Shown piece after piece: positions 1 to 64,000 of a DNA stretch of 64,000 nt. Under the pieces are notes generated by a model. The model made no database searches and had not been told where the DNA came from. It saw only the letters and a program-made list of their open reading frames with translations. The translations under genes and the position numbers were made by a program. Source of the stretch: Thioalkalivibrio sp. ALJ16 (GTDB lineage: Bacteria > Pseudomonadota > Gammaproteobacteria > Ectothiorhodospirales > Ectothiorhodospiraceae); contig NZ_KB898046.1 in the NCBI RefSeq assembly GCF_000377345.1, forward strand, positions 1 to 64,000. The letters are read 5' to 3'. The first letter of the stretch is position 1, and every line of letters starts with the position of its first letter.

Positions 1-269
1 TGAATCGCACGTCCGCGCTCGAGTCGCTTTTGCGTGCGAACAAGGCGCGGTGACTGCCGTGCAGTCATTCTGCACAAGGGAGCCGCAACGCCGTGCGCGC
101 GCAAAAGCGGCCGAGCCCCTGCTCTCAATAGGTTGTGGGGTTGGCACCCCAGGTTCCCCGATCCTGCGTTGCGCCGCTTGCGGGTAGAACCACTACCCGC
201 TGCACGACGCGCCTTGTCTCGGAAAACAGGGGGCACCAACGCGGACGTGCGATTCAATCAGCGTCTCCC
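1..269. mobile_element. Inverted-repeat element (MITE-like), copy 1
   Basis: Positions 1-16 and 241-256 are exact reverse complements (TGAATCGCACGTCCGC and its complement), so this is a short element with terminal inverted repeats. In reverse orientation it matches the element at 18505-18759 over most of its length, including an inner hairpin around the motif GTAGTGGTTCTAC and the stretch GCAGAATGACTGCAC. The outer right edge, ending in GCGTCTCCC, is shared with the solo end at 8255. It encodes no transposase, so it is probably non-autonomous. The left outer edge lies outside the window. Confidence 0.75.
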
Positions 270-536
270 CAGGACGGGAAGCCGTTTCTGCTGGTGGACG
301 TGCGCCAGCCGGAGGAGGCGGCCGAGGGTACGATCGAGGGCGCGGTGAATATCCCCCGGCCCAAGCTGGAGGCCACCATTGAATCCCATATGCAGGACCC
401 CCAGCAGCCCGTCGTGGTGTTCTGTGGAGGGCGTGGCCGGTCCCAGCTGGTGGCCGACAGCCTGCGGGCGATGGGAATCGAGGCGCATGTGCTGCGCGGT
501 GGCTATGCGGCCTGGCGGGACGACGGGGCCCGGTAG
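135..536 (+). CDS. Rhodanese-domain protein, 5' end replaced by repeat element
   Basis: Single-domain rhodanese-like sulfurtransferase. From about residue 46 the translation follows the family: LLVDVR strand, an AVNIP motif, and an active-site loop beginning at Cys97 (CGGRGRS). The first helix and strand of the usual domain, roughly 12-20 residues, are missing. That stretch is occupied by the inverted-repeat element ending near 269, and no start codon in this frame exists between the element and the domain core. Residues 1-45 are therefore element-derived. Either translation begins inside the element and gives a chimeric protein, or the gene is dead. The catalytic loop itself is intact. Partners are unknown. 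Confidence 0.6.
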   Translation: MGLAPQVPRSCVAPLAGRTTTRCTTRLVSENRGHQRGRAIQSASPQDGKPFLLVDVRQPEEAAEGTIEGAVNIPRPKLEATIESHMQDPQQPVVVFCGGRGRSQLVADSLRAMGIEAHVLRGGYAAWRDDGAR

Positions 537-658
537 CGAGCGTACGGGCGGAGCGGGTTCCCGGTGCCGTGACCGGCTGGATCGCTTTTTCGTCGAGACT
601 TGGCTAATCTCGAAGTTCGTTTCCCGGTTTCCGGAAAATCCCTGAATTTCCTGTCTGG

Positions 659-679
659 CGCGCCTCCCTGAGAGGCGCG
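659..679. other. 8-bp perfect hairpin between the rhodanese gene and rnk
   Basis: CGCGCCTC and GAGGCGCG pair perfectly around a 5-nt loop, about 20 nt before the rnk start. No T-run follows, so a classical intrinsic terminator is unlikely. It may be an mRNA leader structure or a weak terminator of the upstream gene. Confidence 0.35.
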
Positions 680-700
680 TCCTGTATTTGGAGTGTGAAC

Positions 701-1111
701 GTGAACAAGCCGAAGATCACTGTCTCTGTCACCGACGTGGAGCGCCTGGACAAGCTGCTGGAGTCGATGCCGGCCGATGCCTTCCCGGGCAAGGCCGATC
801 TCGAGGCCGAGCTGGAACGGGCCGAAGTCGTGGACTCGAAGGCGATCCCGCCGACGGTGGTGACCATGAATTCGCGCGTGCGCTTCCGTGTGATCGAATC
901 CGACGAGGCCTTCGAGATGACGCTGGTCTACCCGCGCGACATGGACGAGAGTGGCGGGACGCTGTCGATCCTGGCGCCCGTGGGCAGTGCCCTGCTGGGG
1001 CTGTCTGAGGGGGACGAGATCGAATGGCCGCGTCCGGGCGGCGGCCGGATGCACGTGCGCATTGATGCGGTGCTCTATCAGCCCGAGCGTGCCGGCGAAT
1101 ATCACCGGTAA
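701..1111 (+). CDS. rnk: Regulator of nucleoside diphosphate kinase (Rnk), GreA/GreB family
   Basis: 136 residues from the GTG at 701, exactly the E. coli Rnk length. An upstream in-frame GTG at 695 is less likely because GGAG at 690-693 is well spaced only for 701. The N-terminal part is a short coiled coil (RLDKLLESM region). The C-terminal half is the FKBP-like Gre domain (SRVRFRV, TLVYPRD, SALLGLSEGDEIEW). Rnk-type proteins bind RNA polymerase near the secondary channel and lack the GreA cleavage tip; the E. coli protein also affects Ndk levels. The gene is convergent with imuB, with only about 15 nt between the two stop codons. Confidence 0.9.
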   Translation: MNKPKITVSVTDVERLDKLLESMPADAFPGKADLEAELERAEVVDSKAIPPTVVTMNSRVRFRVIESDEAFEMTLVYPRDMDESGGTLSILAPVGSALLGLSEGDEIEWPRPGGGRMHVRIDAVLYQPERAGEYHR

Positions 1112-1126
1112 ATGCAGTCGGCTGGT

Positions 1127-2695
1127 CTACCCCCAATAGCCCTGATGAAACCACTGGCCGCTGCGCAGGCAGCGGAATAGCCACAACCGGCGCCCGCGCG
1201 GGTCCCGGGCCAGGGCATAGTCTCGGCGCTGGTCGCGGCCGTGATCCCACCAGCCATCCTCCAGGCGGCCCAGCGGTTGCAGCGCCCCCTGAGGCGCAAT
1301 CGAGGCCGGGTCCTGCACCCAGAAGGCGCTGCCGCAGACCTCCTGGGAGGGGGTCGCGGTGTTCGTGCGGCGCATGGCCTCGGGTTGCGGGCAGGGTTGC
1401 TGGGCGGCCTCCGGCAGCGGGGTCAGGCGGTTTTCCAGGCCGAACACGGCGGCGTTGCCCAGGCGCGCGCGGATACGGGCCGGGGCGGTGGGCGTGATCC
1501 CCGTGGCGTGGTCGTCGGGGGCCGTGGCCAGCAGGGCTGCGCCAGTGGTCGGCGGGTCCAGCAGGCGCTCCGCACGCAGGCGCAGGCCGATGACCGGGGC
1601 CTCCAGGGTGACGCGTTCCAGCCGGGTCTGCCACAGCCCCAGCCACTGCGTGGCACGGATATCGGGCTCCCCGAGCTCCAGTTCCAGCCGGGTGCGGGTC
1701 TCGCGATGCTGCAGGTCCAGGGTCATGCCCTGCAGGCTGCGGCCAATGCCGCGCAGTTGTGCCTCGGCCTGGCGCAGCAGGCGCTTGAGCGGGAAGGCCA
1801 GTGCGGTGGTCGCGTGAATCTCGTGGTCGAGGCGCAGAGGCAGGTCCAGTTCCGCCGGTGGACTGAACCGGGGCAGGGTTTCCGGCTGCCGGCCCAGCAG
1901 CTGGTCCAGCAGCCGGATCAGTTCGAGGCCGTGGCGCTGCGCCAGGGCATCACGTGACAGTCGCAGCAGGTCTTCCAGCCGCCGCAGTCCGGTGGCCTGC
2001 AGGGCCTCGCGGGTGGCGGCGGACAGTGGCAGGGCCTGCAGCGATACCGGGCCCAGGGTGCGGCGCAGGGCCTCCGCGGTTTCCGGAATATCCGGATGCC
2101 GCAGCCCGGCCAGCAGGCGTGCGGCGGCCGGACTGCGCGCCAGCCCGATCCGGGCGTGGAAGCCGAGTGCGGCCAGGGTCTGACGGGCCTGCTCCCGCAG
2201 TGCCTCCAGCCCGCCGAACAGGCGCCGGCTGCGCCCGACCTCGAGCATGATGCGCTGCGCTGCCGGTTCCGGATGGACGTGGTCGCTGAACTGCAGCAGT
2301 ACCCCGGCGAGGCGTTCGAGCTGGGCGTGCAGTGCCGCCGGGTCGTATTCGACCAGATGCGGGGTATCCAGCACGGCCAGGGCATCGACCAGGGCCATGC
2401 CGGGCCGCACCCCGGCGCGGCGCGCGGCGCGGCTGGCCGCGTGTACCCGCGGGCGCGGGCCGGATTCCACCACCAGCAGCGGCGTACCGCCCGCCGGGGG
2501 GGATGCGCTGCGGGCCAGTTGTTCCAGGGCCAGATGCGGCAGCTCGACCGCCATCCACTGGTCGTTTCCGGTGGCAGCCGGAGACGGCGGGCGGGATGGC
2601 TCGGGGGCGGGCGCCGGGGGGCTGTCCGGAATCAGGCTCAGCTGGCGCCGGGGCGGACTCGAGCCAGGGGACGAACGGCGGGCAGGGCGGCCCAT
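1127..2695 (-). CDS. imuB: ImuB, Y-family polymerase-like mutasome protein
   Basis: 522 residues. An N-terminal proline-rich extension (about 1-45) precedes a DinB/UmuC-like fold (WMAVELPHLALEQLAR, then VHAASRAARRAGVRPGM) and a little-finger-like region. The C-terminal tail (GRRLWLFRCLRSGQWFHQGY) is typical of ImuB. ImuB proteins lack the polymerase catalytic acidic residues and act as a hub linking ImuA, DnaE2 and the beta clamp during SOS mutagenesis; that role is family knowledge. The ATG lies 2 nt after the imuA stop, implying coupled translation. dnaE2, which usually follows, is absent here: the next gene is rnk, in convergent orientation. Confidence 0.88.
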   Translation of the reverse strand: MGRPARRSSPGSSPPRRQLSLIPDSPPAPAPEPSRPPSPAATGNDQWMAVELPHLALEQLARSASPPAGGTPLLVVESGPRPRVHAASRAARRAGVRPGMALVDALAVLDTPHLVEYDPAALHAQLERLAGVLLQFSDHVHPEPAAQRIMLEVGRSRRLFGGLEALREQARQTLAALGFHARIGLARSPAAARLLAGLRHPDIPETAEALRRTLGPVSLQALPLSAATREALQATGLRRLEDLLRLSRDALAQRHGLELIRLLDQLLGRQPETLPRFSPPAELDLPLRLDHEIHATTALAFPLKRLLRQAEAQLRGIGRSLQGMTLDLQHRETRTRLELELGEPDIRATQWLGLWQTRLERVTLEAPVIGLRLRAERLLDPPTTGAALLATAPDDHATGITPTAPARIRARLGNAAVFGLENRLTPLPEAAQQPCPQPEAMRRTNTATPSQEVCGSAFWVQDPASIAPQGALQPLGRLEDGWWDHGRDQRRDYALARDPRGRRLWLFRCLRSGQWFHQGYWG

Positions 2696-2697
2696 GC

Positions 2698-3339
2698 TCA
2701 GGTACCGGGCAGCGGGTGTGGATCGGGGATATGCAGGGGCTGCCCCGAACGCGCCCAGCGCCCGTGGCCCTTGAGACTGAGTAGTTGCAGCCCGTCACGA
2801 GCCGGCTGCCACTGCAGGCGTTGATGGGCAGGGGAGGGCTGCTGTGCGGCTTGTGGCGGACGGTACAGGATGGCGCAGGCCCGGCTTTCCGCGGCGGCGA
2901 GACGCAGGCGGCGCAGCAGGGCGGCCTCCACCGGGCCTTGCAGCCAGGCGAGCAGGGCGCCGAAGGCCGGGTCGCGCAGGCATTGCTCGCCGGCCCAGAG
3001 GCGATCACGGTCCGCATCGGCACGGATCAGCAACACGCGTTCGGCGGGGATGCCGAGCGCCTGCCAGCCCGGCAGCCAGGGCGTGGCCGGGGGTGCAATC
3101 AGCGCAATCCTGTAGCCGGCCTGGCCGCAGGCCGCCAGCATCGGGGCCAGCAGCCGGGTCTCGCCGCAGCCGAACGGGGCGCCCAGCAGTTCGACCAGCT
3201 GGCCGCGTGGCCAGCCGCCCCCCAGGGCCCGGTCGAGCTCCGCGTGGCCGCTGGGCCAGACCGGGGCATCCGGGGCCGGGGTGGCGCTGCGTCCGCGCCA
3301 GAGGGCCGGATGGTCGAGCAGGGTGTCCAGCGCGCCCAT
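2698..3339 (-). CDS. imuA: ImuA, SulA/RecA-like SOS mutagenesis protein
   Basis: 213 residues, second gene of the lexA-imuA-imuB operon. The region GHAELDRALGGGWPRGQLVELLG resembles the RecA/SulA core seen in ImuA proteins. The position of the Walker A loop (GAPFGCGETRL) is degenerate compared with RecA. Known ImuA proteins bind ImuB and RecA and are needed for DnaE2-dependent mutagenesis. It starts 14 nt after the lexA stop and ends 2 nt before imuB. Transcription is presumably from the LexA-controlled promoter upstream of lexA. Confidence 0.85.
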   Translation of the reverse strand: MGALDTLLDHPALWRGRSATPAPDAPVWPSGHAELDRALGGGWPRGQLVELLGAPFGCGETRLLAPMLAACGQAGYRIALIAPPATPWLPGWQALGIPAERVLLIRADADRDRLWAGEQCLRDPAFGALLAWLQGPVEAALLRRLRLAAAESRACAILYRPPQAAQQPSPAHQRLQWQPARDGLQLLSLKGHGRWARSGQPLHIPDPHPLPGT

Positions 3340-3353
3340 GAATCCGTGTTTTC

Positions 3354-3971
3354 CTAGGCCTGGGGGTCGAGATCGCGCAGTACGCCTACACCGATCCCCT
3401 CGATGGCCAGCTCCTGGCGTTCCAGGTCCACCTCGATCGCTGCGAAGGCCGGGTTTTCCGGCAGCAGGCGCACCCGCGGGCCGTCCTGCGCGAAGCGCTT
3501 TACGGTGACCTCGTCCTCGAGGCGGGCGACCACGATCTGACCAGGCCGGGCCTCCGGGGTCTGGCGCACGGCCAGCAGGTCGCCGTCGAGGATGCCGGCG
3601 TCGCGCATGCTCTCGCCATGCACGCGCAGGAGGTAGTCGGGGCGGGCGCGGAACAGGTGTTCATCGACGCGGTAGTGACGCTCGATGTGTTCGGTGGCGA
3701 GGATCGGCAGGCCAGCGGCGACCCGCCCGACCAGTGGCAGCGCGGTGGCCTGCACCCGACCACTGCCGGGCAGGCGGATACCGCGGGAGGTGCCGCCCAG
3801 CAGTTCGATCGCGCCTTTTTTTGCCAGCGCCTTCAGGTGGCACTCGGCCGCGTAGGGCGAGCGAAAGCCGAAGGCCCGGGCGATCTCGCTGCGGGTCGGT
3901 GCCGTGCCCTGGGTGGCGACGGTCTCGGCGATGTAGTCGAGGATGGCCTGCTGGCGTTCAGTAAGCGACAC
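3354..3971 (-). CDS. lexA: LexA repressor, SOS regulator and autoprotease
   Basis: 205 residues starting at the GTG at 3971, preceded by GGAGG. A longer reading from 4022 would run through the operator and is rejected. The N-terminal winged helix (about 1-65) holds the DNA-recognition segment [15 protein letters not shown]. The peptidase domain has the Ala86-Gly87 cleavage bond (VAAGLP) and the Ser121 (GESM)/Lys158 (VTVKRF) dyad, so auto-cleavage should be intact. A near-perfect LexA box lies 18 bp upstream of the start, so the gene is autoregulated and controls imuA and imuB in the same operon. Confidence 0.95.
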
Positions 3972-3988
3972 AAGGCGCCCTCCGATAA

Positions 3989-4004
3989 CTGTATATACAT
4001 ACAG
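3989..4004. promoter_or_regulatory. LexA (SOS) box upstream of lexA-imuA-imuB
   Basis: CTGTATATACATACAG matches the gammaproteobacterial consensus CTGT-N8-ACAG, with an alternating AT core that differs from the ideal by one position. It lies 18-33 bp before the lexA start codon, as expected for autorepression of the SOS mutasome operon. Confidence 0.93.
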
Positions 4005-4035
4005 TACATCTACGCCCCGCACGAGGACAAGCGAA

Positions 4036-4207
4036 AAAGGTCAAGGTCAAGGGCGATTCACAGGAAGATGGGAAGATCGGAAGGTTTTTAGGGTGAGGCG
4101 TGATCGCAGACGTCCATGTTGTCTCCCCGCCGTGTGTTACGGCACTGCCGTCATATCCACCAATCTTCCAGCCTTCCCATCTTCCTGTAGACCGCCCTTG
4201 ATTTTGG
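4036..4207. repeat. Palindromic GGAAG repeat, copy A
   Basis: Left arm 4036-4087 (GGTCAAGGTCAAGGGCGATT then CACAGGAAGATGGGAAG) is nearly the reverse complement of right arm 4163-4207 (CTTCCCATCTTCCTGT then CCGCCCTTG). The arms contain three GGAAG units spaced 8 nt apart. The core of about 75 nt shares no similarity with cores of the other copies (39.2, 41.5, 48.4 and 50.0 kb). It sits downstream of the Lrp-type regulator and upstream of lexA. Confidence 0.8.
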
Positions 4208-4211
4208 GCGG

Positions 4212-4703
4212 TCAGGTGGGGGTGTAGTCGAGTGGCAGGGCGGTGCGGTCGACGACGCGGCGCAGGACGAAGCTGGAATGCACGCTGTCCACGCCCTCCA
4301 GGCGGGTGATGCGCCGCAACAGGAAGTCCTGGTAGGCGTCCATGTCGGGGACTACCACCTGCAGCATGTAGTCGGCGGACTGCCCGGTGATCAGGTAGCA
4401 GTGCTGCACCTCCGGGTAGGCGGCCACGGCCTCCTCGAAGCGGGCGAAGCGCTCCGGGGTGTGGCGGTCCATGCCGATGTGGATCAGGGCGGTGAGTTCG
4501 AGCCCCAGGCGGCGCCGGTCCAGCAGTGCCACACGGCGCAGGAGGATGCCGGCCTGTTCCAGTGCACGCACCCGCCGCAGGCAAGGGGAGGGGCTCAGGC
4601 CTACACGCTCGGCGAGCGCCTGGTTGGACAGGCTGGCATCCTCCTGCAGAGTCTCGAGGATGCGGCGATCAAAGCGATCCAGGTGGTGCGGTTCCGGTTT
4701 CAT
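4212..4703 (-). CDS. Lrp/AsnC-family transcriptional regulator
   Basis: 163 residues. The N-terminal winged helix-turn-helix (LDRFDRRILETLQEDASLSN, then QALAERVGLSPSPCLRRVRAL) is the standard Lrp arrangement. The C-terminal RAM domain (about 75-150; VQHCYLITGQSADYMLQVVV) binds amino-acid effectors in family members. The gene is divergent from leuA across about 180 bp, so control of leucine synthesis is a reasonable but unproven guess. It could instead be a general Lrp. Confidence 0.88.
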   Translation of the reverse strand: MKPEPHHLDRFDRRILETLQEDASLSNQALAERVGLSPSPCLRRVRALEQAGILLRRVALLDRRRLGLELTALIHIGMDRHTPERFARFEEAVAAYPEVQHCYLITGQSADYMLQVVVPDMDAYQDFLLRRITRLEGVDSVHSSFVLRRVVDRTALPLDYTPT

Positions 4704-4884
4704 GGGTCAGATATTGCGCACAATGGGCTTAAAAGCGCAATAATTGTCCAAAACTAAGGGGATGATAGGAAAAAACGCAAGGTTATGCCGGGGCGTATGC
4801 GTTAGAATAATGCACAGACCGAAATCTGCGACGCAGCCCGCCAGGACAGGACCGGCGGCTGCGGTTCAACAGGAGAGAAGCAAG

Positions 4885-6570
4885 ATGGCCTTCGATCACA
4901 CCAAATATGCCCCGTTCCCGCCGATCGACAAGGCGGATCGCCGCTGGCCGGCGCAGCGCACCACGGTTGCGCCGCGTTTCTGCGCGGTGGACCTGCGCGA
5001 CGGCAACCAGGCGCTGGTGCACCCGATGAGCGTCGAGCAGAAGATGCGCTTCTTCGAGGTGCTGGTGGATATCGGCCTGACCGAGATCGAGATCGGCTTC
5101 CCCTCCGCCTCGCAGATCGACTACGACTTCACCCGCCGCCTGATCGAGGAGGATCGCATCCCCGAGGGCGTGTACGTGCAGGTGCTGACCCAGGCGCGCG
5201 AGGACCTGATCCAGAAGACCTTCGCGGCACTGGAGGGCGCACCGCGCGCGGTGGTGCACGTGTACAACTCCACCAACCCGGCGCAGCGCGAGCAGGTCTT
5301 CCGCATGGACCGCGACGGCATCCGCGGCATCGCCGAGAACGGTGCGCGCTGGGTGCGTGACTACGCGGCGAAGTACCCGCAGACGGACTGGATCTTCCAG
5401 TACTCGCCGGAGAGTTTCTCCACCACCGAGCTGGACTACGCGGTCGAGGTCGTGGACGCGGTGAACGCGATCTGGCGCCCGGATCAGGGCCAGAAAGTCG
5501 TGATCAACCTGCCGGCCACGGTGGAATCGGCCACGCCGAACGTCTTTGCCGACCAGGTCGAGTGGTTCTGCGATCACGTGCAGTACCGCGAACACTTCTG
5601 CGTGTCGCTGCATACGCACAACGACCGGGGTACCGGCGTGGCCGCGGCCGAGCTGGGCCTGCTGGCCGGGGCCGACCGCCTGGAAGGCACGCTGTTCGGC
5701 AACGGCGAGCGCACCGGCAACATGGACCTGGTCACCGTCGGGATGAACCTGTACTCGCAGGGCATCGACCCGACCATCGACCTGTCCGACATGGAGCGGC
5801 TGATGGACGTGTACAAGGAGTGCACCGACATGCCGATCCACCCGCGCCATCCGTGGGCGGGCGAGCTGGTCTACACCGCGTTCTCCGGCAGCCACCAGGA
5901 CGCGATCCGCAAGGGGCTGGCGCACTACAAGGAGAAGGGCGGCCACTGGAACGTGCCCTACCTGCCGATCGACCCGAGCGATCTGGGCCGGCGCTATGAG
6001 GAGGTCGTGCGCATCAACAGCCAGTCCGGCAAGGGCGGGGTGACGCATGTGCTGGAGCGCGACTACGGCATCGAACTGCCGCGCTGGCTGGCGATCGAGT
6101 TCGCCCGCATCGTGCAGAAGGACGCGGAGACCACGCAGGTCGAGGTCTCCTCGAAGCGTATCCACGAGCTGTTCGAGCAGCACTACCTGACGCCGGTCGC
6201 CGGCTGGGATCTGGTGCGCTACGAGATCGAGAAGGAAGGCCCGGTAGTGAGGTTGGACGCGACCATGGGCCCGCCCGGGCGCGAGTCGCGCCTGCATGGC
6301 GAGGGCCACGGCGCGGTCGAGGCTCTGACCGCCGCGATGAAGGCCGACCGGGGTGTGGAGGTCAAGGTGAGCCACTTTGACGAGCACGCGATGGAGTCCG
6401 GCACCGAGGCGCGCGCCATGGCCGCGGTGGACGTGCAGGTGGACGGCGAACGCTCCGTCGGCGTCGCCCTGGGTGAGGACACGACTGCCGCCACGCTGCA
6501 GGCCGTGCTGAACGCCACTGGCCGCCGCCTGGGCGAACGCGCCGCCGAACCGGCCGCCGCCAGCGCCTGA
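4885..6570 (+). CDS. leuA: 2-isopropylmalate synthase
   Basis: 561 residues; catalyses the first committed step of leucine synthesis (acetyl-CoA + 2-oxoisovalerate). The ATG at 4885 follows a clear AGGAGAG; the open frame continues upstream to 4744 without family similarity, so that part is excluded. Motifs: CAVDLRDGNQAL (active-site Arg-Asp), SLHTHNDRGTG (metal-binding His pair), GNGERTGN. The C-terminal LeuA dimer/regulatory domain (about 430-555) ends in an Ala-rich tail. Length and N-terminus place it in the longer LeuA class also found in pseudomonads and actinobacteria. It is expressed alone and ends before a GC-rich hairpin. Confidence 0.94.
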   Translation: MAFDHTKYAPFPPIDKADRRWPAQRTTVAPRFCAVDLRDGNQALVHPMSVEQKMRFFEVLVDIGLTEIEIGFPSASQIDYDFTRRLIEEDRIPEGVYVQVLTQAREDLIQKTFAALEGAPRAVVHVYNSTNPAQREQVFRMDRDGIRGIAENGARWVRDYAAKYPQTDWIFQYSPESFSTTELDYAVEVVDAVNAIWRPDQGQKVVINLPATVESATPNVFADQVEWFCDHVQYREHFCVSLHTHNDRGTGVAAAELGLLAGADRLEGTLFGNGERTGNMDLVTVGMNLYSQGIDPTIDLSDMERLMDVYKECTDMPIHPRHPWAGELVYTAFSGSHQDAIRKGLAHYKEKGGHWNVPYLPIDPSDLGRRYEEVVRINSQSGKGGVTHVLERDYGIELPRWLAIEFARIVQKDAETTQVEVSSKRIHELFEQHYLTPVAGWDLVRYEIEKEGPVVRLDATMGPPGRESRLHGEGHGAVEALTAAMKADRGVEVKVSHFDEHAMESGTEARAMAAVDVQVDGERSVGVALGEDTTAATLQAVLNATGRRLGERAAEPAAASA

Positions 6571-6584
6571 TCTCGTGGGCCCCC

Positions 6585-6607
6585 GGGGGGGGCATTCCGC
6601 CCCCCCC
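6585..6607. terminator. GC-rich hairpin after leuA
   Basis: Eight G (6585-6592) and eight C (6600-6607) surround the loop CATTCCG, 15 nt after the leuA stop. No T-tract follows, so termination is only probable. Confidence 0.5.
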
Positions 6608-6631
6608 TGTGGGAGCGTGCTCGCACGCGAA
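6608..6631 (+). repeat. REP element (TGTGGGAGCG type)
   Basis: TGTGGGAGCGTGCTCGCACG then CGAA is a diverged member of the REP family whose consensus (TGTGGGAGCGGGCTTGCCCG then CGAA) occurs at 31.2, 31.3, 37.9 and 50.1 kb. The inner GCGTGC/GCACGC arms form the hairpin. It lies between the convergent leuA and channel genes. Confidence 0.7.
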
Positions 6632-6667
6632 CCGAGCGCACGCCGTCCCCCACCGGCCGTCAGGCCG

Positions 6668-7510
6668 CTACTTCACCCGCTTCTCCAGCATGTTCTGCAT
6701 GCGGATCAGGCGTTCCTGGAGCTTCATCGTCTCCTGCTGCAGCTCGTGGATCTCCGAGTGCAGCGCCTTGTTCTCCTCGTGCACGCTGTCGTGGATTATC
6801 TGCTGTTCGATCTCCATGGCGCGATCATGCATGCGCTGCATCGCGTCCACGATGATCGCGATGAACAGGTTCAGCACGGTGAAGGTGGCGATCAGGATGA
6901 ACGGCACGAAGAAGGCCCAGGCCCAGGGGTGTTCCTCCATGACCGGGCGGCCGATGCCCATCGACCAGCTCTCCAGCGTCATGATCTGGAACAGGGTGTA
7001 CATCGACGCGCCCAGGGTGCCGAACCATTCCGGATGCGATTCGCGGAACAGGCCGGTGGCGATGATCGCGAACACGTAGAAGATCAGTGCCAGCAGACCG
7101 ATGATCGACACGATGCCGGGGATGGCGCGCAGCAGCGCCTCCACGATAAAGCGCAGCTTCGGCACCATCGAGACCAGACGCAACAGACGCAGCACACGCA
7201 GCACCGAGAACGGCCCGGAGGCCGGGATCAGCGCGATCCCCACCACGAAGAAGTCGAACACGTTCCAGGGGTTGCGCCAGAAGCGCAGGCGATACACGAA
7301 CAGCTTCGCCAGCACCTCGGCCGTAAAAATCGACAGGATGATGGCGTCGGCGCCGAGGATGACCGGGGCCATCCAGCCCATCACGGTCTCGGAGGTCTCA
7401 AGCCCCAGGGTCAGGGCGTTCAGCAGGATCAGGCCGATGATGAAGCGCTGGGTCAGCCGGGCCTCGATGAAGCCTTCCAGCCGGGTGCGCAGCGTGGATG
7501 TCTCGCTCAT
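6668..7510 (-). CDS. BacNav-type voltage-gated sodium channel
   Basis: 280 residues, a single six-helix voltage-gated subunit that should assemble as a tetramer. S1-S3 occupy about 23-100. S4 carries arginines every third residue (VLRVLRLLRLV, Arg105/108/111). The pore loop has TLESWSM at 178-184, the sodium-selectivity filter of BacNav channels including NavAb and NavAe1. S6 (about 200-222) leads into a long coiled coil (about 225-278). In alkaliphiles such channels support pH homeostasis and motility through Na+ entry; that role is inferred here. Monocistronic and convergent with leuA. Confidence 0.9.
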   Translation of the reverse strand: MSETSTLRTRLEGFIEARLTQRFIIGLILLNALTLGLETSETVMGWMAPVILGADAIILSIFTAEVLAKLFVYRLRFWRNPWNVFDFFVVGIALIPASGPFSVLRVLRLLRLVSMVPKLRFIVEALLRAIPGIVSIIGLLALIFYVFAIIATGLFRESHPEWFGTLGASMYTLFQIMTLESWSMGIGRPVMEEHPWAWAFFVPFILIATFTVLNLFIAIIVDAMQRMHDRAMEIEQQIIHDSVHEENKALHSEIHELQQETMKLQERLIRMQNMLEKRVK

Positions 7511-7681
7511 GGTCTCGCGGTTCGTTGCAGTGCCAGGGGAGGCGCAAGAGTAGGGTAAAGAAGGGGTTCCGGCAATCGACGGCGCGCCGGCGCCGGCCCG
7601 TCAACTGCGCAGGAATCGGGGTGGCCCGGGCGGGTGTGATAGAACGAAGGGGCCGCGGACCGGACCCGAAGGAGACAGGCC

Positions 7682-8266
7682 ATGTGGGACGAGCGCTATG
7701 CCACGGACGACTACGTCTACGGCACCGAACCGAATGACTTCCTGCGCACCGCGGTGGCCAACGTGCCACCCGGAAAGGCCCTGTGCCTGGGCGAGGGAGA
7801 GGGGCGCAATGCGGTCTATCTGGCGCAGCAGGGTTTTGACGTGCTGGCGGTGGACAGCTCCGCTGTGGGGCTGCAGAAGGCCCAGCGCCTGGCCGAGGAT
7901 CGCGGCGTACGGATCGAGACCCTGGTGGCGGACCTCGCCGATTACGCGATCGAGCCGGATGGCTGGGACCTGATCACCTCGATCTTCTGCCATGTGCCGG
8001 CCCCAATCCGGCGGCGGCTGCATGCCGAGGTGGTCGGGGGGCTGCGTCCGGGCGGGGTGTTCATCCTCGAGGCCTACACCCCGGCGCAACTGGAATGGGG
8101 AACCGGTGGCCCGCCGACCGCGGAGCTGATGATGACGCGGGATGCCCTGATCGAGGAGCTGGACGGGCTGGAATTCGAGGAGGCCGTCGAGCGCGAGCGC
8201 GACGTGGTCGAGGGGCAGTTTCACACCGGACGCGGCGCGGTTGTGCAGATCATAGGGAGACGCTGA
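7682..8266 (+). CDS. Class I SAM-dependent methyltransferase (TehB-like)
   Basis: 194 residues, ATG preceded by GAAGGAGACAGGCC, a strong ribosome-binding site. The N-terminal MWDERYATDDYVYGTEPNDF and glycine loop ALCLGEGEGRNAVYLA are those of the TehB/thiopurine-methyltransferase-like group. A second acidic motif (VLAVDSSAVGL) binds the SAM ribose. Substrate unknown; relatives include tellurite/selenite detoxification enzymes. The last residues (GRR and the stop) are read from the end of an inverted-repeat element, so the original C-terminus may have been slightly longer or different. Confidence 0.85.
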   Translation: MWDERYATDDYVYGTEPNDFLRTAVANVPPGKALCLGEGEGRNAVYLAQQGFDVLAVDSSAVGLQKAQRLAEDRGVRIETLVADLADYAIEPDGWDLITSIFCHVPAPIRRRLHAEVVGGLRPGGVFILEAYTPAQLEWGTGGPPTAELMMTRDALIEELDGLEFEEAVERERDVVEGQFHTGRGAVVQIIGRR

Positions 8267-8316
8267 TTGAATCGCGCGTTCGCGTTGGTACCCCAGGTTT
8301 TCCGAGACAAGCCGCG
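8255..8316 (+). repeat. Solo end of the inverted-repeat element (copy 2)
   Basis: GGGAGACGCTGATTGAATCG through CCGAGACAAG matches the inner-right end of copy 1 (1-269, read on the minus strand) almost base for base, and resembles the left end of the element at 18505. No opposite end is found before maf. It supplies the TGA stop codon of the methyltransferase gene. Confidence 0.7.
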
Positions 8317-8389
8317 GCAGGACTGGGGTCAGGGGACTGTCGGTTTTTAGACGCGCTCCCGAGCGCAGTCTGGTCGCAACGATGTCCCG

Positions 8390-8992
8390 TCAGGGCGTGG
8401 CGGGTGGCACCGCGACCCCCGCCGCGCGCAGCCAGTGGCTCAGGGTGATCAGCGGTAGCCCGATCAGCGCGGTGGGGTCGTCACCGGTCATGCGGGCGAA
8501 CAGACTGATGCCCAGGCCTTCGGACTTGAAGCTGCCGGCGCAGTCCAGGGGCTGGTCCAGCGCGACATAGTGGCGAATTTCGTCCGGCGCGAGCTCGCGG
8601 AAGGTCACGGTAAACGGAACCTGATCGACGCGGGTGCTGCCGGTGGCAGTGTCGAGCAGGCACAGCCCGGTGTGGAAGGTGACCGTCTCCCCGGAAAGTG
8701 TGGCCAGCTGCGCCTCGGCGCGGGCCGTGTCGCCGGGCTTGCCGAGGATGTCCCCGGCATGGCTGGCATTCTGGTCGGAGCCGATCACAAGGTGGTCGGG
8801 GAAGGCGGGGGCCACCGCCCGGGCCTTGGCCTCCGCAAGGCGCATGACCATGGCCGCGGGGGTCTCCTGAGGCAGCGGGGTCTCGTCAACCTCGGGGCGC
8901 GCGGTCGCAAACGCGAGCCGCAGGCGCCCGAGGAGTTCGGCCCGATAGGGGGATGTCGAGGCGAGGACCAGCGGACGCGGGGTCTCAGCCAT
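8390..8992 (-). CDS. Maf/YceF-type nucleotide pyrophosphatase
   Basis: 200 residues. LVLASTSPYRAELL is the Maf P-loop-like N-terminus, IGSDQNA the conserved acidic motif, and CAGSFKSEGLGI the signature of the YceF branch, which hydrolyses 7-methyl-GTP and related modified NTPs in E. coli. The ATG overlaps the 3' end of pycB by 8 nt. In many gammaproteobacteria yceF lies directly opposite yceD; here the pyruvate carboxylase genes intervene. Confidence 0.9.
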   Translation of the reverse strand: MAETPRPLVLASTSPYRAELLGRLRLAFATARPEVDETPLPQETPAAMVMRLAEAKARAVAPAFPDHLVIGSDQNASHAGDILGKPGDTARAEAQLATLSGETVTFHTGLCLLDTATGSTRVDQVPFTVTFRELAPDEIRHYVALDQPLDCAGSFKSEGLGISLFARMTGDDPTALIGLPLITLSHWLRAAGVAVPPATP

Positions 8993-10817
8993 CGTCGGCG
9001 TCGATCTCGATCAGCGCATCGTCCGGGTTGGCGGCGGCGCCCTTGCTGGTGTTGACCGCAGCGACCGTTCCCGCGACCGGGGCGGTGATCTCTGACTCCA
9101 TCTTCATGGCCTCCAGTACCAGCACCGGCTGACCGGCCTCGACCCGGTCCCCCTCGGCCACCAGGACGTCGATGATGGTGCCCGGCATGGAGGTGGTGAC
9201 ATCACCGGGGCGCGTGGCCCGGCGGGATTTCTTGAGGCTGCCACCGCTGGCGGCGGCACCACCGCCAGCGGTGTCGATGGTGTCCAGGGTCTCGATCTGG
9301 ACCTCTTCCGGCATGCCGTCCACGGTGACGTACATCGGGCGGGTGTCTTCGCGGTGATGGCCGGAGCCGTTCACCTGGATATGGTAGGTCTCGCCGTGGA
9401 AGGTGACATTGAACTCGACCGTCGCCGGGCAGCCGGCCTGGGTGTTCTCCGGCGGGTTCAGCGGCTCCGGGGTGAGGGTGCCGTCACGGCGCTGTTCCAG
9501 GAACTGGCGCCCGATCTCCGGGAACAGGGCGCAGGTGAGCACGTCCTCGGTGGACTCTGCGCGTTCCCCGATCTCGCGGGCGAGCGTGTCCATTTCGGGC
9601 GCGATGCGGTCGGCCGGGCGGCAGTCGATGACCTCGGCATTGCCAATGGCCTTCTGCCGCACGACCGTGTTGATCGGGCCGGGGGCACGGCCGTAGTGCC
9701 CGCTCAGGTACTGCTTGACCTCGTTGGTGATGGTCTTGTAGCGCTCGCCGGACAGGACGTTCATCACCGCCTGGGTACCCACGATCTGCGAGGTGGGCGT
9801 GACCAGCGGGGGATAGCCGAGGTCTTCGCGAACCCTGGGGATCTCGTCCAGTACCGCGTCGAAGTGTTCCAGTGCATTCTGGTCGCGCAGCTGGTTGGCG
9901 AGGTTGGAGATCATCCCGCCGGGGACCTGATTGATCTGGACGCGGGTATCCACGCCGGTGTATTCGCTCTCGAAGCGGTGGTACTTCTTGCGCACCTCGT
10001 GGAAGTACAGGCCGATCTCCTGCAGGGCCACCAGGTCCAGGCCGGTGGCGTATTCGGTGTCGGCCAGCGCGGCCACCAGGCTTTCGGTGGGCGGGTGGCT
10101 GGTCCCGCCGGCGAACGCGGAGATCGCGGTCTCGATGTGGCGGCAGCCGGCCTCGATCGCCTGCCAGTGACACAGCTCGGACAGTCCCGAGGTGGCATGC
10201 GCATGCAGGTGGATCGGCACGTCCACGGCGGCCACCAGTTCGCTCACCAGTTCGCGCGTGGCGGCCGGGGTCAGCAGCCCCGCCATGTCCTTGATGGCGA
10301 CGCTTTGCGCACCCATGGCCACCAGCTCGCGCGCCAGGTTCACGAACTCGGCCGCCGAGTGCACCGGGCCGGTGGTATAGCACAGCGTGCCCTGGGCGTG
10401 GCCACCGGCCGCGCGCGTAGCCTCGATTGCGGTGCGCAGGTTACGGGCATCATTCATCGCGTCGAAGATACGGATGATGTCGATGCCCCCGGCGATCGAG
10501 CGCTCGACAAAGGCGCGCACCACGTCGTCGCCGTAGTGGCGGTATCCCAGCAGGTTCTGGCCCCGCAGCAGCATCTGCAGCGGCGTGTTCGGCAGGGCGG
10601 CCTTGAGCTGATGCAGGCGGGCCCAGGGGTCTTCCTTCAGAAAACGCAGGCAGGCGTCGAATGTGGCGCCACCCCAGACCTCCAGCGAGTGGAACCCGAT
10701 CGCATCCAGCTGCGGGCAGATCGGCAGCATATCCTCGGTGCGCATGCGGGTCGCGATCAGGCTCTGGTGGCCGTCGCGCAGGGTGACATCGGTGATGTGA
10801 ACTCGATCCATGGTCAT
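8985..10817 (-). CDS. pycB: Pyruvate carboxylase subunit B / oxaloacetate decarboxylase alpha-like carboxyltransferase
   Basis: 610 residues. The TIM-barrel carboxyltransferase domain (VTLRDGHQSL at about 10-20; the AIKDMAGLL lysine motif; HLHAHATSG metal ligands) is followed by the PYC_OADA domain and a C-terminal biotinyl domain with the biotinylated lysine in EAMKMES. A linker of Gly/Ala/Lys residues joins them. The same fold serves the Na+-pumping oxaloacetate decarboxylase, but no oadB or oadG is nearby and pycA lies 27 nt upstream. Two-subunit pyruvate carboxylase (oxaloacetate anaplerosis) is therefore favoured. Confidence 0.88.
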   Translation of the reverse strand: MTMDRVHITDVTLRDGHQSLIATRMRTEDMLPICPQLDAIGFHSLEVWGGATFDACLRFLKEDPWARLHQLKAALPNTPLQMLLRGQNLLGYRHYGDDVVRAFVERSIAGGIDIIRIFDAMNDARNLRTAIEATRAAGGHAQGTLCYTTGPVHSAAEFVNLARELVAMGAQSVAIKDMAGLLTPAATRELVSELVAAVDVPIHLHAHATSGLSELCHWQAIEAGCRHIETAISAFAGGTSHPPTESLVAALADTEYATGLDLVALQEIGLYFHEVRKKYHRFESEYTGVDTRVQINQVPGGMISNLANQLRDQNALEHFDAVLDEIPRVREDLGYPPLVTPTSQIVGTQAVMNVLSGERYKTITNEVKQYLSGHYGRAPGPINTVVRQKAIGNAEVIDCRPADRIAPEMDTLAREIGERAESTEDVLTCALFPEIGRQFLEQRRDGTLTPEPLNPPENTQAGCPATVEFNVTFHGETYHIQVNGSGHHREDTRPMYVTVDGMPEEVQIETLDTIDTAGGGAAASGGSLKKSRRATRPGDVTTSMPGTIIDVLVAEGDRVEAGQPVLVLEAMKMESEITAPVAGTVAAVNTSKGAAANPDDALIEIDADDG

Positions 10818-10844
10818 TCCGGTGTCCGTGCGGCGGGCTGCGGT

Positions 10845-12263
10845 CTACAGCCCGTGGTGGGCGGCGATCGCGGCGGCGATGGCGACCGCCAGCTGGCGGT
10901 CCGAGCGCTTGCCGGGGAAATGCGTCAGTTCCGGATGGGCGGCGACAAACCCGGTATCGAAGCGGCCGCTGCGAAAGGCGGGGTGGTCCACGATGGCCAG
11001 ATGGAACGGGATGGTCGTCCGTACCCCGAACACGCCGATGTCCCTTAGCGCGCGATTGGCGCGGGCCAGCAGGTCGTCCCATTCCAGCGCCCAGCAGATC
11101 AGCTTGGCGCACATCGAATCATAATGCGGCGGGATGGTGTAGCCGGTGTAGATCGCGCCGTCGGTGCGTACCCCGGGGCCGCCGGGCGCGAAATAGCGCG
11201 TGATGCGCCCGAAGCTTGGCAGGAAGTCGTTTTTCGGGTCTTCCGCGTTGATGCGGAACTCCATCGCGTAGCCGCGCCGGGTGATGTCCGCCTGCCGGTA
11301 GCGCAGGGGTTCCCCGGCCGCGATCCGCAGCTGCTCCTGCACGATGTCCACGCCGGTGATCATCTCGGTGACCGGGTGTTCCACCTGCAGGCGGGTGTTC
11401 ATCTCCATGAAATAGAAGCTATCGTCGCCGTCCATCAGGAATTCGACCGTGCCGGCATTCTGGTAGCCGACCGCCAGCGCCGCGCGCACAGCCAGCTCGC
11501 CCAGGTATTCGCGCTGGGCCTCGTCCAGTTGCGGGGACGGGGCGATCTCCACCAGCTTCTGGTGGCGCCGCTGCACCGAGCAGTCGCGCTCGAACAGGTG
11601 AATCGCATGGCCGTGCGCGTCCCCGAGGATCTGCACCTCGATGTGCCGTGGATTGATCACGGCCTTCTCGAGGAAGATCTCCGTACTGCCGAAGGCGCGG
11701 GTCGCCTCCGAGCGTACGCGCTCGAAGTTGTGCGCAAGCGCCGCGGCGTCCTCGCACAGCCGGATACCGCGGCCGCCGCCGCCGTTGGTGGCCTTCAGCA
11801 TGACCGGGTAGTCAATGCGTTCGGCCACTTCCAGCGCCGCCGCCGCATCCGCAAGGTTGCCGTCGGAGCCCGGCGTGACCGGTACTCCGGCCTCGATCAT
11901 GGCCTGGCGTGCCGCGACCTTGTCGCCCATGCGCCGGATCACGCCGGCATCGGGCCCTACCCAGATCAGGTCGCGCGCGGCGCAGGCGGCGGCGAAATCC
12001 GGGTTTTCCGACAGGAACCCGTAGCCCGGATGCACGGCATCGCAGCCGGCCGCGCGCGCCACGCCGATCAGGCGATGGATGCTGAGGTAGCCGCCCATGG
12101 AGTCCGGGCCGATGGCGTAGGCCTCATCGGCCTTCTTTACGTGCAGGGCATGGCGGTCGGCATCGGTGTAGACGGCGACCGAGATGATCCCGAGTTCGCT
12201 ACAGGCCCGGATCAGGCGCACGGCGATCTCGCCCCGGTTGGCAATGAGCAGCTTGCGTATCAA
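10845..12263 (-). CDS. pycA: Pyruvate carboxylase subunit A (biotin carboxylase)
   Basis: 472 residues. LIRKLLIANRGEIAVRLIRA is the conserved N-terminus of biotin carboxylases, so the likely start is the TTG at 12263; no ATG or GTG lies near it and the longer upstream reading has no family similarity. ATP-grasp motifs: KATNGGGGRGIRL, HIEVQILGD and the catalytic EMNTRLQVEHPVTE. It makes carboxybiotin for PycB. It is closely related to AccC, but the adjacent pycB argues for the pyruvate carboxylase role. Divergent from yceD across about 130 bp. Confidence 0.9.
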   Translation of the reverse strand: MIRKLLIANRGEIAVRLIRACSELGIISVAVYTDADRHALHVKKADEAYAIGPDSMGGYLSIHRLIGVARAAGCDAVHPGYGFLSENPDFAAACAARDLIWVGPDAGVIRRMGDKVAARQAMIEAGVPVTPGSDGNLADAAAALEVAERIDYPVMLKATNGGGGRGIRLCEDAAALAHNFERVRSEATRAFGSTEIFLEKAVINPRHIEVQILGDAHGHAIHLFERDCSVQRRHQKLVEIAPSPQLDEAQREYLGELAVRAALAVGYQNAGTVEFLMDGDDSFYFMEMNTRLQVEHPVTEMITGVDIVQEQLRIAAGEPLRYRQADITRRGYAMEFRINAEDPKNDFLPSFGRITRYFAPGGPGVRTDGAIYTGYTIPPHYDSMCAKLICWALEWDDLLARANRALRDIGVFGVRTTIPFHLAIVDHPAFRSGRFDTGFVAAHPELTHFPGKRSDRQLAVAIAAAIAAHHGL

Positions 12264-12338
12264 ACGGAAGGCCCCGGGCAGGTCGACAAGCCCCGAGTAT
12301 TGACGTCGTGCGTGGAGGCTGCAAGTTTCTGTTTCGCT

Positions 12339-12367
12339 TTGACACTCGTCACGCGCGCGCGTATATT
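12339..12367 (+). promoter_or_regulatory. Sigma-70 promoter for yceD-rpmF-plsX-fabH
   Basis: TTGACA (12339-12344), a 17-bp spacer and TATATT (12362-12367) give a near-consensus promoter 26 bp before the yceD start. Confidence 0.8.
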
Positions 12368-12392
12368 CCGCGCCCTTGCAAGCGAGCCGTTT

Positions 12393-12914
12393 ATGAGTCG
12401 TATCCCCGTCTCTCTCGATCCGTGGCAACCGCGAGCCCGGCACCTCGAATTCGAGGGCGATCTGCGCCCCGAGGACCTGCCGCGACTGCGTGCCGACGCG
12501 CTGCCGGGGCATCCGCTGCGGGTCCATGCGCAGTTCCTGCTGGAGCGCGGGCCGCTGAACGAGATGCGGCTGAGCGGAACGATCACCGGCGAGCTGTGGC
12601 TGACCTGTCAGCGCTGCCTGAAGCCCATGGCCTGGGCGTTCGGCCTGCAGCCGGATGCTGTGTTGCAGCCGCCGGAGGGCCTGCCGGTCGAGGTCGGCGA
12701 GGATGACGATTGCGTCGAACTCGAGGCCGACGGGCTGCTGCGCCCGGCGGCGTGGATCGAGGAAGAGATCCTGCTGGCCTGGCCGCTGGTGCCGCGCCAC
12801 GAGAACTGCGAGCCCGCCACCGGACCCGAATTCGAGGAGGGCGAGCGCGGCGACAATCCGTTTGCGGTGCTTGAACAACTCAAGAAGGGAGGTCCCGGAG
12901 GGGATGGCCCCTGA
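12393..12914 (+). CDS. yceD: YceD family protein (DUF177, 23S rRNA accumulation)
   Basis: 173 residues, the same length as E. coli YceD, starting at the ATG at 12393 just behind the sigma-70 promoter. The Cys pair in LTCQRCLKPM and the acidic stretch near residue 110-120 are family features. Homologues are needed for normal 23S rRNA levels in plants and bacteria; molecular function is unsettled. First gene of the lipid-synthesis cluster, 136 nt before rpmF. Confidence 0.9.
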   Translation: MSRIPVSLDPWQPRARHLEFEGDLRPEDLPRLRADALPGHPLRVHAQFLLERGPLNEMRLSGTITGELWLTCQRCLKPMAWAFGLQPDAVLQPPEGLPVEVGEDDDCVELEADGLLRPAAWIEEEILLAWPLVPRHENCEPATGPEFEEGERGDNPFAVLEQLKKGGPGGDGP

Positions 12915-13050
12915 GGAAAGCGCGGACTGGCGTTTTCCGAATGTGAACGCGGGCCGGGGCATTGCCCCGGTCAAACCGTTATACTTGCGCCCGTTTCCGT
13001 TTCGGGCTCACTCCCGTCGCCACGGGATTTGATTAATCTGGAGATCCATC

Positions 13051-13248
13051 ATGGCTGTTCAGCAACGCCGCAAGACCCGTTCCAAGCGCGATATGCGCCG
13101 GTCCCACGACGGTCTTAAGGGCGCTACCCTGTCCACCGACCCGACCACCGGCGAGATCCATCGCCGTCATCACTTGACCCCGGATGGCTTCTACCGCGGT
13201 CGTCAGGTGATCCAGCAGGACGTCGAAGTCGACGAAGACGAAGATTAA
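13051..13248 (+). CDS. rpmF: 50S ribosomal protein L32
   Basis: 65 residues with the typical basic N-terminus ([20 protein letters not shown]) and an unusually acidic C-terminal tail (DVEVDEDED). It is a few residues longer than E. coli L32 (57) and lacks a Cys4 zinc motif. ATG preceded by CTGGAG. Between yceD and plsX, as in E. coli. Confidence 0.95.
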
Positions 13249-13347
13249 GGTCCAGGGAATGACCGTCCCGGGGCCACGGCTGCGCCTGCACCGTGGCCTT
13301 TCCGTGTTTGAATCCGGCCGTATCGCGGCCGATCGTCGGACCCGAAC

Positions 13348-14376
13348 ATGACAGCCAGTTTTACCATCGCACTGGACGTGATGGGTGGCGACCATGGAGC
13401 CCCCGTTGTCCTGCCTGCGGCGCGGCGATCCCTGAAGGTCGCGGATGACTTCCGCCTGCTGCTGGTCGGCGACCAGGAGACCATCGAATCGGGTCTTTCC
13501 GGCTGGTCGGCGCCCGAGCGCGAGCGCGTCGAGATCGTTCATGCCAGCCAGGTAGTCGGCATGGAGGAGCTCCCGGCGGTTGCGCTGCGCAACAAGCGCG
13601 ACTCCTCCATGCGTGTGGCCATTGACCAGGTCAAGAACGGCACCGCCCAGGCCTGTGTCTCCGCCGGGAATACCGGCGGGCTGATGGCGACCGCGCGCTA
13701 CGTCCTGAAGACCCTTCCCGGCATTGATCGGCCGGCCATCGCGACGGCCCTGCCGTCCATGCTGGGGCATACCCACATGCTGGATCTCGGCGCGAACGTC
13801 GATGTCGAGGCGGCCCATCTCTACCAGTTCGCGGTGATGGGCTCGGTGCTGGCGAACGCCGTGGATGGTCTCGAGGCCCCGCGGGTCGGTCTGCTGAACA
13901 TCGGCTCCGAAGCCATCAAGGGCAACGACCGGGTGCGCGAGGCCGGGCGCATGCTCGAGGCCTCCAGTCTCAACTACATCGGTTTCGTCGAGGGCAACGA
14001 CGTCTACTGCGGCGACGTGGACGTGGTCGTCTGCGACGGGTTTGTCGGCAACGTCGCGCTGAAGGTGAGCGAGGGCGTCGCCAAGATGATTTCCTCGAAC
14101 ATGAAGGCCGAATTCGGCGCATCGCTGTATTCGCGCCTGGCCGGCCTGTTTGCGCTGCCGGTGCTGCGACGCCTGCGCCATCGTTTCGATCACCGACGCT
14201 ACAACGGGGCCTCGCTGCTGGGGCTGCAGGGCGTGGTGATCAAGAGCCACGGCAGCGCCGACGAGCTGGCCTTCGAGCACGCCATCCGGATTGCCCGCAT
14301 CGAGGCCGAGGCGAACATCTCGCGGCGTATCGACAAGCAGCTGGGACAGCTGCTGGGGCAGGAGAGCAGCGAGTGA
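13348..14376 (+). CDS. plsX: Phosphate acyltransferase PlsX
   Basis: 342 residues. [11 protein letters not shown] at the N-terminus and the central [10 protein letters not shown] motif identify PlsX, which makes acyl-phosphate from acyl-ACP for phospholipid synthesis. Its stop codon overlaps the fabH start by 4 nt (GTGA), so the two are translationally coupled. Confidence 0.96.
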
Positions 14377-15335
14377 AGCATGCACGTATCAGCGGGACCG
14401 GGAGTTACCTGCCGGAACGGATCCTGACCAACGCCGAGCTGGAGGCGATGGTGGATACCTCGGATGCCTGGATCCGCGAGCGCACCGGGATCCGCGAGCG
14501 CCACATCGTCGCCGAAAACGAGGTGACCTCCGACCTCGCGCTGAAGGCCGCGGAACGCGCAATGGATGCGGCCGGGATTCGCGCCGCCGATCTGGACCTG
14601 ATCCTGGTGGCGACCACGACCCCGGACCAGATCTTTCCCAGTACCGCGTGCATCCTGCAGGCCAAGCTGGGGATCGGGGGCTGTCCGGCGTTCGATATCC
14701 AGGCGGTCTGCAGCGGTTTTGTGTACGCCCTGGCGACCGCTGATCGCTTCATGCAGAGCGACGAGATCCGGCACGTGCTCGTGGTCGGTGCGGAGACGCT
14801 TTCGCGTATTACCGATTACACCGATCGCAGCAACTGCATCCTGTGGGGCGACGGTGCGGGCGCGGTGGTGCTGTCGCGTTCGCCGGACCCGGGCATCATT
14901 TCCACCCATCTGCATGCGGATGGCCACCACAAGGGCCTGCTGGAGGTTCCGGGGGGCGTTTCGCAGCCGAGCGATAACCCGGACCTTGCGTTTATCCGCA
15001 TGGAAGGGCGGGCAGTCTTCCGCGTGGCGGTGAACACGCTGGACCAGATCGTCGACGAGACCCTGGAATACAACGGCATCGACAAGTCCGAGCTGGACTG
15101 GCTGGTGCCGCATCAGGCGAACATCCGCATCATCCAGGCGACCGCGAAGAAGCTGAACATGTCCATGGACAACGTGGTCGTCACGGTGGACCGGCACGGC
15201 AACACCTCCGCCGCGTCCATTCCGCTGGCGCTGGACACCGCCGTGCGTGACGGGCGCATCAAGAAGGGCGACCTGATCCTGACCGAGGCCTTTGGCGGCG
15301 GCTTCACCTGGGGTTCCGCGCTGATCCGGATGTAG
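14373..15335 (+). CDS. fabH: 3-oxoacyl-ACP synthase III (FabH)
   Basis: 320 residues from a GTG that overlaps plsX. The catalytic Cys lies in [14 protein letters not shown], with the His in VPHQANIRI and the Asn in [11 protein letters not shown] completing the triad. It starts fatty-acid chains from acetyl-CoA (or a short branched acyl-CoA) and malonyl-ACP. fabD, fabG and acpP, which normally follow, are absent: a CYTH gene comes next. Confidence 0.96.
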
Positions 15336-15421
15336 CGCACGCCGACCGGGCAATACTGAACAGCGTTTCCCGGCAGGAAAGAGATCACCCGGCAGTTCGC
15401 CGCAAGACGGGAGTCGACGAC

Positions 15422-15898
15422 ATGGGGCGCGAGATCGAACGCAAGTTCCTGCTGGCCAGTGATGCCTGGCGCGGGGGTGTCGTGCGCGCCCAGCGCATGC
15501 GCCAGGGGTATCTCTGTGGCAACGACCGCGCCTCCATCCGCGTCCGCGTGGACGAGGAGGGCGCCAACCTGAATATCAAGAGCGCGACCCTGGGCGTGGA
15601 ACGCGACGAATACCAGTACCCGATCCCGGTGGACGAGGCGCACCGCCTGCTGGACACCCTTGCAGGCCCGCAGGTCGAGAAGACCCGCTACTGGGTCGAC
15701 GTCCAGGGCTGGGAGTACGAGATCGACGTGTTCGAGGGGGCCAACGCCGGCCTGATCGTCGCCGAACTGGAACTGCCGAGCAGCGATGCCGAGTTCCCGC
15801 GCCCCGACTGGCTGGGCGAGGAGGTCTCCCACGACCCGCGCTACTACAACACCGAGCTTGCGCGTAATCCCTACCGCGACTGGTCGGATGCCTCCTGA
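15422..15898 (+). CDS. CYTH-domain protein (triphosphate tunnel family)
   Basis: 158 residues. It opens with the signature EIERKFLL (residues 4-11), followed by alternating charged strands (SIRVRVDEEGANLNIKSA, VEKTRYWV, YEIDVFEG, LIVAELEL), as in bacterial CYTH triphosphatases such as NeuTTM. Likely substrate is inorganic triphosphate or a nucleoside triphosphate; an adenylate cyclase role is less likely at this length. The last 11 nt overlap the uracil-DNA glycosylase gene, so the two form an operon. Confidence 0.87.
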   Translation: MGREIERKFLLASDAWRGGVVRAQRMRQGYLCGNDRASIRVRVDEEGANLNIKSATLGVERDEYQYPIPVDEAHRLLDTLAGPQVEKTRYWVDVQGWEYEIDVFEGANAGLIVAELELPSSDAEFPRPDWLGEEVSHDPRYYNTELARNPYRDWSDAS

Positions 15899-16529
15899 GC
15901 CGCCCGCGATCTTCGCCGCGGACTGTCGCGCCTGCCCACGCCTGGCCGCGTTTCTGGAAGACGTGCGCACGAAGCATTCCGATTACCATGCCGCACCGGT
16001 GCCAGCCTTCGGGCCGCTGACGGCGCGCCTGCTGATCGTCGGGCTGGCGCCCGGGATGCATGGCGCCAATGCCACTGGACGCCCGTTCACCGGCGACTAT
16101 GCGGGGGTGCTGCTGTACGAGACGCTGCATGCGCACGGCTTTGCCAGCGCGCCGGAGAGCACGAGCGCGGACGATGGACTGGAACTGATCGACTGCCGCA
16201 TTACCAACGCGGTGAAATGCCTGCCGCCGCAGAACAAGCCCACCACCGAAGAGATCCGCACCTGCAACGGCTTTCTCGCGGCCGAGATTACGGCGATGCA
16301 GCCGCAGGTGATCCTGGCGCTGGGCAAGATCGCCCACGATGCCATCCTGCGCGCGAAGGGCCTGCCGCTGTCCAGCCTGCGGTTCGCCCATGGCGCGGAG
16401 CACACGCTGGATGCGGAGACCCGCCTGGTCGACTCCTACCACTGCTCGCGTTACAACACCCAGACCCGGCGCCTGACCCCGAAAATGTTCCACGACCTGT
16501 TCGCCCGCATTCGCAGCCACCTCGGCTAG
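15888..16529 (+). CDS. Family-5 uracil-DNA glycosylase (UdgB-like)
   Basis: 213 residues from the ATG at 15888. The Cys-rich start (DCRACPRLAAFLEDVR), VGLAPGMHGANATGRPFTGD, NAVKCLPPQNKP and SYHCSRYNTQT match the four motifs of type-5 (TTUDGB-like) uracil-DNA glycosylases, which carry a 4Fe-4S cluster. The cysteines at the N-terminus and in motifs 3 and 4 are the likely ligands. It removes uracil and some other deaminated bases. Encoded just ahead of uvrC, giving a small DNA-repair neighbourhood. Confidence 0.88.
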   Translation: MPPEPPAIFAADCRACPRLAAFLEDVRTKHSDYHAAPVPAFGPLTARLLIVGLAPGMHGANATGRPFTGDYAGVLLYETLHAHGFASAPESTSADDGLELIDCRITNAVKCLPPQNKPTTEEIRTCNGFLAAEITAMQPQVILALGKIAHDAILRAKGLPLSSLRFAHGAEHTLDAETRLVDSYHCSRYNTQTRRLTPKMFHDLFARIRSHLG

Positions 16530-16678
16530 CCAGCGCGGCCCGGCCTGCGTTGCCACGGCATACGCGGGCAGCCTGCATTCGGCGCACCCGAGGTGGCTGC
16601 TCCGGCAGCGGTTCCTGGGCGCACACGCCGCAGTGCCTATGCCGGGTGTCGGGGCAGTTCCGGTATCCTGAGGGCATC

Positions 16679-18508
16679 ATGAGTACCCCCGAGACCGGAT
16701 TCGACCCCAAGACCTTTCTGCAGACGCTGACGCAGTCGCCCGGTGTCTATCAGATGCTGGATGGCGCCGGTACGGTTCTTTATGTGGGCAAGGCGCGCAA
16801 CCTGAAAAGCCGCGTCGCCAGCTACTTCCGTGGCAGTGACGACCGCGGGCCGCGCATCCGCTCGATGGTGCGCCAGATCGCGGATATCCGCGTGGCGGTC
16901 ACGCACACCGAGGCCGAGGCGCTGCTGCTGGAGGCCAACCTGATCAAGCGTCACCGGCCGCGCTACAACGTGCTGCTGCGTGACGACAAGAGCTACCCCT
17001 ACATCTTTGTGTCCAGTCAAGAGTACCCGCGCCTCGGCTTCCACCGCGGCGCGAAGAAGAAGGGGGTGCGCTACTTCGGCCCGTATCCGTCGGCGGGCGC
17101 GGTCCGCGAGAGCCTGGCGCTGTTGCAGAAGCTGTTTCAGGTGCGTCAGTGCGAGGACAGCGTGTTCGCACATCGCTCGCGCCCCTGTCTGCAGTATCAG
17201 ATCGGGCGCTGCACCGCGCCCTGCGTGGATTACATCAGCCCCGAGGAGTACGCCCGCGACGTCGAGTCCTCGGTGCAGTTCCTGCAGGGCAAAAGCGATA
17301 CCGTGATCGCGGATCTGATGCAGCGCATGGAGGCCGCCTCGGAACGGCTGGACTTCGAGCATGCCGCCCGCCTGCGCGACCAGATCGCGCGGCTGCGCCA
17401 GATCTCGGAGCAGCAGTTCGTCGCCGGCGGTGAGGGCGAGGCCGATGTGTTCGCCCTGGCCCGCGCGGGCGGCACGGTGGCCGTGGAGATCTTCTTCGTG
17501 CGCGGCGGTCAGAACCTGGGCAATGCCGAGCTGTTTCCGAATGTGCCGGATGCCACCGAGACCGACGAGATCATGACCGCCGTGCTGGCGCAGTACTACG
17601 CCGAGCGCGAGCCGCCGGCACGGGTGCTGCTGTCGCACGCGCCCGACGGCGCCGAAGGCCTGGAGGCCTTCCTGGCCGAGCGCCGTAGCGGGCGCAAGGT
17701 CAGCCTGGCGTGGTCGCTGCGCGGTGAACGCGCGCGCTGGCTGGAGATGGCGCAGCGCAACGCGGAACTGGCTCTGAAAACGCGCGTGGCCAGCCAGGCC
17801 GGGCAGAGCGCGCGCCTGGATGCACTGACCGCCGCACTGAACCTGGAGTCCCCGCCCCGGCGCATGGAGTGCTTCGATATCTCGCATACCGGGGGCGAGG
17901 GCACCGTCGCCTCGTGCGTGGTGTTCGGGCCCGAGGGGCCCATCAAGTCGGATTACCGCCGATTCAACATCGAGGGCATCGAACCGGGGGACGACTATGC
18001 CGCGATGCACCAGGCCCTGAGCCGCCGCTTCGCGCGCCTGAAGAAGGGCGAGGGCCAGGAACCCGACATCCTGTTCATTGATGGGGGCAAGGGTCAGGTG
18101 ACCCAGGCCCTGAACGTGCTGGCGGATCTCGGCCTCGACCACATTCTGGTGGTCGGCGTAGCCAAGGGCGAGGAGCGCAAGCCGGGCATGGAAACCCTGA
18201 TATTGAGCGGTGTAGAGGCCCCCTCTATACTGCCCGCGCATTCGGGTGCGCTGCATTTGATCCAGCAGATCCGCGACGAGGCTCACCGCTTTGCGATCAC
18301 CGGGCACCGCGCCCGCCGTGCAAAGGCGCGCAAGGAGTCGACCCTGGAGGCGATCCCGGGGCTGGGTCCGAAACGGCGCAGCGCATTGCTGAAGCATTTT
18401 GGAGGCCTACGCGGGGTCAGTCGGGCCGGAGTCGAGGAGCTGGCCAAGGTGCCGGGGATCCATCGGCGTCTCGCGCAGTCGATCTACGACCAGTTTCACG
18501 AGAGTTAA
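16679..18508 (+). CDS. uvrC: UvrABC excinuclease subunit C
   Basis: 609 residues (E. coli 610). GIY-YIG nuclease (GVYQMLDGAGTVLYVGKARN) at about 20-40, Cys-rich segment, UVR motif (about 205-240), RNase H-like endonuclease domain (MECFDISHTGGEGTVASCVV; the FIDGGKGQ motif) and C-terminal tandem helix-hairpin-helix (IPGLGPKRRSALL, VPGIHRRLAQSI). It makes both incisions in nucleotide excision repair. The stop codon lies in the TTAA flanking the inverted-repeat element, which separates it from pgsA. Confidence 0.97.
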   Translation: MSTPETGFDPKTFLQTLTQSPGVYQMLDGAGTVLYVGKARNLKSRVASYFRGSDDRGPRIRSMVRQIADIRVAVTHTEAEALLLEANLIKRHRPRYNVLLRDDKSYPYIFVSSQEYPRLGFHRGAKKKGVRYFGPYPSAGAVRESLALLQKLFQVRQCEDSVFAHRSRPCLQYQIGRCTAPCVDYISPEEYARDVESSVQFLQGKSDTVIADLMQRMEAASERLDFEHAARLRDQIARLRQISEQQFVAGGEGEADVFALARAGGTVAVEIFFVRGGQNLGNAELFPNVPDATETDEIMTAVLAQYYAEREPPARVLLSHAPDGAEGLEAFLAERRSGRKVSLAWSLRGERARWLEMAQRNAELALKTRVASQAGQSARLDALTAALNLESPPRRMECFDISHTGGEGTVASCVVFGPEGPIKSDYRRFNIEGIEPGDDYAAMHQALSRRFARLKKGEGQEPDILFIDGGKGQVTQALNVLADLGLDHILVVGVAKGEERKPGMETLILSGVEAPSILPAHSGALHLIQQIRDEAHRFAITGHRARRAKARKESTLEAIPGLGPKRRSALLKHFGGLRGVSRAGVEELAKVPGIHRRLAQSIYDQFHES

Positions 18509-18759
18509 GGAACCACTGATTAATGTGCACGCTCGCGTTGGCACCTCAGGTTTTCCGAGATAAGGCGCGGTGCGCAGCCGGTAGTGGTTCTACCGGCAAG
18601 TGCCGCAACGCAGGATCGGGGAACCTGGGGTGCCAACCCCGAAGGGGCTCCGGCGTTGCGGTTCGCTTGTGCAGAATGACTGCACGGCGGTCACTGCCCA
18701 TTAAACGCACGCAAAAGCGACTCGAGCGCGAGCGTGCACATTAATCAGTGTTTCCTTAA
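18505..18759. mobile_element. Inverted-repeat element (MITE-like), intact copy 3
   Basis: The ends GGAACCACTGATTAATGTGC (from 18509) and the complement of the right end (to 18755) agree over 29 nt with one mismatch. Both sides are flanked by TTAA, a plausible 4-bp target duplication. It resembles copy 1 internally (hairpin GTAGTGGTTCTAC, then GCAGAATGACTGCAC). No coding capacity. It lies exactly between the uvrC stop and the pgsA start, an ancestrally adjacent pair. Confidence 0.85.
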
Positions 18760-18768
18760 GCTACTGAC

Positions 18769-19320
18769 ATGTTTCCCCAACTGCCCACCTGGCTGACCTG
18801 GTCGCGGATCGTAATGATCCCTCTGCTGGTGGCAGCGTTCTACGGCCTGTCGATGCCGCTTGCTGGCATCGTCGCGGCGGTGATCTTCGCCCTTGCGGGC
18901 GCCACCGACTGGCTGGATGGCTATCTGGCCCGGCGCTGGGAGGTGACCAGTCGGTTTGGGGCCTTCCTCGACCCGGTGGCGGACAAGCTGATCGTGGCCG
19001 CGGCACTGGTGCTGGTGGTGGACCACAACCCGGGGCTGGGCCTGGCGCTGGCGGCGATCGTGATCATCGGGCGCGAGATCGCGATTTCCGCGCTGCGCGA
19101 GTGGATGGCGGAGATTGGCGGAAGCGCGAAGGTCGCCGTGTCCTGGGTGGGCAAGGTCAAGACCACCGCGCAGATGGTGGCGATCTTCCTGCTGCTGTGG
19201 GCCGAGCCCATCGCTGGCCTGCCGACCTTTCGCATTGGCGAGTGGCTCCTGTATCTGGCAGCGGCCCTCACGCTGGTGTCGATGATCCAGTACATGCTGG
19301 CCGCCGCGAACAATCGCTGA
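18769..19320 (+). CDS. pgsA: CDP-diacylglycerol-glycerol-3-phosphate 3-phosphatidyltransferase
   Basis: 183 residues with the CDP-alcohol phosphotransferase motif running from DWLDGYLAR to GAFLDPVADK (about 45-68) and several membrane helices. Makes phosphatidylglycerol phosphate, and should be essential. The start matches family N-termini, yet no Shine-Dalgarno sequence is visible: the element ends only 9-14 nt upstream and seems to have displaced it. In E. coli uvrC-pgsA-glyW-cysT are contiguous; here the element and a diguanylate cyclase gene interrupt that order. Confidence 0.94.
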   Translation: MFPQLPTWLTWSRIVMIPLLVAAFYGLSMPLAGIVAAVIFALAGATDWLDGYLARRWEVTSRFGAFLDPVADKLIVAAALVLVVDHNPGLGLALAAIVIIGREIAISALREWMAEIGGSAKVAVSWVGKVKTTAQMVAIFLLLWAEPIAGLPTFRIGEWLLYLAAALTLVSMIQYMLAAANNR

Positions 19321-19467
19321 CCCGCCATTGCCTGGGCGCCGCCGGGCTTCTGCTTGGGCGCCGCCGGGCTTCCACCGTGCGGCGACATCGCTGCGCCGAG
19401 CGTTCCGCCTGGCCGCCGTTCGGCGATACACTGCGCGGATTGACCGCCTGTCGCCAGCGGAATACAC

Positions 19468-20817
19468 ATGCCCGATCCCCAGATCGATCTCGACAATATC
19501 CAGACGCTGGAGGCGCTTCAGGGTCTGCTTCCCGGCTTCGTGTACCAGCTGCGCAGGGAGCCTGACGGGCATTTCGTCTGCCCCTATGTCGGCAAGATGG
19601 CGGAGCGCTGGTTCGGCGTGGACCGGGAGGCGCTGAAGGTCGACGGCGCGCCTCTGCTGGACTGCATCCACCCGGACGACCGCGAGCGGGTCATGCGCTC
19701 CAGGATGGAGCCCGTGGAGCACGCGGAACCCTGGAGTATGGAGTTCCGTATGCGTTGTCACGGGGGCGGGGAGATGTGGCTGTCCGCCTACGACACCGTG
19801 CGCCGGCTCGATGACGGGGCGATCGTCTGGACCGGGTTTGCGGTCGAGGTAACCGAGCGCAAGCAACTGGAGGCTTCACTGCGTCAGAGCGAGGCGAAGT
19901 TTCGCGCCTTCGTGGAGACGGCCAGCGACGTGATCTATTCGCTACGCCCCGACGGTGTGCTGAGCTATGTATCGCCCAACTGGACCGAAAACCTCGGTTA
20001 CCCGATCAGCGCTGCCATCGACCACGCCATCGACGAGTACGTCTCGCCGGAGGACCTTCCGGCCTGCTACTCCTTTCTCGAGGGGATTGCCCGCACCGGG
20101 CAGAAAGCCTCGGGCATCGAATATCGTATCCGTCACCAGGATGGGCATTACCGCTGGCACACCAGCAACGTGTCGCCGGTGCTGGACGAGGAGGGCCGCG
20201 TCACCGAGTTTCTCGGTATCGCGCGCGATATCACCGAGCGCAAGGCAACCGAGGAGCAGATGCAGCGTCTGGCCCATTACGACCCGCTCACGGACCTGCC
20301 GAATCGCACCCTGTTTTACCAGATCCTCGAGCACGAACTGACGGGCGCGCGCCGTGCAGGGCAGCCGGTGGCCCTGATGTTCGTGGACCTCGACGAGTTC
20401 AAGCCGGTAAACGATCAGTACGGTCACGCGGTGGGGGATCTCCTGTTGCGGCAGGTGGCGCAGCGTATGACGGGTGCGATACGCGAAAGCGACGTGGTCG
20501 GGCGCATTGCCGGTGACGAGTTTGTGGTGATGCTGCCGCGCTTCCAGTCGATCCAGGAGAGCCGGGCGCAGGCTGCCGTGGTGGGCGAGAAGATCCGCAC
20601 CGCCCTGGCGGGGCCGTTTGACTGCGACGGGGTCGAGGTGCGCATTTCCTGCAGTATCGGGATCGCGCTGTTCCCGCTGGATGCCGACGATGGCCCGGCA
20701 TTATCGCGGGCGGCCGATGCGGCGATGTATGTGGCCAAGAACGCCGGGCGCAATCAGGTGGTCGTGTATGACCGTGCGGTGCACGATTCCGGAGTCGTTG
20801 GATACCGTGGGTATTGA
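19468..20817 (+). CDS. PAS-PAS-GGDEF diguanylate cyclase
   Basis: 449 residues, no membrane segment. Two PAS domains (about 10-135 and 140-265, each ending in a TERK linker) precede a GGDEF domain (about 275-440). The active-site motif is AGDEF rather than GGDEF, with an RESD inhibitory I-site five residues before it. AGDEF enzymes can be active, so c-di-GMP synthesis is likely but not certain. The PAS domains suggest a redox, light or small-ligand input. Its stop codon overlaps the -35 box of the tRNA-Gly promoter. Confidence 0.88.
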   Translation: MPDPQIDLDNIQTLEALQGLLPGFVYQLRREPDGHFVCPYVGKMAERWFGVDREALKVDGAPLLDCIHPDDRERVMRSRMEPVEHAEPWSMEFRMRCHGGGEMWLSAYDTVRRLDDGAIVWTGFAVEVTERKQLEASLRQSEAKFRAFVETASDVIYSLRPDGVLSYVSPNWTENLGYPISAAIDHAIDEYVSPEDLPACYSFLEGIARTGQKASGIEYRIRHQDGHYRWHTSNVSPVLDEEGRVTEFLGIARDITERKATEEQMQRLAHYDPLTDLPNRTLFYQILEHELTGARRAGQPVALMFVDLDEFKPVNDQYGHAVGDLLLRQVAQRMTGAIRESDVVGRIAGDEFVVMLPRFQSIQESRAQAAVVGEKIRTALAGPFDCDGVEVRISCSIGIALFPLDADDGPALSRAADAAMYVAKNAGRNQVVVYDRAVHDSGVVGYRGY

Positions 20818-20841
20818 CGTGCCCGTAATCTGCGGTAGAAT
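20814..20841 (+). promoter_or_regulatory. Promoter of the tRNA-Gly/tRNA-Cys operon
   Basis: TTGACG (20814-20819), 16-bp spacer, TAGAAT (20836-20841), then a GC-rich discriminator (ACGCGCC) typical of stringently controlled stable-RNA promoters. The TGA stop of the preceding gene sits inside the -35 hexamer. Confidence 0.8.
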
Positions 20842-20859
20842 ACGCGCCGTTAGTGAAGA

Positions 20860-20935
20860 GCGGGAATAGCTCAGCTGGTAGAGCACAACCTTGCCAAGGT
20901 TGGGGTCGCGAGTTCGAATCTCGTTTCCCGCTCCA
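20860..20935 (+). tRNA. tRNA-Gly (GCC)
   Basis: Full cloverleaf: acceptor GCGGGAA/TTCCCGC, D-arm AGCTCAGCTGGTAGAGC, anticodon loop TTGCCAA (GCC), T-arm with TTCGAAT, and encoded CCA. 76 nt. Position next to pgsA and tRNA-Cys follows the E. coli glyW-cysT order. Confidence 0.97.
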
Positions 20936-20949
20936 ACAGATTCCTGAAA

Positions 20950-20970
20950 CCCCGGTTCGGCCGGGGTTTT
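20950..20970 (+). terminator. Hairpin between tRNA-Gly and tRNA-Cys
   Basis: CCCCGG-TTCGG-CCGGGG followed by TTTTCTGTTT resembles an intrinsic terminator. It could alternatively be a processing hairpin within a tRNA-Gly/tRNA-Cys precursor, as no separate promoter for tRNA-Cys is obvious. Confidence 0.65.
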
Positions 20971-21025
20971 CTGTTTCGGCCACTGGAGAGGCGCAGGCCC
21001 TTCCGGTCCGGAACCCGCCGTTCAA

Positions 21026-21099
21026 GGCTGGGTGGCAGAGTGGTTATGCAGCGGACTGCAAATCCGTGTACGCCGGTTCGATTCCGACCCCAGCCTCCA
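21026..21099 (+). tRNA. tRNA-Cys (GCA)
   Basis: Cloverleaf from GGCTGGG to CCAGCC-TCCA, anticodon loop CTGCAAA (GCA), T-loop TTCGATT, encoded CCA; 74 nt. Confidence 0.97.
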
Positions 21100-21112
21100 T
21101 TGCAGCATCTGT

Positions 21113-21140
21113 ACAGGGCCGCCCTCCGGGGCGGCCCTGT
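21113..21140 (+). terminator. Terminator after tRNA-Cys
   Basis: Perfect stem CAGGGCCGCCC / GGGCGGCCCTG with a TCCG loop, followed by GCGTTTGGGTGTTGTTG. Placed 14 nt after the tRNA. Confidence 0.75.
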
Positions 21141-21247
21141 GCGTTTGGGTGTTGTTGTCCGCAGACGCCGCAGCGGGCATCCTCGGGGCGGTCGTGCCCA
21201 ATCATATGGGGCAGCAGGTGCCGTAGTGTTTTCCTTGGGATGAATTG

Positions 21248-22357
21248 ATGCAGGAAGAGGCAACCGGCGGGGCGCAGTTCGATGCGGCGCAGTTGATGGC
21301 GCGCAAGCGCGTCGTGTACCTGGTGGCGCTGGCCGGTGGCATTGCGATCTTCCTGCTGAGCTGGCTGATCCGCGGCCCGGACGATCCCTTCCTGACCTAC
21401 CTGTATCCCGCGTTCGCGGCTCTGCTGGCGGTGTTCTGGCTCGGACTGTGGCGCTATCCCGAAGCGCTGGCGCGGCTGGAGCCCTGGATGCTGGGGCTGG
21501 TTGCGGTGATCATCCTCGGCCGCCTGGCCTGGCATTTCCACGCCGGCGGCCCGGTGGATGACCATCTGCTGGTACTGGCCGGGGGGCACTACTGGGCGGT
21601 CGGGATCGTGATCCTGGCCGCCTTTGTAATGCTGGAGCATCGCCAGGGACTGTGGGCGGGGCTTGCGATCCTCGTACTGGCCACGGCCATTGCCGTCACC
21701 GGCGTGGCCGGAGAGGTCATGCGGGATGAGGTTTCCACCCAGTCGCTGGTCTACCTGCTGCGCGTGCACCTGTTCCTGGGGGTGCTGCTGGTGCTGGCCA
21801 GCATTGCGACCTCCATGCGCGACACCGTCAAGGATGCGCTGGTGCGTTCCGAGGTGATGGCCCGGGCCGCCCGTACCGATGCCCTGACCGGGCTCGCCAA
21901 CCGCCGTGCGGCCGAGGCCTTTCTGCAGCGCCAGGCCGCTGCGGTCGAGCGCTACGGCCGGCCGGTCGCCGTGATCAGCATGGACATCGACCATTTCAAG
22001 GCGGTCAACGATACCCACGGCCATGCCAGGGGCGACGCAGTAATAGCCGGCGTCGCGCAGCGTCTGCAGGACAGCGTGCGCGAGCCGGATCTGGTGGCGC
22101 GCTGGTGCGGCGAGGAGTTCCTGATCGTGGCCCCGGAGATCAGCGCAGCAAAGGCCCGGCATCTGGCCGAACGCTGCCGGGAGGCGATTGCGCGTGCTTC
22201 CATCGCGGGTGTCGCGGTGACCGGTTCGTTCGGCATCACCGCGTTTCGCCCCGGCGACTCCCTGGACGCGGTGCTCGGGCGCGCCGACAACATGATGTAT
22301 CAGGCCAAGCAACACGGCCGTGACTGTGTGTTTCACGAGCAGGAAAACCCCACCTGA
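21248..22357 (+). CDS. Membrane diguanylate cyclase
   Basis: 369 residues from ATG 21248. Five to six hydrophobic helices (about 20-195) without a large periplasmic loop precede a GGDEF domain (about 205-365). The active-site motif reads CGEEF (RWCGEEF), with the first glycine replaced by cysteine; an REPD I-site lies five residues upstream. Activity is plausible, since GGEEF-type variants work, but the Cys is unusual. The stop overlaps by one base (TGATG) an ATG of the next open frame, so the two genes may be co-transcribed. Confidence 0.85.
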   Translation: MQEEATGGAQFDAAQLMARKRVVYLVALAGGIAIFLLSWLIRGPDDPFLTYLYPAFAALLAVFWLGLWRYPEALARLEPWMLGLVAVIILGRLAWHFHAGGPVDDHLLVLAGGHYWAVGIVILAAFVMLEHRQGLWAGLAILVLATAIAVTGVAGEVMRDEVSTQSLVYLLRVHLFLGVLLVLASIATSMRDTVKDALVRSEVMARAARTDALTGLANRRAAEAFLQRQAAAVERYGRPVAVISMDIDHFKAVNDTHGHARGDAVIAGVAQRLQDSVREPDLVARWCGEEFLIVAPEISAAKARHLAERCREAIARASIAGVAVTGSFGITAFRPGDSLDAVLGRADNMMYQAKQHGRDCVFHEQENPT

Positions 22358-22452
22358 TGGCTGCGCGGGCGAGCCCGTACCCGTTTTCGGGCAGGCATGC
22401 CGCAGGCGTGGCACTATGCCCAAGTGGGTCGCAGCGGGGGGAGTGGGTGAGC

Positions 22453-25047
22453 GTGTCGTTCCGAACAGCAGGGCAGCGCAGGGCGGGCATGCCGGGCCAC
22501 AAGCCCTGGCTGTCGCCCCGCGGGTGGTCGGCGGGTGCCCTGCTGGCGTTGCTGTTACTGGTGCTGGCTTCGGTAGCGAACTCGGCGCAGGCCGGTTCCG
22601 AGCTTCGCGTGGGGCTGTACCAGAACGCGCCGAAGGTCAGCATAACCGAGCGCGGCGAGCCGGCCGGCGCCTTCGTGCTGCTGCTGGATGCCATTGCGCG
22701 GCGCGAGCACTGGAAGATCGAGTACATCCCGTGCGAGTGGGCGCAGTGCCTGGACGATCTGCGCGCGGGCCGGCTGGATCTGATGCCGGATGTCGCCCTG
22801 ACCGATGCGCGCCGGGAACTGCTGGAGTTTCACCAGATCCCGGTCGTGCACGGCTGGAGCCAGGTCTACGGGCCACCCCAGTCGGGTCACAGTCAGCTGG
22901 AAGACCTGTCCGGCGTGCGCATCGCGGTGCTGGAGGGCTCGGTGCAGGAGGCCCACCTGCGCCAGCAGCAGATGGCCGGTGTGATCGAGGCTCTCGAACT
23001 CGTGACCCTCGGAAGCCTCGAGTCCGTGCTGGCCTCGGTGCAGACGGGGGAGGCCGATGTGGCCGTCAGCAACAACTTCTATGGCCGTCGCCATTCCCTG
23101 CTGCACGGCCTGGTGGAGACGCCGATCACCTTCGGCCAGGTCGGGCTGTACTACGCTGCCGCACCCGGCCAGCAGACCGAGCGCCTGGCCATCATCGATG
23201 CCTACCTTGAGCGCTGGAAGCCGCTGGCGGATTCCCCCTACCAGCACGCGATGGACGCCACCCTGCTGACCCCCGAGCGCCCCGGCCTGCCGGACTGGGT
23301 AGGCTGGACGCTGCTGCTATCCGCCATCCTCGTGCTGTTGCTGGCCCTGGCCGGCGTGGTGCTGCGCTGGCAGGTGCGCCACCGCACGCGCGAGCTGCGG
23401 GCCGTGAATCAGCGCCTGGAGCATCTGCTCGACAGCGGGCCTACCGTGATCTATCAGCTGCGCGGGACGGATTTTCGCCCGGTGTGGGTCAGCCGCAATA
23501 TCGAGCGGGTGTTCGGCGTGGAGCCGGAAGTGGCCCTGCGCCCGGGCTGGTTGGAGCAGCAGCTCCACCCGGAAGACCGGGTTACGGCACAGCGGGAAAA
23601 TGGCCGGGTGCTGGAGGATGGCGAGCTGGTGCGCGAACTGCGGGTCTTCGATGGCTGGGGCAAGCTGCGCCATGTGCGCGACGAGATGCGTCTGATCCCG
23701 GGGCGCGGCGAGCCCGAGATCGTCGGCGTGTGGACCGACCTCACCGCCAGCGTGGAGCAGAAAGAGCGGCTGCGGCAGCTATCGCATTACGATGACCGCA
23801 CCGGCTTGCCGAACCGTGTGCTCCTGCACGACCGGCTTGGGCATACCGTGGAGCGGGGCCTGGCTGACGGCCGCACGCGCTGGCTGATCCTGATGGACCT
23901 GGACCGGTTCCGCAACGTGAACGAGACGCTGGGCACCGCGGCCGGGGATGCCGTGCTCCAGGGCATTGCGCAGCGTCTTGGGCACCGGTTGACGCCGCAG
24001 GACACGGTCGCCCGCGTCGGGGCGGACGAGTTCTGCCTGATTGTCGAAAGCCTGCCCGACACCTCGGCGGATGCGTTCGTACAGGGCTTGATGGAGGCCT
24101 TGCGTACGCCGTTCGAGGTGGCCGGGCGCTCGCTGGTGATGACTGCAAGCATCGGGCTGGCGGTGTTTCCCGAGCACGGCCGCACCCGCGATGAACTGCT
24201 GACCGCCGCCGAACTGGCAATGGGGGAGGCACGCCGGCGTGGCGGCGACCACTGGTGCGTCTACCAGGCCGAGCTGGGCACGCTGACCGAGCACCGCCTG
24301 TTCCTGGAGAACGACCTGCGCCAGGCGATCACGCAGCGCGAGTTCGTGCTGCACTACCAGCCGCAGTTCGACCTTGCCAGCGGGGCCTGCGTGGGGGTCG
24401 AGGCCCTGGTGCGCTGGGTCCACCCGCAACGGGGCATGGTCTCGCCGGCCGAGTTCATCCCGCTGGCGGAGGAGACCGGGCTCATCCAGTCGATTGACCG
24501 CTGGGTTCTGGAGGCCGCCTGTGAACAGCTGGCCGCATGGGATGCCGAAGGGCGCGATATCCCGGTGATCGCGATCAACCTGTCCGCGCGCGACCTGCAT
24601 GACGAGGGCCTGGTCGCCACCATCCGCGAGACCGTGGAGCGCTTCGGCATCGCCCCGGCACGCCTGGAGGTGGAACTGACCGAGACCATGATCATGGAGT
24701 ACCCGGAGCGTGCGCTGTCCATCCTGCGACGCCTGGATACCCTGGGCGTGCGCCTGGCCATGGATGACTTCGGTTCCGGCTATTCCAACCTGGCGCACCT
24801 GCGCCGGCTCCCGCTGCATCGCCTCAAGGTCGACCAGTCCCTGGTGCGCGATATCGGCCACTCCCGCCACAACGAATCCATCATCCGCGCGATCATCGCA
24901 CTCGCCGCCGCCCTGGAACTGGACCTCATCGCGGAAGGCGTGGAAGAAGAGGCCCAGCGCGCCTTCCTGCTGCGCGAAGGCTGCGCCATCGGCCAGGGCT
25001 TCCTGCTCGGCCGCCCACGCCCCGCCAGCGACCTGTTCCAGAACTGA
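22453..25047 (+). CDS. Periplasmic-binding-domain - PAS - GGDEF - EAL protein
   Basis: About 864 residues from the GTG at 22453, which has GGAG 9 nt upstream; other possible starts are 22357, 22447 and 22489. Signal sequence (ALLALLLLVLASVANSAQAG), then a family-3 solute-binding domain (SELRVGLYQNAPKVSI), one membrane helix (WTLLLSAILVLLLALAGVVL), a PAS domain, GGDEF and EAL domains. The GGDEF motif is degenerate (GADEF) and has no I-site, while EAL keeps VEALVRW, ELTETM and DDFGSGYSNL. It is therefore probably a phosphodiesterase whose activity responds to a periplasmic amino-acid-like ligand. Confidence 0.86.
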   Translation: MSFRTAGQRRAGMPGHKPWLSPRGWSAGALLALLLLVLASVANSAQAGSELRVGLYQNAPKVSITERGEPAGAFVLLLDAIARREHWKIEYIPCEWAQCLDDLRAGRLDLMPDVALTDARRELLEFHQIPVVHGWSQVYGPPQSGHSQLEDLSGVRIAVLEGSVQEAHLRQQQMAGVIEALELVTLGSLESVLASVQTGEADVAVSNNFYGRRHSLLHGLVETPITFGQVGLYYAAAPGQQTERLAIIDAYLERWKPLADSPYQHAMDATLLTPERPGLPDWVGWTLLLSAILVLLLALAGVVLRWQVRHRTRELRAVNQRLEHLLDSGPTVIYQLRGTDFRPVWVSRNIERVFGVEPEVALRPGWLEQQLHPEDRVTAQRENGRVLEDGELVRELRVFDGWGKLRHVRDEMRLIPGRGEPEIVGVWTDLTASVEQKERLRQLSHYDDRTGLPNRVLLHDRLGHTVERGLADGRTRWLILMDLDRFRNVNETLGTAAGDAVLQGIAQRLGHRLTPQDTVARVGADEFCLIVESLPDTSADAFVQGLMEALRTPFEVAGRSLVMTASIGLAVFPEHGRTRDELLTAAELAMGEARRRGGDHWCVYQAELGTLTEHRLFLENDLRQAITQREFVLHYQPQFDLASGACVGVEALVRWVHPQRGMVSPAEFIPLAEETGLIQSIDRWVLEAACEQLAAWDAEGRDIPVIAINLSARDLHDEGLVATIRETVERFGIAPARLEVELTETMIMEYPERALSILRRLDTLGVRLAMDDFGSGYSNLAHLRRLPLHRLKVDQSLVRDIGHSRHNESIIRAIIALAAALELDLIAEGVEEEAQRAFLLREGCAIGQGFLLGRPRPASDLFQN

Positions 25048-25098
25048 CGCGCCGGCTGCGCGATGTACTGAAGGGTCAGGCGTTCTCGCCTGCCCCAA

Positions 25099-25124
25099 GT
25101 GGGAGCGGCCTCGGCCGCGAAGCC
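25099..25124 (+). repeat. Diverged REP element (TGTGGGAGCG type)
   Basis: AGTGGGAGCGGCCTCGGCCG then CGAAGC is a variant of the REP consensus with GCGGCC/GGCCGC arms. It lies in the gene-free stretch 25048-25520, which otherwise holds the repeats described at 25370 and scattered GTGGGTGTCC-like units (25270, 25425). Confidence 0.6.
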
Positions 25125-25369
25125 CCCGCCCAAGCCGGACCTGCCCAAACTGCCGGGTGTATCAGCGAATCCAGCCTCTGGCAATAAAATGCCCGACCGC
25201 GCGCCGGTGCTCGGGGAACCAAAAGTAAATGTGTCCCCCGTTGCCCCGCTGGCGAATTGGGCCCAGCAAAAAAGTGCGTGTCCTAAGAGAACGCACCCAC
25301 CCACCGGTCATCCCGGAAACCGCGCAGCGGTTATCCGGGATCTGGGTGATTGGGGCTGCCTCGACGCGG

Positions 25370-25405
25370 GAGATCCCGGCTCTTCGCCGCGCTCCGGCCG
25401 GGATG
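25370..25405 (+). repeat. Hairpin repeat GATCCCGGCTCTTCGC, copy 1
   Basis: GAGATCCCGGCTCTTCGCCG followed by a complementary CCGGGAT arm forms a hairpin. Two more copies occur at 30004 and 31044, all within the 25-31 kb accessory region. Confidence 0.65.
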
Positions 25406-25520
25406 GCAGGGCTGGGGTGACGCCAAAGTGGATGTCCTCCAGAATTGAAATCTCCCGGCCTCGATGGCACAGAGTGTCTGCGAATCCCGGCCGTTGGTGT
25501 CTGTATTGCTGTCGACGGTG

Positions 25521-26672
25521 TCAGGCAGCGCGATTGGGGAAGAGCTTGCGGGCGGCCCCGATGCCTCGCAAATAGCGGGTCTGGCGCGCGTCGCACCGGG
25601 CCGTGATGCGAGCCGGTGTCCCCACCACGCTGCCAAATTGCCGCAGCATGCGGCTGGAGGTGCGGATGAACTGGTCGGGGTCGATTCCCAGACGTACCAG
25701 CAAGGGTGGGGTTTCGCCATCAATGAAGCCGCGCTTGTCTTCGCGGATCACGCGGCCGGTTGCCTCCACGAGCTGCAGGTAGTCCTCGAACCCAAAGGGC
25801 ACCGCTGGTTCCGTCCGGCCAGTGGCATCGAATGGCAGTAGCGGGGCGCCCGGCAGACGATTCAGGGCCCACTCGGGGTTCAGGGATTCTGCATCCTGTG
25901 GATCCGCACGCCACTGATGCCCGGCCGCCCTGGAGATTCGGTACGAGCGTCTCATGCACACTTTCGTTGAATCGGCTGCATCGATCCTCGCTGGCCCGCA
26001 GGTTCGCGGGTCGTCGTCCTTGGCCGACCTGAGGAGCCGGTCGGTCCTCTCGGCAACCGATGTGTAATCCGAACGCTCGGGCGTATCCGCGATCCCGGCC
26101 CGGATGGGGTTGAGGTCAACGTAGGCCATGGCGGTCAGCACAGCCTGCTCGTCGAGGAGCGCCTGGCTTTTGAAGCGTCCTTCCCAGAAGCGCCCTGTCA
26201 CCCCGTCTTCGGCGTTGGCTTGCCGTGCGATCGACTCGTTCAGCACGCGCATGAACCACGACAGATCAGCCAGACGCGAGCGATATGTCTCCGCCCAGGC
26301 GTCCACGAGCACGATTTCCGCTTGACCGAGCCGTTCCGCATCCGCCAGATACCGCTGCACCAGAGTGGGTCCGGAAAAGAGTTGAGTCCACCGACTCAGA
26401 ATTTCGTCGCGCCCCAGGCCCTGGACCCGCGTGTCGTCCACCCGGACCACGATGTGAAAATGGTTGCTCATCACCGCGTAGGCCGCGATGTCGATGGCGA
26501 ATACCGAAGCGAGTTGCTTGATGCGGTCGGCGATCCAGCCTCGCCGGTGTTCGAAGGAGCGGCCGGTGTGTGCATCGTGGCCGCACAGAAAGGCGCGTCG
26601 CACGCAGCGCGAGACCACGTGGTACCAGGGCGTATCGTCCAGAGAGACGAGGGTCGAGCGGGGTTGGGTCAT
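25521..26672 (-). CDS. REP-associated tyrosine transposase (RAYT, Y1_Tnp family)
   Basis: 383 residues. YHVVSRCVRRAFLCG opens the IS200-like Y1 domain. HFH at 71-73 is the HUH metal-binding motif (MSNHFHIVV) and AYVDLNPIRAG (Tyr184) is the candidate catalytic tyrosine region. A C-terminal extension of about 190 residues distinguishes it from short IS200 transposases. No IS ends flank it. RAYTs are single-copy domesticated enzymes that mobilise REP-like hairpins; here at least seven GTGGGTGTCC repeats lie within 4 kb. Confidence 0.9.
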   Translation of the reverse strand: MTQPRSTLVSLDDTPWYHVVSRCVRRAFLCGHDAHTGRSFEHRRGWIADRIKQLASVFAIDIAAYAVMSNHFHIVVRVDDTRVQGLGRDEILSRWTQLFSGPTLVQRYLADAERLGQAEIVLVDAWAETYRSRLADLSWFMRVLNESIARQANAEDGVTGRFWEGRFKSQALLDEQAVLTAMAYVDLNPIRAGIADTPERSDYTSVAERTDRLLRSAKDDDPRTCGPARIDAADSTKVCMRRSYRISRAAGHQWRADPQDAESLNPEWALNRLPGAPLLPFDATGRTEPAVPFGFEDYLQLVEATGRVIREDKRGFIDGETPPLLVRLGIDPDQFIRTSSRMLRQFGSVVGTPARITARCDARQTRYLRGIGAARKLFPNRAA

Positions 26673-26768
26673 GATGGACTCCTTCCGTGGAGTAGGCCTG
26701 CTGGAACGCTGTCCGTTGCGCTCCTGCCGATAGCATAGCCATTGTCTTGCGGGTTTTCAGGAGAACGG

Positions 26769-26832
26769 TAAGGAGGGTGGGTGTCCCAGAGGATCGGGAG
26801 TAAGGAGGGTGGGTGTCCCAGAGGATCGGGAA
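26769..26832. repeat. Tandem 32-bp repeat containing GTGGGTGTCCC
   Basis: Two head-to-tail 32-bp units (26769-26800 and 26801-26832), each starting TAAGGAGGGTGGGTGTCCCA, identical except at the last base. They lie about 100 bp upstream of the RAYT start. They also lie inside the gene-free stretch before vapC. Confidence 0.85.
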
Positions 26833-26887
26833 AGTGGGTGATTCGGCAGGCTGGTGCGGAACGCTCGGAAGGCTGGGCGGGTTCTCG

Positions 26888-27310
26888 TTACAGCAACGTC
26901 GCATTGACGCCCATGGGTTCTGCAGCGGCCATGAGCGTTTTGTCGAGAGAGCAAAGTTCCACGCCGTGGTTGTACGCAATGGCCAGGTGAAGGGCGTCCC
27001 CAGCGCGCAACCCGGAGGCATGATCGTCGGCGAAATGGGCAGCGGTGTGGTAATCGATGGATGAGACCGTCAGGGTCGAGAGCGACGATTCCCGCAACGC
27101 TGCAAATGCGCCAAGCACGGTTGCCCGTTCCCGGGGTGCCAGGATTTCCATTCGAACCTTCATGGACAAGGCCGCGGAGAACTCCGTGAGCACCCAGTCA
27201 CTGATGCATAGCGAATCGGGGCCCTGTGCCGCCAGCCAATTTTGCATATCTTCGGTACGGGGCTCGCGAGTGAGCGCCGCAACCAGGATGCTGGTGTCCA
27301 GATAGCGCAT
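26888..27310 (-). CDS. VapC-like PIN-domain toxin
   Basis: 140 residues. PIN-domain acidic residues are all in place: Asp5 (YLDTSILVAAL), Glu in LTEFSAAL, Asp in AGDALHLAIA, Asp in CSLDKTL. Predicted to be a Mg2+-dependent ribonuclease that cuts tRNA or other RNA. The start codon overlaps the antitoxin stop by one base, so the pair is translationally coupled. Confidence 0.88.
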   Translation of the reverse strand: MRYLDTSILVAALTREPRTEDMQNWLAAQGPDSLCISDWVLTEFSAALSMKVRMEILAPRERATVLGAFAALRESSLSTLTVSSIDYHTAAHFADDHASGLRAGDALHLAIAYNHGVELCSLDKTLMAAAEPMGVNATLL

Positions 27311-27552
27311 CAGTAGCGAGCATCGTCGCGGATGTGTCGCATGAAGGCCTCATCGGACCCGTGTTGCTGGGCATCCGTCACTGCACGGAGCGCATTTGCA
27401 TCAATCGGTTTTTTGGGTGCCGTGGCGCTGGAAAGGCGTACGACGGCCTTGCCTCGCTTGGTGATGAGGATGGATTCACCTGCCGCAGCGCGTTCCGCCA
27501 GTTCGCTCAGGTGGGCTTTGGCGTTCGCCAGGCTAACCGTCGGCTCGGGCAT
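27310..27552 (-). CDS. Phd/YefM-family antitoxin
   Basis: 80 residues. VSLANAKAHLSELAERAAAG then ESILITKRGKAVVRL is the Phd/YefM DNA-binding and dimerisation domain. The C-terminal tail should occupy the PIN toxin. First gene of the module, preceded by AGGAG and a perfect operator-like inverted repeat. Confidence 0.88.
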   Translation of the reverse strand: MPEPTVSLANAKAHLSELAERAAAGESILITKRGKAVVRLSSATAPKKPIDANALRAVTDAQQHGSDEAFMRHIRDDARY

Positions 27553-27564
27553 TTCGCACTCTCC

Positions 27565-27582
27565 TGACCATGTAGATGGTCA
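27565..27582. promoter_or_regulatory. Operator-like inverted repeat of the phd-vapC module
   Basis: TGACCAT-N4-ATGGTCA is a perfect 7-bp inverted repeat 13 bp before the antitoxin start, next to an AT-rich -10-like stretch (TATGATAT on the minus strand). It is the expected site for autoregulation by the antitoxin-toxin complex. Confidence 0.7.
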
Positions 27583-27750
27583 TATCATACCTTAGTTACA
27601 ACTGTCGCGGAAATGGGTTTGCGCGAGGGGCCGGGGGTGCAGACGCGGGGCTTGCGGCGGCGAATCCGGCTTATATCCGCAAGTGGGTGTCCCAGCGGAT
27701 GCCAGCGGTTGCTGTCCGCCTCCGGACGCTCACTGCCGCAGAGCCGAGCA

Positions 27751-28056
27751 TTAACGATTATTAGAAGTCGGGTTATGGTCCTTGAGCCAGTCTTTCAAAG
27801 CCGAGTCCATTCGCGTCTGCCAACCCTTTCCGGTGGCGCGGAATGCTTCCACGACGTCTGGCGACAGACGGATCGTGATGCGCTCTTTAGTCACAGGCAG
27901 AGGTGGGCGACCGACGCGTCGCAGGGCTTTCGTCTCGTCTTCGGAAGGTTCCCGGGTCTCTGAATCGGCATCGATTCCGGCCTGAATGGACGATTCCTCG
28001 TCGGAGTCGTTCAAGACGACCCGACGACCGCTACGTAGCGTTAGTGATTTCGACAT
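27751..28056 (-). CDS. brnA: BrnA-type antitoxin
   Basis: 101 residues from ATG 28056. The C-terminal ITIRLSPDVVEAFRATGKGW then QTRMDSALKDWL is the BrnA ribbon-helix-helix-like domain. The N-terminal 50 residues are acidic and longer than usual. It overlaps the 3' end of brnT by 26 nt, the usual toxin-first order of brnTA modules. Confidence 0.85.
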   Translation of the reverse strand: MSKSLTLRSGRRVVLNDSDEESSIQAGIDADSETREPSEDETKALRRVGRPPLPVTKERITIRLSPDVVEAFRATGKGWQTRMDSALKDWLKDHNPTSNNR

Positions 28057-28309
28057 AACGCGCAATCTCCCGGTTGTTGGCTTTGCGCAGGCTGATGATT
28101 CGCCGCACGGACGATCGATCGGTGAACACGACGCAATACAAGCGTTCTCCCATTAAGGCGTACCCGAGCATTCGGCGTTCGCCGTAGCTTTTCCGTCGGT
28201 CTTCCATGGCCAGGAGCGTATCCCATTCGAGCCCAAGGGCATCGCCGAGTGAGACTCCGTGTTTCGCCAGGTTCGCAGCGTCCTTGTCTGCGTCAAACTC
28301 GATCTCCAT
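28031..28309 (-). CDS. brnT: BrnT-type ribonuclease toxin
   Basis: 92 residues. The N-terminus IEFDADKDAANLAKHGVSLG and the later GERRMLGYALMGERLYCVVF and RIISLRKANNREIARY match BrnT toxins, RelE-fold ribonucleases first characterised in Brucella. A promoter-like pair lies directly upstream. Confidence 0.87.
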   Translation of the reverse strand: MEIEFDADKDAANLAKHGVSLGDALGLEWDTLLAMEDRRKSYGERRMLGYALMGERLYCVVFTDRSSVRRIISLRKANNREIARYVEITNAT

Positions 28310-28315
28310 AGAATT

Positions 28316-28344
28316 ACTGTATGCACAGGAACTGGTGAATGCAA
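28316..28344 (-). promoter_or_regulatory. Candidate promoter of brnTA
   Basis: On the minus strand TTGCAT, a 17-bp spacer and TACAGT precede brnT by only 6 nt, so the transcript would be nearly leaderless. Moderate match to sigma-70. Confidence 0.45.
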
Positions 28345-28520
28345 TTGGCGGGTTGGGTCAGCCGCGGACCCTCGGGCAATCCCGGTCGTTGGCAAGCCAT
28401 AACGCGCCACGGCGAAAACACCGGGGATGGCTAGTGGCCCTGGGGGGAAGGAGCGGACTGGGAATGCGTGCGGAGCCCCGCGCCAATTGGTTGTGTCGCT
28501 GGTGTCGGTGAATCCGGCTT

Positions 28521-28612
28521 ATGACAAAGTGGGTGTCCCGGAGAGTGGCTGCGAAAACAACGTGAGTGTCCCGAAGGATGCCCCATGACAAAGTGGGTGT
28601 CCCGGAGAGTGG
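28521..28612. repeat. Direct repeats with GTGGGTGTCCC
   Basis: Two identical 28-bp copies (28521-28548 and 28585-28612), beginning ATGACAAAGTGGGTGTCCCG, flank a third weaker unit (GTGAGTGTCCC at 28563). The preceding GAATCCGGCTTAT is also found before the unit at 27683. They abut the truncated transposase gene. Confidence 0.85.
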
Positions 28613-28616
28613 GTGC

Positions 28617-29165
28617 CGCTTACCACCACGGGAGCCACGACCTCTGGCATCGACCGAAGCTCCGAACGCGTGCTGGTCAGCGGACTTTATGTCGGATGCG
28701 CTGTGGGACGGACGGCGCTTTCGCACCTTCAACGTCGTAGATGACTTCAACCGGGAAGCGCTGGCGGTGGAGATCGATCTGAATCTGCCCGCACCCCGTG
28801 TGATCCGGGTGCTGGAGCGTATTGCGGCCTGGCGGGGCTATCCCCAGCAACTCCGCCTCGACAATGGTCCCGAGTTCGTCTCGGCCGCGATCGCCGACTG
28901 GGCCGAGCAGCGGGGCGTGGAACTGAGCTTCATCCAGCCGGGCAAGCCCATGCAGAACGGGTTCATCGAACGGTTCAACGGCAGCTACCGCCGAGGGGTC
29001 CTGGACCTCTACGTCTTCCGAACGCTGACCGAAGTCCGGGAACACACCGAGCAGTGGCTGCAGGACTACAACGAAACCATCCCCCACGACTCGCTGGGGG
29101 ATCTCACGCCGGTCGAATACCGGCAGCTACACCACCCGGAAACCTCTAGTTATGCGTGGACCTAA
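28617..29165 (+). pseudogene. IS3-family transposase OrfB remnant
   Basis: About 182 residues equal to the C-terminal catalytic part of IS407-type OrfB: PNACWSADFMSDALWDGRRF (first Asp), LRLDNGPEFVS (second Asp), GKPMQNGFIERFNGSYR (Glu). The DDE triad is intact, but OrfA, the N-terminal half of OrfB and both IS ends are missing. The left break coincides with a GTGGGTGTCCC repeat unit. Confidence 0.85.
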
Positions 29166-29212
29166 TCCGGGGAAGTGGACAGGAAAAGTCGGTACGGTTC
29201 ACAATGAACCAG

Positions 29213-29240
29213 AAAAAAGCCCCGGCGCAAGGCCGGGGCT
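29213..29240 (-). terminator. Intrinsic terminator of pilA
   Basis: On the minus strand AGCCCCGGC-CTTGC-GCCGGGGCT is followed by six T, about 50 nt after the pilin stop codon. A GTGGGTGTC unit (29251) lies between stop codon and terminator. Confidence 0.88.
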
Positions 29241-29286
29241 ACAGTGCTAAGTGGGTGTCTTTACCCTATGTTTTTTTGGACCTGAC

Positions 29287-29769
29287 TTAGTTAAGGCGGC
29301 ATCCACCGGGGAGCAGGTTATCGGCGGGGGCGTCTGCGCCTTCCGCCCATTCGCAACCCCAGCCTTCAATGCGATCGATGGTGTCATCGACATCAATAAT
29401 CTCATCCCCCGCAGTGTTGACGGGACCAATAAGCATGGTGGCGCCCGAAATTGGGTTGGCAACACCAGCAGTTCCGAACACCACGGTAATCAGGCCGTCT
29501 TCATCGACGTCGACTGTGGCTACGTAGCGGCCAGCCAGATCCGTGTTGGTTTCCACGATATTGTCGAGGTTGTCGACCTGGCCCAATGCGACGCGTTCGG
29601 CAATGTCTGCCCGGAGTCCTGCTGTGACGGAAAGAGCCTCAGAGGCCTGTGCTCGGGCTGTATAGTCCTGGTAGGCAGGAATCGCAATCGCCGCCAGAAT
29701 CCCGATAATCGCCACAACGATCATCAGCTCGATAAGCGTAAAGCCCTTTTGGGCGGTCTTCTTCTGCAT
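29287..29769 (-). CDS. pilA: Type IV major pilin (PilA-like)
   Basis: 160 residues from ATG 29769, which has GGGAG upstream. Class III leader of nine residues ending in Gly (MQKKTAQKG), cleavage before Phe, Glu at +5, and the hydrophobic helix [20 protein letters not shown]. The C-terminal Cys pair (GCEW and GGCRLN) forms the expected D-region disulfide. Subunit of type IV pili. No pilus assembly gene is adjacent; its neighbours are TA modules and repeats. A sigma-54 promoter and its own terminator make it a single-gene unit. Confidence 0.92.
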
Positions 29770-29839
29770 GGTCGTACTCCCTTGTGTGATGAAAGCGGGG
29801 CCGGCGGCCCGGCCGCCCGAAGGCAGCTGTCTGGATATT

Positions 29840-29855
29840 AGCAATGGGTGTGCCA
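29840..29855 (-). promoter_or_regulatory. Sigma-54 promoter of pilA
   Basis: Minus-strand TGGCAC-N5-TTGCT matches the -24/-12 consensus exactly at GG and GC, about 71 bp before the pilA start. Sigma-54 control through PilR is usual for pilA. Confidence 0.85.
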
Positions 29856-30003
29856 GGAAGGCGAGCCTTTTCGGAAATGCGTTGGGGGCGCGGTTGCAGG
29901 GCCGTCATGGGACGGTTTCGGTGGGAGGGATGTGACACAACTGACAAAAATGGTCACCTAGGGTGACGTCGGTGGTCAGGTGGCCTGGGGTTTGGGTCGG
30001 GGT

Positions 30004-30042
30004 GGGAGATCCCGGCTCTTCGCTGCGCTGCGGCCGGGATGA
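30004..30042 (+). repeat. Hairpin repeat GATCCCGGCTCTTCGC, copy 2
   Basis: GGGAGATCCCGGCTCTTCGC with a CCGGGATGAC right arm, nearly identical to the copy at 25370. Confidence 0.65.
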
Positions 30043-30107
30043 CTGGGGCGTGGTATGACGGGGAGCGGGCTGCGGCTGGGGCGTTGCTGGTGTCGCGCTT
30101 TGGCGGG

Positions 30108-30134
30108 GGCTTCGCGGGCAAGGCGGCTCCTACA
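30108..30134 (-). repeat. REP element (inverse orientation)
   Basis: GGCTTCGCGGGCAAGGCGGC then TCCTACA is a REP-consensus copy read from the opposite strand, with a slightly altered loop. Confidence 0.7.
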
Positions 30135-30181
30135 GGGTGGACAAGGCTCTGCGCGACAAGTGGATTGGGTGCGGGTGCAGT

Positions 30182-30604
30182 TCAGCGCTGGGTGAGGAGA
30201 TCGGCGGGGCGGAGGATGCAGATGCTGTGGAACGGATCGAGATCGAGCAGGTCGCCGTCTCCGGTGACGATGGCATGGGCCTCGCCGTGGATGGCGACTT
30301 CGAGGAATTTGTCGTCTTTCGGGTCACGACAGGCCGTGATCGGGGTGGTAATCGTAACGAACCGTGCAATGCCACCCAGCAGGCGGATGAACTGCTGTCG
30401 CTCCGCTTGACTGATGTAGGGATCGAATTTGGGGCGCGAGAGAACCTGGACGAGCTCGTCGAGGGTGGCCTCCGAGACCAGGAGGATGCCCCGGTCGAGT
30501 GCGTGGTCAACGGCCCGCGCAGCGGGGCCGGATGGAACCAGGAGGCGGCTGACGAGCAGGTTGGTGTCCAGTACCCATCGGCGCTGCCGCTTGGACTCAG
30601 TCAT
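30182..30604 (-). CDS. PIN-family toxin (COG1569-like)
   Basis: 140 residues. VLDTNLLVSRLL, ATLDELVQVLSRPKFD, CRDPKDDKFLEVA and VTGDGDLLDLDPFHSI contain the four PIN acidic positions. The RDPKDDKFLE motif is typical of the PIN_3 subgroup of putative toxins. The gene overlaps the upstream antitoxin by 8 nt. Confidence 0.87.
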   Translation of the reverse strand: MTESKRQRRWVLDTNLLVSRLLVPSGPAARAVDHALDRGILLVSEATLDELVQVLSRPKFDPYISQAERQQFIRLLGGIARFVTITTPITACRDPKDDKFLEVAIHGEAHAIVTGDGDLLDLDPFHSICILRPADLLTQR

Positions 30605-30845
30605 CCGCGAGCAGTTGGTCGAGCTTTTCCTGGGTCAGGCCGGCCGCTTCGGCCTTGCCACCGATCTGGTCGCAGAACCGGCGGAACTCATTCACGTTCA
30701 GGTGGACCAGGCGCTCGTATTCTTCGGGCGAAAGGACCACGGCCACATCGCGTTTCTGGCGCTGGATGATGACGGGCTCCTTGCGCGCGGATTCGATGAC
30801 GGCTGCCAGGCCCTGCTTGGCTTCGCTTGCGCTGACGGTACGCAT
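30597..30845 (-). CDS. Phd/YefM-family antitoxin
   Basis: 82 residues, starting MRTVSASEAKQGLAAVIESA with KEPVIIQRQKRDVAVVLSPE, the Phd/YefM N-terminal domain. C-terminal helix (EAAGLTQEKLDQLLADD) probably binds the PIN toxin. Confidence 0.87.
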   Translation of the reverse strand: MRTVSASEAKQGLAAVIESARKEPVIIQRQKRDVAVVLSPEEYERLVHLNVNEFRRFCDQIGGKAEAAGLTQEKLDQLLADD

Positions 30846-30868
30846 GCCGGTTCCTTTCTGTCTATTAG

Positions 30869-30881
30869 GTACAGATTGTAC
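30869..30881. promoter_or_regulatory. Operator-like inverted repeat upstream of the PIN module
   Basis: GTACA-GAT-TGTAC is a perfect inverted repeat 24 bp before the antitoxin start, in an AT-rich stretch. A likely autoregulatory site. Confidence 0.55.
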
Positions 30882-31043
30882 AAAATAGTTAGGGGTGGCG
30901 CTATCGCCGGCGGTATCGGGTTCAGGCGGTCGGTTCGTGGATTGGACCGCTGATGTGTGTCTCGGGGGCTATTGCCGATTTGGTCGTTGTTCCGGGTGGT
31001 CCTCGGTGGTGGTCCGGTATGCGGTGGGTTTCGCTCATCGGTG

Positions 31044-31080
31044 GAGAGTCCGGTTCTTTGCTTCGCTGCGGCCGGGATGG
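31044..31080 (+). repeat. Hairpin repeat GATCCCGGCTCTTCGC, diverged copy 3
   Basis: GAGAGTCCGGTTCTTTGCTT then CGCTGCGGCCGGGAT is a mutated copy of the repeat at 25370 and 30004. It is part of the gene-free stretch 30846-31413, which consists mostly of repeats. Confidence 0.5.
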
Positions 31081-31194
31081 CGGTGGGGTGCCGGTATGAG
31101 GAGGGGCAGCCTTGGCTCGTCGGGGGCCTGGTGGGGTGGTGCTTGAGAGCGGTAACGAGGGGGTGGCGCGGTGCGGGTGTCATACTTTGGCGAG

Positions 31195-31221
31195 GGCTTC
31201 GCGGGCAAGCCCGCTCCCACG
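31195..31221 (-). repeat. REP element
   Basis: GGCTTCGCGGGCAAGCCCGC then TCCCACG, near-consensus copy in inverse orientation. Confidence 0.8.
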
Positions 31222-31314
31222 AAGGGCGCTCGCCCATGGCTCTGCCTCCCCAGAGGTCGTTTGTACAGGGGCTTCTTCTACGGTGGTGCGGTGCTGGTAT
31301 CGCGCTCTGGCAGG

Positions 31315-31390
31315 GGCTTCGCGGGCAAGCCCGCTCCCACAAAGCCTGCTCCCACAAGGGCGGCTCCCACAAGGGCGGCTCCCGCAGGGG
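31315..31390 (-). repeat. REP element followed by three partial tail copies
   Basis: A consensus REP (31315-31341) is followed by three shortened units of the type GCYTGCTCCCACAAGG / GCGGCTCCCACAAGG spaced 15 nt apart, up to 31390. The partial units look like slipped duplications of the REP tail, adjacent to the 3' end of mgtE. Confidence 0.8.
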
Positions 31391-31413
31391 CTGCGGGTAA
31401 CAGCCCGTTGGGG

Positions 31414-32772
31414 TTAGAGGCCGAGGACGGCGACGGCGACGCCGAAGTAGATCAGGATGCCGACGATGTCGATTACGGAGGTGATCAGCGGGGCGCTGGC
31501 CACGGCCGGGTCGATGCCGAAGCGGGTCAGGGCGAACGGCAGGAGCATGCCGAACAGCGAGCCGAAGACAATCACGAAGAACATGCCCAGGGCGATGGCG
31601 TTGGCGACCTCGACGGTGCCCAGCCAGTTGCCGGAGACCCAGATGGCGGCGGCGAGGGTGACGCCCAGCGCGGTGGCGACCAGCACTTCCTTGCCGCCGA
31701 GGCGCCACCAGTCGCGTAGTTGTATGTCGTTCACCGCGAGTGATCGCACGACCAGTGTTGCGGCCTGGGCCCCGGCGTTGCCGCCGGAGGCGATGACCAT
31801 GGGCAGGAAGAAGACCAGCGCGACCACGGCCTCGATCGCGGCCTCGTAGTAGCCGATGGCGATGCCGGCGAAGATGTTGACCGCGACCAGGATCAGGAGC
31901 CAGCCGATGCGCTTGCGGTAGAGCAGGCTCATGCTGGCGTCGCGCAGGGAGAGCACCATGTCGCCGACTGCCGCCATGCGGTGGAAGTCCTCGGTGGTCT
32001 CGGCGCGCAGCACGTCCATCACGTCGTCGACGGTAATGATGCCGAGCAGGTGGCCGTTGTCGTCGACCACGGGGAGGACGTCGAGGTCGTAATGCCCGAT
32101 GCGGTGGGCGGCCTCTTCGCGGTCTTCCTCCGCCGCGATGCTCACGACATCGGTATGCATGCGCTCGCGCACGCTGATGGTGGGTCGCGACAGCAGCAGC
32201 TCTTTCAGACGCACCCAGCCGAGCAGTTCGCCCTCCGGCGTGGTCACGAAGATGGTGTTGACCGTTTCCGCGAGTGCGTGGCGGTCGCGCAGGTGATCCA
32301 TGGCCTCGGCCACGGACCAGTCCGGCTGGACGGTGGCGTATTCCGGTGTCATCAGGCGCCCGGCACTTTCCTCCGGGTAGCCGAGCAGCGTTTCGAGTGC
32401 CTCCTGGTCGTCGTCCGGCAGGGACTCGAGCAGGGATTCGGCGTGCTCGTCGCGCAATCCTTCGAGGACCGAGGCGGCGTCGTCGTAGGACAGCGCGGAC
32501 ATCAGCTGGCTCGCATGGTCTTCGTCGAGCGCATGCAGCACGCGCGTCTGGTGATCGGGCTCCAGGTGGGCGTACACCTCGGCGGAGCAGGCCACGTCGA
32601 GGCGGCGGAAGAAGTCCAGCATCCGGTCTTCCGGCAGCGCCTCCAGCGCATCCGAGAGGTCGGCGCTGGCATGGGCATCGCAAAGACCACGCAGCGCGTC
32701 ATCCGTGGGCTGGTTCAGCGCGGTCTTGAGCGTATCCGGCAGGGTCTGGATGTCGTCGTCGGTCGGGCTCAT
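31414..32772 (-). CDS. mgtE: MgtE magnesium transporter (first of tandem pair)
   Basis: 452 residues. N-domain of acidic helical repeats (about 20-130), CBS pair (about 140-260; VVDDNGHLLGIITVDDVMDV), plug helix and five membrane helices. The selectivity region AIASGGNAGAQAATLVVRSL-like segment (VIASGGNAGAQAATLVVRSL) is intact. Mg2+ channel gated by cytosolic Mg2+ through the N and CBS domains. Located 11 nt downstream of a paralogue on the same strand, so likely co-transcribed. Confidence 0.93.
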   Translation of the reverse strand: MSPTDDDIQTLPDTLKTALNQPTDDALRGLCDAHASADLSDALEALPEDRMLDFFRRLDVACSAEVYAHLEPDHQTRVLHALDEDHASQLMSALSYDDAASVLEGLRDEHAESLLESLPDDDQEALETLLGYPEESAGRLMTPEYATVQPDWSVAEAMDHLRDRHALAETVNTIFVTTPEGELLGWVRLKELLLSRPTISVRERMHTDVVSIAAEEDREEAAHRIGHYDLDVLPVVDDNGHLLGIITVDDVMDVLRAETTEDFHRMAAVGDMVLSLRDASMSLLYRKRIGWLLILVAVNIFAGIAIGYYEAAIEAVVALVFFLPMVIASGGNAGAQAATLVVRSLAVNDIQLRDWWRLGGKEVLVATALGVTLAAAIWVSGNWLGTVEVANAIALGMFFVIVFGSLFGMLLPFALTRFGIDPAVASAPLITSVIDIVGILIYFGVAVAVLGL

Positions 32773-32783
32773 CGGTCAGTCCC

Positions 32784-34142
32784 CTACGGAGTCGCCAGGC
32801 CGAGCATCGCTACGGCCAGGGAGAAATAGATCATGATGCCGCCGAGGTCGGCGATGGCGGTGATCAGCGGCACGCTGGCGGTGGCCGGGTCCAGCTTCAG
32901 GCGACTGAGGATGAACGGGAGCAGGATGCCGACCATGCTGGCAAAGGCGACGATCAGCGTCATCGCAATCGCGACCATCAGGGCGATGTCGGCCCCGCCC
33001 CGCCACAGGCCGAGCACAGATACGGCCAGCCCCATGGTCACGCCGATCCCGACGGCCACGCCGAGCTCCTTGCCCCACAGTCGCAGCCAGTCCTTCGATG
33101 TGACCTCGCCGGTAGCCAGGGCGCGCACCATCAGCGTGGCACTCTGAGCACCCGCGTTACCGCCGGAGTCGATAATCAGCGGCAGGAAGAATACCAGCAC
33201 CACCAGGGCCTCGATGGCCTCCTCGTACTGCGAGATCATCAGTGCGCCGATGGTGTTGAACGCGACCAGACCGATCAGCCAGCCGACGCGCTTGCGATAC
33301 AGCAGAAAGGGACTCGCATCCTGCGGCGAGAGCGGGAGGGTGCCGACCGCCCCGATCTTGTGGAAATCCTCGGTGGATTCGGCCTCCAGCACGTCCATCA
33401 CGTCGTCGACCGTGATCACCCCAAGCAGCTCGCCATGTTCCCCGACGACCGGCAGGGTCTCGAGGTCGTAGTGCTGGATCTTGCGCGCGGCCTCGACGGC
33501 CGACTCGGATACCCCGATCGTGATCGGGTCGGATTCGCTCAGCAGTTCGCGCACCGGGCTGTCTGCCGAGGCGCGCAGGAAGTGCCGGATCGGCACGGCG
33601 GCAAGCAGCACGCGTTCCTGATCCACCACAAAGATCACGTTATTCGAGTGTTCATCCGCGTTACGGCGGATGAAGGCGAGCGCCCTTTTCAGCGACCAGT
33701 CCGGATCCACCGCGACGACATCCGGTGACATTACTCGGCCAGCGGAGTCCTCCGGATAGTTGAGTTGTTTGAGGGCGCGGCGGATGGCACGGAACGGCAG
33801 TAGCCGCAGGTAGCCACGCAGGGCCTCCGGATCCAGGGTCTGGAGCAGGCCGGTGAGGTCGTCCGCCTCCATCTCCGAGAGGATGAAGCGGGCATCGTCT
33901 TTCGGCGAGGCCTCAAGCAGCCGGATCTGGTGCGCGGTGTCGAGGTAGGAAAAGACATCCGCCTTGCGTCCAGGCTCCAGCAGGTTGAACACGATTCCGA
34001 GATCGTGGTCGTTCACCTCCATCAGCGCATGCGCGATGTCCTGCACGCGCATGTAGTCGAGCAGTTCCTGAATGCCGTCGCGCTCATCCAGGCGCAGCAG
34101 CTCCTTCAGCTCGATGATGGATTGTTCCAGATGCGAATCCAT
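32784..34142 (-). CDS. mgtE: MgtE magnesium transporter (second of tandem pair)
   Basis: 452 residues, the same length as its neighbour. N-domain, CBS pair (VVGEHGELLGVITVDDVMDV) and membrane pore (IIDSGGNAGAQSATLMVRAL) all present. The two proteins diverge in the N-domain and termini, so this is an old duplication. They may form different Mg2+ (or Co2+) conductances. A 16-bp perfect palindrome lies about 120 bp upstream. Confidence 0.93.
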   Translation of the reverse strand: MDSHLEQSIIELKELLRLDERDGIQELLDYMRVQDIAHALMEVNDHDLGIVFNLLEPGRKADVFSYLDTAHQIRLLEASPKDDARFILSEMEADDLTGLLQTLDPEALRGYLRLLPFRAIRRALKQLNYPEDSAGRVMSPDVVAVDPDWSLKRALAFIRRNADEHSNNVIFVVDQERVLLAAVPIRHFLRASADSPVRELLSESDPITIGVSESAVEAARKIQHYDLETLPVVGEHGELLGVITVDDVMDVLEAESTEDFHKIGAVGTLPLSPQDASPFLLYRKRVGWLIGLVAFNTIGALMISQYEEAIEALVVLVFFLPLIIDSGGNAGAQSATLMVRALATGEVTSKDWLRLWGKELGVAVGIGVTMGLAVSVLGLWRGGADIALMVAIAMTLIVAFASMVGILLPFILSRLKLDPATASVPLITAIADLGGIMIYFSLAVAMLGLATP

Positions 34143-34260
34143 GCCTTACTCCCGGCAATAATCGACGGGCCTGGGGCTGAATACAGAGCCTTGCCAGGCG
34201 CCGCACGGATGCGGTGTCTTGGTCCGGTTTGGATCGGGCATGGGGCCCGGTCATTTCCGG

Positions 34261-34276
34261 CTCTTTGATCAAAGAG
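34261..34276. promoter_or_regulatory. 16-bp perfect palindrome upstream of mgtE
   Basis: CTCTTTGATCAAAGAG, in the gene-free stretch 34143-34661 and 119-134 bp before the second mgtE start. It could be a repressor operator or an RNA hairpin. No known Mg2+ riboswitch architecture is visible here. Confidence 0.4.
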
Positions 34277-34543
34277 GCCTGACGGAAAACGACCGGTTCG
34301 AGAACGGGCGCTTGCCGCTAGGCGCGGATAGATCGATTGCGTGATCGACGTTTCAAGGCACATTCCCGTGTGTGGAGATGCTGCTCATTCTAACGCATGG
34401 TGGGCGTCAATCAACCGCTTGTGCGGGGTTTTGAAACATTCATCTACTCTTCATGGTCAGTGATGGGCCAGCCAGTCCGCGGGTCGATGAGTGCTGAGCG
34501 TTGGGTGGTGGGGTGTGTTCCTGGACCCGGTTATGGGCCCTCC

Positions 34544-34610
34544 GTTCGCCTGCAAACAGGCTCCTGCAGGGGATTGTCCTGCCTTGCAGGAGCCTGCTTG
34601 CAGGCGAACC
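34544..34610. repeat. Inverted REP pair (CCTGCAGG variant)
   Basis: GTTCGCCTGCAAACAGGCTC then CTGCAGG (34544-34570) and its near complement (34582-34610) form a REP pair in head-to-head orientation, a BIME. The sequence is the A/T-substituted variant of the main REP (GGAGCCTGCTTGCAGGCGAA). It precedes the ABC transporter operon. Confidence 0.75.
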
Positions 34611-34661
34611 ACTCGGCGTCGGGCTGACGCAACGATTTGTGACTCAGAAAAGGTGCATGCG

Positions 34662-35375
34662 ATGGACGAGCAAGGCTCGGTGGCCGGCATGGTCCTGTCC
34701 ATGACGGATGTAGGGTTTGCCTACCCCGGCGAGGGGGAGGTGCTGCATGGCGTGGATCTCGAACTGGGCGCGGGCGAATGCGTGGCGATTGTCGGCGAGA
34801 GCGGCAGCGGCAAGTCCACGCTGCTGCATCTGGCCGCCGGGCTCGAGCCGGCGGACGCGGGCACGGTGCGCCTGGCCGGGCAGGCCCTGGCAGGGCTGGA
34901 CGAGGCGGCGCGCACGCGGCTGCGGCGCGCGCAGGTCGGCATCGTGTTCCAGTCGTTTCATCTGATCCCCACGCTCACGGCGCTGGAGAACGTGATGCTG
35001 CCGCTGGAGCTGGCGACGGATCTGGATGCCGCGCTGCGCCGCGAACGGGCCGCGGCGCAGCTGGCGGCCGTGGGCCTGGGGGACAAGGCCGGGCGCGAGC
35101 CGGAGCAGCTCTCCGGGGGCGAGCAGCAGCGCGTGGCGATCGCGCGGGCGCTGGTGCACCGGCCGACGCTGATCCTGGCGGACGAGCCGACCGGCAACCT
35201 CGACTCGCGCACCGGCGAGGAGGTGTTCGCGCTGTTGCTGGAGCAGGTGCGGGCGACCGGCTGTGCCCTGTTACTGGTTACGCACAGCGACGATCTGGCC
35301 GGGCGTCTGGACCGCGTGCTGCGCATGCAGGACGGCCATCTGCAGGATCGCGCCGCGGAGACCCCGGCGACGTGA
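34662..35375 (+). CDS. ABC transporter ATP-binding protein (LolD/MacB-like)
   Basis: 237 residues from ATG 34662; the upstream open frame runs through the REP pair and is excluded. Walker A GESGSGKST, Q-loop VFQSFHLIPTLTALENVMLP, signature LSGGEQQRVAIARAL, Walker B LILADEPTGNLDS, switch His in THSDD. The FQSFHLIPTLTA-ENV pattern is typical of the FtsX-type export group. It is coupled by a GTGA overlap to the permease gene. Confidence 0.92.
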   Translation: MDEQGSVAGMVLSMTDVGFAYPGEGEVLHGVDLELGAGECVAIVGESGSGKSTLLHLAAGLEPADAGTVRLAGQALAGLDEAARTRLRRAQVGIVFQSFHLIPTLTALENVMLPLELATDLDAALRRERAAAQLAAVGLGDKAGREPEQLSGGEQQRVAIARALVHRPTLILADEPTGNLDSRTGEEVFALLLEQVRATGCALLLVTHSDDLAGRLDRVLRMQDGHLQDRAAETPAT

Positions 35376-37912
35376 GCCTGCTGCTGGTAAAGGCCTGGCT
35401 GCGCGACTGGCGCAGGCGCCCCTTGCAGCGGCTGCTGACGCTGGTGGGTGTGGTGATCGCCGTGGCCGTGGTGCTGGCGGTGGACCTGGCCAACCAGTCG
35501 GCGCAGCGCGCGTTCGACCGTTCGATGGACGAGGTGGCGGGAACGGCGACCCACCAGGTCCTGGGGCCGGCCCGGGGTTTCGACGAGGTACATTACCGGG
35601 ATCTGCGCCTGGCCGGCTGGCGCGATAGCGCGCCGATCGTGGAGGGGCCCGCGCGGCTGCCGGACGGGCGCACGATCTATGTGCTGGGGGTCGATCCGCT
35701 GGCCGAGGGCCCGTTCCGCGGGGCGGCCTCGGATATCGGGGATGCCCCGGTGCAGCGGCTCGTTACCGAGCCGGGCACGATCCTGCCGCCGAGTGGCTGG
35801 TGGGCGGGTTCCGGGATGGCCCACGAGGACCGCCTTGCGCTCGAGACTGCTGCCGGGCGCTTCGAGGTCACACTGCTCGACCGCGCGGCGGAGCGTGACG
35901 AACCGGCGGCCGAGTCAGACGACGAGGGTGGCTCGCTGTGGGTCACGGATATCGCCACCGCACAGACGTTGCTCGGCCGGCCGGGGCGGCTCGATCGTAT
36001 CGACGTGCGCCTCGATGAGGCTGACATCGACGCCTTCGCGGAGCGGTTGCCGGATGGGCTGGAACTCGTGCCAGTGGCGGCGCGCGACCAGGCCTCGCGC
36101 GAGCTGGCGCAGGCCTTCCGCATCAACCTGACGGCGATGAGCCTGCTGGCGCTGCTGATTGCCGCCTTCCTGATCTACAACACCCAGACCTTTGCGGTGC
36201 TGCGCCGACGCGAGGTGCTGGCGAGCCTGCGCCTGGTGGGGGCCGGTCGGCGGGCGCTGTTCGGCGTGGTGATGCTGGAGGCCTTGCTGGTCGGTGTGAT
36301 CGGCACGCTGCTGGGGGTGCTGGTCGGGATGGGTCTTGCGCAGGTGCTGGTCGGCCAGGTCGCGCAGACGGTGACGGATCATTTCTTTGTGGTGGCGGTA
36401 ACGGAGGTGACGCCGCGTCCGCTGGCGCTGCTGGCGGTGATCGCGCTGGGGGTAGGGCTGTCGCTGCTGGCGGCGCTCGCCCCGGCCTGGGAGGCGGCAC
36501 GGGCGGCCAGCCCAGGCAGCCTCGGCCGCGGGCGGCTGGAGCGGCGGGCGCGCCGGGGTCTGCGCGGTCTGGCCGTGGCGGCGGTCGTGCTGCTGGCGGC
36601 GGGTGGTGTGATATTGCTGCTCGGGATCGGGGGGCTGGTGGGCAGCTTTGTCGCGCTGTTTCTGCTGATTACCGGCTTTGTGCTGCTGATCCCGCTGGTG
36701 CTGGCCGGGGTGCTGAGCGGTCTGGCACGGCTGGGTCGCGGTCAGACGTTGCCGCGCATCGGGGTGCGCAGTCTGGAGCGGAGCCTGTCGCGCAGCGCGC
36801 CGGCCACCTCGGCGCTGACGCTGGCCCTGGCGGCCGCGATCAGCGTGTCGGTGATGGTCGGGAGTTTTCGCGACAGCGTGGAGCAGTGGCTGGGGCAGGC
36901 GCTTACCTCGGATGTGTACGTGGTGCCGGTGGCGCCCGCCGCGGCGCGTAACGGGGCGCGCCTGCCCGCGGACTGGGGGGAGCCGCTCGCCCGCATCGCC
37001 GAGGCGGAGTCGGTCAGCACCGGCTCCAGCCAGGACACACCGAGCGATGCCGGGATGATCGATCTCTTTGTCGTCGAGCCGCACCCGGTCTGGCTGGACT
37101 ACCTGCCGCTGTTGCGGGCCGAGACCACGGGCGCGGCACTCGACCAGCGCCTGCGCGAGCGTGATGCGGTGCTGGTCACCGAGCCCTTTGCGGCCCATCA
37201 CGACGTGGGTGTGGGCGATCGCCTGGAGATCCGCGTGGACGACGGTCGGCGGATGTTCGAGGTGGCGGGCGTGTATCGCGACTACGGCAGCCCGCAGGGC
37301 ACCGTGCTGATGCTGGGCGAGCGGTTCTACGCGGGCACGGCCGGTGCCGAGGAGGTGGGATCGTTTGGGCTGCGTCTGCCCGACGGCGCGGATGCCGCCG
37401 TGGTGATCGAGCGCCTGGAGGCGTGGCTGGCCGAGCGCGAGACGGCGGCCATGGTTACGCGGCCCGGCGATATAGAGCAGGAGTCGATGGCGATTTTCGA
37501 CCGCACCTTTGCGATCACGCACCTGCTGCGGGTGATCACACTGCTGGTCGCGTTCATCGCGATCCTCGGGGCGCTGATGGCGCTGCAGATGGAGCGCGCG
37601 CGCGAGTTCGCCACGCTGCGCAGCCTGGGTCTGCTGCCCGGCGGGGTGCGCGGGCTGGTGGTGTTTCAGGGCGCGGTGCTGGGGGGCTTTGCCGCGCTGG
37701 CCGCGATCCCGCTGGGGCTGGGCATGGGCTGGCTGCTGATCGAGGTGATCAACCGCGAGGCCTTCGGCTGGGGCATGGACCTGCGCTGGCCAGTCCGCGA
37801 GATCGGCGAGACCGTCGCCCTGGGCATGGGGGCTGCGCTGCTGGCGGCGCTGATCCCGGCCTGGCGCATGGCACGCATGCGGTTGGTGCCGGCGTTGCGG
37901 GAGGTGCCGTGA
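35372..37912 (+). CDS. FtsX-family ABC transporter permease
   Basis: 846 residues from a GTG overlapping the ATPase stop. An N-terminal helix (LLTLVGVVIAVAVVLAVDLA) and a large periplasmic domain are followed by FtsX modules (about 250-370 and 720-840), with extra central helices, so there are two FtsX cores as in other long permeases. With the lipoprotein encoded next, this makes a three-gene unit of the kind found beside AttH/CrtC-like lipoproteins. A mechanotransmission or lipid/lipoprotein transfer role is inferred; the substrate is unknown. Confidence 0.87.
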   Translation: MSLLLVKAWLRDWRRRPLQRLLTLVGVVIAVAVVLAVDLANQSAQRAFDRSMDEVAGTATHQVLGPARGFDEVHYRDLRLAGWRDSAPIVEGPARLPDGRTIYVLGVDPLAEGPFRGAASDIGDAPVQRLVTEPGTILPPSGWWAGSGMAHEDRLALETAAGRFEVTLLDRAAERDEPAAESDDEGGSLWVTDIATAQTLLGRPGRLDRIDVRLDEADIDAFAERLPDGLELVPVAARDQASRELAQAFRINLTAMSLLALLIAAFLIYNTQTFAVLRRREVLASLRLVGAGRRALFGVVMLEALLVGVIGTLLGVLVGMGLAQVLVGQVAQTVTDHFFVVAVTEVTPRPLALLAVIALGVGLSLLAALAPAWEAARAASPGSLGRGRLERRARRGLRGLAVAAVVLLAAGGVILLLGIGGLVGSFVALFLLITGFVLLIPLVLAGVLSGLARLGRGQTLPRIGVRSLERSLSRSAPATSALTLALAAAISVSVMVGSFRDSVEQWLGQALTSDVYVVPVAPAAARNGARLPADWGEPLARIAEAESVSTGSSQDTPSDAGMIDLFVVEPHPVWLDYLPLLRAETTGAALDQRLRERDAVLVTEPFAAHHDVGVGDRLEIRVDDGRRMFEVAGVYRDYGSPQGTVLMLGERFYAGTAGAEEVGSFGLRLPDGADAAVVIERLEAWLAERETAAMVTRPGDIEQESMAIFDRTFAITHLLRVITLLVAFIAILGALMALQMERAREFATLRSLGLLPGGVRGLVVFQGAVLGGFAALAAIPLGLGMGWLLIEVINREAFGWGMDLRWPVREIGETVALGMGAALLAALIPAWRMARMRLVPALREVP

Positions 37913-39192
37913 TGGAGCGGTTGATGCATGTGGGAGCGGGCTTGCCCGCGAAAGGATCTTGCCAGAGCCCGACGCGGGCAGGGGCTTCGCGGGCGAGCCC
38001 GCTCCCACAGGTGCTCCTGGAGATGTTTCCTCATAAGATTTTGCGCCTGTTGGTGCTGGTTGGGCTCGTGGTGCTGCTGGCGGCCTGTGGCGGGGCGGAG
38101 CCGCCGGATGCGCGCGAGGCCGAGGTGTCCGGCCTGCGCGTGGGCGAGGCCCTGGGCGGGGAGGAGACGGACGGGTTCCGCCGCGCCGATGCGCCGCGGG
38201 AATTCGAGTTTCCGCGTGATCACGGGCCGCATCCGGGGTTTCGTAACGAGTGGTGGTATGTGACCGGCAATCTCGACGGGCCGGAGGGCGAGCGGCTGGG
38301 CTTTCACATCACCTTCTTCCGCGTCGGGCTCGCACCGGAGCTTTCGGGGGATGCCCGCTGGCACGAATCGGCCTGGGCCAGCCCGGATATCTGGATGGCG
38401 CATACGGCGGTGGTCGATCGCGAGGCCGGGCACCACGCCTCCGAGGAGCGCTTCGTGCGCGACGGGGCGGGGCTGGCGGGTGCGTCCGATCCGGTCGGTC
38501 GGGTCTGGGCCGAGGACTGGCAGCTCGCGCATCTGGACCGGGACCGCTGGACGCTGGACTTCAGCGTGGACGACTACCGGCTGGCGCTGGAACTGGAGCC
38601 CCTGCGCGGCCCGGTCCTCCAGGGCGAGGCGGGGCTCAGCCAGAAGGGTCCGGAACCGGGCAATGCCTCCTACTACTACTCCATGCCACGCATCGCGGTG
38701 CGCGGGGAGGTCGAGCGCGCGCAGCACGGGCGCCTGGCGGTAACGGGTCAGGCCTGGATGGACCGCGAGTGGAGCACCAGTGCGCTGTCCGAGGATCAGG
38801 TGGGCTGGGACTGGTTCGCGCTGCAGTTCGCCGACGGGCTGGACGTGATGTACTACCAGCTGCGCAAGGCGGACGGGCAGCCACACCCGCTATCCAAGGG
38901 CCGCTGGATGCCGGCGGACGCCGACGACCGGCTGCTGGAGCCCGCGCAGGTCGAACTGGAGCCCCGGCGCTGGGCCACGCAGCCCTCCGGCAACCGCTAT
39001 CCGGTGGAGTGGGCCATGCTTATCGCGCCGCCGGACGGCTCGGCGTCACGCGAATTCACCGTGCGCGCGATCCGCGACGAACAGGAGATGGACACCGTGA
39101 TCCGCTATTGGGAGGGCGCCGTGGATATCCTCGACCCGGACGGCGAGGCTATCGGGCGAGGCTTTGTGGAACTGACGGGGTACGACGACTAG
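37912..39192 (+). CDS. Lipoprotein with AttH/CrtC-like (lipocalin_9) domain
   Basis: 426 residues from the ATG at 37912, which overlaps the permease stop (TGATG) and has GGGAGG at perfect spacing. Residues about 6-33 are read from an inserted REP pair. The signal core LVLVGLVVLLAACGG follows with lipobox Cys59. The mature part shows HPGFRNEWWYVTGNL, a CrtC/AttH signature, and two lipocalin-like halves. If translation instead began at 38011 or 38023 a normal signal peptide would result, but neither has a ribosome-binding site. Probably works with the ABC-permease pair at the outer membrane. Confidence 0.85.
   Translation: MERLMHVGAGLPAKGSCQSPTRAGASRASPLPQVLLEMFPHKILRLLVLVGLVVLLAACGGAEPPDAREAEVSGLRVGEALGGEETDGFRRADAPREFEFPRDHGPHPGFRNEWWYVTGNLDGPEGERLGFHITFFRVGLAPELSGDARWHESAWASPDIWMAHTAVVDREAGHHASEERFVRDGAGLAGASDPVGRVWAEDWQLAHLDRDRWTLDFSVDDYRLALELEPLRGPVLQGEAGLSQKGPEPGNASYYYSMPRIAVRGEVERAQHGRLAVTGQAWMDREWSTSALSEDQVGWDWFALQFADGLDVMYYQLRKADGQPHPLSKGRWMPADADDRLLEPAQVELEPRRWATQPSGNRYPVEWAMLIAPPDGSASREFTVRAIRDEQEMDTVIRYWEGAVDILDPDGEAIGRGFVELTGYDD
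37929..38010. repeat. Inverted REP pair (BIME) inside a coding region
   Basis: TGTGGGAGCGGGCTTGCCCG then CGAA (37929-37953) and its inverse, ending CCCGCTCCCACAG (37979-38010), face each other. The pair is 84 nt with its frame, a multiple of three, and lies between the Shine-Dalgarno/ATG at 37912 and the lipoprotein signal core. Confidence 0.85.
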
Positions 39193-39200
39193 GGCGTTTC

Positions 39201-39425
39201 TACCACAGAGCGCACAGAGGACACGGAGAACAGCCAGGTCAAATGCGAAAAGCATTCACAGGAAGATTGGAAGACCGGAAGGCTTTTTTGGGTGCCGGCA
39301 GTGCTGCATCCGGGTCATGATCAGCCCTGGCGCGCAGGGCTAACCCGGGCACCCCACAGCAACCCTTCCTTCCAATCTTCCTGTTAATCGCTTTTGACCT
39401 GGCTGTTCTCCGTGTCCTCTGTGGT
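39201..39425. repeat. Palindromic GGAAG repeat, copy B (longest arms)
   Basis: Arms of about 65-80 nt: the left one contains ACCACAGAG, AGGACACGGAGAACAGCCAG, GTCAAATGCGAAAAGC and TTCACAGGAAGATTGGAAG; the right (39362-39425) is its near-exact complement. The core of about 75 nt is unique. Lies between the convergent lipoprotein and PA3496-like genes. Confidence 0.85.
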
Positions 39426-39475
39426 GCAACAGGACGGCCTGCAGGAGAGGGGTGGCGCGATGCCACCCCGGGCTG

Positions 39476-39676
39476 TTACCAGTCCATCGCCTCGTGCGGG
39501 ATGTCGAGGTCGAAGTCGTCCTGAAGGTGGGCGCGCAGGGCGCGTTCTTCCATTAGGCGTTCCAGGGTGCGGCGGGCGGCATGACGCGCCGGGCCACGGT
39601 CGTTGACGAGCTGAGTGTCGAACAGGCTGGCGATCTCGTCGGCGCCATCAGTCGCGTCGTCGATCGTCGGATCCAT
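39476..39676 (-). CDS. Small acidic protein, PA3496-like
   Basis: 66 residues from ATG 39676 (AGGAG 8 nt upstream). The pattern RHAARRTLERLMEERALRAH followed by DDFD and a terminal Trp resembles the PA3496 family of small gammaproteobacterial proteins, suggested to affect the envelope. Cytosolic, no signal. Function unknown. Confidence 0.65.
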   Translation of the reverse strand: MDPTIDDATDGADEIASLFDTQLVNDRGPARHAARRTLERLMEERALRAHLQDDFDLDIPHEAMDW

Positions 39677-39892
39677 TGTCGGGTCTCCTGACAAGCCGGC
39701 CGGGCCACCCCGGACTGCGGTATCAGAAAAGCCTTATAAAGGGTTTTCGGACCTGCGCAAGCAGAAAATTCTTATGCTCGCGCGTGTCTCCTTATGGTGC
39801 TTGGGTGGCGAACTCGGACGGATACGGCTGGTCCATGGAGCACGAGCGGTTGCGCTTTCCGCCGCCGTGTGACCCATTCGCGAGGGCCGAGC

Positions 39893-40870
39893 ATGCTGAT
39901 CCGTACCCGACGTCGTTCCGAGTGTTCCCGTAGCGAGGTCACGCCTCGGGAGATCTACGCCCGCAGGCGCGAGTTCCTGCGCGCAGGCGTCGGTCTCGGG
40001 GCCGGCGTGGCGCTCGGCAGTCTTGGCATGGCGCTGCCTGCTGCGGCGGCCCTGCGCGGGTACGAGCTGGAGTTCGAGCCGAGTGCGTTCTCGACCGACG
40101 AGGCGAAGACCTCGTACGACGAGATCACCAGTTACAACAATTTCTTCGAGATGGGCCCCGGCAAGGGGGATCCAAAGACCTACGCCGACCAGCTAAAGAC
40201 GGACCCCTGGACCATCACCGTGGACGGGCTGTGCGACAACCCGGGCGAGTACGCGGTGGAGGACTTCATTAGCCCCTGGTCGCTGGAGGAGCGCATCTAC
40301 CGCATGCGCTGCGTGGAGGGCTGGTCCATGGTGATCCCCTGGATCGGCTTCGAGCTCAACCGCATCATCGAAAAGGCGGCGCCGCGGGGCGATGCCCGCT
40401 ATGTAGCGTTCGAGAGCATTCACGATCCGGAAAACCTGCGGGGGCAGCGCCCCCGGCGCCGGGCCAGTTCCGGTGGGCTGCAGTGGCCCTATACCGAGGG
40501 CCTGCGCCTGGACGAGGCGATGCACCCGTTGACCATCCTCGCGGTGGGTCTGTACGACGAGGTGCTGCCGAATCAGAACGGGGCGCCGCTACGCCTGGTC
40601 GTGCCCTGGAAATACGGTTTCAAGAGCATCAAGTCCATCCAGCACATCCGCTTCGTCGAGGGCCAGCCGCCGACCCTGTGGAACCAGGCGCAGCCGGACG
40701 AATACGGCTTCTACAGCAATGTGAACCCGAACGTGGACCATCCGCGCTGGTCGCAGCGCACCGAGCGGCGGATCGGCGAGTTCCGGCGCCAGCGAACGGA
40801 GATGTTCAATGGCTACGGAGACGAGGTCGCCTCGCTGTACGAGGGCATGGACCTGCGCGAGTACTTCTGA
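39893..40870 (+). CDS. msrP: Protein-methionine-sulfoxide reductase catalytic subunit MsrP
   Basis: 325 residues. Tat signal (RRREFLRAGVGLGAG), molybdopterin sulfite-oxidase fold with the Mo-ligand Cys140 (RMRCVEGWSM). ATG 39893 has GAGGG upstream. Repairs periplasmic methionine sulfoxide using electrons from MsrQ, which is encoded 21 nt downstream. Confidence 0.95.
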   Translation: MLIRTRRRSECSRSEVTPREIYARRREFLRAGVGLGAGVALGSLGMALPAAAALRGYELEFEPSAFSTDEAKTSYDEITSYNNFFEMGPGKGDPKTYADQLKTDPWTITVDGLCDNPGEYAVEDFISPWSLEERIYRMRCVEGWSMVIPWIGFELNRIIEKAAPRGDARYVAFESIHDPENLRGQRPRRRASSGGLQWPYTEGLRLDEAMHPLTILAVGLYDEVLPNQNGAPLRLVVPWKYGFKSIKSIQHIRFVEGQPPTLWNQAQPDEYGFYSNVNPNVDHPRWSQRTERRIGEFRRQRTEMFNGYGDEVASLYEGMDLREYF

Positions 40871-40891
40871 ACGGGTGCTGGCTGAACCGGT

Positions 40892-41542
40892 GTGGGTGTG
40901 ACGGTTTCAAAAGAACGCGCTGGGGGGCTGTCGCCACGAGCGGTCTGGTGGGCGGTGCTGCTGGTGTCGCTACTGCCCGCGCTCTGGATCGGCCTGCGCA
41001 CGCTGGGCGGCTTTGGCGGGCTGGGCGTGAACCCGGTCGAGAAGCTGCTGGAGCTCTCCGGCACCCACGCGATGATCGCGCTGCTGGTGGCGCTGGCGGT
41101 GACGCCGTTGCGGCAGCTGACGGGGTTTGCCTGGATTGCCCGGCTGCGGCGCATGCTGGGCCTGGTCGCGTTCGTCTACGTGACTGCGCATGCACTGATC
41201 TGGCTCGGGGTGGACCTGTTCTTTGACTGGGAGCTGGTGTTCTATGACCTGACCGAGCGCCCGTTTGTGATGGTGGGGTTTGCGGCCTGGGTGATCCTGC
41301 TGCTCCTGACACTGACCTCGACCACTGCGGCGCAGCGCTGGCTGCGCCGGAAATGGCTCTGGCTGCATCGGGGGGTGTATGTGGCCGGCGTGCTGGCGGT
41401 GCTGCACTTCCTGTGGCTGGCCCGTGCCGACTATGCCGAGGTCGCGCTGTACGCGGCCATCCTGACGGCCCTGCTGGGCTGGCGCATCGCCTACCGCTGG
41501 CACAGCCGCCGGGTCCAGGCCCGCCGCCGCGCCGCCGCCTGA
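40892..41542 (+). CDS. msrQ: Haem-binding membrane subunit MsrQ
   Basis: 216 residues, six membrane helices of the ferric-reductase-like family; His residues in SGTHAMIALL, VTAHALIWL and WLHRGVYVAG/LHFLWL are haem ligands. The start is uncertain (GTG 40892 or 40898). Passes quinol or flavin electrons to MsrP. Ends in a basic tail. Confidence 0.93.
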   Translation: MGVTVSKERAGGLSPRAVWWAVLLVSLLPALWIGLRTLGGFGGLGVNPVEKLLELSGTHAMIALLVALAVTPLRQLTGFAWIARLRRMLGLVAFVYVTAHALIWLGVDLFFDWELVFYDLTERPFVMVGFAAWVILLLLTLTSTTAAQRWLRRKWLWLHRGVYVAGVLAVLHFLWLARADYAEVALYAAILTALLGWRIAYRWHSRRVQARRRAAA

Positions 41543-41544
41543 AG

Positions 41545-41706
41545 GTCCGGGTCAAGGGGGTTTCACAGGAAGACGGGAAGACAGGAAGCTTCTGATTGTG
41601 GAGGCTGAGATTTCGCCCACCGCGCGATGCTAGCCGCCGCGCCGGGGATGCCACCTCACCAATAACCCTTCCTGACTCCCCATCTTCCTGTTAACGCTTT
41701 TCGCCC
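41545..41706. repeat. Palindromic GGAAG repeat, copy C
   Basis: Left arm GGTCAAGGGGGTTTCACAGG then AAGACGGGAAGACAGGAAG, right arm CCCATCTTCCTGTTAACGC then TTTTCGCCC, unique core. Lies between convergent msrQ and argF and ends at the argF stop. Confidence 0.8.
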
Positions 41707-42636
41707 TCAAGACGGCGGCTGGCCGGCGTTTAGGGTGATGAGGAACTCGAGCAGGGCCTTCTGCGCGTGCAGGCGATTTTCGGCCTCGTCCCAGACGACG
41801 CTTTGCGGGCCTTCCAGCACCTCTGTCGAGACCTCTTCCTCGCGGTGGGCGGGGAGGCAGTGCATGAACAGGGCATCGTCGTTGGCCAGGCGCATCAGGT
41901 CGGCATCGACGAAGAAGCCGGTAAACGCGCGGCGGCGCGCGCTCTTTTCCTGCTCCTGGCCCATGCTGGCCCAAACATCGGTGACGACCAGGTCCGCGCC
42001 TTCGGCGGCGGCGCGGGCATCGCGGGTCAGTTCGAAGTGTTCGCGCGTGGTATCGACGACGCCGGGTTCCGGATCGTAGCCCTCGGGGCAGGCGGCCACC
42101 AGCTGGAAGTCCAGCAGGCGCGCGGCGTACATGTAGCTGTGGCACATGTTGTTGCCGTCGCCGATCCAGGCCACGCGCTTGCCGTGGATATCGCCGCGAT
42201 GTTCGAAATAGGTCTGCAGGTCGGCCAGCAGCTGGGCCGGGTGTTCGAAGTCGGTCAGGCCGTTGATGACGGGCACCGAGGCGTGCTTGGCGAACAGCTC
42301 GATCTTCTCGTGTTCGTAGGTGCGGATCATCACGCAGTCGACCATGCGCGAGAGCACGCGGGCGGTGTCCTCGATCGGCTCGCCACGGCCCAGCTGGGTG
42401 TCGCGCGGGGACAGGAACAGGGCGTTGCCACCCAGCTGCTGCATGCCCACCTCGAACGAGACCCGGGTCCGGGTGGAGGACTTCTCGAAGATCATGCCCA
42501 GGGTCTTCCCGCGCAGCAGATCGTCATGGTGTTCGCCGGACTTCAGTTGCTGCTTGAGCTCAATCGCGCGCTGAATAAGGGCGCGGGTCTCGTCTCCGGA
42601 GAGGTCGAGAAACGAGAGGTAGTGGCGTGGGTTCAT
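41707..42636 (-). CDS. argF: Ornithine carbamoyltransferase
   Basis: 309 residues. [13 protein letters not shown] (carbamoyl-phosphate loop), HPAQLLADL, and [13 protein letters not shown] (ornithine-side Cys) are the family motifs. Start ATG overlaps the argD stop (ATGA). Makes citrulline for arginine synthesis. Confidence 0.97.
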
Positions 42637-43829
42637 GCGGGGACCTCGTTCGCTTGGGGGGAGGCAAGAAAGGCCTCCACCAGGTCGGCTACGGTGGCGG
42701 CGATCTGTTCCACCTGGGCGTCGTCGATGATGAGCGGGGGCAGCAGGCGGATCACCCGCTCGGCGGTTACGTTGAGGATCAGCCCTCGTTCCAGGGCGGC
42801 CATCACCAGCTCGCCGGCAGGGCGGTCGAGTTCGACCCCGATCATCAGGCCGCGACCGCGTACGGCGACCACGCCGGTATGCGCGGCGAGGCGGTCGCGC
42901 AGCCGTGCCAGCAGCAGCTCGCCCTGGCGTGCGGCCTGTTCGCACAGGGCCTCGTCCTGCATCACGTCGAGCACGGCCAGTGCGGCCCGGCATACCAGCG
43001 GGTTGCCGCCGAACGTGGTCCCGTGCATGCCGGGGCTGAACAGGTCCCGGGCGGCGCCGGCGACTAGATTGGCACCGATCGGGATGCCATTGCCCAGACC
43101 CTTGGCCAGGCTGATCACGTCCGGGGTGACGGCCTCGTGCTGGAACGCAAACCAGTGGCCGGTCCGGCCGATGCCGGCCTGGATCTCGTCCAGCATCAGC
43201 AGCCAGCCGGTGCGGTCGCACAGTTCGCGCAGGCGCCGCAGGTAGCCGGGGGGCGGGACATGAATCCCGCCTTCGCCGGTGACCGGCTCGACCAGAATGG
43301 CGACCACGTCAGGGTCGGTTGCCAGCGCCTCGACCGCATCGGCGTCCCCGTGCGCTACGTGCACGAAGCCGGAGACCAGGGGTTCGAAGCCGGCCCGGAC
43401 CTTTGCGTTGCCGGTGGCCGACAGAGTCGCCATGGTGCGGCCATGGAAGCTGCCCTCCATCACCACGATTTTGGGCTCGGCGACGCCGCGGGCGCGGCCA
43501 TGCAGGCGGGCGAGCTTGATCGCCGCTTCATTGGCCTCTGCGCCGGAATTGCAGAAGAAGGCGCGGTCCATGCCGGACAGCGCGCACAGGCGCCGCGCCA
43601 GCTGTTCCTGCAGCGGGATGCGATAGAGGTTCGAGGTGTGTACCAGGGTGCTGGCCTGGTCGCAGACGGCCTGGGCCACCTTGGGGTGGGCATGCCCGAG
43701 GCCACACACCGCGATCCCCGACAGCGCGTCGAGATAGCGCTTGCCGTCGGTATCCCACAGCCAGGCGCCTTCGCCGCGCTCGAAGGCAACGGGCAGGCGC
43801 TTGTAGGTGTTCTGCAGGGCGTCGCTCAT
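42633..43829 (-). CDS. argD: Acetylornithine aminotransferase
   Basis: 398 residues from ATG 43829. PLP lysine in [29 protein letters not shown] and [17 protein letters not shown] are class-III aminotransferase motifs. Forms an operon with argF. May also serve in lysine synthesis as N-succinyl-DAP aminotransferase. Confidence 0.95.
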
Positions 43830-43848
43830 GGGGTTCTCCGAAACCAAA

Positions 43849-43872
43849 GAGCCGGCGGAGGGCCGCCGGCTC
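43849..43872 (-). terminator. Terminator downstream of sodB
   Basis: Perfect 10-bp stem GAGCCGGCGG/CCGCCGGCTC with a 4-nt loop. On the minus strand it is followed by TTTGGTTTC. It isolates argD-argF from sodB transcription. Confidence 0.75.
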
Positions 43873-43932
43873 GATGAAAGGCGCGGCCGCGCCATGCGGC
43901 CAAAGGCGCCAAGTATATCGCCGCTTGGGGCG

Positions 43933-44514
43933 TTACTTCATCTGCTGGGCAACGAAGTCCCAGTTCACCACGGCCCAGAAGTTCTCGAGGTACTTCGGGC
44001 GGGCATTGCGGTAATCGATGTAGTAGGCGTGTTCCCAGACATCGCAGGTCAGCAGCGGGGTCTTGCCATCACGCATCGGATTCGCGGCGTTGGAGGTATT
44101 CACGATCTCCAGCGAGCCGTCGCCGTTCTGCACCAGCCAGGTCCAGCCGGAACCGAAGTTGGCGACCGCGGAGTCGTTGAACTTTTCCTTGAAGGCATCG
44201 AACGAACCGAAGGCGCTGTTGATCGCGTCGGCCAGCTTGCCGGACGGCTCGCCGCCGGCGTCCGGACCCATGCAGTTGAAGTAGAAGGTATGGTTCCAGA
44301 CCTGGGCGCCATTGTTGAAGATGCCGCCGGCCGGGGCCTTCTTGACGATGTCTTCCAGCGTGGCGTTTTCGAACTCGGAGCCCGGCAGCAGGCCGTTCAG
44401 CTTGGTCACGTAGGTCGCGTGGTGCTTGTCGTGATGGAATTCCAGCGTCTCGGCGGAGATGTGCGGCTCCAGCGCGTTCTTGGCATAGGGCAGTTCGGGC
44501 AGTTCGTAGGCCAT
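43933..44514 (-). CDS. sodB: Iron superoxide dismutase
   Basis: 193 residues. Metal ligands His27 (LEFHHDKHHATYV), His (WNHTFYFNCM), Asp and His in CDVWEHAYYIDYRN. The Gln of NNGAQVWNH and the AQQMK-type C-terminus fit the Fe type rather than Mn. Cytosolic. Single gene with terminator. Confidence 0.95.
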   Translation of the reverse strand: MAYELPELPYAKNALEPHISAETLEFHHDKHHATYVTKLNGLLPGSEFENATLEDIVKKAPAGGIFNNGAQVWNHTFYFNCMGPDAGGEPSGKLADAINSAFGSFDAFKEKFNDSAVANFGSGWTWLVQNGDGSLEIVNTSNAANPMRDGKTPLLTCDVWEHAYYIDYRNARPKYLENFWAVVNWDFVAQQMK

Positions 44515-44702
44515 GAAAGACTCCTTGATTCGTGTCGTGAGAAACTGGATGAACGGTGCCCCGGGCGGGGACCGTCCTGTAACGCGTCAACGATAGTCAC
44601 GTTGCCCGGGTGATGCAATTCCCGATAATGAGGGTTGGTTTTAAGGAAGCGCGGATTTTCCGCGTTGCCTTATCAACAGGCCCCTCCTGAACACAGAGGC
44701 CC

Positions 44703-46214
44703 ATGGCGGACAGCGACGACACGTCACGGCAACCCGAAACTGCGGCCCCGGCACCCGCTCCGGTGAACTGGCGCGGGCGCATCGGCCTGATGCTCGGCCC
44801 GGCGATCTTCGGGCTGTTCCTGGTGATACCGGCACCGGCGGCATTCGAGCCGGCGGCCTGGTGGGTGCTGGGGCTGACCCTGTTCATGGCGACCTGGTGG
44901 ATCAGCGAGGCGTTGCCGCTGCCGGTCACGGCGCTTTTGCCGATTGCACTGCTGCCGCTGCTGGGTGTGGTTCCGATGGACGAGGCGACCGCACCCTACG
45001 CCAACCCGATCATCTTCCTGTTCATGGGCGGCTTCGCGATTGCGCTGGCGGTGCAGCGATGGAATCTGCATCGGCGCATGGCGCTGGCGATCCTCGTGCG
45101 TTCGGGGGATCACCTGCACATGCTGGTCGGGGCGTTCATGCTGGCGACGGCGGGGCTTTCGATGTGGGTCAGCAACACCGCGACGGCGGCCCTGATGCTG
45201 CCGATTGCGCTGTCGGTGCTGGCCCTGATCGAGAAAGGCGCGCAACCGAGCGGGCAGGGGGCAGGTGCCGATGCGCGGCGACCCGCGCTGGCCCTGCTGC
45301 TGGGGATTGCATTCGCCGCGAACATCGGCGGCATGGCGACGATTATCGGCTCGCCCCCGAATGCGCTGACCGCCGCCTACCTGGCGGACCGGCACGCCAT
45401 CGAGATCGGTTTCGTGCAGTGGATGCTGCTGGGCCTGCCCCTGGCCGCGACGCTGCTGGCGCTGGCCTGGTGGCTGCTGACGCGCTGGGTCTTTCCCGTC
45501 CATCGGGTGCGCCTCAATGGCCTGGCCTCGCTGCTGGACGAGCAGCGTGCCGAGGTGGGGGCCTGGTCGGTCGCGGAGAAACGGGTGGCGGGGGTGTTCG
45601 CGCTGGTCGCCCTGCTGTGGTTGTCGCGCCCATTGCTGGATGACTGGCTGCCGCTGGAGCTGACCGACGCCGGTATCGCGATACTCGGGGCGGGCCTGCT
45701 GTTTCTGCTGCCTTCGGGCTCGCGCGAGCAGCGCGCGCTGCTGGCCTGGGACAATACCCGGGAGCTGCCCTGGGGCGTGCTGCTGCTGGTCGGCGGCGGT
45801 CTGAGCCTGGGGGCGGCGATCGAGTCCAGTGGCCTGGCGGAGCTCGCGGCCGATGCCCTGATCGCGGCGCAGGCCTGGCCGTTGATCCTGGTAATGGGCG
45901 GGGTGGTCGTGGTCACCATGGCGCTCTCCCACGTGACCAGCAATACCGCCACCGCGGCCACCCTGCTGCCCCTGGTGGCGGCGCTGGCGATGCGCATGGA
46001 GATTCCCGTGCTGTTGCTGGCCCTGCCGGTGGCCTTCGCGGCCTCGGTGGCCTTCATGCTGCCGGTGGCTACGCCGCCCAATGCCATTGTGTTCGCGAGC
46101 AACCGCCTGCGCGTGGTCGACATGATCCGCGGTGGTGCACCGCTGTCGCTGGTGGCGATCCTGCTGGTCAGCCTCGCGGTGTATTTCCTCGCCGAACGCC
46201 TCGTACTTGCCTGA
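44703..46214 (+). CDS. DASS/SLC13-family anion transporter
   Basis: 503 residues with about 11-12 membrane helices. Two inverted repeats each carry the SNT hairpin (MWVSNTATAALMLP and SHVTSNTATAATLLPL) that binds Na+ and carboxylate or sulfate in the DASS family. Conserved FVSG-type N-terminal residues (WISEALPLPVTALLPIALLP) also match. Likely a Na+-dependent dicarboxylate or sulfate importer; which one cannot be told from sequence. Confidence 0.9.
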   Translation: MADSDDTSRQPETAAPAPAPVNWRGRIGLMLGPAIFGLFLVIPAPAAFEPAAWWVLGLTLFMATWWISEALPLPVTALLPIALLPLLGVVPMDEATAPYANPIIFLFMGGFAIALAVQRWNLHRRMALAILVRSGDHLHMLVGAFMLATAGLSMWVSNTATAALMLPIALSVLALIEKGAQPSGQGAGADARRPALALLLGIAFAANIGGMATIIGSPPNALTAAYLADRHAIEIGFVQWMLLGLPLAATLLALAWWLLTRWVFPVHRVRLNGLASLLDEQRAEVGAWSVAEKRVAGVFALVALLWLSRPLLDDWLPLELTDAGIAILGAGLLFLLPSGSREQRALLAWDNTRELPWGVLLLVGGGLSLGAAIESSGLAELAADALIAAQAWPLILVMGGVVVVTMALSHVTSNTATAATLLPLVAALAMRMEIPVLLLALPVAFAASVAFMLPVATPPNAIVFASNRLRVVDMIRGGAPLSLVAILLVSLAVYFLAERLVLA

Positions 46215-46371
46215 CGGGCCGTCCCGTCTCTGTGCCGGCCCCGTTCCGCGTTGGCCTTGCGGGCTACCGGTTTGCACCCTGTGTCGGTAGAATCCCGCGC
46301 CCTTCGGCGCTCGTCAGCGTCTACAGTTATCGGTAGAGCCAGCGATGGTGGGCAGTGTGGGATGGTTTCGC

Positions 46372-46398
46372 TCAAGTCCCCGCGACCGCAGCCGTTAA
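46372..46398 (+). promoter_or_regulatory. Sigma-28 (FliA) promoter of the chemoreceptor gene
   Basis: TCAAGTCC, an 11-nt spacer and GCCGTTAA match the flagellar sigma-28 consensus (TAAAGTTT-N11-GCCGATAA) with ideal spacing, 68 bp before the chemoreceptor start. Confidence 0.75.
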
Positions 46399-46466
46399 AC
46401 AGCCTGTAACCCGGCGACCCCGTGCATGCCGGAAAACGAGATCGCAGGGACTGAGGGAGCCCACAC

Positions 46467-48377
46467 ATGTTCGACAACATCCGAATCGGTATCCGGCTGA
46501 TGGCCGGCATTATCCTGCTGGTCGTGCTGGCGGTGGTCGTCACGCTGGTCGTGGTGGTCCAGAGCCTGGGGACCATGGGGGAACGCGCGGAACAACGCGA
46601 GATGAACGATCTGGCGGAGCAGCTGATCGGTCGTCTGGATCAGGAGGCGGCGCGCGCCACTTCGATGGCCGAGACCGTGGCGCGGATACCGGACGTGGAA
46701 GCCGCGCTGGCGGCCGGGGATCGGGACCGGCTCGCCGAGCTGACGGTGCCGACGTTCGATGCCCTGCGCGAGCGCTACGGGGCGGAGCAGTACCAGTTCC
46801 ATACCCCGCCGGCGACCTCCTTCCTGCGGGTGCATCGACCGGATCGCTACGGCGATGACCTCTCCGGTTTCCGCCAGACGGTGGTCGAGACCAATGCCTC
46901 CCGCGCGCCGGTGTCGGGGCTCGAGGAAGGCGTGGCCGGCCTCGGGATCCGCGGCGTTGCGCCGATCGCGCACCAGGGCGAGCACGTCGGGTCGGTGGAG
47001 TTCGGCCTGTCCTTTGGCGATTCCTTCTTCGAGGATTTCACGGCCGATACCGAGGCGCCGGTGGCGCTGTATCTGCGCAGTGACGGCCGCTTCAGCCGCT
47101 TTGGCGGGACCATCGACGGGGATTCGAGCTTCAGCGAGGCCGAGATGCGCCGGGTGCTGGATGGCGACGAGATCGTGCGCCAGGTCCGTTACAACGGCAC
47201 GCCGATGGCTGTGATCGGGCGTCCGGTGCGGGACTTCTCGGGTGACGCGGTCGGCGTGCTCGAGCTGATGGTGGATCGTTCCGCCTACGTGGCGATGACG
47301 CGCAATGCCACCGGTACGGTGGTCGCTGTCGGCACGGCGGTGGTCCTGCTCGGCGCGCTGATGGCCTGGCTGCTCACGCGCAGCATCGTGCGGCCGCTGT
47401 GCCAGACCGTGGTGCGCTTGAACGACATCGCCAGTGGCGAGGGCGATCTGACGCGCAAGCTCGAGGTTTCCGGGCGCAACGAGCTGGGCGAACTGTCGGA
47501 GGCCTTCAATGCCTTCGTCGAAAAGATCCGGGCACTGATCCAGCAGGTCGCAGCTGGCTCCGATCAGGTCGCGGCCGCCGCGAACGAGCTCTCCGCGACC
47601 AGCGAGGAGACCAACGAACAGGTGCGGCGACAGAAGGCCGAGACCGACCAGGTGGCCACTGCGATGAACGAGATGACCGCCACGGTGCAGGAAGTGGCGC
47701 GCAATGCGGCGGATGCCGCCGCGGCGGCCCAAAGCACCGATCAGGACGCCAATGCCGGGCAGCAGGTGGTGCAGAAGACGGTCAATGCGATCAATGGCCT
47801 GTCCGCGCAGGTGGATAGCGCGGCGGAGGTGGTCGGGCGCCTGTCCCAGGATGCCGAGGAGATCAACAAGGTCCTCGAGGTGATTGGCGGCATCGCCGAC
47901 CAGACCAACCTGCTCGCGCTGAACGCGGCGATCGAGGCGGCACGGGCCGGAGAACAGGGGCGCGGTTTCGCGGTGGTGGCCGACGAGGTGCGTACCCTGG
48001 CCAGCCGCACGCAGGATTCCACCCACGAGATCCAGCAGATGATCGAGCGCGTGCAGAGCGGCACGCGCGAGGCGGTGCGGGCGATGGAGGATGGTCGTGC
48101 CAAGGCCCACGAAAGCGTGGAGCAGGTGAATCTGGCCGGCGAGTCGCTGGTTGCGATCACCCAGTCGGTCACGCGCATCAGCGACATGAACACCCAGATC
48201 GCCAGTGCGGCCGAGGAGCAGTCCACCGTGGCCGAGGAGATCAACCGCAACGTGGCCAACATCACTGAGGTGCTGGATCAGACCGCGTCCGGCTCCGAGC
48301 AGATCCGCAACGCCGCCGAGGAACTGTCCAAGCTGGCCTCGGAGCAGCAGGAGCGCGTGGGCCAGTTCAAGGTCTGA
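46467..48377 (+). CDS. Methyl-accepting chemotaxis protein
   Basis: 636 residues. Membrane helix (about 10-31), periplasmic double-Cache domain (about 35-280; [20 protein letters not shown] is a dCache_3-type motif), second helix (about 283-305), HAMP, and a signalling domain with the invariant hairpin [20 protein letters not shown] then [14 protein letters not shown]. No C-terminal CheR pentapeptide. Transcribed from its own sigma-28 promoter, so part of the motility regulon. Confidence 0.94.
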
Positions 48378-48408
48378 TCACGACGCGCGGCTTCGTTCGG
48401 GATAACGG

Positions 48409-48577
48409 CCGGGGCCAAGCTCAAAAGCGGCTCACAGGAAGTCGGGAAGACAGGAAGGATTTCGCCGGGATGCGACGTCAGCCCCGGGATGGCCGGACCA
48501 CGGCCTCGTCCCAACAACCAAAATCTTCCCGCCTTCCAATCTTCCTGTGAATCGCCCTGGCTTTTGACCTGGTCCTT
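48409..48577. repeat. Palindromic GGAAG repeat, copy D
   Basis: Left arm AAGCGGCTCACAGGAAGTCG then GGAAGACAGGAAGG, right arm CCTTCCAATCTTCCTGTGAA then TCGCCCTGGCTTTTGACC; unique core. Between the convergent chemoreceptor and amidohydrolase genes. Confidence 0.8.
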
Positions 48578-48607
48578 CTGCCCGAGCTTCCTGGGGAACG
48601 CAGGAGG

Positions 48608-49441
48608 TTAGTGCGCGGGAAAGAGCCGCTCGCCGTTTTCGAAGGCGATGGCGCGGGCGATGTCTTCGGGTAGCTGTCGCAGCCAGGCGCGGGTCTCGTC
48701 CTTCAGTTGGGTGTACTGCTGCCAGCGATGGGCGGTGAAGGTATCCACGCCGATCAGGAAGCGGTCGGGGTGGTCCAGGAACAGTTCGAACCAGTCATCG
48801 TCGATCGTGCCGCCAGGATTGATGCGCGGGTTGCGCATGGAGAGATCCATGTGCATGCGCGGATGCCGCTCGAGGTAGTCGCGCACCAGTGGCGGGTAGG
48901 CATAGCTGCCGGCGTGGGCCCAGAGGATGCGCACCTCCGGATGGGTCGCGTAGGCGTGGTCGATGACCGCCGGGTCGCCGTGGATCATCACGGTCAGGTC
49001 CCGCGCAACGGCCAGGTCCAGCAGCTGTTCAAAGCCCGGGGCAAAACGGTCATCCGCCAGGATGTGAAATTCTCCTAGCCCCTGCCAGCGGATTTCGGAC
49101 GCATCCAGCATCGTGGCGATGCGTTCGCCCAGGTCCTCGACGTGCATCCAGTCCATCTTGCGGCCCAGGCGTTGGGAAACCTCCAGGAACGGCACCAGGC
49201 GTGTATCCGTGCCGGCCTGCAGGCGCCGGATCAGCGCCGGGTCCGGGGTCATCACAATCGCGGAGCGGACCTCGTTGGAGGCCAGGGTGCGGGCCACGTC
49301 GGTGATGCCGAAGGTCTCGATCACCGCCGGGCGGTAATGCAGGTGGGCATCGAAGATCGGTGTGGTGGCGCTGGCCGCTGTGAACGGCAGTGCGAGAACC
49401 AGGCCAATTGCGGCAATCGCGGGACGCAGGCGTGTCTGCAT
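48608..49441 (-). CDS. Secreted amidohydrolase-2-family protein
   Basis: 277 residues from ATG 49441 with signal peptide (AIAAIGLVLALPFTAASA). Metal-dependent TIM-barrel hydrolase features: DAHLHYRP metal motif, MIHGDPAV, LWAHAGSY and GVDTFTAHRW. Substrate unknown; the family includes decarboxylases and lactonases. Probably periplasmic. Confidence 0.82.
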   Translation of the reverse strand: MQTRLRPAIAAIGLVLALPFTAASATTPIFDAHLHYRPAVIETFGITDVARTLASNEVRSAIVMTPDPALIRRLQAGTDTRLVPFLEVSQRLGRKMDWMHVEDLGERIATMLDASEIRWQGLGEFHILADDRFAPGFEQLLDLAVARDLTVMIHGDPAVIDHAYATHPEVRILWAHAGSYAYPPLVRDYLERHPRMHMDLSMRNPRINPGGTIDDDWFELFLDHPDRFLIGVDTFTAHRWQQYTQLKDETRAWLRQLPEDIARAIAFENGERLFPAH

Positions 49442-49463
49442 GGGGGGGGCGGATCTGCGGTCG

Positions 49464-49898
49464 TCAGGAGCGCGGCGCGCTGTCGGGCGCGGCGGCGGTT
49501 TCCGGTTGTTCCGGGTCGAAGCGGTTGCGCAGGTAGCGGATGATGACATCGGACTCGTACAGCCAGCGCACCGAGCCGTCGTCCTCTTCCACCCGCAGGC
49601 AGGGCACCTGGAGGCGGCCACCCTCGTTCTGCAGCTCCTCACGCCAGGGACCGGCGGCCTGGGCGTTGCGCAGTTCGATATCCAGCGACAGGCGCTGCAT
49701 CGCGCGCCGGGCCTTGATGCAGAACGGACAGGCCGGGAAGTGGTAAAGCGCCAGGGCCCGCGTCTGCTCGTCCACGCGCGCCTGTTCGGCCGGGTCGCGT
49801 TCGATCCCGCGCGGTCGTGAGACGCGCTCCCCGATCAGCATGAACGGGGTGAGGATCAGGCGTACGCCACGGAAAAAGGTTCGGATCAGGAATCGCAT
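49464..49898 (-). CDS. Glutaredoxin-like / GST N-terminal domain protein
   Basis: 144 residues. N-terminal amphipathic/membrane-associated region (FLIRTFFRGVRLILTPFMLI), then a thioredoxin fold with the active site FPACPFCIKARRAM and cis-Pro segment LQVPCLRVEE. Likely glutathione-dependent disulfide reduction at the inner membrane. Separated by 22 nt from the downstream amidohydrolase start. Confidence 0.8.
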   Translation of the reverse strand: MRFLIRTFFRGVRLILTPFMLIGERVSRPRGIERDPAEQARVDEQTRALALYHFPACPFCIKARRAMQRLSLDIELRNAQAAGPWREELQNEGGRLQVPCLRVEEDDGSVRWLYESDVIIRYLRNRFDPEQPETAAAPDSAPRS

Positions 49899-49982
49899 GG
49901 CGAGAGCATGCCACAGGAGCCCGCAGCCGTTACAGCATCCCGACGGCCGGAGTGTTAGTCATGTGCTGTGGATGGCTGTTTG

Positions 49983-50272
49983 AAGGCACGCAGAAGGGGC
50001 AGGTCAAGGTCAAGGGGATTCACAGGAAGTCGGGAAGACAGGAAGGGGGCTTGGTGGGGTAGAGGAACGGCCAGGCTTGCCGGGGGGGTGATGTGAAGGC
50101 AGTGGCTGAGTAGTCGCGGGCGGGGGCTTCGCGGGCAAACCCGCTCCCACAGGGGGCTTGCCCGGTGTGCCGCACGGATCGCAAGTCCGGCGATTTCTGG
50201 CCAATCCATTCTTCGTGTCTTCCAGCCTTCCTGTTCAGCGCCCTTGACCGGGCCCTTCTGCGTGCGCTTTGT
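49983..50272. repeat. Palindromic GGAAG repeat, copy E, with nested REP
   Basis: Left arm GGTCAAGGTCAAGGGGATTC then ACAGGAAGTCGGGAAGACAGGAAG, right arm GTCTTCCAGCCTTCCTGTTC then AGCGCCCTTGACC, with outer matches AAGGCACGCAGAAGGG and its complement. The core is longer (about 170 nt) because a REP (50125-50151) sits inside it. Part of the 400-bp gap between the glutaredoxin and DsrE genes. Confidence 0.8.
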
Positions 50273-50298
50273 GTTGAAACGACCTGTGCGACGGGAGG

Positions 50299-50922
50299 TC
50301 AGGGGGTGCCGAAGTCGAACTGCCAGGGGTCCTGGTCGGGGGCGTCGAGCAGGGAGGGGCGCAGGCGAATCACCTCGTAGCCGCGGCTGCGGTAGTCGTC
50401 GAGGCGGTCGGGCGCGTTGGCGGTGACCTCGACAAAGCCGGCGAAGGCGTCCGGCTCGATGCCGCGCCATTCGGCGAAGGTGCCGCAGACCTCGACGTTC
50501 ACGCCTTCATCGCGGACCAGGGCTTCCACATCGCGATGCAGCCCCGGGTGCGTGGACGTCTCGCCACGGGCCAGGCTGAACTGCTCGGCACCATGGCTGA
50601 CCACGGCGATCGGAAAGTCCGGATCGCGTTCGCGCAGCTGGGCGATGTTCGCGCGAATCTCGGGCAGGAGCGCGGACAGTGCCGCGCGGTCGTTCTCGAT
50701 CAGTTCGAAGACAACACCCGTGGGGAGCTCGTCGCGCTGCAGCAGCTGCACGATGGCGTCCGAGGCGGCCTCCTCGGGTACGGGCTCGGGTGCGCTCATG
50801 GGCGCATCGAGCGGGTGGCCCGCCAGTACCGGGGCGGACGCCAGCAGTGCGAGCAGATACAGCAGCACACAGGTGCTGCGGCGGTTCGAATTCGCAGTGA
50901 AGCGGGGTCGGGTGCTCGTCAT
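50299..50922 (-). CDS. Secreted DsrE-like protein
   Basis: 207 residues from ATG 50922, with signal peptide (CVLLYLLALLASAPVLAG). The C-terminal 130 residues follow the DsrE/DsrF fold: FPIAVVSHGAEQFSL, and a Cys in VNVEVCGTFAEWRGI at the position of the family's conserved cysteine. DsrE-like proteins carry sulfur on that Cys; export to the periplasm suggests sulfur-compound handling. Shine-Dalgarno GGGAGG abuts the ATG, which is unusual. Confidence 0.72.
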   Translation of the reverse strand: MTSTRPRFTANSNRRSTCVLLYLLALLASAPVLAGHPLDAPMSAPEPVPEEAASDAIVQLLQRDELPTGVVFELIENDRAALSALLPEIRANIAQLRERDPDFPIAVVSHGAEQFSLARGETSTHPGLHRDVEALVRDEGVNVEVCGTFAEWRGIEPDAFAGFVEVTANAPDRLDDYRSRGYEVIRLRPSLLDAPDQDPWQFDFGTP

Positions 50923-50989
50923 CCTCCCATTCAAGCGGGCTGCGGCCGGCGACGCAACCGGCTGTATCCGGCCGTTGCCGGGGGAGCGG

Positions 50990-51712
50990 TCAGTGGCGGT
51001 CCCCGGTGGCCTGTTCGGCCATCTGTTCGTAGCTGGTGTGGCGCACGTCCTTGCCCTTGACGAAGTAGACGACGTATTCGCAGATGTTGCGGGCGCGATC
51101 GCCGATCCGTTCCAGGGAGCGGGTGGCCCAGACGATATCCATCAGGCGTGGCACCGAATCGGGTACGGCGGTCATCTGCTTCATCAGCTTGTGGGTGATG
51201 GTCTCGTACAGGCTGTCGATCTGAATATCCAGCTGCGCCACCCGGACCGCCTGATCGACATCCATGCGGGCAAAGGCGTCCAGTGCGCCGCGGGTCATCT
51301 CGCGGGCGTGTTCGCCCATGCTGGCGATATCCGCCATCGGCGCGCTATTGCGGTCCTCGTCCAGCAGGTGCAGGCCCATGCGGCCGACCCGCTCGGCCTC
51401 GTCGCCCATGCGCTCCAGGTCGGTGATGGTCTTGATCACCGCGATCACCAGGCGCAGGTCGGAGGCGGTGGGCTGGCGCCGGGCGAGGATGTGGGTGCAT
51501 TCCTCGTCGATCTCGACTTCCTTGGCGTTGACCTGATAGTCCGAGGTCATCACCTTTTCGGCGAGTTCGACATCCCCCTCCACCATGGCGTGTACGGCAT
51601 CGGCAAGCTGCTGTTCGACCAGGCCGCCCATGGCCATCACCTGCTTGATGATGTCCTCGAGCTCCGCATTGAACTGCTGCGAGATGTGCTGCTTGAAGAA
51701 GGTCTTGTCCAT
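50990..51712 (-). CDS. phoU: Phosphate uptake regulator PhoU
   Basis: 240 residues. Two three-helix PhoU repeats with metal-binding motifs ERMGDEAERVG and ERIGDRARNICEY. Links PstB to PhoR to switch off the regulon in high phosphate. Last gene of pstC-pstA-pstB-phoU, 11 nt after pstB. Confidence 0.96.
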   Translation of the reverse strand: MDKTFFKQHISQQFNAELEDIIKQVMAMGGLVEQQLADAVHAMVEGDVELAEKVMTSDYQVNAKEVEIDEECTHILARRQPTASDLRLVIAVIKTITDLERMGDEAERVGRMGLHLLDEDRNSAPMADIASMGEHAREMTRGALDAFARMDVDQAVRVAQLDIQIDSLYETITHKLMKQMTAVPDSVPRLMDIVWATRSLERIGDRARNICEYVVYFVKGKDVRHTSYEQMAEQATGDRH

Positions 51713-51723
51713 TTTGTGCGCCC

Positions 51724-52554
<831 letters not shown>

Positions 52555-52588
52555 CTCGGGTACTCCATGGGGAACAGGGTTCGACGCA

Positions 52589-54256
52589 TCAGTCGCTGTC
52601 GGCGCGGTACTTCTCGCGCAGGTAGTTGCGGATCGAGATCGCGGTCAGGTTGAGTACGATGATCAGCAGCACCAGCACCAGGGCGGTGGCGTAGACCAAC
52701 GGGCGCCCGGCCTCGACGTTCGGACTCTGGAAGCCGACGTCGAAGATATGGAAGCCCAGGTGCATGAACGCGCGGTCCAGGTGCAGATAGGGGAAGTTGC
52801 CGTCCAGCGGCAGGGTCGGGGCCAGCTTGACCACTCCCACCAGCATCAACGGGGCCACTTCGCCGGCGGCCCGGGCCACGGCCAGGATCAGCCCGGTCAT
52901 CATCGCCGGGGCCGACAGCGGCACGATCAGGCGCCACAGGGTCTCGGCCTTGGTCGCGCCCAGTGCCAGCGAGCCGTGGCGGATGCTGGCGCCGATCCGG
53001 GTGAGGCCTTCCTCGGTGGAGACGATCACCACCGGCAGCGTCAGCAGCGCGAGTGTGAGCGAGGCCCAGATGATCGCGGGCGAGCCGAAGGTCGGCGAGG
53101 GCAGGGCATCGCGGAAGAAGATCTGGTCGATGTTGCCGCCGATCAGGTACACGAAGAAGCCGAGGCCGAACACCCCGAACACGATCGACGGCACCCCGGC
53201 GAGGTTGTTCACCGAGATACGGATGGTGCGCACCAGCGGGCCCTGCTTCGCGTATTCGCGCAGGTAGATCGCGGCGAGCACGCCGAACGGGGTGACGACG
53301 ATGGACATCAGGATGACCATCAGCACGGTGCCGAAGATCGCCGGCAGGATGCCGCCCTCGGTGTTCGCCTCGCGCGGGTAGCCGGTCATGAAGTCCCAGA
53401 AGGCGACCACATAGTGGCGCAGCTTGGCCGGAACGCTCATGTCGTTCGGCCACCAGGCATTCACGATGCGTGACAGCGGGATGGTCGAGTGCTCGCCGTC
53501 GGCGGTCTCCAGCACGATCGCAAAGCGGGCCAGTTCTTCGCGCAGGGCGTTGCGTTCGGCCTCGAGTTCGGCGTAACGGGCGTCGAGTCCCTCGCGTTCG
53601 GCTTCCAGTTCTTCCTGGCGCCGGCCGCGTTCCTCCAGCGACAGCTCTTCGGCCCGCTCCACGCCGCGCTGGGCGATGCGCAGCCGCTCCAGATCGAAGT
53701 TCACCCGGCCGATCTCGATGCGCTCGATACGCTGGATCTGCTGGACCAGTTCGCGGGTCTGCGGCATGCGTTCCTCGAACGCGGTGCGCGCCTCGGCCCC
53801 CTCGGCGACGGTCTCGCCGTCCTCCTGATACTCGCGGATATAGCCGAAGAAATCGCCCCACTGCAGGCGCTCCAGCACCACTGCGTCGCGCGGGCGATCC
53901 CACTCGGACATGAAGTCGTCCAGGTACCACTGGAAGTCGCGGCTGTCGAGGTCACGGTTGCCGCGCTTGATCAGGTGGCGGACCACGATGTCCTGGCCTT
54001 CCGGCACGGTAAAGCCGGCGTCGCGCATGGCTTGGGCGGTCATCGTCTCGGACCGCTGCAGCTCGCCCATGATGCGCCGGGGCTCGGCGTCCTGCTCCGT
54101 CTGGTATTCGAACTCGATGACCTTGGAGGGCCAGAAGAAGGACAGGCCGTTCACGGCGATCATCAGGATCAGGCCGAAGACCATCACCAGCGAGGCAGCG
54201 ACCGCTCCGGCATTCAGCCAGATCCACGGGGTGCCGGATTTGAACCAACGATTCAT
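52589..54256 (-). CDS. pstA: Phosphate ABC transporter permease PstA, long form
   Basis: 555 residues, nearly twice E. coli PstA (296). After the first membrane helix comes a periplasmic insertion of about 250 residues (60-310) rich in Arg/Glu with a coiled-coil core ([20 protein letters not shown]). The six-helix permease with the EAA loop ([20 protein letters not shown]) follows. Long PstA proteins of this type (DUF3333 N-terminus) occur in other gammaproteobacteria. Confidence 0.94.
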
Positions 54257-54266
54257 CGGGTATGCC

Positions 54267-56537
54267 TCAAAGGGAGCTGTATTTCTGGCGCAGGCGCTGG
54301 CGCACGATCTCGGCGACCGTGTTCACTGCAAAGGTCAGCGCGAACAGGACCAGGGCGGCCAGGAACAGGATGCGGAAGTGACTGCTGCCAACCGCGGCCT
54401 CCGGCATCTCCACCGCGATGTTCGCGGAGAGGGTGCGCATGCCCTCGAAGATGTTGAAGTTGACCACCGGCGAGTTGCCGGTCGCCATCAGCACGATCAT
54501 GGTCTCGCCCACCGCGCGGCCGAAGCCGATCATCACCGCCGAGAAGATCCCGGGGCTGGCGGTCAGCAGCACCACGCGCAACACCGTCTGCCAGGGGGTG
54601 GCGCCCAGTGCCAGCGAGCCTTGGGTCAGGTGCTTGGGCACGTTGAACACCGCGTCCTCGGAGATCGAGTAGATGGTCGGGATGACCGCGAAGCCCATCG
54701 CGATGCCGATCACGAGCGCGTTGCGCTGGTCGTAGGTGATGCCCTGATCGGTCAGCCACTGGCGGGCATCGCCACCGAACATCCAGACCTCGATCAGCGG
54801 GCTCATGGAAACGGAGAACCAGCCGATGACCAGAATCACCGGGATCAGGATCGCGGCCTCCCAGCCGGCGGGCACGAGGTTGCGCAGGTTCTCCGGCAAC
54901 ACGCGGGTCCACAGGAATGCGGCGACCAGCATTCCCAGTGGTATCAGGATCAGGATGCTGGCGACAGCCGGCAGATTGGCCTCGATGAACGGGGCCAGCC
55001 ACAGCCCGGCGAGAAAGCCGAGGATGACCGTCGGCAGCGCCTCCATCAGCTCGATCGAGGGCTTGGTGATGCTGCGCATGCGCCGCGACATGAAATAGGC
55101 GCTGTAGATCGCCCCCATGATGGCCAGCGGGGTGGCGAACAGCATCGCGTAGAACGCGGCCTTGATGGTGCCGATGGTCAGCGGCACCAGCGAGAATTTC
55201 GGCTCGAACTCGTCCGTGGCCGAGGACGACTGCCAGACGTAGTCACCCCCGGATCGGCCCTCGTACCAGACCTTCTGCCACAGCACGTGGAAGGAGACCT
55301 CCGGGTGCCGGTTGGACAGGTCCTGCAGGTGCCAGGTCTCGTGGTCGTCGATGCCGATCAGCAGGCGGTTGCGCGGGTCGACATACACCCGATGCAGCGG
55401 CTGGTCGGTGATCTGGCGCTCGATCAGGGTCCTTTGCGAGGTGGAGTAGTGGATCTTGACCTCGCCGCGGTCGTCGGCGGTCAGGAAGCCCTTGCGGATG
55501 TACTCCGGCTGGGTGTTGCGAATCGGGCCGGCATGCGACGGGAAATCGCGCACCCGGGTGATGCGATTCACGTTGTCGTCGTCGCGCACCAGCATGTACT
55601 GCGCGACCGTGCCGTCGGAGCCTCCGACGATGATGGAGACCGTGCCCAGCAGGTATTCCAGCGAGGTGACCTCGGCCGCATCGCCGCGGATCACGCGCTT
55701 GCTGTCGACCAGGCTGGCGCGTGCCGGGTTGTTGATGTCGAAGAAGTGCAGCTGGCCCTGATCGTCACCGACCAGCATGTGGCGGCCGGTGATGTCCAGC
55801 AGGATGCGGGTGGGCGTGGCGCCATCCGGGAGCGAGGGGAGGTCAAAGGCCGAGCGCCGGACCTCGGTCTCGCCGGTCATCATCGAAGTGCGCTCCTCGA
55901 AGCGCACTAGCTTCAGCTCGCCGTCCTCGGTGGCGGCGGCTATACGGATGCCACTGGAGCCGCGTTGCACCCCGACGACCGAGATGGCGCGGCCGGCATC
56001 ATCGACGTCCAGCAGGGCCGAGTCCTCGTCGCCCAGCGGATACACCAGGCCCGGGTCGTACAGGCGACCCTCGGGGCTGAAACGTTCGTTGTATTCGTAC
56101 TGAATGGCCAGCACCTGGCCGTTGTCGAGGCCGGCGGCCACCAGGCGCGTGCGCGGCTCGGCGGCGCTGAAACTCGTGACCTGTACATCCTCCGGGATCG
56201 GCAGCGCCTCTTCCTTGACGATTTCGCCACTGTAGGGGCGGAAGAACAGGGCGCGGCGGTCCTCGGTCAGGCGCACCGCCATCTCGCGGTGGCGGTTCAC
56301 GGCGAGATGGATGGTGCGGGTGTCGGCGCCGCCTGGGGCCGCGTATTCGGTGCGCGGCTCCAGTGTGGCCCCCTGGAACATGGGCAGCGTTTCGCTGGCC
56401 AGGTATACGAACATCAGAGTGAGTGCGCCGATCACGGCCACACCGAAAAAGCCGATGGTGTAGCGGGCGGTGTGATCCTTGGCGCGGCGCCAGCGCTGGA
56501 AGCGACCGAGGGTCGTGGTTGCGGTAAGGCTGGACAT
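54267..56537 (-). CDS. pstC: Phosphate ABC transporter permease PstC, long form
   Basis: 756 residues (E. coli 319). A membrane helix at about 30-55 is followed by about 400 residues of periplasmic sequence with regularly spaced beta-strand repeats (for example LLDITGRHMLVGDDQGQLHF), consistent with a beta-propeller, before the permease core with ALGATPWQTVLRVVLLTASP. Its promoter region has its own Pho boxes and a terminator separates it from pstS. Confidence 0.92.
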   Translation of the reverse strand: MSSLTATTTLGRFQRWRRAKDHTARYTIGFFGVAVIGALTLMFVYLASETLPMFQGATLEPRTEYAAPGGADTRTIHLAVNRHREMAVRLTEDRRALFFRPYSGEIVKEEALPIPEDVQVTSFSAAEPRTRLVAAGLDNGQVLAIQYEYNERFSPEGRLYDPGLVYPLGDEDSALLDVDDAGRAISVVGVQRGSSGIRIAAATEDGELKLVRFEERTSMMTGETEVRRSAFDLPSLPDGATPTRILLDITGRHMLVGDDQGQLHFFDINNPARASLVDSKRVIRGDAAEVTSLEYLLGTVSIIVGGSDGTVAQYMLVRDDDNVNRITRVRDFPSHAGPIRNTQPEYIRKGFLTADDRGEVKIHYSTSQRTLIERQITDQPLHRVYVDPRNRLLIGIDDHETWHLQDLSNRHPEVSFHVLWQKVWYEGRSGGDYVWQSSSATDEFEPKFSLVPLTIGTIKAAFYAMLFATPLAIMGAIYSAYFMSRRMRSITKPSIELMEALPTVILGFLAGLWLAPFIEANLPAVASILILIPLGMLVAAFLWTRVLPENLRNLVPAGWEAAILIPVILVIGWFSVSMSPLIEVWMFGGDARQWLTDQGITYDQRNALVIGIAMGFAVIPTIYSISEDAVFNVPKHLTQGSLALGATPWQTVLRVVLLTASPGIFSAVMIGFGRAVGETMIVLMATGNSPVVNFNIFEGMRTLSANIAVEMPEAAVGSSHFRILFLAALVLFALTFAVNTVAEIVRQRLRQKYSSL

Positions 56538-56598
56538 TCAGGGTCCCCTGATGCGGCAGGTATAGGGTGAAACTGAGGGGAATGCTACGGGTGCTTCG

Positions 56599-56625
56599 TG
56601 ACAAAAACGTGACAGCCATATGACG
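56599..56625 (-). promoter_or_regulatory. Pho boxes upstream of pstC
   Basis: Minus strand CGTCA, TGTCA and TGTCA with exact 11-bp period (complements at 56621, 56610 and 56599), 62 bp before the pstC start. Matches PhoB direct repeats (CTGTCAT every 11 bp). Confidence 0.85.
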
Positions 56626-56679
56626 GACGATTGAACGCTGGATGGCAGGTTGTGGTGCCTGGGCGCATGCAACGGGCAC

Positions 56680-56710
56680 AAAAAAACCGGGCCCCGCGAG
56701 GGGCCCGGTT
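56680..56710 (-). terminator. Terminator between pstS and pstC
   Basis: On the minus strand a perfect AACCGGGCCCC/GGGGCCCGGTT stem with a short loop is followed by seven T, 37 nt after the pstS stop codon. Confidence 0.9.
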
Positions 56711-56746
56711 CAGACCATCCGAAGATGGCCGGCGTGGGACCTGGGA

Positions 56747-57715
56747 TTATTCCAGGCCGAGGTTCTTGCGCTCGCGCTCGGCCACGGAGGCGGGCAGCGG
56801 GATGAACCCGTCACGCACCACGACTTCCTGGCCTTCCTTCGACAGCACCATCTTCAGGAACTCGGCCGCACGCGGGGTCAGGCCGTCTTCCGGGTGCTTG
56901 TTCACCATCACGTAGAGGAAGCGGGCCAGCGGGTAGTCACCGGTGGAGGCATTGTCGGCGTTGGGCTCGAAGTACTCGCCCTCGTTCTGGCCCAGCGGGA
57001 TGGCGCGCACGCCGGAGGTCATGTAGCCGATGCCGGAGTAGCCGATGCCGTTCAGGGACTCGGACACACCCTGGACCACCGAGGCGGAACCGGGCTGTTC
57101 GTTGACCGAATCCTTGAAGTCACCGTCGCACAGGGCGTGCTGGCGGAAGAAGCCATAGGTGCCGGAGACCGCGTTACGGCTGTAGATCGTAATGTCGCGG
57201 TTGTCCCAGGCGCCGTCCAGGCCGACCTGGCCCCAGCGGGTGATGTCCTCGGCGCCACCGCAGCGGCGGGTGGAGGAGAAGATCGCGTCGGTCTGCTCGA
57301 GGGTCAGGCCCTCGATCGGGTTGTCGCGGTTCACGTACACGGCGATGGTGTCGATCGCGACCGGAACGGCGGTCATCTCGTAGCCGTGGCGCTGTTCGAA
57401 CTCGGCGTGCTCGCTGTCACGCGGCATGCGCGACATCGGGCCGAAGTCGGCGGTGCCTTCGGTCAGGGCCGGCGGCGCGGTGGAGGTGCCGGCACCCTGG
57501 ATCTGGACGTTGACGTTCGGGTAGAAGTTCTGGAACTCCTCGGCCCACAGCGTCATCAGGTTGTTCAGGGTGTCGGAGCCGATGCTCGACAGGTTGCCGG
57601 AGATACCGGAGACCGACTGGTAGGCCGGGATGTTGGGATCGACATCGGCCATCGCCGGGGTGATGGCGAGGGCGGCGGCCGCGGCGGCGGTGAGAATGGT
57701 GCGCTTGAACAGCAT
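56747..57715 (-). CDS. pstS: Phosphate-binding periplasmic protein PstS
   Basis: 322 residues. Signal peptide ([16 protein letters not shown]). [24 protein letters not shown] and [17 protein letters not shown] are the phosphate-contacting segments of this PstS branch, which contains an extra Cys pair ([15 protein letters not shown]). High-affinity phosphate receptor, expressed as its own transcript. Confidence 0.95.
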
Positions 57716-57809
57716 GGGTGTACTCCCTGGTGCTTGCTTTGAGGTGTGCTCGGGGCCATTGAGCTGGCTCCTTGGAGCGGAATTATCGGGAGCCACGCTT
57801 GCAGTTCCG

Positions 57810-57843
57810 TGACGCCCGCATGACAGCGGCGTGACATGTGACA
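57810..57843 (-). promoter_or_regulatory. Pho boxes upstream of pstS
   Basis: TGACG/TGACA units on the plus strand at 57810, 57821 and 57832 (11-bp period) plus one at 57839; on the transcribed strand they read CGTCA and TGTCA. They begin 95 bp before the pstS start. Confidence 0.85.
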
Positions 57844-57921
57844 GGGCGTGCGAGGGCTTCGGCGATAGTGTTGCGGGGTAGCCGGGGCGGGCGCGGGGAC
57901 GTGCGTCCGCCAGGCAGGGGG

Positions 57922-59247
57922 TTATTCCACGGTCGCGGGGGGTGCCTCGACCGGTCGGGTACGGCCGAGGGGGAACAGGCAGGTGAAGCGGCTGCCGCGA
58001 CCGACCTCGCTCTCGATGGACAGGTGACCGTCGTGGCGGGCGAGCACGTGCTTGACGATGGCCAGGCCAAGCCCGGTGCCGCCGCGCGACTGGGTGCGCC
58101 CCGCATCCACCCGGTAGAAGCGTTCCGTCAGGCGGCTCAGGTGGTGGCTGGCAATGCCGGGCCCGGTATCCTCGACACTCAGGCGGGCGCCGTCGGCATC
58201 GGCCTGCCAGCGCAGGGTCACGCGGGTCCCGCCGGGGGTGTATTTCACTGCGTTGAAGAGCAGGTTGGCGCAGGCCGAGCGCAGCTCGTTCGGGTTGCCC
58301 AGGAATTCCAGGGCGGGGTCGGCATCCAGCACGAACTGGTGCCCCTCGGTACCGGAGAGAACGCGCGCCTCCTCGGTCAGCTTCTGGAGCATGGGGAACG
58401 GGTTGAACCAGTCCTGGGGGCCGGTGGTTTCGCCGGTCTCCAGGCGCGACAGCAGCAGCAGGTCGTCCACCAGCAGTTTCATGCGTTCGGACTGTTCGCG
58501 CAGCATCTGTACGGAGCGCGCCAGCTCGGGCTGCTCCTGCAGTTCCTCCTCCAGGGTCTCGGTGACGCCGTAGAGCACGGTCAGGGGAGTGCGCAGTTCG
58601 TGCGAGACGTTGGCGATGAAGTCGCGCCGCATGACCTCCAGGCGGTGCAGGTGGGTGGTGTCGCGGGCCAGCAGCAGGTACTGGGCATCCCCGTACGGCA
58701 GCATGCGCAGCTCGAGCTGGCGTTCGTCGTCCAGTGGCGAGGGCACGGTCACGCGCGCCAGGGATTCGCGGGCGCGTTCCATGAACTGCAGGAACTCCGG
58801 GTGGCGCAGCAGATGGGTGATGCGCTGGCCCTCGTCGCGCGGCCAGTCGAGCCCGAGCAGCTGGCAGGCCATGGTGTTGACCCATTCGATACGCAGGTCG
58901 TCATTGAGCACGACAACGGCATCGGGCATGGCGCGGGCGGAATCGCGGTAGCGTTCCAGGAGCTGGCGCAGCCGGTGCACGCGATGTTCGTGGCGTTTGC
59001 GGCGGCGATAGAGCTGGTCGAAGATCACGCCCCAGAGGCCGCGCACATCCGGCGGTTCCGCGCGCCCGCCCCGCCGCAGCCAGGTCTCCAGCCACAGCAG
59101 GTTGGCGATGTTCCAGGCCAGTGCGGCCCCCAGCAGGAACGCCACCGTCGGCCAGAACTGGCCGGTGGCCCAGCCGAGCGCAAGGATCGGCAGCGCGATC
59201 AGCAGGCTGGTAATGAGGATGTCGGGCCAGGTGTTGCGGGGCTGCAC
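57922..59247 (-). CDS. phoR: Phosphate-regulon sensor kinase PhoR
   Basis: 441 residues from a GTG. Two N-terminal helices (about 10-55), a charged linker, PAS domain (about 100-195), HisKA with His216 ([13 protein letters not shown]), HATPase_c with [19 protein letters not shown] and [11 protein letters not shown]. No periplasmic domain, as in E. coli PhoR. Lies 55 nt after phoB. Confidence 0.96.
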
Positions 59248-59302
59248 GGGGACCGCCGGGATTCAGGGAGTCAGCACGGAGTGTACAAACATCGGCCGGC
59301 GT

Positions 59303-59992
59303 TTACGGCATCCGCGAGAATCGGTACCCCGAGCCGCGCACGGTCTGTACCAGGTGGTCGTGGCCGGTATCGGCCAGCGCCTTGCGCAGACGGCGGATGT
59401 GCACGTCCACGGTGCGTTCCTCCACGTACACGTTCGTGCCCCAGACCTTGTCCAGCAACTGGCCGCGACTGAACACGCGGTCCTGGTGGGTCATGAAGAA
59501 ATGCAGCAGGTTGTATTCGGTCGGCCCCATGCTGATGGCCTGGCCGTTCCCGGAGATGCGGTGGGATACCGGGTCCAGACGCAGGCCCTCGATCTCGATC
59601 GGCTCCTCGCTGGTGGTCGGGGAGGTGCGCCGCAGCACCGCCTTCATGCGCGCCACCAGTTCGCGGGGCGAAAACGGCTTGGTCACGTAGTCGTCGGCGC
59701 CCACGTCCAGTCCACGGATGCGGTCTTCCTCCTCGCCGCGGGCCGTCAGCATGATCAGCGGGATGTCCTTGGTCACGGGGCTTGTCTTCAGGGTGCGCGC
59801 CCAGTCGATGCCGCTGATGTCGGGCAGCATCCAGTCCAGCAGGATCAGGTCCGGCGGGTCTTCCAGCAGCAGGGATTTCGCGGTGCGCACGTCGCCGGCC
59901 TCGCGCAGCTCGTAGCCGGCCTTCTGGAACGGCAGCTGCAGCATCTCGCGGATCGCGGCGTCGTCTTCCACCAGCAGTATTCGAGTGGCCAT
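59303..59992 (-). CDS. phoB: Phosphate-regulon response regulator PhoB
   Basis: 229 residues, equal to E. coli PhoB, from ATG 59992. Receiver with acidic pair at 10-11, Asp53 (LLDWMLP) and Lys in YVTKPFSP; C-terminal winged helix with [14 protein letters not shown] and RGSGYRF. Pho boxes in front indicate autoregulation. Confidence 0.97.
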
Positions 59993-60026
59993 GGCCCTGT
60001 CTCGTGATTGCCCGGAAGGCATTAGA

Positions 60027-60053
60027 TAACAGCCATGTTACAGCCATGTGAAC
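60027..60053 (-). promoter_or_regulatory. Pho boxes upstream of phoB
   Basis: Plus-strand TAACA (60027), TTACA (60038) and TGAAC (60049) repeat with an 11-bp period inside ACAGCCATGTTACAGCCATG; the transcribed strand reads CTGTTA and CTGTAA. Weaker than the pst boxes, but spacing is exact. Confidence 0.7.
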
Positions 60054-60107
60054 ACCATTCGCGCGGCCGTTGGGTCAGGTCCGGCGCGTGCTTCCCGGTA
60101 TTTCCGC

Positions 60108-60911
60108 TCAGGAGGCGCGGGTACGGGCGCCGTTCGCGTCGAGGACGAAGCGCTCGTCGCCATGCAGGAAGATCATGCCGGTGTGATGGGGGGAACGTGC
60201 GAGCTGCTGACGGATGGCCTGTTCGTGCCCCGGTTTGAGGTGGGTGATGGCAATCCTGGGGCGATGTTCCAGCAACGCGAGATCCTCGCGCAGGTTCTGC
60301 GGCGTGTAGTGCTTGGCCAGGTCGGCCATGCCTTCCATCTCGTCCGGCAGGCCGGTCTCGATCATCAGCAGGTCGAGGTTGGGCAGCGCATTCAGGGCCG
60401 GCCACAGACGGCGCGAGGAGGTGGTATCGCCGCTGAAGGCGAATGCCGCGCCGTCGTGGCTGCTGACGCAATAGCCCACGGCCGGCACCGTGTGCCGGGC
60501 GGGCAGGACGCGCAGCTCGCGGTGATCCAGATGGATGGTCTGGTCCGGCTGCACCGATGCCAGCCGGACCAGGGGCTGATCGGGGCGTGGCAGGCGGGTG
60601 AAGTCCGGCCAGATCACCCAGTTGAAGACGTGATCGCAAAGGGCCTTCAGGGTCGCGGGGAGGCCGTGGACATGAATGGGCGCCGCGTCCGGGTGGTAGA
60701 CCATGTCCGCCAGCATTGGCAGGAAGGCAATGTGATCCAGGTGCGAGTGGGTCAGGAATACATGGCGAATGCGCCGCAGTTCCTCCAGCTGCAGATCGCC
60801 GACGCCACTGCCGGCATCGATTAGGATGTCATCATCGATCAGGATGGAAGTGGTGCGGCGACCGGGACCAATCCCGCCGCTGGCTCCAAGGATTCGGACC
60901 GAAAGGCTCAT
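60108..60911 (-). CDS. Metallo-beta-lactamase-fold phosphodiesterase (class II PDE-like)
   Basis: 267 residues from ATG 60911. HSHLDHIAFLPML (metal site 1), FSGDTTSSRRLW and ITHLKPGHE residues are those of class-II 3',5'-cyclic-nucleotide phosphodiesterases. cAMP hydrolysis is the likely role, but other MBL-fold substrates cannot be excluded. Immediately upstream of phoB in a head-to-tail order with about 115 nt in between. Confidence 0.75.
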   Translation of the reverse strand: MSLSVRILGASGGIGPGRRTTSILIDDDILIDAGSGVGDLQLEELRRIRHVFLTHSHLDHIAFLPMLADMVYHPDAAPIHVHGLPATLKALCDHVFNWVIWPDFTRLPRPDQPLVRLASVQPDQTIHLDHRELRVLPARHTVPAVGYCVSSHDGAAFAFSGDTTSSRRLWPALNALPNLDLLMIETGLPDEMEGMADLAKHYTPQNLREDLALLEHRPRIAITHLKPGHEQAIRQQLARSPHHTGMIFLHGDERFVLDANGARTRAS

Positions 60912-61181
60912 CGCGGGCGAAGTGCGGCTGTGGGACCGCCATGGTGCGGGCGCTGGAGGCCAGTCGCCCCGGGTGGCTGTGGGTGGGTGACGGACATGGC
61001 CCAATGCTAGAACGGGTCCAGACCCGAGTTCCGTGACGCGGCGCGCGAAAAGGCAATCGTGACCGCACAGGAGGGAGCCGGCACTGGGCCAGCCGGTGGC
61101 GTTCTATCGTGCCGGCCATGAAGGCCCGGCGCAGGGCTTCCCGCGACCCGCGGGAGTTGCTAGAATGCGCGCCATCTGAAA

Positions 61182-61257
<76 letters not shown>

Positions 61258-61269
61258 GGATTCCAGATT

Positions 61270-61298
61270 AAAGGCCTGCTTATGCAGGCCTTTTTTCT
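61270..61298 (+). terminator. Terminator after tRNA-Ala
   Basis: AAGGCCTGC-TTAT-GCAGGCCTT followed by TTTTCTTTT, directly before the stop codon of the convergent GGDEF-EAL gene. Confidence 0.9.
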
Positions 61299-61300
61299 TT

Positions 61301-63778
61301 TCAGGCCCCGCTTTTCTCGCTCGCGGCCCGGGCGTGAGCCGCGGGTGTGTCGGCCGGCTGCCGCAGCCGGGCGGCCAGTTCCTCCGCCGGTACCGGCTGG
61401 CTGCACAGGTAGCCCTGCCAGGCGTCGCAGCCGTGTGCGGCCAGAAATTCGAGCTGCGACTCGGTTTCGACACCCTCGGCCAGCACGTCCAGGCCCAGAT
61501 TGTGGGCCATATCGATGATGGTCATGGTCAGCTCGGCATCGCTGCGATCCGCCGGCAGGTCGCGTACGAAGGTGCGGTCGATCTTGAGGGTGTCGATCGC
61601 GAACTCTTTCAGGTAGGCGAGGGAGGAATAGCCGGTTCCGAAGTCATCGATTGCCAGGGCCACGCCCAGGCGCTTGATCTGCTGCAGGGTGTCACGCGCA
61701 GTCCCTGCGTGCTGCATCAGCGTGCTTTCGGTGATCTCCAGCGTCAGCCGGTGGGGGGGCAGCGACGATTCCTGTAGCACCTGGCGGATCCGGTGCAGCA
61801 GCCCGGGGTCCGCGATCTGGCGTGTCGACAGGTTCACCGACATCGCCAGTGGCGGCAGCCCCTCGCGATCCCATGCCACCGCCTGCCGGCAGGCCTTGCG
61901 GAGTACCTGCGCGCCCAGGGTGGCGATCAGTCCGGTCTCCTCGGCTACGGGGATGAAGACGGCGGGCGGGATCAGACCGCGCTCCGGGTCGCGCCAGCGC
62001 ACCAGGGCCTCGACACCGGTGATGCGGCCGGTGTTCGTCTCCAACTGGGGCTGGTAGAAGACCTCCAGTTCCCGATTGGCGATCGCCCGGCGCAGCCGGT
62101 TTTCGATTTCCAGGCGCTGATTGGCGGCATCGGTCAGTGCGCGGGTGTAGAACCGGAAGGTGTTGCGCCCGGCATCCTTGGCCTCGTACATCGCGGCATC
62201 CGCCTGGGTGATGAGTTCTCCCGCCGTGGTTGCGTGGTCGGGAAACAGTGCGATTCCGATACTGGCTCCCACCTGCAGATCGCGCCAGCCACCGACCGCA
62301 AAGGGCTCGGCAATCAGCTGCAGCAACTGGCGGGCGCGGCCCTCGATGCGGGGTCGCTCGTCGGCGTCATCGAGCACGGCGATGAATTCGTCACCGCCGA
62401 TACGCGCGACCAACCGCGCATCAAAATGCGCCTTCAGGCGCTCTCCGAGGATCTGCAGCAGGTCGTCGCCGACCGCATGCCCGAGGCTGTCATTGATGGT
62501 CTTGAAGCGGTCGAGATTGACAAACAGGACCGCCACGCGACTGCACGTCCGGGCCGCGTGATCCATGGCTTCGGTCAGCTGCTCCACCAGGAGCAGGCGG
62601 TTCGGCAGTCCGGTCAGCGGGTCATGCTCGGCCTGGTAGGCCAGGTCCACCTCGTGGGCCCGCAGGCGCGACTCGGCGCTGCGGCGCTGCACCACCTCCA
62701 GCTGCAGGCGCTGGTTCAGACGGCGATAATGCAGCAGGGCGAGTGCGGTCAGCAGCAGCAGCCCGGCCAGCGCCGCGAACAGGATCTCGGGATAGGTCTC
62801 CCACAGGGTCCGCAGCTCGACGATGGCCGGGCGGTCGTATGGCGGGCGTCCCAGTGTCTCCAGCAGGCTGTGCATGCTGCCGTAGGACAGCGGTGCGGAC
62901 CAGCCGTGATAGCCGCCGTCGTGGGCCGCTGGTTCCCCGGGCGTCATGCTCAGCAGGGCGATGGTCACTGCCTCGGCGATGGCGTCCGGCGTGTGTTCCA
63001 GGCGCGCGAAGGGCCATTCGGGATACAGCCGGGTGCTGTGGACGAAGGGAAAGCCGGCCTGGTCGCGGGGCGCGAGAACGCGCAGCGCGCCCGGCTCGAG
63101 TACCCCTTCGCTTTTCAGCGCCTCGAACACGCCGGTGCGCACCATGCCGGCATCGGCCTCGCCGGCCAGCAGGCGGTCGATCACGGTGCGGTGGGGCATG
63201 CCGGTGAATTCCACCGCGGCCAGATCCCTGAACGGATCAAGCCCCGCCTCGCCGAGGGCGTGCGCGCCAGCCAGCCAGCCACCGAGGGAGTCCTCCTGCA
63301 CCGCGAGCATGCGCTGGCCGCGCAGATCTGCCAGATGCTGGAGATCGTTGCGTTCGGCGGGGACCAGAATGGCCCCGCCGAACTCGCGTATCGGTTCTCC
63401 TTGTGCCCGGGCGATCAGGGTGGTCAGGCGGGTAATGCCCCGTTCCGCCTCGAGGCGGACGTAGTGGCCGGTGTTGGTCAGTACGAAGTCGACATTGCCG
63501 CTACGTACGGCGCGATCCAGGCTGGGGTAATCCAGCGCCTGAATACGGAAGTCGGCGGAGGCGATCTGTTGGCTCAGGTAATCCGCGGTCGGCTGCCACT
63601 GGGCCTGGGTGGCCTCGGTGTCACGAAAGGCCAGAACGGCGATCGTGTAGGTCGTGGCGCGGACGTCGGACCGATCCTCGGCCCGGTCTTCGGCCCCGTC
63701 TTCGGAGATCGCGCTGGTGCTGGCCAGCAGAAAAACGAGCAGGGCCAGGAGCTTGGGGAGGAGGGGGGGTACGTGCAT
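61301..63778 (-). CDS. PhnD-like sensor - GGDEF - EAL protein
   Basis: 825 residues from ATG 63778. Signal/anchor (LLPKLLALLVFLLASTSA), then a periplasmic phosphonate/phosphite-binding (PhnD-like) domain (about 45-300; YTIAVLAFRDTEATQAQWQP, DYLSQQI, VDFVLTNTGHYVRL), membrane helix (ILFAALAGLLLLTALALL), GGDEF with intact IGGDEF but no RxxD I-site, and EAL with VEALVRW and DDFGTGYSSLAYL. Both c-di-GMP synthesis and hydrolysis are possible. Phosphonate- or phosphate-like ligands would link it to the adjacent pho regulon, but this is inference. Confidence 0.88.
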   Translation of the reverse strand: MHVPPLLPKLLALLVFLLASTSAISEDGAEDRAEDRSDVRATTYTIAVLAFRDTEATQAQWQPTADYLSQQIASADFRIQALDYPSLDRAVRSGNVDFVLTNTGHYVRLEAERGITRLTTLIARAQGEPIREFGGAILVPAERNDLQHLADLRGQRMLAVQEDSLGGWLAGAHALGEAGLDPFRDLAAVEFTGMPHRTVIDRLLAGEADAGMVRTGVFEALKSEGVLEPGALRVLAPRDQAGFPFVHSTRLYPEWPFARLEHTPDAIAEAVTIALLSMTPGEPAAHDGGYHGWSAPLSYGSMHSLLETLGRPPYDRPAIVELRTLWETYPEILFAALAGLLLLTALALLHYRRLNQRLQLEVVQRRSAESRLRAHEVDLAYQAEHDPLTGLPNRLLLVEQLTEAMDHAARTCSRVAVLFVNLDRFKTINDSLGHAVGDDLLQILGERLKAHFDARLVARIGGDEFIAVLDDADERPRIEGRARQLLQLIAEPFAVGGWRDLQVGASIGIALFPDHATTAGELITQADAAMYEAKDAGRNTFRFYTRALTDAANQRLEIENRLRRAIANRELEVFYQPQLETNTGRITGVEALVRWRDPERGLIPPAVFIPVAEETGLIATLGAQVLRKACRQAVAWDREGLPPLAMSVNLSTRQIADPGLLHRIRQVLQESSLPPHRLTLEITESTLMQHAGTARDTLQQIKRLGVALAIDDFGTGYSSLAYLKEFAIDTLKIDRTFVRDLPADRSDAELTMTIIDMAHNLGLDVLAEGVETESQLEFLAAHGCDAWQGYLCSQPVPAEELAARLRQPADTPAAHARAASEKSGA

Positions 63779-63862
63779 CGGCAAGAGCCTACTATGAGAA
63801 GGGACTTGCCGTACACGCCCGAACGGGCGGCGGCGCCGGCCGTTCGGGCCCATTACACGGGC

Positions 63863-64000
63863 TTACCAGCTCTTGTACGGCAGGAATTTCCCGTTCCAGG
63901 TGATCTTCACGCGGTCGCCCTTCGGGTCTTCGACCTTGTCGATGTCCATGGTGAAGTCGATCGCGCTCATGATGCCGTCACCGAACTTCTCGTGGATCAG
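63863..64000 (-). CDS. cynS: Cyanate hydratase (cyanase), 3' end only
   Basis: The last 45 codons of a gene that continues past the window edge. [20 protein letters not shown] and [13 protein letters not shown] match the C-terminus of cyanase, which splits cyanate with bicarbonate into ammonia and CO2. In thiocyanate-oxidising alkaliphiles it handles cyanate released from thiocyanate; that fits the presumed host. Confidence 0.85.

Follow-up and report, generated by a model that had tools for sequence, protein, structure and literature searches.

REPs of the GTAG-1 type, REPINs and the RAYT genes that accompany them have been described by Bertels and Rainey (2011, PMC3116915), Nunvar (2010, PMC2817692) and Di Nocera (2013, PMC3733652), and GTAG-1 REPs are reported within this group of papers from Thioalkalivibrio K90mix. 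A preliminary description of the locus presented here stated that REPs normally avoid coding sequence. This is broadly right, and the doublets in these accounts are mostly extragenic, but exceptions are known: the main text of Di Nocera (PMC3733652) describes intragenic REP dimers read in frame in ORFs, typically as 20-30 residues, and lists Thioalkalivibrio uvrA with two REP dimers. Amino-terminal cases are suspected there of being start-site errors, whereas we argue, from a comparison of 12 species, that the one reported here is translated. A term search of that main text found no mention of a lipoprotein among the intragenic REPs.

Other repeats are known to be read as protein. Rickettsia palindromic elements (RPE; Ogata 2000, 2002, as related in PMC2229807 and PMC10969869) are read in frame in functional proteins. 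They share with our element the condition of an in-frame palindrome, but they are unrelated to it and usually lie within conserved enzymes, whereas our REPIN lies in a leader. In Yersinia, a YPAL/RU-2 element forms part of the predicted signal peptide of YPO1552 (Delihas, PMC2229807), a mobile repeat contributing to a signal peptide as our REPIN would. In YPO1552, however, it is the hydrophobic sequence of the MITE in a putative new protein, while here the REPIN would supply the n-region of a conserved lipoprotein.

Results

A REPIN in frame in a lipoprotein leader

Thioalkalivibrio are sulfur bacteria of soda lakes. In the window (the whole 64-kb stretch of DNA that was analysed), a lipoprotein gene with a CrtC N-terminal lipocalin and a Lipocalin_9 domain (37912-39192, forward strand, as are all features below) yields two profile matches above the curated cut-offs, PF07143 (6.4e-57, 193.3 bits) and PF17186 (4.9e-37, 127.4 bits); an NCBIfam search with the protein returned no family. 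Upstream lies an FtsX/MacB-type permease ORF (34778-37912; PF02687, 4.1e-29; PF12704, 5.1e-11), a mechanical call whose real start is probably further in. The lipoprotein ATG (37912-37914) and the permease stop (37910-37912) share one base in TGATG, and the ATG is preceded by the Shine-Dalgarno (SD) sequence GGAGGT (37900-37905; anti-SD pairing -14.0 kcal/mol). From there the frame is open to the stop ending at 39192. A lipobox cysteine (38086-38088), recognised by pattern, follows an uncharged hydrophobic core of 13 residues (LLVLVGLVVLLAA, 38047-38085), with 58 codons between 37912 and the cysteine. The overlapping ATG with its SD sequence, the signal core and the leader length of 58 had been given in the preliminary description and are borne out here. 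The product is predicted, from the pattern of its leader, to be a bacterial lipoprotein and a substrate of signal peptidase II.

REPINs are usually extragenic; this one is read in frame after the start codon and ahead of the lipobox. Its 5' arm (37929-37952) is read as V-G-A-G-L-P-A-K, its 33-nt spacer (37953-37985) is read in the same frame, and its 3' arm (37986-38009) is read as S-R-A-S-P-L-P. The arms are inverted, of 24 nt each and 96% complementary, which upholds the earlier claim of an inverted REP pair in frame in the signal region, although the pair measures 81 nt (27 codons) and not 84 nt. Two inverted REPs with a short spacer form a hairpin here, as in REPINs: the predicted RNA fold of 37925-38014 reaches -68.6 kcal/mol (z -8.34), and none of 200 shuffles was equally stable.

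The motif is that of the P. putida REP TGTGGGAGCGGGCnTGCCCGCGAA in the table of Nunvar (PMC2817692). It occurs eight times in the window with up to 3 mismatches, where 100 shuffles gave 0.00 on average, and 43 times in the genome, where the reversed pattern has 0 matches; the pair is hence not a chance occurrence. A degenerate motif without mismatches gives 73 matches in 49 groups in this genome, with several stem subtypes, that is, a dispersed family with compensating stem changes. We class the element as a REPIN by its sequence despite its intragenic site, for which there are documented exceptions (PMC3733652). A RAYT gene (C6:105076-105477, 141.5 bits against a cut-off of 80) is flanked on both sides by REPs of the same family (C6:104930-105006 and 105525-105595). 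The inverted doublet and the genomic RAYT flanked by the same repeats are both shared with described REPIN/RAYT systems, and the REPIN, a non-autonomous GTAG-type element, is presumed to be moved by a RAYT transposase. In four genomes (G002, G005, G009 and G011) the lipoprotein gene is immediately followed by another RAYT-family gene. We rejected it as the likely source, since in these genomes it is surrounded by a different kind of repeat (GATGCGATTCGC type) and has no GTAG motif beside it; the RAYT at C6:105076 fits better.

The stop-free reading of the REPIN, correctly noted before, does not by itself argue for coding: the frame of the focal one has no stop in any of the genome's 38 oriented REPINs (19 pairs), so that openness is a built-in property, and we discarded it as evidence. 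A screen for other coding REPs, by a crude codon score and by eye rather than by proper gene calling, found in its strict form no group (0/49) whose two flanks were both coding within a single open frame. The focal group fails this test too, since its left flank, the permease, is read in a different frame. Under a looser form 19 groups were retained. Inspected by eye, the focal one alone combines an ATG overlapping the preceding gene and a strong SD ahead of the REP with a clear gene body after it; others (for example C5:43599, C5:94744, C2:263440 and C30:4850) are open into a downstream gene that apparently starts later.

The insertion is ancestral and the frame is kept

We examined 17 Thioalkalivibrio orthologues. 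Thirteen have the REPIN and form one clade (support 100/99), with the four lacking the REP motif outside. In twelve the REPIN and gene are uninterrupted; in the thirteenth (G029) an IS110-family insertion separates them and the IS end replaces the leader. The 33-nt spacer is found at 13/13 of these sites and in 8/73 other REPINs of five genomes, a hand count that overstates the contrast because related genomes are not independent. Judged from these sequences, the insertion is inherited from the common ancestor of the 13 sampled genomes. Orthologues with the same long N-terminus had been named beforehand as an argument against the idea of a REP-derived leader. Such orthologues do exist, but they carry the same REPIN, so that they support inheritance and leave the idea standing. 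The leader of an outgroup without REP (G012) has 45 codons from the overlapping ATG, and leader length alone is thus not due to REPINs. In the sister group (T. sulfidiphilus group) the permease-lipoprotein junction contains a different repeat; GTG codons inside that repeat are further possible starts.

The TGATG is in frame in all 12 uninterrupted orthologues. Their leaders have ten different lengths, from 45 to 68 codons, and the frame is the same throughout despite changes in the type of arm, the length of the flanks and the orientation of the spacer. By our count, the stretch from the start codon to the end of the REPIN has changed in length at least five times (flank offsets of 18, 30, 33, 48 and 54 nt, and 12 nt in the 3' arm of ALMg11), each time by a multiple of 3. 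For the parsimony count of five changes, this would have a probability of (1/3)^5 = 0.004 if each change were free. Leaders were judged by the lipobox pattern and a charge count, and in 12/12 the cysteine follows a hydrophobic stretch that has basic residues before it. We consider it probable that an ancestral REPIN, inserted behind the lipoprotein start, was kept in frame and is translated as a segment of the leader.

What is conserved in the REPIN

In the mature part of the protein, differences fall mostly at third codon positions (for example 37/52 between ALJ7 and ARh2), showing that the gene is under selection. No such excess is seen in the spacer of the inverted group (1, 2 and 1 differences at positions 1, 2 and 3 for the same pair), so that the peptide is not visibly constrained there; the spacer in the other orientation leans to third positions, in small numbers. 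The amino-acid sequence encoded by the REPIN looks largely unconstrained. It may then be a neutral passenger, tolerated and put to no use, which we regard as a real possibility although short of an even chance: its spacer peptide bears no visible constraint, the spacer is inverted in 5/12 uninterrupted orthologues, and an IS end can substitute for the leader in G029. On the other hand, four of the 12 leaders have no basic residue at all downstream of the REPIN, and the signal there may now need the arginines that the REP encodes.

We find it rather doubtful that the REPIN is retained mainly as an RNA hairpin tuning stability or coupling at the junction, its translation being the cost of having no gap. 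The fold is very stable, and the 5' arm begins at least 18 nt after the start codon's A in 12/12 orthologues, a region thought to lie beyond the cover of the starting ribosome. The members of the inverted group that were compared have identical arms (0 differences in 46 arm bases, six pairs), and roles of REPs in mRNA stability are known (cited in PMC3733652). Yet this identity may reflect REP turnover alone, other REPINs are equally stable without coding, the arms of ALE31 belong to two subtypes that break the long stem in its core, and in G029 the IS stands between the REPIN and the gene.

Where translation starts

With ATG, GTG and TTG considered as start codons, every start after the REPIN in 8/12 orthologues would give a leader of at most 13 residues without a basic residue. 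Translation should hence begin before or inside the REPIN in these eight. The other four (the window's genome, ALJ7, ALJ21 and ALJ3) have an in-frame ATG after the REPIN that gives a 21-residue leader. In the window this ATG (38023-38025) would leave two basic residues ahead of the 13-residue core. The preliminary description held that a later start would lack a ribosome-binding site; a weak SD-like AGGTG (38009-38013) nevertheless lies 9 nt upstream and GGAG directly adjoins the ATG, with a computed pairing of -7.7 kcal/mol against -14.0 at 37912. In ALJ7 and ALJ21 the internal pairing (-7.7) is even slightly better than the upstream one (-7.2), and the upstream SD of ALJT is weak (-5.3).

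Although these features, and the suggestion that in P. putida, C. koseri and S. maltophilia the majority of amino-terminal REPs may be non-coding (PMC3733652), speak for a start at 38023 in the window's genome, with the REPIN as non-coding DNA that separates the permease stop from a shortened lipoprotein gene, we think this unlikely, because it cannot hold in 8/12 orthologues, because the upstream frame is kept in all four species with the internal ATG (flank offsets 18, 48, 48 and 33), and because in ALJ3 that ATG has almost no SD pairing (-0.7). The choice posed earlier between a long leader and a later start comes out differently at two levels: the long leader is favoured for the clade, in frame in 12/12 and with no workable later start in 8/12, while in the window's genome the later start, with its short leader and weak SD, is the less likely of the two. 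There, 37912 is likely the start, and some internal initiation at 38023 is possible. Overall, the REPIN appears to be translated as part of the export leader in a dozen species and, from the comparison of their sequences, should belong to the translated export signal in two thirds of the uninterrupted ones.

Discussion

Under translation of an inherited insertion, a GTAG-type REPIN would have entered about six codons after the lipoprotein start in the common ancestor of the 13 sampled genomes. Because the start codon overlaps the permease stop, the junction had no intergenic DNA that could have taken up the REPIN; being stop-free in this frame, it became about 27 leader codons, placed after the original start and ahead of the hydrophobic core. 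A ribosome finishing the permease would start at TGATG and melt the hairpin, the 27 residues would act as a long n-region, providing in some species the sole nearby basic residues, and signal peptidase II would remove the long leader.

A bolder proposal, which we advance tentatively and hold to be improbable as a whole, is that the REPIN, while still live, now forms a coding segment which the export signal of the lipoprotein cannot do without. The element would turn over as REPs do, with arms switching subtype singly, spacers inverting and half-units duplicating, and only the changes that keep the frame would survive. In some species the signal would make use of its arginines, and coupled translation would be gated by its hairpin. 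The junction would be a recurrent trap for palindromes, the T. sulfidiphilus group having independently acquired another repeat, with the hydrophobic core encoded in its 3' arm.

In-frame REPs have been published before; our comparison argues for an amino-terminal case with comparative support for coding. Amino-terminal REPs are usually blamed on wrong start calls. Comparison across species is a way to tell, and here it points to coding. Automatic start calls at such junctions may be wrong in either direction. The 13 related genomes offer a natural series in which a palindrome has been inverted, converted and lengthened with the frame holding, and in which two questions can be tested: whether a protein export signal can come to depend on a selfish repeat, and whether translated REPINs go on evolving as REPs.

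A REPIN in the probable lipoprotein leader

The lipoprotein gene, which has matches to the CrtC and Lipocalin_9 domains, starts on the forward strand at a TGATG in which its ATG overlaps the stop of an FtsX/MacB-type permease ORF (end 37912, same strand). The genome is 2.755 Mb in size, and its best named relatives are Thioalkalivibrio ALJ21, ALJ3 and ALJ7 (94% identity). Two REP arms lie behind the ATG as an inverted pair (37929-37952 and 37986-38009, forward strand), the first beginning 18 bases behind the A. Read in the gene's own frame the pair amounts to 27 codons, followed by the signal core and the lipobox Cys at codon 59. This confirms the preliminary description of a REP pair in frame inside the signal region, between the TGATG start and the Cys.

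REPINs and their presumed transposases, RAYTs, have been defined by Bertels and Rainey 2011 (PMC3116915) and Nunvar 2010 (PMC2817692); the focal motif is the P. putida-type REP in the table of the latter, and Thioalkalivibrio K90mix has been reported to carry GTAG-1 REPs (PMC3733652). A degenerate form of the motif has 73 exact matches in this genome, in 49 groups, with stems of several self-complementary subtypes. Being an inverted doublet of this REP kind, the focal element is a REPIN. A RAYT gene of the same genome (contig C6, 105076-105477; profile score 141.5 bits, cut-off 80 bits) has REP pairs of the focal family on its flanks. The window holds a second REP pair of opposite arrangement (34545-34608), just 5′ of the ATPase gene that opens the same ABC operon, as well as two identical, directly oriented REPs at a distance of 120 nt (31198-31340).

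History of the insertion

Of 30 genomes of the genus, counting the window's own, 26 gave a match in a protein search, and we compared the leaders of the 17 orthologues with at least 60% identity. An uninterrupted in-frame REPIN lies between TGATG and lipobox in 12 of them: the window's genome, ALJ7, ALJ21, ALJ3, ARh2, ALE31, ALJT, AL2, AKL19, ALMg11, ALE14 and the relative G025. The relative G029 is a thirteenth carrier, with ATG and REPIN present (C1:1805047-1805119). There an IS110-family element (PF01548, PF02371) directly follows the REPIN and the lipoprotein frame now emerges from the IS end. The transposase gene lies on the minus strand (locus L154:5367-6356), and IS-end sequence stands in for the lipoprotein leader; certain IS are described as targeting REPs (PMC8450116).

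The 13 carriers form one clade (support 100/99), outside which ALJ24, HL17, G012 and B1Sed10 branch. No REP motif was found near the lipoprotein start in these four, and one search pattern yielded 0, 2, 0 and 0 REPINs in their genomes, against 2 to 27 in the carriers. Because the carriers are a single clade, with REP-free orthologues outside it from genomes with 0-2 REPINs, the simplest history would be a single insertion in their common ancestor. The outgroup leaders measure 21 (ALJ24), 26 (HL17), 45 (G012) and 32 codons (B1Sed10), so a long leader is possible without a REPIN, as G012 has no REP motif. In four relatives a RAYT-family gene lies directly downstream of the same lipoprotein (G002:C9:84302, G005:C5:412-849, G009:C3:2875 and G011:C10:23028), flanked by repeats of another, GATGCGATTCGC type; the G011 copy appears broken.

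Translation start

Intragenic REPs are documented, Thioalkalivibrio uvrA being listed among them, and the same source notes that many amino-terminal REPs are perhaps extragenic, as translation may begin downstream (Di Nocera 2013, PMC3733652). The preliminary description had likewise allowed either a 58-residue leader or a later start without ribosome-binding site.

We listed all in-frame ATG, GTG and TTG codons behind the REPIN in the 12 uninterrupted orthologues. In eight (G025, ARh2, ALE31, ALJT, AL2, AKL19, ALMg11 and ALE14) none of the later starts leaves more than 13 residues ahead of the Cys, and no basic residue is among them; ALJT, AL2, AKL19 and ALMg11 have no basic residue behind the REPIN at all. 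From established knowledge of signal peptides, we judge that such short uncharged leaders make no working lipoprotein signal. In the window's genome, ALJ7, ALJ21 and ALJ3, starting at 38023 or its counterpart ATG would produce a leader of 21 residues, two of them basic. Computed Shine-Dalgarno pairing (kcal/mol) favours the upstream start in the window (37912, -14.0 versus -7.7) and in ALJ3 (-14.0 versus -0.7); in ALJ7 and ALJ21 the later ATG pairs slightly better (-7.2 versus -7.7). Judged by these starts, the clade as a whole appears to read through the REPIN. The long leader is thereby the alternative supported for the clade, eight of 12 members having no workable later start; for the window's own gene, in which 38023 survives, read-through is likely.

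Reading frame and length

The TGATG was chosen by script in the protein's frame, and a check of the DNA found the same permease-end context in 12/12. Leader length takes ten different values among the 12 uninterrupted orthologues (45 to 68 codons), the ATG-to-REPIN offset is 18, 30, 33, 48 or 54 nt, and ALMg11 has 12 additional bases in the 3′ REP arm. By a parsimony count made by hand there were at least five length changes, each a multiple of three. Spacer length is 33 nt in all 12 and in G029; among other REPINs of G000, G005, G022, G024 and G029 it is 33 nt in 8/73 (hand count) and mostly 31 or 32, a contrast inflated by shared ancestry. The open frame itself was rejected as evidence of coding, as 38/38 oriented genomic REPINs are equally open in the focal frame.

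A different repeat at the same junction

T. sulfidiphilus ALJ17 (G031) and G034 belong to another genus-level group, outside the REPIN clade. Their permease-lipoprotein junction is occupied by a different inverted repeat, in which AAGTGGC heptads surround a CCCTCTCCC-type palindrome. Both components are dispersed, the palindrome with 30 (G031) and 13 (G034) matches and the heptads with 186 and 113 overlapping matches (reversed controls 0). The reading frame opened by an ATG that overlaps the permease stop runs through the repeat and reaches the Cys after 64 and 60 codons. GTG codons within it could be alternative starts; whichever start is used, much of the hydrophobic core comes from the 3′ arm. 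At both loci (L027, L028) CTTGCCA heptads, with >100 matches per genome, encode the core part LLATCHLLLAT. The contig of T. denitrificans (G036) stops short of the junction, so this comparison covers G031 and G034. Rickettsia elements and a Yersinia repeat contributing to a signal peptide have been described (Delihas 2007, PMC2229807; MITE review, PMC10969869). We found no publication that places a REP or REPIN in the leader of a lipoprotein, which is weak evidence of absence, with supplements and subscription papers outside the search.

Turnover and constraint

In ALJ7, ALJ21, ALJ3, G025 and ARh2 the spacer is inverted relative to the other orthologues: 26-30 of 33 positions match the window's spacer after reverse complementing and 4-5 as it stands (shuffle control: mean about 10, maximum 20). 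A second REP arm subtype occupies both arms in ALJT, ALE14 and G029, and the 3′ arm only in ALE31. The focal element thus continues to evolve as a REP, through inversion and the exchange of arms, with the frame retained; the route may be either gene conversion or re-insertion.

Behind the Cys, close relatives differ mainly at third codon positions, and the lipoprotein gene is thus maintained. This pattern was not seen in the spacer of the inverted group; spacers of the opposite orientation lean to third positions, with few changes. The REP arms of the inverted group show 0 differences in six pair comparisons. We read this as a frame that is kept, a peptide mostly free to vary and arms conserved as REPs. 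On the sequences compared, the best reading is that the REPIN has been inherited as a translated part of the lipoprotein leader.
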